This document shows positions 1 to 25,054 of a stretch of DNA of 25,054 nucleotides, piece by piece. The stretch covers positions 1 to 25,054 of IMG/VR virus record IMGVR_UViG_3300037070_004316; one strand, given 5' to 3'. The position numbers and the translations under genes are program-made. How positions within the stretch are numbered: position 1 is the stretch's first letter; the number at the start of each line of letters is the position of its first letter. The stretch comes from a virus. The notes under the pieces were generated by a model, which searched no databases, was not told the origin of the DNA, and saw only the letters and a list, made by a program, of their open reading frames with translations.

Positions 1-1
1 G

Positions 2-280
2 AAACGGATCAGCCGGCGGAATGGCAGCCAGCGCCGGGCACCACTCAAAGGCGGCGCGGAGCTCGTGGTCAGAGTCGCCGACGGTACGGTCACGCTCACC
101 ATCAAGCGGCCCAACACGCCGGTCGGCAAGACGGAGATCGAGACGTTTCGCCGGCATTGCAACGTGCCGGGTGACGCGGAGCTCCTGACGCCGATGGAGC
201 CGCGTGAGCAGCTGGCGCGCGATGTCGGCGATGTGCCGTGGTTTTACGTGGCGTTCAGATGGCCGGACCCGAGCGCGTGA
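2..280 (+). CDS. Hypothetical early protein, 3' part of joint-spanning gene
   Basis: This is the C-terminal part of the gene that begins at 24879. Joined across the repeat, the protein has 108 residues and starts MITPRVSYI; it ends FRWPDPSA at a TGA at 278-280. The middle is basic, with several Arg/Lys residues, followed by a hydrophobic beta-like stretch (ELVVRVADGTVTLTIKR) and an acidic C-terminal half. I recognise no domain. The GTG at 65 is an internal valine and not the start, since the frame continues upstream through the joint. It belongs to the plus-strand early operon. The first codon in this copy reads AAA where the other end reads GTA, probably contig-end noise. Confidence 0.7.
   Translation, partial: KRISRRNGSQRRAPLKGGAELVVRVADGTVTLTIKRPNTPVGKTEIETFRRHCNVPGDAELLTPMEPREQLARDVGDVPWFYVAFRWPDPSA
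4..129. repeat. Terminal direct repeat, left copy (contig joint)
   Basis: These 126 bases are identical to 24929-25054. Bases 2-3 differ from their counterparts at the other end. Because one reading frame passes through the repeat in phase, it is best read as assembly overlap of a circular or circularly permuted molecule, giving about 24,925 bp of unique sequence. A real short terminal repeat cannot be excluded from sequence alone. Confidence 0.9.
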
Positions 281-394
281 GTGTAAAGCGCGCTCAGCTG
301 CTCGAGCGCCGTCGATCGACGACGCATTTGAGTTCAATGTTCCGCAATCGGCCGGAAATCGCCGAAAAGAAAGGTTTACACCTGGAGGTATGTC
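281..394. other. Short intergenic stretch in the early operon
   Basis: This is the only sizeable gap in the otherwise overlapping early operon. It holds a perfect 12-bp palindrome CGTCGATCGACG at 310-321 and, at its right end, a strong ribosome binding site (GGAGG near 385) for the gene at 395. An internal promoter or operator is possible, but I see no clear -35/-10 pair. Open frames cross the gap, but their translations do not look like real proteins. Confidence 0.4.
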
Positions 395-610
395 ATGATC
401 CGCGATCCACAAGACTTTATCGCGCCTGTTCAATTCCTGCGCTTTGCCGAGCAGACCGGCATCTGTTACTACGTCGTCGGGCTGCAAAAGATCGACCTGT
501 GCCATACCTGCGCGGCCAGCGAGCCGCGAGTGCAGGATGCAGAATGGGGCGGTTCGAGGGGCTACTGCCAGCGATGTGGCCAACGCGCGGCCAACGATCG
601 GCTGCCATGA
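395..610 (+). CDS. Small zinc-ribbon protein
   Basis: The protein has 71 residues. The ATG follows a clear GGAGG with good spacing. Two CxxC pairs are visible (C36/C39 and C58/C61, about 18 residues apart), the usual layout of a small zinc ribbon; they are preceded by a hydrophobic N-terminal half (FIAPVQFLRFA, ICYYVVGLQ). The stop overlaps the next gene's start as ATGA, so translation is probably coupled. The family is not recognised. Zinc ribbons of this size in phage early operons often bind nucleic acid or act as adaptors, but that is inference here. Confidence 0.75.
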   Translation: MIRDPQDFIAPVQFLRFAEQTGICYYVVGLQKIDLCHTCAASEPRVQDAEWGGSRGYCQRCGQRAANDRLP

Positions 611-900
611 CCAACGGCCGCCGCCCCGGTTCGCGCCTGATCACGTCGATCCATCTGCGCGAGTATGCCAGGGCTGGCAAGACGCCGATGGAGCGCATCA
701 CGGCCTTCCTGCGCGACACCGACGGCGCGACCAGGGCCGACATATCCGGCGCGACGGGTGCCAGTTGGGCCAGCATCCATCAGGTGCTGGCCACGCTGCT
801 GGCTGACGGGCTGCTCTCGATTGAGACGACGGTCAAGCCGGAGCGGTACCGACTCAAGGTCCAGAGCGAAGGGGAAGCAAAGACGTGGAACAGCCAATAA
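607..900 (+). CDS. Winged-helix DNA-binding protein
   Basis: The protein has 97 residues. From about residue 27 to 85 it reads as a winged helix: a first helix (MERITAFLRD), a helix-turn-helix (TRADISGATGASWASIHQVLATLLADG), then a wing-like strand (LLSIETTVKPERYRL). This is the MarR/ROK-type fold seen in many small phage regulators. The start ATG overlaps the upstream stop (ATGA). The frame stays open far upstream, but that part is out of phase with the zinc-ribbon gene and lacks protein character. It probably regulates transcription of phage or host genes; the target is unknown. Confidence 0.75.
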   Translation: MTNGRRPGSRLITSIHLREYARAGKTPMERITAFLRDTDGATRADISGATGASWASIHQVLATLLADGLLSIETTVKPERYRLKVQSEGEAKTWNSQ

Positions 901-1208
901 TCATTGTTGCAATCACACCGGAAATGCTCGGTTTCAACACAGGGACCGAGCATCCGATCTTTGGTTTTGACCACCAGGTTGGCGAATGGTGGAAGGCCGG
1001 CGACGTTCGCATTGAGAAGATCGCTGACAACCACCTGCTCCGGGTTGTCGCGCTCGTGCCGATCAATGACTCGGAGAGTGGCGACTTCTACCCGGGTGGG
1101 ACGAGCTTTACCGCCTACAACACTCGCAACGATCGAGACGAGGCGGTACTGACGTTTATTCCCATCCCGTCAGGGTATAGCTACGAGGACTGGGATTATG
1201 AGCTATAG
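885..1208 (+). CDS. Hypothetical early protein
   Basis: The protein has 107 residues and starts with GTG at 885 behind a purine-rich GGGGAAG. It overlaps the winged-helix gene by 16 bases. It is acidic, rich in aromatic residues (GEWWKAGD, SGYSYEDWDYEL) and beta-like, with no transmembrane segment, signal peptide or cysteine motif. I do not recognise a family. Its stop overlaps the next start by 11 bases. Small acidic proteins in this position can be host-takeover or anti-defence factors, but nothing in the sequence shows that. Confidence 0.7.
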   Translation: MEQPIIIVAITPEMLGFNTGTEHPIFGFDHQVGEWWKAGDVRIEKIADNHLLRVVALVPINDSESGDFYPGGTSFTAYNTRNDRDEAVLTFIPIPSGYSYEDWDYEL

Positions 1209-1410
1209 CTACGACCCGCCATATCAGGACGATCAGTGCATCGACTGTGAGGTGTGCCGGGCTTGCGATGGTACAGGCGGCGATTGCCTGATGGGTGAGT
1301 GCTGGGAGTGCAACGGGAGCGGAATGATCCATGTCTGTCGGATGTGGGACTACGAGGAGTACATGGAGCAGCAGACGGCCGATCACCAGATGAGAAAGGA
1401 ACAGGCATGA
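1198..1410 (+). CDS. DnaJ-like zinc-knuckle protein
   Basis: The protein has 70 residues and eight cysteines. It contains CxxCxxCxxCDGTGG (C14, C17, C20, C23), then C30, CWECNGSG (C35, C38) and C47. The CxGxG pattern is that of the DnaJ/tryptophan RNA-binding attenuator inhibitor (anti-TRAP) type zinc knuckle, without a J domain. The C-terminal tail is acidic then basic and probably helical. It overlaps both neighbours. The gene at 24453 in the same operon encodes a second protein with this architecture. A role in binding protein or RNA is plausible; neither is demonstrated. Confidence 0.75.
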   Translation: MSYSYDPPYQDDQCIDCEVCRACDGTGGDCLMGECWECNGSGMIHVCRMWDYEEYMEQQTADHQMRKEQA

Positions 1411-1853
1411 CCAGATCCCCTGAACCGGTTCTCGCCTTGAGCTTGTTTCAACCCTGGGCAACACTGATCGCGATCGGCGGGAAGCAGTACGAAACGCGGA
1501 GCTGGTCGACACCGTATCGCGGCCGCCTGGCCATCCACGCCGGCCGCACGTTCGGCTGGGAGGGAGCGAAGCTGATGACGGTGGAGCCGTTCCGCTCGGT
1601 GCTCCACGCCGCCGGCATCCACATCCCCAGCCAACTGCCGCGAGGCTTCATCCTTGCAACCTGCCGCCTGGTCGATTGCGTTCGCACCGAAGACATCGCC
1701 GGCGGCCTCTCCGACCAGGAGTGGGCCTTCGGCGATTACACGCCCGGCCGCTTCGCGTTCAACCTCGATGACGTGCAGGCGCTGGCTGTACCCATCCCGG
1801 CGCGAGGGTATCAGAAGCTCTGGGATTGCACGGCACTATTGGAGGGACCATGA
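1407..1853 (+). CDS. ASCH domain protein
   Basis: The protein has 148 residues. It shows ASCH-fold hallmarks: LSLFQPWATLI near residue 11-21, GGKQYETRSW (residues 24-33), YRGRLAIHAG (37-46), FILATCRLVDCV (81-92) and a C-terminal FNLDDVQAL. ASCH domains are small PUA-like beta barrels that bind RNA or modified nucleotides; some ASCH proteins hydrolyse N4-acetylcytidine, and in phages they are common early genes of unknown function. The ATG at 1407 overlaps the upstream TGA (ATGA). The frame is open further upstream but is out of phase with the real DnaJ-like gene there. The domain call is firm; the substrate is not known. Confidence 0.88.
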   Translation: MTRSPEPVLALSLFQPWATLIAIGGKQYETRSWSTPYRGRLAIHAGRTFGWEGAKLMTVEPFRSVLHAAGIHIPSQLPRGFILATCRLVDCVRTEDIAGGLSDQEWAFGDYTPGRFAFNLDDVQALAVPIPARGYQKLWDCTALLEGP

Positions 1854-2080
1854 CCGCTGAGCAGAATATCATCGCCTGTGCCGTGCAGCTCGCGCGAGAC
1901 AACATGTCGTACATGTCCTGCCTGGCCGAGTTCGACGACGAAGCCGCCTGTGGCGAGTGGGCAGACGCGCGGGAGACGGCAATCGAGCAGCTCGTGACGG
2001 CACTCCGGACGGCTGGTATCGACGTGCGAGATCCTGCCGTCTGGGACCGCTGGCGAAAGGGGCAGGGGTTCTCAGGCTGA
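1850..2080 (+). CDS. Hypothetical early protein
   Basis: The protein has 76 residues. GGAGG lies just ahead of the ATG, which overlaps the ASCH stop (ATGA). It is predicted mostly helical and acidic (CLAEFDDEAACGEWADARETAIEQL), ending DPAVWDRWRKGQGFSG, with no membrane segment. I recognise no domain. The tight coupling to the ASCH gene suggests they are made together. Confidence 0.7.
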   Translation: MTAEQNIIACAVQLARDNMSYMSCLAEFDDEAACGEWADARETAIEQLVTALRTAGIDVRDPAVWDRWRKGQGFSG

Positions 2081-2103
2081 GAACAAACGATCGGAGGTCT
2101 GCT

Positions 2104-2322
2104 ATGGTGCCAGGAGAGGTATTGATCTACGCCCTCCTCATCGGGCTCGGTGTTGGGATGCTCATCGGCCGGACGTGGGGGCGGCAAGCACCGCCTGAGC
2201 CTGATGACCGGATCATCATCGTCGTCGCGCCCTCCGTTGCGGAAGGGCGCGAGGCTGCCGCCAAGGTCCGCGAGGTTTACGCCAGGGCGCGGGCGCTCCG
2301 GGCACAGGCATCCCGCAAGTAG
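2104..2322 (+). CDS. Small membrane protein, last early gene
   Basis: The protein has 72 residues with a strong GGAGG eight bases ahead of the ATG. One N-terminal membrane segment (about residues 6-22, VLIYALLIGLGVGMLIG) is followed by a short Arg/Pro-rich turn, a hydrophobic strand (RIIIVVAP) and a charged helix rich in Ala and Arg. It is the last gene of the plus-strand operon and faces the end of the late operon. It could be a holin or spanin-like protein by size, but it sits far from the amidase and has only one membrane segment, so the function is open. Confidence 0.65.
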   Translation: MVPGEVLIYALLIGLGVGMLIGRTWGRQAPPEPDDRIIIVVAPSVAEGREAAAKVREVYARARALRAQASRK

Positions 2323-2345
2323 GATTGCGCCGATCTGCGCGATTC
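2322..2345. terminator. Bidirectional hairpin between convergent operons
   Basis: GGATTGCGC (2322-2330) pairs with GCGCGATTC (2337-2345) around a six-base loop: nine base pairs including two G-U. It sits exactly between the early gene stop and the stop of the last late gene. No long T tract follows on either strand, so it may be a weak or assisted terminator. Confidence 0.5.
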
Positions 2346-3765
2346 AGACCGACGGCTGCGTATAGTTACTCAGTGTGTCGATGTCCTGGGCGATCTTTTC
2401 CAGGCGTGCCGCGACAGTAGCCGGCCAGCGCCGTTGATTCGAGAGTAGCAGGCCGACGACATACGCCCCGTCGATCGTGACTTCCTGCTGAACCTGCTGG
2501 ATCAGGAGGTCGGTGTTGATGTCGAGCGGCCGGTAGCCGTCGTAGGCGTCGTGATACTCGACGTACAGATACTGGCCCGGCCTGATGTCTGCCCTGACCT
2601 TCTCGACCGAGATGGTGTAGGTGTCCAGAGGTGTCAGGTTGCGCCCGAGCTCGACCAGCGCCAGGCGCGCGATCTCATTCGGCGACACGACGCTGCGGAA
2701 CGGCACCACGCGCTCAATCGGCCCGTCTGCTGTCACGCTTGCATCGTGCTGGATGCCAAAATAGTGGTTCGCCCCGATGATCGTCTCGTGATAGCTGTAT
2801 CCAGGCGGGAGCGGCGCGGTGATGCCCGCGATCGTCTCCCTGGCGTTGCCACTCCCCGCGCCGTAGGGGAAGATGCGATTGTAGAGGTGCGTGCTCTCGC
2901 GCTGATACTGCAAGGCGGTCATCACCACGGCATCGTCGTTTGCAAGGATGGCGATCGGGTCAACCGCAGACACGGCGCGCAGGCCGCAGGATTCGCGGGT
3001 GCGGTACAGCCAGACGATCGTATCGCCCTCCAGCCGCCAATCTTCCCCGACCGCGTTCGCCAGCAGGATCAGCGCGGCTAACACCGACTCCCCCGAGAAT
3101 TGATGCTCGACCTGATTACTATGCAGCTCGACACCGGAGGCCGTCGCCGTCGCCGGGTTGGAGATGGTGAGCGTGTCCCCCAGGACCAGCGTCACAGAGG
3201 TATCCGGGTCAATCCCCGCCCCGATGATGGGATCGCCGACCTGGAAGTTGCTCACGTTTGTTACGTTTGTGAGATGATCGTCGGCGCTGGTCGTGTCGCC
3301 GAGGGACAGGTACGTCGTCGTGTCGAAGGTCAGGCCCAGACCTGCGCCGTAGGCTGCGATGGCCTCGACCGCATCCTTGACCACGATCGGACTTCCCACG
3401 CTGCCCAGCGCCAGCTCATGCACCGTTGGATTCCCCAGCAGGATCGACAGGTCATTGCCGCCGATGTCCATCCCGTAGCCGGCCGCCTCGATGCCCAGCG
3501 TGTCGATGATGCCCGCGCCCAGCTCGATCGTGCCGCTGCCCCGGACTGCGTGACACCTGACAATCCGCTTGGTGTCGAGCACGCGATCTGCCGGCGTCGG
3601 GTCGGTATGATTGATGCGTGCCTCGGTCGCGGCCAGGTCTGCGCCCCAGGTGCCCGACTTGGTGAGACGCTGCGTCATGGCGAAGCGCGACACCGAGACG
3701 ATCGGACCATCCCCGAGCTTGTCGCCCGTCACCTGATCGTGTGCGTCAACCCAGAATCCGGTCAT
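2344..3765 (-). CDS. Tail protein, Tal/Gp37-like baseplate hub component
   Basis: The protein has 473 residues. The N-terminal region (FWVDAHDQVTGDKLG, then a beta-rich part) and a C-terminal section (ERVVPFRSVVSPNEIARLALVELGRNLTPLDTYTISV, followed by IRPGQYLYVEYHD) resemble siphovirus tail-tip proteins of the Gp37/Tal group, which form the ring around the tail tube end. A beta-rich insert near residues 150-210 (DHLTNVTNVSNFQVGDPII) may be a surface domain. It is the last gene of the late operon, starting seven bases after the SGNH fibre stop with only a weak ribosome binding site. The role is inferred from position after tape measure and distal tail genes as well as sequence feel. Confidence 0.7.
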   Translation of the reverse strand: MTGFWVDAHDQVTGDKLGDGPIVSVSRFAMTQRLTKSGTWGADLAATEARINHTDPTPADRVLDTKRIVRCHAVRGSGTIELGAGIIDTLGIEAAGYGMDIGGNDLSILLGNPTVHELALGSVGSPIVVKDAVEAIAAYGAGLGLTFDTTTYLSLGDTTSADDHLTNVTNVSNFQVGDPIIGAGIDPDTSVTLVLGDTLTISNPATATASGVELHSNQVEHQFSGESVLAALILLANAVGEDWRLEGDTIVWLYRTRESCGLRAVSAVDPIAILANDDAVVMTALQYQRESTHLYNRIFPYGAGSGNARETIAGITAPLPPGYSYHETIIGANHYFGIQHDASVTADGPIERVVPFRSVVSPNEIARLALVELGRNLTPLDTYTISVEKVRADIRPGQYLYVEYHDAYDGYRPLDINTDLLIQQVQQEVTIDGAYVVGLLLSNQRRWPATVAARLEKIAQDIDTLSNYTQPSV

Positions 3766-3772
3766 GTCGGTC

Positions 3773-6412
3773 CTATCGTTTCAACGCCCGGTACAGCACG
3801 TCCCCGATGAGCTGCCCGCCCGTCGCGTTGACGTGCGTGTTGTCCTCAAACAACGTCGCCGAGTAGGCACTGATAGAGGCTCTGAGGTCAATTGCCGCGC
3901 AGTTCGCCGTCGTCATGCTCAACTCTTTGGCCCGCTTTGAGAACTCGCTGATCTCGTACAGGTGCGTCGTGGCAAACTCTGGCGGGGAGATGATCAGCAG
4001 ATCCACGCCCGAGAGGGCAGTACGAACGTCGCTCATCAGCGTGATCATGTTCGTCTTGTAGACCGCATCGCCGTCGCTTGAGCCTACCGAGTCATTGATG
4101 CCCAGGAAGATACCGGTGAGATTGGGAGCGAGAGCGGCGAACGCGGCACGCCACACCGCCCCGCTGGTGACGGCGGTCCAGCTACTGACCTTGCTCCCCG
4201 AATAGCCCAGCTTGTGGAACACCGTGCCATTCGTCACCGAGTAGTCGTACAGCTCGAAGCCAAGCAGCGTGATGGTGCCGCTGACCACTTCCACCTCGAG
4301 CGTGTGGCTGCCGACCGCGATGGTCGTGAGTGCTGTCCGGGCAAAGGCCGTTGCGCCCGCCGTATCGACATCGGTCCAGCTCCCGGCGTCGAGCCGCCAG
4401 CGCAGATGCCCGCCACCTTGCAGATAGTGGATGGAGCCATCGGTGCCAGTAAAGACGATGGTGTACTTCGCCCCTGCTGAACTGGATGCTGCTTCGCATA
4501 GGTCCGCGCCGCGCCCGGTCAACACAGTTTCGGTCCAGGTGCCCGACCGGTTGACCGACGTGAGCTTGGGCGGGAAGCCATAGGCGATCCCTGCGTTGTA
4601 GTTGGTTGCATAGGTCGAGACAAAGCCCGGCCCGGCGTCGGCGCTCTCGGCCACCAGGCGCGCCGCCAGTGGCTTGAGGTAGCGATACGCGCCGTTGGTG
4701 TAGCTGTCCCCGATGAACGCGATGCGGGCGCGAACGCCACTTGCAGCCTGCGCGAGCTGGCTCTGGACGGTGCGCCAGCCCTGCAAGCTCGCGATATTCA
4801 ACTCCGGGTTGAGTGCCTGATGGCGCATCCACCACGCGCCGGGCTCGTAGCGTTGGGCATAGCCCCGACTGAGCGCGTCTATGCGTGAGATGTACGCCCC
4901 TGGCACGGCGTACATCTCGTACAGGTCAAGCGTCCCGGTTCCGACCGAGCGCGTAACGTACACATCGACTGCTACACTTGCCGCTGGTATGGTGACGCCT
5001 GTCTTCGTCAGCCATTGGACGCTCGCGTCTCCTGCGGTGGATGTCCCTGCTGCCGCGCCCGTCGAGCCTCCTGCTGCGTTGCGGAAGGCATAGTTGATCG
5101 CGTAGGTGTTGCCAACAGCGATACGGACCAGCGCCCCAAAACTCACCACGTCGCCCACGCTCCAGCCCAACTCGCTCAGGTGGTAGCGCCGCCCGTAGGT
5201 TGGCGTTATGCGGTACGTCGTCAGTCCGAACGGGTTACTCGTGTCGTTCTCGATCACCGCTGCGCTGCCACCGCCCTGTTGCCAGCGCAGGATCGTCGAG
5301 CCGTCCTGGTAGCGTGCGGAGGGAGCAAAGGAGCGGTTGAACGGGTCTTCGGCTGGCCGAACAGTGCGCGTCAAGCGTGACGGCAAGTCATCATCCGTCC
5401 CCACCGCTGCCTGGATCTGGTCGAGTGCCAGCGTGCCCGCGGGGATCGCCGCTGCCGCGTTGCCCGGACTGTGCTTCGCGCCCTTGACCAGGCTGATCTC
5501 GGTCATCACAACGATACCCGTCCCACTGGCGAGATACATGTAGGCATCCACAGCGGCGGCGCTGGCATTGAGCACGTAGCCTTCGAGGTAAAAGGTCTGC
5601 TCGACGCCCGTTCCGACCGCCGTACTCCCTGCGCCGGCCGTCCCTGCGAGCGTGGTCCCGTCACTGGTGCGACCTGCGAGTGCGACCGCGACCGTCGCCG
5701 TCGCAGGCACAATCGCCTTCATGCGAACCGAGACAGTATCGCCGCCGATGAAGCCGGCTTCGCTGCCCCATATCTTGTGGCCTTCCTGCCCCGTCGCAGG
5801 CGTGCCCAGCGTGAAGGTCATCTGACCGCCTGAGATCGTCGCGCCCGATGTGCCGTGCGAGAAGCGCCGTTTGCCGTAGACCGCCGCAGTGCTGACCGTC
5901 GTGAAGCGGGCAAACCGTGGGTCGGCGTTCAGCTCACCGCTCGGTACAGCGGCCGGTCCCAGCTTGGCAGCTGTGACGTTGGCGTCAAGGATCTTTGCGG
6001 TGGTGACGTTGGCGTCGATCAACTCAGCTGTGCCGACCGATGCGTCGGCCAGTTTCGCCTGGGTCACGGCATCAGTCGCAATCTTTGCAGCGCTGATGCC
6101 GCTATCCTTGACCCGCAGGGCGTCACTACTGATCTCAACGGTCGTCCCGTCCACGCCAACCGAGAGCACATTACTGGCGAGTGCCAGGCCGGCGCCCGCG
6201 ATCGAACTCTTGAGTGTGCCGTCGGTGTCCAGGCTGCCGCCAACATGCGCGACGACCTCGTTGATCGCCTCGACCAGCGACACGCTCGGCGTGAGCGTCA
6301 GGTCGCCACGATCGCCGATCGCCGCGTCGAGCTGGCCGTCCGGCGTCGTGACATGCGCGGCGATCGCTGCGGTATTGTCGGCAGCAAGGTCGGTATGGTT
6401 GTCTGTGCTCAT
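3773..6412 (-). CDS. Tail fibre with C-terminal SGNH/GDSL hydrolase domain
   Basis: The protein has 879 residues. Residues 1-150 are tail-fibre-like, with short imperfect repeats (ISAAKIATDAV, KLADASVGTAEL, VTTAKILDANV). Residues 165-310 and 355-505 read as two beta-sandwich, carbohydrate-binding-like modules. From about 560 to the end is an SGNH hydrolase: FIGDS with nucleophile S570, a block II-like GYSG near 735-739, GIND at 771-774 and DNTH with D857 and H860. An inserted beta domain at about 625-725 sits inside the hydrolase. Such enzymes remove acetyl or other ester groups from surface glycans, so this is the likely receptor-binding protein. Its ATG overlaps the distal tail stop (ATGA). 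Confidence 0.88.
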   Translation of the reverse strand: MSTDNHTDLAADNTAAIAAHVTTPDGQLDAAIGDRGDLTLTPSVSLVEAINEVVAHVGGSLDTDGTLKSSIAGAGLALASNVLSVGVDGTTVEISSDALRVKDSGISAAKIATDAVTQAKLADASVGTAELIDANVTTAKILDANVTAAKLGPAAVPSGELNADPRFARFTTVSTAAVYGKRRFSHGTSGATISGGQMTFTLGTPATGQEGHKIWGSEAGFIGGDTVSVRMKAIVPATATVAVALAGRTSDGTTLAGTAGAGSTAVGTGVEQTFYLEGYVLNASAAAVDAYMYLASGTGIVVMTEISLVKGAKHSPGNAAAAIPAGTLALDQIQAAVGTDDDLPSRLTRTVRPAEDPFNRSFAPSARYQDGSTILRWQQGGGSAAVIENDTSNPFGLTTYRITPTYGRRYHLSELGWSVGDVVSFGALVRIAVGNTYAINYAFRNAAGGSTGAAAGTSTAGDASVQWLTKTGVTIPAASVAVDVYVTRSVGTGTLDLYEMYAVPGAYISRIDALSRGYAQRYEPGAWWMRHQALNPELNIASLQGWRTVQSQLAQAASGVRARIAFIGDSYTNGAYRYLKPLAARLVAESADAGPGFVSTYATNYNAGIAYGFPPKLTSVNRSGTWTETVLTGRGADLCEAASSSAGAKYTIVFTGTDGSIHYLQGGGHLRWRLDAGSWTDVDTAGATAFARTALTTIAVGSHTLEVEVVSGTITLLGFELYDYSVTNGTVFHKLGYSGSKVSSWTAVTSGAVWRAAFAALAPNLTGIFLGINDSVGSSDGDAVYKTNMITLMSDVRTALSGVDLLIISPPEFATTHLYEISEFSKRAKELSMTTANCAAIDLRASISAYSATLFEDNTHVNATGGQLIGDVLYRALKR

Positions 6413-7284
6413 TCGTGGCCCTCCGAGAACTCGATCAGCAGGGTGCCATCGGCCCCAGTGGAATAGCCGAGTGTGATCGTGGTTGTGCCCGGATACAGGC
6501 GCAGCCAGCCAGCCAGTTTATGCGCCGCGCCGATCTCGAGGTCGCTGTAGACACTCACGTTGTCGATCGTGATCCTCTTTGCGCCGCAATCGATCACCAG
6601 GTTCTTTGTGGCCGGAACATCGGCGTTGAAGATCAGCCATCCGTCGGTCAGGCCCTCGGGATCTTCCGTGATGATTTGCAGGTCGGTGATCGCGTGCGTG
6701 GCGCTGGCTGAAATGGTGAGGATCGCGTTGTCCACCGGGACGTTCCCGCCATTCTCGATCAGAAAGTCGTCATTGGTCCGACTGGCAAGGATGTCAAAGC
6801 TATCGCCCTCGGCCTGGTCCCACACGACGCCCGAGCCCCAATCATCGCCGCCCGCGACCTCACCCCAGCGCCAGGCCGCCCCATGCTGCCCGCCGAACCA
6901 TGAAGCACTGATCATCTGGAACTCGGGCGCGACCGGCTGCACGAAGGCGCTGGGCGGTCCGAGCTCCGCGCCGACCGACAGCAGCTCGGCCCAACACCAG
7001 TGACGCTCCCCGCTCCACAGGCGCCGGTAGAGCTTGCCCAGCTTGCCGCGCTCGCCATACAGCGCCCGCGCCAGCTCGATCATATCGACCGGCGTCTCGA
7101 CGACGAACTCCCCCGAGGTCGTGATGGTCTGCATCTGGCGCGGGCTGCGCTCATTCCCCCGCACGCGGTACGCCCCGCCATCCTGCAGCTGGCGGAAGGT
7201 CGAGAGGCTGGTGCCGCTTGAGATGGTCTGACGCGCCTCGAAGAGCGGCAGATCCACATCGGCGAAGCGGTCGAGATAGAACAT
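6409..7284 (-). CDS. Distal tail protein (Dit-like)
   Basis: The protein has 291 residues. It follows the tape measure directly (TAG then ATG, with GGGAGGG inside the end of the tape measure gene), the usual site of the siphovirus distal tail protein. The N-terminal half is beta-rich and aromatic, with a segment (ARALYGERGKLGKLYRRLWSGERHWCWAELL) typical of the Dit N-terminal ring domain; the C-terminal half is a beta sandwich. The protein should form the hexameric hub joining tail tube and tip. Family assignment rests on position and overall pattern more than on a decisive motif. Confidence 0.75.
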   Translation of the reverse strand: MFYLDRFADVDLPLFEARQTISSGTSLSTFRQLQDGGAYRVRGNERSPRQMQTITTSGEFVVETPVDMIELARALYGERGKLGKLYRRLWSGERHWCWAELLSVGAELGPPSAFVQPVAPEFQMISASWFGGQHGAAWRWGEVAGGDDWGSGVVWDQAEGDSFDILASRTNDDFLIENGGNVPVDNAILTISASATHAITDLQIITEDPEGLTDGWLIFNADVPATKNLVIDCGAKRITIDNVSVYSDLEIGAAHKLAGWLRLYPGTTTITLGYSTGADGTLLIEFSEGHE

Positions 7285-9303
7285 CTACGCGCGCCCTCCC
7301 GATCGCAATTCGGTCAGCAGGCTACTACTGCCGCGCTCGACGGCCAGCCGCACGCCGGCCGGGTCGGACGATCCCCGCGCGTCGATGTTGATGGTGGTCA
7401 TCACACCCCCGCCAGGATGCCCGCCGATGCCGCCGAGCGGCACGAAGTCGCCGACCTGCTGGGTATGTATACCGCCTGTCACGCCGCCGCGCCCGGTGGG
7501 AATGGTCGGAATCTCGACGCCGGGTATGATGTTGATCAGCCGGATCAGGTCATTGATCCGATCGATTGCGCCTTGCACGAGGTTTTTGATCGTTGCGATG
7601 ATCGTGCTGATCGTGTTCTTGGCTGTCTCGACCGCTCCCGAGACGAGGCCCCAGGCCGCGTTCCAGCCCTGCTCGGCCGTCTCCATCCAGCTCACGATGT
7701 TCTCGAGCGCCGTTTGCAGCCAGGGCCACGCGACATCCTTGAACCACGTATACGCTGTGCTCACGGCCTGCTGGATGATCGGCCAGGCCGTCTCGAACGC
7801 GCGCCGAATCGCCGGTATTTCTTCCTCGGTCGTGTGGCGCAGCGCCTCTTGCAACCACGGCCACACGGTATCGCGGAAGAACAGATACACCGTCCGAACA
7901 GCAGTCTCGATCAGCGGCCAGACCGTCTCAAAGGCCGTCTGCAATGCCGGGAGCCCGACATCACGCAGCCAGGGTATAGCGACGTTCTGAATCCACGGGA
8001 AGAACGTGCCGGAGAGCCAGTCATAGACCGCCTTGACCGCGGCCTGAATCTTGGGCCAGACCTCATCGAAGGCCGCCTGGAGCGACGGAAGGATCGTCGT
8101 TTTCAGGTTGGTGAAGCTCTGCTCAAGCCAGGGCCAGACGACATCATGGAAGAACAGATACGCGGTGTCCACCGCTTGCTGGATCACCGCCCATGCCGTC
8201 TCGAATGCCGTTTGCAAGGCCGGCAGCGCAGTATCTTGCAGCCAGGGGAAGGCGACATCGCGCAGCCACGGCCACACGGTCCCGGCAAGGAACTGATACG
8301 CGGTATCGACCGCGACCTGAACCGCGGCCCATGCCGTCTCGAAGGCCGCTTGCAGCGATGGCAAGACGCTCTCAACGAACGACACGATCGTCTCGCGTGC
8401 CGTAAAGAGCGCGTTGATCCAGGGATCATCCTCGCTCATGCCGAAGATACCGCCCGAGAAATCGCCGGTGATGAGGAACTGGACCGCGTTCCAGATCGAC
8501 TCAAAGCCAGTCACCAGCCCATCCACCACCGCCGAGATGCCATCCTGCACGGCCGGACTCGTCAGCCAGCCCAGCAGGTCATTCAGGACCGGCAACACCT
8601 TTGCACCGACACTCTCTGCCAGCTCGCCCATCTGGTCGGTGAACTGAGCCATACCGCCGTCGGCTGCGGCCGCGGCCTCAGCTGAGCCGCCAAACTCTTT
8701 ATTGAGCTCCGCAAGGATGATCGCCTGCGCGCCGGCCATGTCGCCGGCTTCCTGCATGGTCTTGATCTGCGCCTTTTGCTGGTCGGTGAAGGTGACGCCG
8801 ACCCGCGATAAGGCCGACACGCCGTTGATCGGGTCGTTCAGCGCCTTGCCGAGCTGGATCGCGCCGGCTTCCGCATCTGTGCCCATTGCGGTTGCCATGT
8901 CGAGCATGGTCTGTGTGGCATCCGGCAGCTTCTCGGAAATGTTCGTAAACGTGAGCAGCATGTTCTGGCCGCGCTGGATGTCGTCATCGCCGAACAGCGA
9001 CTTGCCCGACGCGGCCGACAGTTCCCCGGCCATGTCCGCGATCTGCTCTGCGCTGAAGCCGGCCGCGCCTCCCGTGCTCTTGATGACCGCTTCCGTCTGC
9101 GCCATGATCAGGTTGGCTTCTCTGGCATCGCCGATGCCTGCCACCAGCGCGGCAGACAGCGCGCCCACGCCGGCCACAGCGCCGCCCAGCGCCAGGCCGC
9201 CGGCGAGCTTGCCGACGGTCCCCAGGCCTCCCGTGATCTTGTCCAGTCCTTTGCTGGCATGATCAATGACGCCTATAACGAGGTTGAGCTCAGCTGCGGC
9301 CAT
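7285..9303 (-). CDS. Tail tape measure protein
   Basis: The protein has 672 residues. The N terminus (residues 10-60) is Gly/Ala-rich and hydrophobic, followed by a helical region with the TP901-type pattern (KSTGGAAGFSAEQIADMAGELS, then ALNDPINGVSALSRVGVTFTDQQKAQI). Residues 314 to about 540 are five tandem repeats of 45-46 residues with Trp-Pro-Trp motifs. The C-terminal part (RGGVTGGIHTQQVGDFVPLGG) matches the conserved end seen in tape measures of many Gram-positive-type phages. It sets tail length and probably assists DNA entry. It overlaps the end of the frameshifted chaperone by 14 bases and is short for the class, implying a tail of about 100 nm by the usual 0.15 nm per residue. Confidence 0.92.
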   Translation of the reverse strand: MAAAELNLVIGVIDHASKGLDKITGGLGTVGKLAGGLALGGAVAGVGALSAALVAGIGDAREANLIMAQTEAVIKSTGGAAGFSAEQIADMAGELSAASGKSLFGDDDIQRGQNMLLTFTNISEKLPDATQTMLDMATAMGTDAEAGAIQLGKALNDPINGVSALSRVGVTFTDQQKAQIKTMQEAGDMAGAQAIILAELNKEFGGSAEAAAAADGGMAQFTDQMGELAESVGAKVLPVLNDLLGWLTSPAVQDGISAVVDGLVTGFESIWNAVQFLITGDFSGGIFGMSEDDPWINALFTARETIVSFVESVLPSLQAAFETAWAAVQVAVDTAYQFLAGTVWPWLRDVAFPWLQDTALPALQTAFETAWAVIQQAVDTAYLFFHDVVWPWLEQSFTNLKTTILPSLQAAFDEVWPKIQAAVKAVYDWLSGTFFPWIQNVAIPWLRDVGLPALQTAFETVWPLIETAVRTVYLFFRDTVWPWLQEALRHTTEEEIPAIRRAFETAWPIIQQAVSTAYTWFKDVAWPWLQTALENIVSWMETAEQGWNAAWGLVSGAVETAKNTISTIIATIKNLVQGAIDRINDLIRLINIIPGVEIPTIPTGRGGVTGGIHTQQVGDFVPLGGIGGHPGGGVMTTINIDARGSSDPAGVRLAVERGSSSLLTELRSGGRA
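7684..8364 (-). repeat. Five tandem 45-46-residue repeats in the tape measure gene
   Basis: The coding repeats start at residues 314, 360, 405, 451 and 496 of the tape measure. Each begins (L/I)P(S/A)(L/I) then AFE(T/E)xW and ends with a WPWL or FPWI element. Repeats 1 and 3 carry a second FPWL/IPWL near the end; repeats 2 and 4 do not. This suggests duplication of a roughly 91-residue double unit. DNA identity between copies is moderate. Confidence 0.85.
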
Positions 9304-9586
9304 TGCGCTGCTGCTCCCTGCGTTTCATGATCTGCACCTTGCGCTTGGTGATGGCTGCCTTCGCTTTCTTCTCACGCTGGTCAGGTGTCAGGTCGGCGTC
9401 AATCGCCGCGTGGTCATTCCTGGCAGTTTTCTCGGCGAACAATTCCATGATGAACGTCGGATCCATTGCATCCACCTGGTCAGGTGTCCAGTTGTGCGCC
9501 TCGGCCAGCGTCACGTAGATGTCAAAGCGTCCACCGGCTGCATCCCGTTTGCCTTCGTAGACGGCGAGCCAGCCGTCGGCAATGAC
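9290..9586 (-). CDS. Frameshift extension of tail assembly chaperone (T part of GT)
   Basis: This is the -1 frame, read only after slippage at 9586-9592. It adds 98 residues (VIADGWLAVYEGKRDAAGG onward), containing the NWTPDQVDAMDPTFIMELFAEK segment typical of second tail chaperones and a Lys/Arg-rich C terminus. A TGA at 9593-9595 closes this frame directly ahead of the slippery site. The only internal start candidate, GTG at 9514, lies well inside conserved-looking protein, so separate initiation is unlikely. The full fusion is about 230 residues from the GTG at 9981. It should bind the tape measure during tail assembly, like lambda gpGT. Confidence 0.85.
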   Translation of the reverse strand, partial: VIADGWLAVYEGKRDAAGGRFDIYVTLAEAHNWTPDQVDAMDPTFIMELFAEKTARNDHAAIDADLTPDQREKKAKAAITKRKVQIMKRREQQRNGRS

Positions 9587-9981
9587 TTTGGGTCAGGCAC
9601 CTCTCGATCGGCGTTGAGTTCGGTGATGCGCAGCTGCGCCTGGACCAGCAGCGGGTAGGTTGGGTCAAGCCGCTCGATGGCTTCTGGCGTGCAGGGCACC
9701 GCGCGCTTCGTGGTTGGGTCCACAAAATCGGGACCATCCCAGCCGACGATGTTATGCACGGCAAGCGCCAGGCGCTGGGCTCCCACGGTAAACCGGATGT
9801 CTCCCGTTCTGCCGTTGACGAGTGCCATCTGCGTCAGCGTATCCTCGACGCGGCATTTGGTGCCGAAGTCCATCCGGCGCTTAATGAAGATCACATTGTC
9901 GCCGTCCCTGACTTCGACCTTCGAGGTGTCGATAAATGCGCTCAAAGTGTTGCCCGATCGTTCTGCACTCTCAATGCCCAC
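9511..9981 (-). CDS. Tail assembly chaperone (G part)
   Basis: The zero-frame product has 156 residues and lies between the tail tube and tape measure genes, the invariant position of the G chaperone. It is a mixed alpha/beta protein, with a C-terminal tail after the slippery site (SLPTAGSPSTKANGMQPVDAL) that looks unstructured, as expected for the non-shifted product. The start is uncertain: GTG at 9981 overlaps the tube gene by 40 bases, while TTG at 9945 would make a TTGA overlap typical of this operon. Neither has a clear ribosome binding site. Confidence 0.85.
   Translation of the reverse strand: MGIESAERSGNTLSAFIDTSKVEVRDGDNVIFIKRRMDFGTKCRVEDTLTQMALVNGRTGDIRFTVGAQRLALAVHNIVGWDGPDFVDPTTKRAVPCTPEAIERLDPTYPLLVQAQLRITELNADREVPDPKSLPTAGSPSTKANGMQPVDALTST
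9560..9592 (-). promoter_or_regulatory. Programmed -1 frameshift signal
   Basis: The heptamer CCCAAAG (9592 down to 9586) is in register as C CCA AAG in the zero frame, the X XXY YYZ form. Eight bases downstream is a perfect six-base-pair stem, GACGGC with GCCGTC around TGGCTC (9577 down to 9560). Both position and order fit known phage G-GT frameshift sites. Confidence 0.85.
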
Positions 9982-10934
9982 GAGTAGCCAGCCGTCGCGT
10001 CCTTCGTGCTCGTGATGGTGACATCGAGCGTCCGGTTGGTCGTCTCGAAGTCACCCCACGCCGGCTCGGCCAGGATGCCGAAGATGTCCCACTCGACGTA
10101 CTGGTACAGCGCGCCCTCGATCAGGTCGCCCGAGATCCGAACGCGGCACTTGACCGGCGTCCCGGCGTCCATCAGATCCCACTCATTCGTATCGGGCACC
10201 TCGAAGCGCAGGGCGCAGGTTGCATTGCGCTTGCCGATGCCCGTCCGGGTGAAGTCCAGCCCACCGCCTGGCCCTGCCGGGATGTGCTTGCGCGAGCGGG
10301 TCAGCTCGGCCGACAGGATCGCCGAGAGCAGCCGCCCGGTGACTTCGGTCGTGCCGATGTCGTCGTCGCCGGTGTCCATCCAGCATTGCATGTAGAGCGG
10401 CGGGAGCAGCGGCCCGACAAGCTGCGTGGGCAGGGTTGGATCGGCGACCTTCGTCATGCGCTGGCCGAAGCCCGAGATGTCCATCGTCACCACGTCAGTC
10501 GATGTGCCGTCTGCCGTGATCGTGAAGGTATCAACCATCTCGTATGGAGCGCGCCAGACCTGGACATTGGGATCGCCGAACCATCCGGTTTGGGATGCCT
10601 GGACATCGGCGTTGACGACCGGCGCAAAGTCCCAGAGTCTGGACAGCGTGCCGCCGACCGGCGTGCTGGGACTAGACAGGTCCTTGACGATCAGGTTGAA
10701 CAGATACGGCGCGTTGTAGGTGTCGAGCGCACCCGACCCCTCGAAGGTTGACCACTTGCGGGTGATCCGTTCGGACACGTAGTTCTCATAGGTGCCGTCC
10801 GGCATGCTGTGCCGGTACACGTCAAACGCCTGTTGGATCGTGCCGACGAAGGGAAAGTAATGCGTCGGTATCGGCTCGGCCACGCCGCGATCGGCTTCCA
10901 ACGCGGCAGCAAAAACTTCGAACGCTATTTCCAA
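9942..10934 (-). CDS. Major tail tube protein
   Basis: The protein has 330 residues and starts with TTG at 10934 behind AAGGAGG. It is beta-rich throughout, with a duplicated feel: a first half (ALEADRGVAEPIPTHYFPFVG) and a second half (ALRFEVPDTNEWDLMDAGTPVKCRV). Length and place between tail terminator and chaperone genes fit a siphovirus tail tube subunit. No enzymatic motif is seen. The N terminus resembles other tube proteins that begin with a short 'GV.EP' strand. Its stop overlaps the chaperone frame. Confidence 0.75.
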   Translation of the reverse strand: MEIAFEVFAAALEADRGVAEPIPTHYFPFVGTIQQAFDVYRHSMPDGTYENYVSERITRKWSTFEGSGALDTYNAPYLFNLIVKDLSSPSTPVGGTLSRLWDFAPVVNADVQASQTGWFGDPNVQVWRAPYEMVDTFTITADGTSTDVVTMDISGFGQRMTKVADPTLPTQLVGPLLPPLYMQCWMDTGDDDIGTTEVTGRLLSAILSAELTRSRKHIPAGPGGGLDFTRTGIGKRNATCALRFEVPDTNEWDLMDAGTPVKCRVRISGDLIEGALYQYVEWDIFGILAEPAWGDFETTNRTLDVTITSTKDATAGYSWALRVQNDRATL

Positions 10935-10936
10935 AA

Positions 10937-11140
10937 TTACGCCTCCTTGTCCTCTTTGGGCGTGCGCGGTGTCGGGTTGGGGTTGCGCTTGGCGAACACC
11001 GGCCAGCTATCAATGCTGCGCTGGATGTGCGCGGGATAGGCATTGAATTCTTCGTCGCTGAGGTCACGCTGCGGGATGCCGAAGGGCAGCGACACGCCCT
11101 TTTCCAGCTTGCTTTTATCGAACCATCGAGCGGTTGCCAT
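10937..11140 (-). CDS. Hypothetical small late protein
   Basis: The protein has 67 residues with a strong AGGAGGGG ahead of the ATG. It is charged, with a short central motif (RDLSDEEFNAYPAHIQRSIDSWPVFAKRN) and a Pro/Lys-rich tail. It lies between the tail terminator and tube genes, so it is probably a minor tail assembly factor. The family is not recognised. Confidence 0.7.
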   Translation of the reverse strand: MATARWFDKSKLEKGVSLPFGIPQRDLSDEEFNAYPAHIQRSIDSWPVFAKRNPNPTPRTPKEDKEA

Positions 11141-11149
11141 CTGCCCCTC

Positions 11150-11554
11150 CTACAGCTTGTCCATCACGTCGAGCCGGAACACCATCGAGCGGTGCGTCTT
11201 TTCATTCACGGTGTAGTAGCCGTCTGACCCTTCGGCGCTGATCTCCCAGCGCGGCACGACGGATGCCCGCCCGCCCAGCGTCAGGTCGTCGAGGATCGCG
11301 GCGGTGACCAGATCGGCCCACGGCACCAGCTCGGCCTCGGCCGCCTCAGCGTCCTGGTACTGCACGACGATACGAACCGCAAAGCGCCACGTCTTCGCCC
11401 GCACCTGGCCGCCAGGCGCGAAGCCCCCGCCGATGAGCGACACGATGGCAGCCGCGGTCGTCTGCAGCGTCCAGGGCTCGGCACCCAGCACCGTCAGGTC
11501 GTCGATTGTGTCGATGCGCTCGATCAGGCCCGCTCTCGCGTTGACCGCGCTCAT
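11150..11554 (-). CDS. Tail terminator-like / minor tail protein
   Basis: The protein has 134 residues. The pattern is that of a small alpha/beta tail completion protein: N-terminal helix (LIERIDTIDDLTVLG), central strand pairs (WRFAVRIVVQYQDAEAAEAEL), then a helix (WADLVTAAILDDLTLG) and C-terminal strands. It follows the gp10-like gene with an ATGA overlap, exactly where the tail terminator lies in HK97-type operons. The role caps the tail tube and joins it to the head. Sequence evidence for the family is modest. Confidence 0.7.
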   Translation of the reverse strand: MSAVNARAGLIERIDTIDDLTVLGAEPWTLQTTAAAIVSLIGGGFAPGGQVRAKTWRFAVRIVVQYQDAEAAEAELVPWADLVTAAILDDLTLGGRASVVPRWEISAEGSDGYYTVNEKTHRSMVFRLDVMDKL

Positions 11555-11976
11555 CCGATCTGCCCCAGCGCGTGCCCAAACACTGAGCTTAGTTCCTGCT
11601 CGGCAATCGGTCGCAGTTTGTCGCGGGTATGCTCTTTGAAGTGCCTGCCCTTCGTCCCTGGGTGTCGGACGATCCTGACCGGATGCTGCGCCCCGCGCCA
11701 GAACAGCGCCCGCGCTCGGCGCGGCTGGATGATGTGCGGCGGGGTGCCCTCATCCACGGCCTTGGCATAGGCCACGTCGGTATCGACGACGCCGCGCTTG
11801 CCCTGCGCCTCGACGCGCCCCTGAATCGAGCGGCTGAGTCTGCCCGTCTTGCGCGGCGCTTCCCGTTTCATGATCGCCACGCCCTGCAGCACGACCGCCG
11901 ACATAGCTTGTGGAAGGGTCTTCGGGACCAGCCTGTCAAGCTGGGCGGCGGCGCGGGTGAAATCGTCAGCACTCAT
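11551..11976 (-). CDS. HK97 gp10-like tail completion protein
   Basis: The protein has 141 residues. A helical N terminus is followed by APRKTGRLSRSI, then VDTDVAYAKAVDEGTPPHIIQP and HPGTKGRHF, the conserved core of HK97 gp10-type proteins (strand, then 'Y..xvE.GT..H.I.P'). The protein belongs to the head-tail interface. ATG at 11976 overlaps the stop of the 58-residue gene upstream (TCATGA); the in-frame ATG at 11997 would overlap that gene further and is less likely. Confidence 0.88.
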   Translation of the reverse strand: MSADDFTRAAAQLDRLVPKTLPQAMSAVVLQGVAIMKREAPRKTGRLSRSIQGRVEAQGKRGVVDTDVAYAKAVDEGTPPHIIQPRRARALFWRGAQHPVRIVRHPGTKGRHFKEHTRDKLRPIAEQELSSVFGHALGQIG

Positions 11977-12149
11977 GATGTGATCTCCACATTGCACCGA
12001 AGCATCGCGGCTGCGGCCCGAATGAGCAGGCGGGCAAGACGCAGACGCCAGTGAAACAAACCGAGCGCCTGCCGTTCGATGCGGCCCATATCAACTTCGA
12101 TGGTGAGGCCCTTCATCGCGCTTTTGCCGTCAATGACTCGGTATGGCAT
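11973..12149 (-). CDS. Small connector-region protein, 58 residues
   Basis: This frame runs ATG at 12149 to TGA at 11973-11975. It overlaps the upstream stop as TGATG and the downstream start as ATGA, matching the coupling used throughout the operon. Its protein begins MPYRVIDGKSAMKGLTIEV and has an amphipathic, Arg/Leu-rich helix at residues 27-50 (RQALGLFHWRLRLARLLIR). Without it there would be the only real hole in this part of the late operon. Function is unknown; it is likely a minor head-tail or assembly protein. Confidence 0.75.
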   Translation of the reverse strand: MPYRVIDGKSAMKGLTIEVDMGRIERQALGLFHWRLRLARLLIRAAAAMLRCNVEITS

Positions 12150-12490
12150 CAGACCGCTATGCCTCCGAGCTCGATCCTGATTTGCCGGAGTGCCTTCTTG
12201 TGCTCACCCGTGAGCCCGCCCGCAGGGATGAGCGTCACCACCCCATCCGGCCCCATCGTCTGGGTGCCAGGCACGACGCCGCGCGTCTGGTAGTAGCCGG
12301 TTGTCACTTCGAGCACGATCTGCTTTAAGTCCTCGGGCGCGGGCAGTTCGATTGTGACGCCGGTCAACTGGCGCAGGATCGTCGCTTCGGCCCGGTCGAG
12401 CGCGACCTGGATCAGCGCGTCGATCTCGGTACTCGCCGGCACCTGTGTCATGTACTGCCGCCACTCTCCGACTGTGCAGATCGTGCTCAT
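12149..12490 (-). CDS. Head-tail connector protein (gp6-like adaptor)
   Basis: The protein has 113 residues with AAGGGG ahead of the ATG. It is mainly helical with the adaptor pattern: helices IDALIQVALDRAEATILRQLTG and PEDLKQIVLEVTTGYYQTRG, and a final helix KKALRQIRIELGG. Such proteins form the ring below the portal. Position directly after the capsid gene supports this. Confidence 0.78.
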   Translation of the reverse strand: MSTICTVGEWRQYMTQVPASTEIDALIQVALDRAEATILRQLTGVTIELPAPEDLKQIVLEVTTGYYQTRGVVPGTQTMGPDGVVTLIPAGGLTGEHKKALRQIRIELGGIAV

Positions 12491-12502
12491 GCTGGACCCC
12501 TT

Positions 12503-12685
12503 CTAGCTTGCCTTCTTGGGCGGGGTTTCCGTCGCCGGCTTGCGGATCGGGACGATTCCCGGCTGCTGCGCGGGCGCGGGTGGCGCGCCCGTTCCCTCCC
12601 CCGTTTCGCCATCAATCCAGCCGCCTTTGTCGGGCGCTGGGGCGGTTTCAGGCTCTGGCGGCGCGGGTGTTGATCGTTCGCTCAT
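12503..12685 (-). CDS. Pro/Ala-rich small protein
   Basis: The protein has 60 residues and is low-complexity (Pro, Ala, Glu, Thr), ending in PPKKAS. A GAAGGG motif precedes the ATG. It sits between capsid and connector genes, where many phages carry short disordered proteins rich in Pro and Lys, perhaps capsid decoration or assembly tails. Being compositionally biased, it is less certain than its neighbours. Confidence 0.55.
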   Translation of the reverse strand: MSERSTPAPPEPETAPAPDKGGWIDGETGEGTGAPPAPAQQPGIVPIRKPATETPPKKAS

Positions 12686-12726
12686 GGTCTGGTCCCTTCG
12701 TGCTATGAATGGGGCGGTGTCGCGTA

Positions 12727-13947
12727 TCAGATCGTTCCGGCTGCCTTCACAATGAGCCAGGGACGCTCGACGAGAACCACGGCATCCATCTCTCCCAAGA
12801 CGGTCACGACGTTCGATTTGAACCCCAGCGCTTCCGTGGCCCGGACGTTGGCCGCTTCGCCGACAAACAGGGTTGTCGAAGATGAGAAATCACCCACGAG
12901 CGCGGTCCCTGCGACGATCGACGGGATCTTGAGAATGGGGTAGCCGGCGATACTGGTGGCGTTGACGAGTGGGTTAAAGGTATTCGCCGTGACCTGTGCG
13001 TTCAGGAGCAGGGCGACATCGGTGGGGTTCATCAGGATCGCATCGACAACCCCGCCGTTGGCCTCGACGATGCCGATGGCCGAAAGGATCTGGCCGATGA
13101 GCGTTGTCGGGCCGGTGACAGTCTGCGTCACCTGGCCGACGATGCCCAGCATTTGCGGAGCTGTGGCCGGCGCGACCACGGTGCCGGTCCCTGCCACAAC
13201 CCGAGCTTGTACTTTCGCCAGGACACCGTTGCGTAGCTCGTTATCGATGATCGCCCGCAGCGTCGGCATCGCCCTTAAGATTTGCCTCGGCACTTCCTTC
13301 CAATGCGCGATGGTCGACATTTGGATCGTGGCGATCGTGCCCGCATTTGTGGACTCGACCTTGGCCTCGGCAAGCGCCTGTTCCCGCGCGTTATTGGTGA
13401 AGGTGATCGGCAGGTAGGGCACCACGAGATCGTTCCACGGCACGGTGTTGAGGAAGGTCAACAGCGGGAATTTCATGCCGGCTTCGAGCGGCGAGATGAT
13501 CCGCACGTCGCCATGCGCCGCTGCGATATTGCCGGGAACAAACGCCGCCTTGCGTTCGACGAATGGGTACAGCGCAGCAACAGGCATGGGCTCGGTGATG
13601 TTATAGAGATTGTTGCGCGGGTTCTTGAACTCGCGCGAGTTCACCAGGTAGTCACTGAGTGACTTCGTTTCGCCTTCGGGCTGCCTTCCCGTCGCCGGGC
13701 GGTCATACTGGGCCCGTGCTTGCGCCGGTTCATCCGTCAGGCCCTCGTACATTGATTCGGCCTCAAGCGCCTTCTGGCTGCGTTGCATGGCTTTGTCGTA
13801 CTCGGACTTCTTTGCGGCCAGGTTGACCGTCAGGGTGTCAATCAGGCTCTTTTGCTCGTCGGTTGGTTGGTCGAGCTCGTTGAGCTCGCGGAGCTCGTCA
13901 AGCATCGGCTTCATCTCGGACTTGAGCCGAGCTGCATACATGCTCAT
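12727..13947 (-). CDS. Major capsid protein, HK97 fold
   Basis: The protein has 406 residues from ATG at 13947, which overlaps the protease stop (ATGA); the open frame further upstream lies inside the protease gene. Residues 5-65 form a charged coiled coil (the delta, scaffold-like domain). Residues 90-130 hold a probable cleavage and N-arm region (SLSDYLVNSREFKN). The rest is an HK97-type shell: KVESTNAGTIATIQMSTIAHWKEVPRQILRAMPTLRAIIDNEL is a typical P-domain spine segment, and VGEAANVRATEAL with VVLVERPWLIVK is the usual end. The delta domain should be removed by the adjacent protease. Confidence 0.93.
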   Translation of the reverse strand: MSMYAARLKSEMKPMLDELRELNELDQPTDEQKSLIDTLTVNLAAKKSEYDKAMQRSQKALEAESMYEGLTDEPAQARAQYDRPATGRQPEGETKSLSDYLVNSREFKNPRNNLYNITEPMPVAALYPFVERKAAFVPGNIAAAHGDVRIISPLEAGMKFPLLTFLNTVPWNDLVVPYLPITFTNNAREQALAEAKVESTNAGTIATIQMSTIAHWKEVPRQILRAMPTLRAIIDNELRNGVLAKVQARVVAGTGTVVAPATAPQMLGIVGQVTQTVTGPTTLIGQILSAIGIVEANGGVVDAILMNPTDVALLLNAQVTANTFNPLVNATSIAGYPILKIPSIVAGTALVGDFSSSTTLFVGEAANVRATEALGFKSNVVTVLGEMDAVVLVERPWLIVKAAGTI

Positions 13948-14732
13948 GTCATAACCTCGTACAGTGATCCAACTTCGGTAAGGAGCGCATCCACTGGCGA
14001 GGTGCGTGCAGGCTCGGAGTCCTGCGGCGCGGCGTCGATCAGCGTAGAAGGAATACCGAGTAAGTCGCAAAGGATCTGGTATGCCTGGCGGAGCGCCAGA
14101 ATATCGTTATGTGTGCCGTGCCGCCAGCCGGCTTTCAATTCTTCGATCACGGCCAATGCCTTGCCCGCCCGCACGCGGGTTGCATCGTTGGCAGCGTGGC
14201 CGGGTAAGGTTGTACTGATCTCAAACAGGCGAAGCTCTTTGATGACCCGCGCCTTGCGGCCGTCGGCGAGTGTTTTCCGTTCGGCTCGGACCACCTGAAA
14301 GCCAAAGGACGCTTGATACGGGATGCCCTCGTTGATGCCCTCGTACACTTCGGCCGCGCGGCCTGTCTTGAGGTAGCGCGACACAGACGCCATACCGCCG
14401 GTCGCCTCGGGATACTGCTGTTGCACATCCGTCGGCAGTTCGGCGCGGCTGAGGGGCTGAAAGGCCATGATCCGCGCGATCGCCGGCGCGTTGAGGTCGT
14501 GCATATAGATATGCGGGATGCGATCGGCGCGCTCGCGGATTGACTTGCGAAAGGACGGAACCTCGGTGATGTCGCCGATGGTATCCAGGTTATCGACGGA
14601 AAAGAGCGTGGTCACCTCCCGGCCGGAAATGTCGAGCACGGCCGGTGCAATGTCTGACTTGTATTCGATGCGGCCAGAATCCAGGGATTGCAGGGCGGCC
14701 AGCGCCTCGGCCGCGCGGAGATCGTCACTCAT
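13944..14732 (-). CDS. HK97 prohead protease
   Basis: The protein has 262 residues. Catalytic motifs are visible: IPHIYMHD with H78, and ELRLFEISTTLPGHAANDA with S173, matching the herpesvirus-assemblin-like peptidase U35 family. Residues 40-180 are the protease domain. The C-terminal 80 residues are helical and less conserved. Start overlaps the portal stop (ATGA), and the capsid start overlaps its own stop, the classic portal-protease-capsid order. Confidence 0.92.
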   Translation of the reverse strand: MSDDLRAAEALAALQSLDSGRIEYKSDIAPAVLDISGREVTTLFSVDNLDTIGDITEVPSFRKSIRERADRIPHIYMHDLNAPAIARIMAFQPLSRAELPTDVQQQYPEATGGMASVSRYLKTGRAAEVYEGINEGIPYQASFGFQVVRAERKTLADGRKARVIKELRLFEISTTLPGHAANDATRVRAGKALAVIEELKAGWRHGTHNDILALRQAYQILCDLLGIPSTLIDAAPQDSEPARTSPVDALLTEVGSLYEVMT

Positions 14733-16792
14733 GCCAGTACCTCACTCAATACAGGCGCGTAATCGCAGACGCATGCGGGATGCGCCGGCAGCTCGGGCGC
14801 GCTGTCCAGATCGTAGGTTTTGCCGTCGCGCTCCTGGCACTCGGGACACGGATCAGGGCCGGTCAACCATTCGAGCGATCCAACCATCCCACTGGCTTTA
14901 TAGGCGTCACGCGCGGCCGTCGTCGATGCAACTGCAAGCTCGGTGCGGGTGATCAGTGGCGCGCGCTCTTTGGAGCGGGTAAAGCCGAGCTCACCGATCT
15001 TCGCTGCGATCTCAGCATCGGTCCACTGTTCAGTAGCGCCCTGCACGATGAGATCGGCGATCTCTTGCCTGGTGGTTCCGGCGATGCCCACGCAGCGGGT
15101 TGCCAGGAGGTCAACCGCGCTGGACACGTCGCCGGTGTCGAGCACGACGTCCCAATCGATGCGCATGGCTGCCTGCTTCCAGCTTTCAGAATAGGCGCGG
15201 CGCTCGGCCGGTGCCAGCGTGCCGAACAACGCGGTTCCGTCGTCGAGCTCATCTTCGAGCTTGACCCGCGCCCCGTCCGGCCCTTCCGAGATGACCAGCC
15301 GGCGCGCCTTGGCGTACTGGTCCTTGAGATACTTCGCAACGTCGGCGTCAAGGCGCGGAGTTGGCTTGGGAGCGGCCTTGACGTTATGCACGACTCTCAG
15401 GCGCTTTTCTTCCTCTCCGCTCGTCTCGGAGTCACTGGGCGGCGCAGCGGGCGGTCCTGGCTCGGGTGGCAGCGTCACATACGGTTGCGGCGGCTGGGCC
15501 GGTGCCTTGTAGACATCGCCGTCGGGGTCAGGCGGGAGCCCCATCACGGCGCGCAGCTCATTCAGCTTGACATTGCCATCATTCCAGCCGGCCTGATACA
15601 ACGTGACCTTGGCATCGTTGTCTTCCTGGTATGGCCCGATGCCCGTCGGATCGAAGCGGCACCGGACGTTGCCGAGCAGCACATCATCCCGATCTTCGTA
15701 CAGCGTCAGCAGCGACCAGTTGACCCATTCGGCCCACTCTTTGAGCAGCGGTAAGGCGGTAGCATCCCAAAAGGAGCTCCACGCTTCCTGCAGGTTGCTA
15801 TACGTGGCCTTAAGCAGGCCGGCATAGGCGTAGATGATCAGGGGCGGCACACCGAAACACATGCAGATCCGCGTTTCGATGAACATCCTCAGCGTCTCAT
15901 TGTCGAGCTCATTCAGCGACACGCCGAGCCTGGTATACGATTCGATGTTCTCATCGAAGATCGCCGGCCCGCCGGCTGCCATGCCGCCAGGTCCGAAGCG
16001 TTCCATCCAGGTTGTGCGGAAGGCATCGGTCAACGTCGTCGACCACGAGCCGCGCACCTTGACGATGCCCGACGGCACGCCGGCGTTGCTAAAGAAGCCA
16101 CGCATGAAATCATTACTCAGCTGATCGGCCTGGACGCTTCCGAGCGCGGCGATCAGTGGCGGCACATCGGCCCAATCGACGGCACGGCGCACAATCAGCT
16201 CGTCGACACCGAAGCGCACCGACGGCGCGTCGGGCGGCTGCCAGTCATAGGCAATCAGCCGGCCATCCTCATACCGCTCGGTGATATAGACCGGATTGAG
16301 CGGGTTCAGGCCGCGCAAGGTGCGTGAGGCGCTGCCAAACACTGGTTCAAGGTAGAGCCGGCCGATGCTGGCATACGACGCTTCCAGGCAGCGCCAGAGC
16401 GTGGCCGTGTCCAGGTTGGGACCAGGCCGCCGCATGAGTGCGGTGAGCTCGTGCTCAGGGTCGACGACATAGGTGCCGTCGGGCTGGCGGCGCTCGACGA
16501 CGAAGGCCGGGGTGATCAGCACCTTCATGCGCTCGCGCAGACAGGCATAGACGATTTCATTCAGGCTCAATTGTTGGAGCAGCGTTGCGGGCGAGCTATC
16601 GAGCATCCTGACGGTGGACCCATCGACGCCGACGGCCCAGCCGACGCGCTCGGTGCCCGTGAGCAGCGAGAAGGTGCTCGACAGCAGCGAGCTAAACGCC
16701 CCGCTAAAGTTGAACGTCGCATCACGGGTGCGCGACCTGGCCGCTTTGACCAGGCGCTGGGTGGTGTAGGTCGCCAGCTTGTTGCTCGTCAT
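14729..16792 (-). CDS. Portal protein fused to MuF-like domain
   Basis: The protein has 687 residues from ATG at 16792, which overlaps the terminase stop as TGATG. Residues 1 to about 440 are an HK97-type portal (LNEIVYACLRERMKVL, GLNPLNPVYITERYEDG, ERFGPGGMAAGGPAIF, DNETLRMFIETRICMCFGVP). A Pro-rich linker (about 445-490) leads to a C-terminal domain ending with LITRTELAVASTTAARDAY, WLTGPDPCPECQERDGKTY and LPAHPACVCDY, the conserved core of the SPP1 gp7/Mu gpF family, which is normally a separate minor head protein. Portal sits at the capsid vertex through which DNA is packaged; the MuF part is expected inside the head. Confidence 0.92.
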   Translation of the reverse strand: MTSNKLATYTTQRLVKAARSRTRDATFNFSGAFSSLLSSTFSLLTGTERVGWAVGVDGSTVRMLDSSPATLLQQLSLNEIVYACLRERMKVLITPAFVVERRQPDGTYVVDPEHELTALMRRPGPNLDTATLWRCLEASYASIGRLYLEPVFGSASRTLRGLNPLNPVYITERYEDGRLIAYDWQPPDAPSVRFGVDELIVRRAVDWADVPPLIAALGSVQADQLSNDFMRGFFSNAGVPSGIVKVRGSWSTTLTDAFRTTWMERFGPGGMAAGGPAIFDENIESYTRLGVSLNELDNETLRMFIETRICMCFGVPPLIIYAYAGLLKATYSNLQEAWSSFWDATALPLLKEWAEWVNWSLLTLYEDRDDVLLGNVRCRFDPTGIGPYQEDNDAKVTLYQAGWNDGNVKLNELRAVMGLPPDPDGDVYKAPAQPPQPYVTLPPEPGPPAAPPSDSETSGEEEKRLRVVHNVKAAPKPTPRLDADVAKYLKDQYAKARRLVISEGPDGARVKLEDELDDGTALFGTLAPAERRAYSESWKQAAMRIDWDVVLDTGDVSSAVDLLATRCVGIAGTTRQEIADLIVQGATEQWTDAEIAAKIGELGFTRSKERAPLITRTELAVASTTAARDAYKASGMVGSLEWLTGPDPCPECQERDGKTYDLDSAPELPAHPACVCDYAPVLSEVLA

Positions 16793-18015
16793 CACCAGAT
16801 CCCCGCGCTTGTCGGAATCCGCATATGCGCGGCGCCGATCGCCAATGCCATCACGCAATCCTGGGTGAGATGCCGATCGTCCCACTGGTACGCCATCAGC
16901 TCGCGCTTCGCCTCGGCCGTCCACTTCGCCTTATAGCGGCCCTGTTCAAGCAAGAGTTGCAAGGATTGAATGGCCTGGACTTTTGACTTTGCCGTGGTGA
17001 CGAAGGGTTCAGCCGGAACGTCGAGATTTTCGATAAGGGGATCGCCGACGCCGTTGCTTTCCACAATCAGCCGGCCGAGATAGGCGCGTGCCCGATCGGC
17101 GATACGCGACTGGATGACCGGATAGGGGATGCGCTCCAACCGATCGAAGGCGACGAGCTGAAAGGGCTCAGTGGTGATATCGACGGTTGCGATCACCGTC
17201 GCATCCTGGCGCCGGCCGACATCCACCGAGGTCAGATAGCGCCGGCCGGCCACGGGCGCCGCGTGTCCTGATGCGCCATCCTCGGCCGCCGCGATGTCGG
17301 ACTGGCGAAACACGGTGAGCCCCGTATCGGCGAACTCGGCAAGGATTTCAGCGGCATAGACCGTCGCCGGCAGCATCGCCTTGATCTCATCCAGCTCGGC
17401 CGCTGCAATGTATGGGTTGGCATGGGTCGGATAGCGGAAGGCCGACCAGCCGGCTTCCTTGCTCATGCCGCGCTGAAACAGAGCATGAAAGCCGTCCAGT
17501 CCGGCCGGCGTCGAGATCAGGTAGCAATCGCCGCGCAGCCTGGCAAGTGTCGGGCGTATCACGGCGAAATAGACATGTTCAAGATCGGGCACAAGCCGCG
17601 CTTCGTCAACGATCACCCGCTTGTAGCGCCGGCCGCGTAGGGCGTTGGGATCATCCAGTGACCAGCCCTCGATGATGCCCCCACTCAGCAGCTCGATCCG
17701 GTGGGCCTGCTCCTGGCGCCGCACGATGATCGGGTCAAGTCGCTCGCACAGCTCCCGCCAAACCTGCGTCAGCATCTTGTGGGTTGGCGCACAGTAGGCG
17801 GTCGGATGCGTGATCATCTCTTTGGTCATGAGTTGATGCTGGGCAAGGGTTGACTTTCCGAACTGACGCCCGCAGCACACGACGGTCTGCCGGGCTCGGC
17901 CGGCGACGATCGTGCGCTGGGCTGGATGCAACCTCGGCTGCTCAACCAAAATCGGCGTCGAGGATCTTTCCCTTTGCCCGTTCTTCTCGGATCTGGATGA
18001 CGACTGTGCCACCAT
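16792..18015 (-). CDS. terL: Terminase large subunit
   Basis: The protein has up to 407 residues. The ATPase domain has Walker A GRQFGKST (residues 49-56), Walker B VIVDEA with D137/E138, and the coupling motif ISTP (167-170). The nuclease domain has SVDVG with D265, IVES with E319 and TQDC with D386. The motor pumps DNA through the portal. The ATG at 18015 gives a 74-base overlap with the small subunit; the first 25 residues are charged and low-complexity, so a later start is possible. Its stop overlaps the portal start. Confidence 0.93.
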   Translation of the reverse strand: MVAQSSSRSEKNGQRERSSTPILVEQPRLHPAQRTIVAGRARQTVVCCGRQFGKSTLAQHQLMTKEMITHPTAYCAPTHKMLTQVWRELCERLDPIIVRRQEQAHRIELLSGGIIEGWSLDDPNALRGRRYKRVIVDEARLVPDLEHVYFAVIRPTLARLRGDCYLISTPAGLDGFHALFQRGMSKEAGWSAFRYPTHANPYIAAAELDEIKAMLPATVYAAEILAEFADTGLTVFRQSDIAAAEDGASGHAAPVAGRRYLTSVDVGRRQDATVIATVDITTEPFQLVAFDRLERIPYPVIQSRIADRARAYLGRLIVESNGVGDPLIENLDVPAEPFVTTAKSKVQAIQSLQLLLEQGRYKAKWTAEAKRELMAYQWDDRHLTQDCVMALAIGAAHMRIPTSAGIW

Positions 18016-18226
18016 GATCGACGTTCTCTTTCACCTTGCCGTACTTGCGGTCCATCAGCTCCTTGAAAGCTGCGACGTTGCCTTTCTTTGCCTGCCTGAT
18101 CATCGCCTGCGTTGCCGCGCGTTCCGCTGCCTCGTCAAAGACGGACAGCAGGACCATCTGATGACGATCTTCTACCTTGCGTGTTGGCCGGCCAGGGCCG
18201 AGCTTATTTCCCTTTTGAAATGGCAT
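17942..18226 (-). CDS. Terminase small subunit-like protein
   Basis: The protein has 94 residues. It begins MPFQKGNKLGPGRPTRK, a basic segment common to small terminase and related phage DNA-binding proteins, followed by helices (QMVLLSVFDEAAERAATQAMIRQAKKGNVAAFKELMDRKYGKV). Position directly before the large subunit supports the role of DNA recognition for packaging. The ATG has no evident Shine-Dalgarno; a perfect AT palindrome lies five bases upstream. Confidence 0.78.
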   Translation of the reverse strand: MPFQKGNKLGPGRPTRKVEDRHQMVLLSVFDEAAERAATQAMIRQAKKGNVAAFKELMDRKYGKVKENVDHGGTVVIQIREERAKGKILDADFG

Positions 18227-18227
18227 A

Positions 18228-18245
18228 GCTATGTTTAAACATGGC
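18228..18245. promoter_or_regulatory. Perfect AT palindrome upstream of terS (candidate binding or cos/pac site)
   Basis: ATGTTTAAACAT at 18231-18242 is a perfect 12-bp palindrome, extended by two further pairs (GC and GC) after one mismatch. It lies in a 39-bp gap in an otherwise gap-poor operon and stands out in this G+C-rich genome. Terminase recognition sites often lie next to terS, but the sequence alone does not prove this role. Confidence 0.35.
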
Positions 18246-18265
18246 CGTCTGTTTCCGATGCGACA

Positions 18266-18682
18266 TTACGGTGTCCATTCCGGCACGACGTGCTCGACGA
18301 TGGCAAGGCCGGTGCGTGGCGGGTTTAGGCTGCCCACGCGCACGGTGATATAGCGCAAATACCCGTCAGGCCACACAGTCAGCTCGCCGTTGCCGTGGAA
18401 CTCCTCGGGGCGTCCATCGTCGCCGACAAGGATGCGCGGAACGCCATTGTCATACGTCCAGACGACACCGCCGATCGAGGTGCTCGCACGGGTCGCGCAG
18501 AATACCCGGCCTGTTCTATCGACCTCCATCTGACTGTTCTCAGCGTGCAGGGTGATCCCCGGTGGAGGTGGGCACTCATAGCGCGCCGTCGGTGGGGGTT
18601 GCTGGGCCGGCCCACCCATCACCAGGGCGAACCAGATCACGAAGGCAGACCAGAGTGTGAAGCCGGCATACTCGCGGATCAT
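18266..18682 (-). CDS. Membrane-anchored or secreted late protein
   Basis: The protein has 138 residues. The N terminus (MIREYAGFTLWSAFVIWFALVMGG) is a signal peptide or membrane anchor, followed by a Pro-rich linker (PAQQPPPTARYECPPPPG) and a beta-rich domain with many short strands. It overlaps the previous gene (ATGA) and is three genes from the amidase start, so it may act in the envelope during lysis, for instance as a spanin-like or accessory lysis protein. I recognise no domain, and a single membrane segment argues against a classical holin. Confidence 0.72.
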   Translation of the reverse strand: MIREYAGFTLWSAFVIWFALVMGGPAQQPPPTARYECPPPPGITLHAENSQMEVDRTGRVFCATRASTSIGGVVWTYDNGVPRILVGDDGRPEEFHGNGELTVWPDGYLRYITVRVGSLNPPRTGLAIVEHVVPEWTP

Positions 18683-18951
18683 GCTGCCCTCCGGTTGAAA
18701 CGCATCAAATACCGCTTGCCCTCAGCCGGCCAGCCATCATCGATATCGTGGTCATGCGTCCATTGGACCTGATTTCCCCGGTTCTTATAGCGCCAGTGTG
18801 CGCGGCCGTCGATCGTGATCTCGACATCAAGGCGATCGTCGCGGCCGCGCCAGGTGAACAGCAGGCTTGTCTCAGTCTGGAAGGCTGCTGAGACGGGCGG
18901 CGCTTGATCGCCGAGCAGCTGCTGCACGAGCAATGTGTCTTCGAGGATCAC
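18679..18951 (-). CDS. Hypothetical late protein
   Basis: The protein has 90 residues and starts with GTG at 18951, overlapping the amidase stop (GTGA). An N-terminal helix (ILEDTLLVQQLLGD) is followed by beta strands (AAFQTETSLLFTWRGRDDRLDVEITIDGRAHWRYKNRGN) and a basic end (GKRYLMRFNRRAA). No membrane segment or known motif is seen. Its tight coupling between the amidase and the membrane protein places it in the lysis cassette, but the function is unknown. Confidence 0.68.
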   Translation of the reverse strand: MILEDTLLVQQLLGDQAPPVSAAFQTETSLLFTWRGRDDRLDVEITIDGRAHWRYKNRGNQVQWTHDHDIDDGWPAEGKRYLMRFNRRAA

Positions 18952-19682
18952 GGTGCGAGCTCCGACAAGAGCAGCGGCGACACGGTTCCATCGGGATTGA
19001 GGCGCAGCCAGCCGCGCTCAAACTGTTGGACGCGGGTCGCCTGGTCGAAGGGCGTGAGCGCGTAGCCGAGGGCGAAACGATCGGGCTGCCACACGCCGCC
19101 AGAGCGATCGTAGTAGCTCTTGAGGGCCGAATACACCGGAAAGGTGCCATCGGGCAGGTTGTCCACGATGACGGGATGATCGGCCTCTACAGCATTGATC
19201 AGGGTCTGCTTCCATTGCGACCAGGCCGGGCCGGGGCAGGACGTTTTGCCGGCTGGCACGGCGATCTCCCCGTGGCCGACGATCTTGGATTTCTTGAAAG
19301 TGTCCTGGCGCTTGAGCCCGCGCAACGTCTCGACCAGGGCGTCGATCCACTTTTGCTCGGGGATGCCTCGAAAGTTCGTCAGACAGCTCACGCCGACGCA
19401 TTGATGGTTCCGGTCAAGGATGTGCGCGCGTTGCAGGTCAAGATCACTGACATCGTAGCGAGCGATCGGGCCATTCGGCGATTCCTCGGCAAGACAGATG
19501 TGATAGCCGATGCCCGGCCAGCCACGATCGACCGTGTGGTACTTTGCCACCGCTCGAACATCCTCGATCCCGGTGCGTGTCGGGTAGAGCGCGGCCGCGT
19601 GATGGACCACGAGATAGGTGTTGGATGTGCGCTTCGTCTTGAAGCTGCCCTGAAACTCAGCCCTGCAATCGAATACCTGCAT
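18948..19682 (-). CDS. N-acetylmuramoyl-L-alanine amidase (endolysin)
   Basis: The protein has 244 residues from ATG at 19682, behind GGGAG; the frame is open 20 codons further but those codons are Arg/Pro-rich and lack a site. The PGRP/amidase_2 domain spans about residues 20-155: TYLVVHHAA with zinc ligand H27, GIGYHICLAE (Y60/H61), KIVGHGEI with H137 and GKTSCPG with C149 as third ligand; K146 matches the T7 lysozyme catalytic Lys. The C-terminal 80 residues (GVWQPDRFALGYALTPFD, then VQQFERGWLRLNPDG) resemble wall-associated repeats common in Chloroflexota enzymes and probably bind the cell wall. It heads the late operon. Confidence 0.92.
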   Translation of the reverse strand: MQVFDCRAEFQGSFKTKRTSNTYLVVHHAAALYPTRTGIEDVRAVAKYHTVDRGWPGIGYHICLAEESPNGPIARYDVSDLDLQRAHILDRNHQCVGVSCLTNFRGIPEQKWIDALVETLRGLKRQDTFKKSKIVGHGEIAVPAGKTSCPGPAWSQWKQTLINAVEADHPVIVDNLPDGTFPVYSALKSYYDRSGGVWQPDRFALGYALTPFDQATRVQQFERGWLRLNPDGTVSPLLLSELAP

Positions 19683-19742
19683 GATGCTCCCGGCCGTGGG
19701 CGGTGGCCGGACGCAGAGACGCGGTGGCCTTCCGGCTACCAC

Positions 19743-19790
19743 GGTAGAGTCACTTTAGCAGACCAATGGTAAAAATGCTACTATTGAGCG
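19743..19790. promoter_or_regulatory. Divergent promoter region of the late operon and the sunset-domain gene
   Basis: On the plus strand TTAGCA (19755-19760) and TACTAT (19779-19784) are spaced 18 bases and could drive the gene at 19930. On the minus strand an extended -10-like TGCTAAAGT covers 19752-19760 and could serve the late operon. A short inverted repeat, CTACC-AC-GGTAG (19736-19747), overlaps its left edge. All matches are imperfect, and late transcription may need an unseen activator. Confidence 0.35.
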
Positions 19791-19806
19791 TAATCCGGGG
19801 CATCCC

Positions 19807-19842
19807 TGACCCGCACGGCGCGCTACTCGTCGATGCGGGTCA
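19807..19842. repeat. Perfect 9-bp inverted repeat
   Basis: TGACCCGCA (19807-19815) and TGCGGGTCA (19834-19842) are exact inverted copies 18 bases apart. The centre-to-centre distance is 27 bp, so a dimeric regulator spanning non-adjacent turns or an RNA hairpin in the 5' leader of the gene at 19930 could use it. Confidence 0.6.
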
Positions 19843-19929
19843 TTTCATGCCATGTGTGAAACCAAGTCCCGCGCACTTGCGTAGAGAGTCTGGTATGTCC
19901 CGATTCTCCAGTAGCAAAGGAGTCTCCCC

Positions 19930-20508
19930 GTGTTCAATCGTCTCCTCGCCATGCCCTCGGCATGGTGGCGTCGGTTCGCGCAATCGCGCGGCGGTGCCAA
20001 AATCGCATGGGGCTGTCTGCCCCTCGTCGTTCTCATGACCTGTTGCATTGGCGGCACGGCCGTCGGTCAATCGGTCGGCCTGATTGACACCCCACCGACC
20101 AGGACGCCAGGAGCGCCCGCAGCGACCGCTACGCCGCGCCACGCCCAGGGGGCACCCGGTCCTAGCGCAACGCCGCGCCTGGCCCGCAACACCCCCACCA
20201 CCGCGCCCGCAGCTGCAGAACCGACCGCGACGACTGCAGCGCCGGCTATCGAGCCGACCGCGACGACTGCAGCGCCGGACGCGCCTGCAGCTGCACCAAC
20301 CGAGGCACCTGCAGCTGCGCCGGCGCAGGGACCGGCCGAGCCCGTGGGCGACGACTGCCCGCCCGGCTTCCCAATCAAGGGGAACCAGGGCGATGAGTGG
20401 ATCTACCATGTGCCGGGCGGTCGATCGTACAGCCGCACCAAGCCAGAGCAATGTTTTGCGACGGAAGCGGATGCCCGGAGTGCCGGCTACAGGGCTGCTC
20501 AGAACTGA
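19930..20508 (+). CDS. Membrane-anchored protein with C-terminal sunset-like domain
   Basis: The protein has 192 residues from GTG at 19930 behind AGGAG. A basic N terminus (WWRRFAQSRGG) is followed by one membrane segment (about residues 29-45) near Cys residues that only loosely fit a lipobox. Residues 55-140 are an Ala/Pro/Thr linker with 11-residue repeats (EPTATTAAPA). The C-terminal 50 residues (CPPGFPIKGN, IYHVPGGRSY, PEQCFATEADA) match the small sunset-type domain found at the ends of secreted proteins in Chloroflexota and Actinomycetota. It stands alone with its own promoter region, opposite in direction to the late operon, which fits a moron expressed in lysogens. Confidence 0.8.
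   Translation: MFNRLLAMPSAWWRRFAQSRGGAKIAWGCLPLVVLMTCCIGGTAVGQSVGLIDTPPTRTPGAPAATATPRHAQGAPGPSATPRLARNTPTTAPAAAEPTATTAAPAIEPTATTAAPDAPAAAPTEAPAAAPAQGPAEPVGDDCPPGFPIKGNQGDEWIYHVPGGRSYSRTKPEQCFATEADARSAGYRAAQN
20218..20278 (+). repeat. Direct repeat in the linker of the sunset-domain gene
   Basis: A 25-base unit, beginning CCGACCGCGACG, occurs identically at 20221-20245 and 20254-20278, a period of 33 bases or 11 codons. The identity at the DNA level points to recent slippage duplication. Confidence 0.8.
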
Positions 20509-20650
20509 TCCGAATCGAGCCGCTTCGATAGTATTTGAAAAAGAGCGTTTGCAACAGCGATGCTAGACTGGCATCCGCACGGCGCTGCATGAGAAATGCA
20601 CGACGATCCCGAAGCGGGCGATAACGACGAGGACAGCCGCGCCCGGCGTC

Positions 20651-20660
20651 GTGCTACAAT
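20651..20660 (+). promoter_or_regulatory. Extended -10 promoter candidate
   Basis: TGCTACAAT (20652-20660) is an extended -10 of the sigma-70 type. A weak -35 (AGGACA, 20630-20635) lies 19 bases upstream. No coding gene follows on the plus strand; a strong hairpin starts 28 bases downstream. Confidence 0.4.
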
Positions 20661-20688
20661 CGAGGCGAACGGGAGCGCCGGTCAAACG

Positions 20689-20729
20689 CACAGAGACGCC
20701 GCTGGTGGGGGGCCAGCGGCGTCTCTGTG
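20689..20729. terminator. 17-bp perfect stem-loop terminator
   Basis: CACAGAGACGCCGCTGG (20689-20705) pairs perfectly with 20713-20729 around the loop TGGGGGG. It lies 15 bases after the stop of the minus-strand gene at 20745, and on that strand it is followed by CGTTTG, a short T run. It can also stop plus-strand transcripts from the promoter candidate at 20651. Confidence 0.8.
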
Positions 20730-20744
20730 TCCTGTGGCGGGTTG

Positions 20745-20948
20745 TTAGCGGTCAGTCAGTGTCTTGAGCTCTTGAGCCGTCAGCAGATCGAATACCACAA
20801 CGCGCCGGGGGATGTAGCGGATATCGGCCACCGCATCCCCGAGCAGGACCGCCAGTTGCTCCCACGCCAGCGCGGCGGCCGCGCGCTCGTCCACGCCGGT
20901 GTCCTGCTGGATTTCGCGCGTGAGCTCCGCAAGTTCAGTGGCGATCAT
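20745..20948 (-). CDS. Hypothetical small helical protein
   Basis: The protein has 67 residues. GGGAGG lies ahead of the ATG, which overlaps the SWIM gene stop (ATGA). It is helical and acidic (ELAELTREIQQDTGVDERAAAALAWEQLAVLLGDAVADI), followed by RRVVVFDLLTAQELKTL. No domain is recognised. It is co-transcribed with the SWIM protein and may be its partner; the pair is closed by a strong terminator. Confidence 0.7.
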   Translation of the reverse strand: MIATELAELTREIQQDTGVDERAAAALAWEQLAVLLGDAVADIRYIPRRVVVFDLLTAQELKTLTDR

Positions 20949-21514
20949 GCGACCCTCCCGAACAGCGCGTCTACGTCGGCGTCGAGCGGGTTGACCAGCA
21001 CGCGGCTGGGCTGCAGGCGGAAGGGCTGCGCCGGCGGCAGCTGGTCCACTTCCTCGAAGGCGGGAGCAGGCGCGAACTCGGGCAGCAGCTTGCCGTACTG
21101 GTCATGCGTCAGGCTGTCATCATCAAACGCGCTGAAATCGCCGTCGAGAAATGAGCCGGGCAGCTCGTCAACGTCGAGCGCCGAGGGCAGCGGCAGGTTC
21201 GCCACTGGAGAACAGCCGGCAGCGGCCAGCGTGGAGAGGATGAACCATGCGGCCTTGTGATAGCAGGTGCCGCGTGTCGTGGGACATGAGCAGTCAACGC
21301 CGTCTGTCAGGTGGACCTCGTTCTGATGCGTGAAGCTGACGATGTGGAGCACGCCATCATCCACGCGCCAGGGCTGGGAGATGAGGCGACCTTCCGCCTT
21401 TTCGAGCGCCCGGTGGAGGGACGAGTTGCCCGGCTGGGCCAGGCGGACCAGCATGCTGGCCGCCGTCGTCAGTTGCGGAGTCACCACCGTCTGCTTCATA
21501 ATGACTTCTTGCAT
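20945..21514 (-). CDS. SWIM zinc-finger protein
   Basis: The protein has 189 residues. Residues 72-90 hold the SWIM pattern VDCSCPTTRGTCYHKAAWF (CxCx6CxH: C75, C77, C84, H86). The N-terminal part before it has the strand layout usual for the family (GVLHIVSFTHQNEVHL). The C-terminal 90 residues are acidic and Pro-rich, probably disordered. SWIM domains bind DNA or protein. It is transcribed from a strong sigma-70 promoter opposite the excisionase-like gene, so it is a candidate lysogeny regulator or prophage-expressed factor. The ATG at 21499 is an alternative start. Confidence 0.8.
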   Translation of the reverse strand: MQEVIMKQTVVTPQLTTAASMLVRLAQPGNSSLHRALEKAEGRLISQPWRVDDGVLHIVSFTHQNEVHLTDGVDCSCPTTRGTCYHKAAWFILSTLAAAGCSPVANLPLPSALDVDELPGSFLDGDFSAFDDDSLTHDQYGKLLPEFAPAPAFEEVDQLPPAQPFRLQPSRVLVNPLDADVDALFGRVA

Positions 21515-21605
21515 TGGACCAAATCTCCATGCGTGGCCCGGTCGGAGCTCTTACCTCTGGCCGGGCTGTTTCGTTCGGCCATCCCGAACAATCCTTGCTA
21601 TAGTC

Positions 21606-21627
21606 AATGATAATAAAGTATATCATT
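21606..21627. promoter_or_regulatory. Palindromic operator candidate
   Basis: AATGATA (21606-21612) and TATCATT (21621-21627) are exact inverted copies separated by eight bases. The palindrome covers the -10 and part of the spacer of the SWIM promoter, the usual place for a repressor or autoregulator to act. Confidence 0.6.
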
Positions 21628-21638
21628 ACTCTTGTCAA
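21610..21638 (-). promoter_or_regulatory. Sigma-70 promoter of the SWIM operon
   Basis: TTGACA (21638 down to 21633) and TATTAT (21615 down to 21610) are 17 bases apart on the minus strand. This is a near-consensus promoter in an AT-rich patch, about 95 bases ahead of the SWIM start. Confidence 0.85.
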
Positions 21639-21667
21639 GGATTTATTTGGCAACGGTTGGAAAATGG

Positions 21668-21696
21668 TTGACACGCACAAGTGTTCGGTGTATATT
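21668..21696 (+). promoter_or_regulatory. Sigma-70 promoter of the excisionase-like gene
   Basis: TTGACA (21668-21673) and TATATT (21691-21696) are 17 bases apart. It is divergent from the SWIM promoter, with only 29 bases between the two -35 elements. A second TTGACAC at 21699-21705 follows and could be part of an operator. Confidence 0.85.
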
Positions 21697-21721
21697 CGTT
21701 GACACTGGAAAGGGGACAACG

Positions 21722-21964
21722 GTGCTACAAGAACTTGATGACATGCTTACCGGCGCCGATGCTGCCCGCGAGCTGGGCGTGACGCGGCAGCGCGTGACAG
21801 AGCTCGCGCAGGCAGGGCGCATCGGCCGGCAGGTTGCCGGCCGCTATTGGTTCTTTACGCGGGAAGAAATCGAAGCGTACAAGAATGACCGAAAGGTTGG
21901 ACGCCCAAAAAGCGAGATCGAACTGACGATGAAACACGAAGCGCCTGAGTATCGAGCCGCGTAG
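21722..21964 (+). CDS. Excisionase-like MerR/HTH_17 protein
   Basis: The protein has 80 residues from GTG at 21722, behind AAAGGGG. Residues 8-60 fit the HTH_17 excisionase domain: LTGADAARELGVTRQRVTELA, GRIGRQVAGRYWFFTREEIEAY. The basic tail after that (KNDRKVGRP) is common in recombination directionality factors. Such proteins bend DNA at the attachment site to favour excision and often repress transcription as well. It is leaderless of other genes, with its own promoter and terminator. A role as the lysogeny regulator instead of, or besides, excisionase is possible. Confidence 0.82.
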   Translation: MLQELDDMLTGADAARELGVTRQRVTELAQAGRIGRQVAGRYWFFTREEIEAYKNDRKVGRPKSEIELTMKHEAPEYRAA

Positions 21965-21989
21965 GCTTCTTGATACTCAGGCGCTTCGT
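21936..21989 (+). terminator. Long terminator hairpin overlapping the excisionase gene end
   Basis: ACGAAGCGCCTGAGTATC (21936-21953) pairs perfectly, 18 of 18, with 21972-21989. The inner 18 bases contain a further five-pair stem (GAGCC with GGCTT). The left arm encodes the last codons of the excisionase-like protein and the loop holds its stop codon. Confidence 0.8.
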
Positions 21990-22099
21990 TTGTGGATCTA
22001 CTGTTCAGTTTGGCGACATGCAGTAGCCCCACATGTGCATTGGCTCAGTACCCCTTCCGGCGCACCTTACCAACTGATGGTTATCGTTGAGTTATGTCC

Positions 22100-22155
22100 T
22101 GGTGGGCGATACTGGACTCGAACCAGTGACCTCTTCCGTGTGAAGGAAGCGCTCT
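22100..22155 (-). other. Probable attP (3' half of tRNA-Val)
   Basis: The segment from the anticodon arm to CCA is intact and lies 45 bases or more from the end of the tyrosine integrase gene. Integrases of this class commonly cross over in the anticodon or T arm of a tRNA gene and rebuild its 3' end. The exact core needs the host junctions. Confidence 0.55.
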
Positions 22156-22176
22156 AACCAACTGACCTTATAGCCC
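22100..22176 (-). tRNA. tRNA-Val (CAC), possibly the attP-borne copy
   Basis: On the minus strand the sequence folds as a tRNA: anticodon stem CTTCC/GGAAG with loop TTCACAC (anticodon CAC, valine), perfect T stem ACTGG/CCAGT with loop TTCGAGT, D loop AGTTGGTTA and encoded CCA. The 3' half is perfect. The 5' half has three odd positions: a U-C mismatch at pair 5-68, A instead of U at position 8 and a G-G mismatch at 11-24. That asymmetry suggests a site kept for recombination more than for decoding. Confidence 0.75.
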
Positions 22177-22200
22177 ACCAGCAGAGTTAGTACGGCTCAT

Positions 22201-23169
22201 TCACGCAGCCAGCAGCCCGGCATCGTCGAGCAGCGACAGCACCGGACTGGCCTGGCTATGCAGTCGAGACAGCATCGCCTCATCGAGCTGGGCATACAGC
22301 TCGGTGGTCGAGAGCTGGCTATGGCGCATGAACTGTTTGATGGCCAGGGTCGGCACGCCGGCCGCAAGCCACGTGCGCGCCGCGTAGTGTCGAAAGGCGT
22401 GCAGGCAGCGCGGTGGGAGGTCCACGCCGGCGCGCTGGCCCAGGCGCTCGATAATCGAGCGGAGTGAGCGCGGTGAGCACGGCCGCCCGTTCCAATCGCG
22501 GAACACCGCCTCGTGGTCGCGGCGATCGCCGATGAGCGCGACCAGGATGTCCCGCGTCACGTCGCTAAAGAAGACCACGCCCTCGTGGCCACCCTTCCCC
22601 TCAACGACACACTCAGACGCCCGCACGTTCGCACAGGTGAGCCGACAGACCTCGCCGGCGCGCATCCCCGTGTCGGCCAGCAGCAGCACGAGTGCTTGCG
22701 CCTGGAGCGCTTCACGCTCCAGTGGGCCGCCCGGCGTCCATTGCAGGCGCGCGGTCTTGCGGTCGCGCTTCCAGTTCGGTGGGGTTGTGACGCTGAGTAG
22801 CCGCACGATGTCGACGTCGCTGTAGGCCGGCTGTCGCCGCTTGCGCACGGGCGGCGCCTGGACGCGGCCGCGCCCGGCGAACGGATCGCGCTGCAGCAGC
22901 TCCTCGTCGACCAACCAGCGACAGAAGGTCTTGAGCATCCGGTAATGGCCGCGCACTGTCTGATCGCTCAGATCGCGTGCTCGCAACATGCGGAAGTAAT
23001 TGCCGATCGTCGCCGGCGAGAGGTCCACAACAGGCTGCTGGGCCTGCCAGCGCGTGAACATCCCGAGGCAATGCCGATAGAGGTTGAGACTGGCCGGCCG
23101 GCAGGTGATTTCACGGGTAGCCATGAATGACTCGACCAATTCGGTCGAGGTCGGTAAAGGATAGGGCAA
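22201..23169 (-). CDS. int: Tyrosine recombinase/integrase
   Basis: The protein has 322 residues. An N-terminal core-binding SAM-like domain covers about residues 8-95 (a tetra-helical pattern ending QTVRGHYRMLKTFCRWLVDEELL). The catalytic domain has R170 (TGMRAGEVCRL), K192 (GKGGHEG), H257 and R260 (HAFRH), H283 (MRHSQLSTTE) and nucleophile Y292. All key residues are present. There is an insert of about 25 residues before the catalytic core (NWKRDRKTARLQWTPGGP). The start is TTG at 23169 with GGAG upstream; ATG at 23124 is an alternative. The gene ends 24 bases from the tRNA-Val. Confidence 0.92.
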   Translation of the reverse strand: MPYPLPTSTELVESFMATREITCRPASLNLYRHCLGMFTRWQAQQPVVDLSPATIGNYFRMLRARDLSDQTVRGHYRMLKTFCRWLVDEELLQRDPFAGRGRVQAPPVRKRRQPAYSDVDIVRLLSVTTPPNWKRDRKTARLQWTPGGPLEREALQAQALVLLLADTGMRAGEVCRLTCANVRASECVVEGKGGHEGVVFFSDVTRDILVALIGDRRDHEAVFRDWNGRPCSPRSLRSIIERLGQRAGVDLPPRCLHAFRHYAARTWLAAGVPTLAIKQFMRHSQLSTTELYAQLDEAMLSRLHSQASPVLSLLDDAGLLAA

Positions 23170-23244
23170 GACAGTACTCCATTCCTAGAGTCTGTCGCGT
23201 GCCAGGTGTATCAGAAAACGTAGGGCGTGAAGGCGGTCCATCGG

Positions 23245-23262
23245 GAGTGATTCGCAGTCCCG
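23245..23262 (+). repeat. Conserved loop repeat, copy 1
   Basis: GAGTGATTCGCAGTCCCG occurs here and at 23350-23367, 105 bases apart. Here it forms the loop of the stem AGGCGGTCCATCGG / CCGGTGGATCGCCT. Confidence 0.85.
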
Positions 23263-23349
23263 GCCGGTGGATCGCCTGGTCGCTCTTGTATACGGGGTTG
23301 TCGCTCGTTTGGTTGCAGGAGGTGTAGAGACGTGAACACCCCGAGCCAC

Positions 23350-23367
23350 GAGTGATTCGCAGTCCCG
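23350..23367 (+). repeat. Conserved loop repeat, copy 2
   Basis: The second copy lies in the loop of a different, perfect 11-bp stem, CCCGAGCCACG / CGTGGCTCGGG. The stems of the two copies share little sequence while the loops are identical. Confidence 0.85.
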
Positions 23368-23511
23368 CGTGGCTCGGGATATCCACCCTCCCGACTTTTG
23401 CCCCCGGGAGGATGTTCGATTGTACTACCGATGGGCGCTCGTGCGCCGACATAAAAGCAGCCGGCTCGGGGGGCAAAACCCCGAGCCGGCTTAGATTCTG
23501 AGTACCAAACT

Positions 23512-24453
23512 ATGACAACATTATATACCACCAATGCTCGTACAAATCCAGCCCCCAATGGTCCACATGGACCAGCCCAACCAAAAACCACCAACCGCCA
23601 GGCGTTGGCCTTCCGTGCCGGCGAGCAGGCGCTGGCCCATACCAGCCACGGCGTCGGATTGCTCCTGTACTACAAGCAGCTCGTTGCTCGCGCAGGACGG
23701 AACTCGTCAAGCTGTCTCAGCCAGCCCGAGCTGGCAGCACAAGCCGGCGTCACTGTGCGGACCATCCGGCGCTATGACGATCACCTTGTAGACGCCGGCC
23801 TGATCTGGCTCAAGAAGGAAGGCCACAATTACCGACGCACCATCACGGCCTACGAGCCTGTGCCGCCGGTTCAGGCATCGATCGACGACACCCCCGAAAC
23901 ACGCCCCCCGGAAGTCGAAGTCCGTGCCGTCGAGCCGAATCCCTTTTTTTGTTGCTCGCAATGCGGACAGGTCGCGCCCCCCGATGCGGATCGATCTGGC
24001 GCCCCCCATCCTTTAACAGGATCAAGGGTTAATCAAGACGAGGCATTAAGGCCAGGCGGCGAATTAGTTACGCAGACAGAGACTGTCGAGTTACTACGCG
24101 CCGAAAAGGTCCATCCGGCGACGGTGCGCGCCTTCGCGCATCTCGATCCGGCCTATGTTCGGGAGCAGATCGACGCCGCCTGGCGCTGCGGGCGCGGCCG
24201 CGAGATGCCTAACTTTTTGGTTGGCTGTTTGCGAACTGGCGGTGTCTACGGTTCGTCGTCGGGAGGTGGCAGCCGGCCGGCGCCTGCCCCGCCGGCGTTC
24301 CCTCTGGGTACTGATGACTGTTCGAAGTATGAAAACGCGGCCGCGCTGTATGCGATGCGATGTCTCACCTGCTGGGGAGTGATCTTGTCGGAATGGGAGG
24401 GCCATTGTCCGCGTTGCGAGCCGGAATTGTTCGAGCCGGTTGGAGGTCAGTGA
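23512..24453 (+). CDS. Winged-helix replication initiator-like protein
   Basis: The protein has 313 residues. A winged helix covers residues 68-112 (LSQPELAAQAGVTVRTIRRYDDHLVDAGLIWLKK), as in phage and plasmid replication proteins of the lambda O / HTH_36 type. A CxxC (C148, C151) follows at the start of an acidic linker. Residues 190-243 (VELLRAEKVHPATVRAFAHLDPAYVREQIDAAWRCGRG, FLVGCLRTGG) match the C-terminal module of such proteins that contacts the host helicase machinery. The C terminus has a zinc ribbon (C284/C287 and C299/C302). The ATG has no strong Shine-Dalgarno. It heads the early operon and probably recruits host replication proteins, as no other replication gene is present. Confidence 0.75.
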   Translation: MTTLYTTNARTNPAPNGPHGPAQPKTTNRQALAFRAGEQALAHTSHGVGLLLYYKQLVARAGRNSSSCLSQPELAAQAGVTVRTIRRYDDHLVDAGLIWLKKEGHNYRRTITAYEPVPPVQASIDDTPETRPPEVEVRAVEPNPFFCCSQCGQVAPPDADRSGAPHPLTGSRVNQDEALRPGGELVTQTETVELLRAEKVHPATVRAFAHLDPAYVREQIDAAWRCGRGREMPNFLVGCLRTGGVYGSSSGGGSRPAPAPPAFPLGTDDCSKYENAAALYAMRCLTCWGVILSEWEGHCPRCEPELFEPVGGQ

Positions 24454-24677
24454 TGGACTGTGAGAATTGCAAGGGGTCCGGCCGTTGTCCTGGCTGCCAG
24501 GGTTCCACCCGGGTAACGGTTGAGTCAAAGACTGGCGAAACGTACGATGTTGGGTGTCCTGAGTGCGATTGCACAGGCGGCTGCTCCTGGTGCCTTGGTA
24601 CTGGCTATCAGCAGCTCGAAGGATACGATCGGTATCTGGCGCAGCTCGACTGGGATCGTGCGGCAGGGCGCGATTGA
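24453..24677 (+). CDS. DnaJ-like zinc-knuckle protein
   Basis: The protein has 74 residues. Eight cysteines form four CxxC pairs (C3/C6, C12/C15, C35/C38, C44/C47), two with the CxGxG signature of DnaJ-type zinc knuckles (CENCKGSG, CSWCLGTG). The ATG overlaps the upstream TGA as TGATG. It is a relative in design of the protein at 1198. Such proteins occur in many phages without a known role; binding of protein or RNA is the usual guess. Confidence 0.78.
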   Translation: MDCENCKGSGRCPGCQGSTRVTVESKTGETYDVGCPECDCTGGCSWCLGTGYQQLEGYDRYLAQLDWDRAAGRD

Positions 24678-24690
24678 TGAGAGGTGCCTT

Positions 24691-24882
24691 ATGACAGACG
24701 AGGAAATGATCGCACGAATTGTCGCTCGGCTTCGGCTCCCTGGCCCGCCGCGCATTGGCCCCTGCCCGCGATGTGGACAGCCTGCCGAATACCTGGACCC
24801 GACCGGGACGATTGTTTTGTGCCCGATCTGTGCGCCGCTTGCGCTTGAGGCGATGCGGCGTCAGAGGTATGACGGCGAATGA
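24691..24882 (+). CDS. Small zinc-ribbon protein
   Basis: The protein has 63 residues from ATG at 24691. An N-terminal helix (EEMIARIVARLRL) is followed by a zinc ribbon CPRCGQPAEYLDPTGTIVLC (C25/C28) and CPIC (C44/C47), then a basic helix. Its stop overlaps the next start (ATGA). Function unknown. Confidence 0.75.
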   Translation: MTDEEMIARIVARLRLPGPPRIGPCPRCGQPAEYLDPTGTIVLCPICAPLALEAMRRQRYDGE

Positions 24883-25054
24883 TCACGCCGCGCGTCTCCT
24901 ACATCACGCGCATCTTTGACGAGATGGTACGGATCAGCCGGCGGAATGGCAGCCAGCGCCGGGCACCACTCAAAGGCGGCGCGGAGCTCGTGGTCAGAGT
25001 CGCCGACGGTACGGTCACGCTCACCATCAAGCGGCCCAACACGCCGGTCGGCAA
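24879..25054 (+). CDS. Hypothetical early protein, 5' part of joint-spanning gene
   Basis: This is the N-terminal 58 codons of the protein that continues at the left end of the window. The ATG overlaps the zinc-ribbon stop (ATGA). The N terminus (MITPRVSYITRIFDEMVRISRRNGSQRR) is amphipathic and basic, consistent with nucleic acid contact, but no family is recognised. Continuation in phase across the repeat is the main proof that the genome is circular. Confidence 0.7.
   Translation, partial: MITPRVSYITRIFDEMVRISRRNGSQRRAPLKGGAELVVRVADGTVTLTIKRPNTPVG
24929..25054. repeat. Terminal direct repeat, right copy (contig joint)
   Basis: Identical to 4-129. Removing one copy leaves a circle of about 24,925 bp. 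Confidence 0.9.

Follow-up and report, generated by a model that had tools for sequence, protein, structure and literature searches.

A conserved five-hairpin element between integrase and replication genes of uncultivated phages, a candidate leader RNA with twin loops

What is the role of two hairpins that carry the same loop on stems having nothing in common? This question is raised by a 25-kb IMG/VR virus record (IMGVR_UViG_3300037070_004316), analysed here over 25,054 nucleotides and called the window in the following, in which both hairpins sit inside a 342-nt intergenic gap (23170-23511). The gap separates a divergently oriented tyrosine integrase gene from a gene for a helix-turn-helix protein resembling replication initiators (Table 1). 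The ends of the window share an overlap of about 120 nt: positions 1-127 and 24930-25054 hold ~120 near-identical bases, of which the first few differ, and an exact-match test is blind to such an overlap. This pattern fits a circular genome or a terminal direct repeat, and the genome is probably circular.

The twin-loop hairpins

The 17-nt loop AGTGATTCGCAGTCCCG is present as an exact copy in both hairpins, as the original prediction had it, and no third match was found in the window even at three mismatches; in dinucleotide shuffles it occurred on average 0.10 times, and two matches were reached in 0 of 100. Both stems form as predicted, 23231-23244 pairing with 23264-23277 in hairpin 1 (P1) and 23340-23350 with 23368-23378 in hairpin 2 (P2), and their arms are indeed unrelated in sequence. 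P2 encloses exactly the 17-nt loop, and the true loop of P1 is 19 nt long (G + 17-mer + G). The fold z-scores of hairpins 1 and 2 are -3.9 and -4.0 on the + strand, and -2.1 and -4.5 on the - strand. Hairpins with a perfect stem of at least 10 bp and a loop of at most 21 nt number five genome-wide, and include hairpin 2 and the hairpin at 23459-23491, here P5. The motif common to the twins reaches further 5' than had been noticed, with a CGTGA about 14 nt ahead of the loop.

Table 1. Positions of the structured element, its parts and its neighbours in the window.
Feature	Position	Strand	Description or basis
tRNA-Val (CAC), complete gene	22100-22176	-	directly past integrase 3' end
Tyrosine integrase, divergent neighbour	22201..23169	-	Pfam PF00589 (Phage_integrase) 5.7e-23; PHROG integrase
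Whole conserved non-coding structured element	23195..23495	best guess +	four-lineage alignment, covariance model, pair counts
P1, hairpin 1, twin loop copy 1	23231..23277	+	14 bp with two G-U; three pairs changed on both sides
Twin loop copy 1, AGTGATTCGCAGTCCCG	23246..23262	+	AGTGATNYGCRGTCCCG in L034 and L042; AGTAAGGGCAAGTCCCG in L062
Invariant linker TTGTCGCTCGT	23298..23308	+	four-lineage alignment
P2, hairpin 2, twin loop copy 2	23340..23378	+	perfect 11 bp; three pairs changed on both sides in L062
Twin loop copy 2, AGTGATTCGCAGTCCCG	23351..23367	+	exact copy
P3, CCTCCCG/CGGGAGG hairpin, loop holding TTTTGCCC (23396-23403)	23387..23411	+	100% of cells paired, one both-side change
P4, GGCGC/GCGCC hairpin	23434..23447	+	alignment pair counts
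P5, 13-bp hairpin, loop GGCAAAA (23472-23478)	23459..23491	+	three both-side changes; loop complements P3 loop
Helix-turn-helix, replication-initiator-like protein, downstream of element	23512..24453	+	Pfam HTH_36 0.00024 (weak, under the curated cut-off); relatives in L034 and L062
Candidate -10 box TATAAT, promoter facing element	23520..23525	-	consensus match only

A larger element kept in four phage lineages

With degenerate DNA patterns, the integrase and the protein encoded downstream as queries, IMG/VR yielded three other uncultivated phage lineages that carry the hairpin pair: L034 (IMGVR_UViG_3300043313_001297), L042 (3300027513_000056) with its near-identical L043 (3300009609_000054), and L062 (3300005184_000001), the most divergent. 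A further contig, L055, has a terminase identical to that of the window and is probably the same phage. The absence of loop and paired flanks from relatives, or the loss of pairing among aligned copies, would have spoken against a conserved structure; the pair recurs in these three lineages, and compensatory changes were found instead of lost pairing. The two hairpins of the original prediction are both real, but they form only part of an element of about 300 nt with five hairpins, three of which (P3, P4 and P5) had gone unnoticed.

Alignment and covariation concern four distinct sequences only (window, L034, L042 and L062). In these, 96.9% of the pair cells of the named structure are paired, with 12 both-side base-pair changes, a number that shuffles reached in 0 of 500 (average 4.4), and in a control in which the partners were slid by 1-3 columns the both-side changes fell to 0-1. 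The consensus fold has a z-score of -8.0 on the + strand and -8.6 on the - strand in a column-shuffle test. Across the four sequences the P3 consensus is CCTCC[C/T]G...C[G/A]GGAGG, and on the + strand a pairing of TCGCTCGT in the linker with ACGAGTGA in P2 is conceivable, without covariation. The covariance model gives the four lineages 306-344 bits, its members matching by construction, and the best match outside the family has 14.6 bits over 477 kb searched, including many contigs with chance loop matches. A protein-coding reading of the region is ruled out by stops and 1-nt indels in the aligned sequences. A leader peptide (GTG...GAG TGA, in P1/P2; mini-ORFs in the window and L034) was also discarded, being out of frame in P1 of L042 and without an ATG, GTG or TTG start in P2 of L062.

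L062 shows the same alteration in its two loop copies, from GC[AG]GTCCCG to GCAAGTCCCG, and the CGTGA ahead of both loops has become CGGGAGCA. Such a concerted change of copies on different stems, seen in one lineage, would be expected if the twin loops share one trans-acting partner. The rest of the phage has no complement of the twin loop at up to three mismatches, and a pseudoknot between tail and loop in P1/P2 was rejected, its energies being no better than those of shuffles.

The surroundings of the element vary more than the element itself. The original prediction had pointed to the protein encoded at 23512 as a possible partner, and a replication-initiator-like gene does stand there; this gene, however, is not constant, being swapped in L042 while the element stays. 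The window, L034 and L062 share the downstream protein (58% and 48% identity), whereas in L042/L043 the downstream gene encodes a PHROG_270 replication initiation protein unrelated to that of the window, for which no PHROG match was obtained. The integrases of the window and L034 are only 33% identical. In every lineage the element lies upstream of a helix-turn-helix or replication-initiator gene, even where that gene is unrelated, and an integrase always adjoins it; the element therefore appears as a unit of its own, since it is kept while the flanking genes change.

Such autonomy would suit a stand-alone non-coding RNA of the phage, acting in trans or oligomerising through the loops of P3 and P5 in the manner of ROOL and GOLLD rather than serving as a leader: the unit is compact, it persists as both neighbours change, and complementary loops could pair between molecules. 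We consider this improbable, as the element always directly precedes a replication-type gene, no conserved terminator was found at either of its ends, and neither ROOL and GOLLD nor any other Rfam family resembles it.

Beyond these lineages the searches were unproductive. No copy was found in a prophage or a Chloroflexota genome, where the original prediction had proposed to look, with the patterns used on 84,980 species representatives; a strict P3 motif scan and a Rep alignment scan of genome contigs gave no match, and the P3 motif scan revealed no further lineages. A 15-mer of the loop matched 31 IMG/VR contigs without the pair of paired flanks, and these matches were set aside as chance or unrelated, whereas the degenerate loop GAGTGATNNGCNGTCCCG matched 18 contigs, with the tandem pair in three only, the single-copy matches being unrelated (at most 14.6 bits with the model). 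At the DNA level, cultured phages and plasmids returned nothing useful and no record matching the element; at the thresholds used, no relative of the Rep and capsid proteins was found among cultured phages, and identity to the terminase was only 25-31% in the best-ranked records.

Complementary loops, strand and the leader-RNA model

The P3 loop TTTTGCCC is complementary to the P5 loop GGGCAAAA. An unbiased + strand search for helices that form in each of the four sequences found this 8-bp match beside P5 and P3 themselves, and ranked it as the second-longest co-varying helix. In L062 the two loops are changed jointly, to TTTTCCCC and GGGGAAAA. Furthermore, GGGCAAAA occurs once per strand in the 25-kb window, precisely at the P3 and P5 loops; the loop 8-mer likewise occurs once per strand, at the same two loops, in the contigs of the L042 lineage, as does GGGGAAAA in the L062 stretch examined, and L034 has one extra copy on the reverse strand. 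The predicted P3-P5 kissing pair is conserved and, on a single co-change, co-varying.

In the window only 20 nt separate P5 from the start codon of the replication gene. The promoter of this gene should therefore lie upstream of the element or within it, and a + strand transcript would be expected to run through P5 at the least. We tentatively favour, at somewhat less than an even chance, the reading of the element as a new structured control element that is most likely a + strand 5' leader RNA of ~300 nt of the early/replication operon, its twin loops being bound in trans and the P3-P5 contact acting as a gate. P1 and P2, by offering the same 17-nt loop, would provide two sites for one trans-acting partner, which may be a phage protein, a host protein or an antisense RNA. 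The kissing contact (TTTTGCC/GGCAAAA), about 20 nt ahead of the start codon and coupled to the occupancy of P1 and P2, would gate the replication genes at the level of translation or of read-through, and would thereby help to decide between replication and lysogeny. We infer transcription, strand, binding partner and gating alike from sequence comparison.

The leader reading is favoured because the architecture is kept in four lineages with covariation and co-changing loops next to a replication-type gene, because the element is non-coding and its consensus fold has a z-score of about -8, and because the loop 8-mers occur once each in the window and the wobbles of P1 and P4 are G-U on the + strand (six cells among the one-sided changes of P1 and one in P4). 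It is weakened because the - strand folds equally well, because all three one-sided changes of P2 are G-U only on the - strand, because -10-like matches lie on that strand, and because no convincing conserved promoter was seen on the + strand.

The same observations define the alternative in which the element works from the - strand, as the 5' leader of the integrase mRNA, with a promoter just past P5, or as an antisense RNA directed at the beginning of the replication gene, with the same hairpins serving to control integration or replication. In L034, L042 and L062 an extended -10-like match, TGGTANNAT, stands just past P5, at the place of the TATAAT of the window; P2 is better paired on this strand (19 continuous pairs in the window), the fold z-score is as low there as given above, and an inverted repeat covers the ribosome-binding site of the integrase in the window and L062. 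However, the wobbles of P1 and P4 fit the + strand only, integrases of different types accompany the same element, and no -35 box is conserved across lineages; we regard this alternative as unlikely, if not strongly so. As for the repeats themselves, that of the window (23170-23196) reads GACAGACTC...GAGTACTGTC, and that of L062 (~4950-4975) is CCCACA...TGTGGG, unrelated in sequence. P5 was also considered as an intrinsic terminator and rejected: a - strand match with a T-rich tail exists in the window and L042 only, and a + strand match in L042 only.

Taken over the whole element, the wobble-type changes (7 cells G-T and 4 cells A-C on the + strand) have no strand preference, as would be expected of a strand-independent DNA structure. 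A folded or cruciform DNA site, serving as replication origin, for primase loading or for protein assembly, would also agree with the neighbouring replication-initiator genes and with the AT-rich stretch after P5. Against it stand the lack of an iteron array, with only two loop copies spaced by 105 nt; a flanking gene without an HUH Rep match (helix-turn-helix only in Pfam, nothing in PHROGs); an initiator gene that varies while the element remains the same; and the co-change of the kissing loops, which has no obvious role in DNA. Such a site therefore seems to us quite unlikely. A packaging (cos/pac) site was judged unlikely, the terminase gene lying 5 kb off and the terminase-like protein of L062 being different.

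If the element is a leader RNA, as we favour, it would constitute a compact RNA switch, open to direct testing and placed at the choice of a temperate phage between integrating and replicating, that is kept while the genes on either side are swapped. Compensatory variants are provided by nature in the four sequences, one of them in the kissing pair, and allow simple mutant/rescue tests of the structure. A bolder proposal, which we hold as possible but rather doubtful, is that the element represents a hitherto undescribed class of regulatory RNA in phages: a trans partner would be sensed by twin loops on unrelated stems, the replication gene would be switched by a kissing pair, and the whole would form an exchangeable int-rep module of uncultivated temperate phages.

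Known systems and module exchange

Neither Rfam nor the collections of cultured phages contain the structured element that these uncultivated phages carry. That the loop belongs to no named RNA family was borne out with Rfam 15, in which the best scores, 9.5 bits for the window and 17.7 bits for L062, are far under the gathering scores. For repZ of ColIb-P9, Asano and Mizobuchi reportedly described in 1998 loop-loop pairing near the start codon in a non-coding leader. The leaders of IncI, IncB and IncL plasmids resemble the element in being non-coding, in preceding a replication-initiator gene and in pairing loop to loop at a short distance from the start codon, and the predicted pairing next to the rep start, with P5 20 nt before it, is what an IncI-type leader switch calls for. 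Part of the literature referenced in PMC10724649 describes the rep leaders of IncI-type plasmids as pseudoknot-controlled. Unlike them, the element has a full-loop kissing pair of 7-8 bp and twin-loop hairpins, and no conserved leader peptide. By analogy, we judge that it may work like these leaders, without claiming membership.

The P4 CI and P1 C4 immunity RNAs involve a leader near int and the replication operon, with repeated loop sequences. The element shares this position and the repeated loops; unlike them, it has no loop complement elsewhere in the phage.

Among phage RNAs, the put RNA of HK022, of ~70 nt with two stem-loops, stands at the head of early transcription, downstream of an early promoter (PMC9378689). 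Antitermination by put works in cis on RNA polymerase and needs no protein factor. A cis-acting put-like antitermination RNA, whose twin hairpins would engage RNA polymerase, is suggested by the presence here, as in HK022, of two similar structured units heading an early operon. We give it a low probability: put RNAs are much as just described in size and build, whereas the twin hairpins of the element are 105 nt apart within five hairpins; there is no sequence or Rfam match, and the P3-P5 kissing pair would be left unexplained. ROOL and GOLLD are structured phage RNAs with covarying kissing loops and a function of unknown kind; many GOLLD exceed 800 nt, and both are often found near tRNA islands (PMC12286853). 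They resemble the element as phage-encoded structures with covarying kissing loops, and differ from it in that the element is ~300 nt long, has no Rfam match and is accompanied by a single tRNA past int, in the window only. HK022 put and ROOL/GOLLD are the nearest phage RNAs by theme, mismatched by structure or Rfam.

Comparison of 22201-23169 with L034:2-877 shows that the integrases, for all their divergence, have their first codons (MPYPxxPTST) and the upstream element in common, which suggests that the integrase was swapped by recombination at the conserved edge of the element. The tRNA-Val (CAC) gene is missing from the stretches examined in the relatives and may be an attachment site or a cargo tRNA. 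Upstream of the tRNA and integrase lies an HTH_17/excisionase-like gene (21632-21964, + strand), and between this gene and the tRNA an inverted repeat (21936-21989) whose 18-bp arms match perfectly across an 18-nt spacer. The hairpin at 20689-20729, with a perfect stem of 17 bp and a loop of 7 nt, is possibly a terminator.
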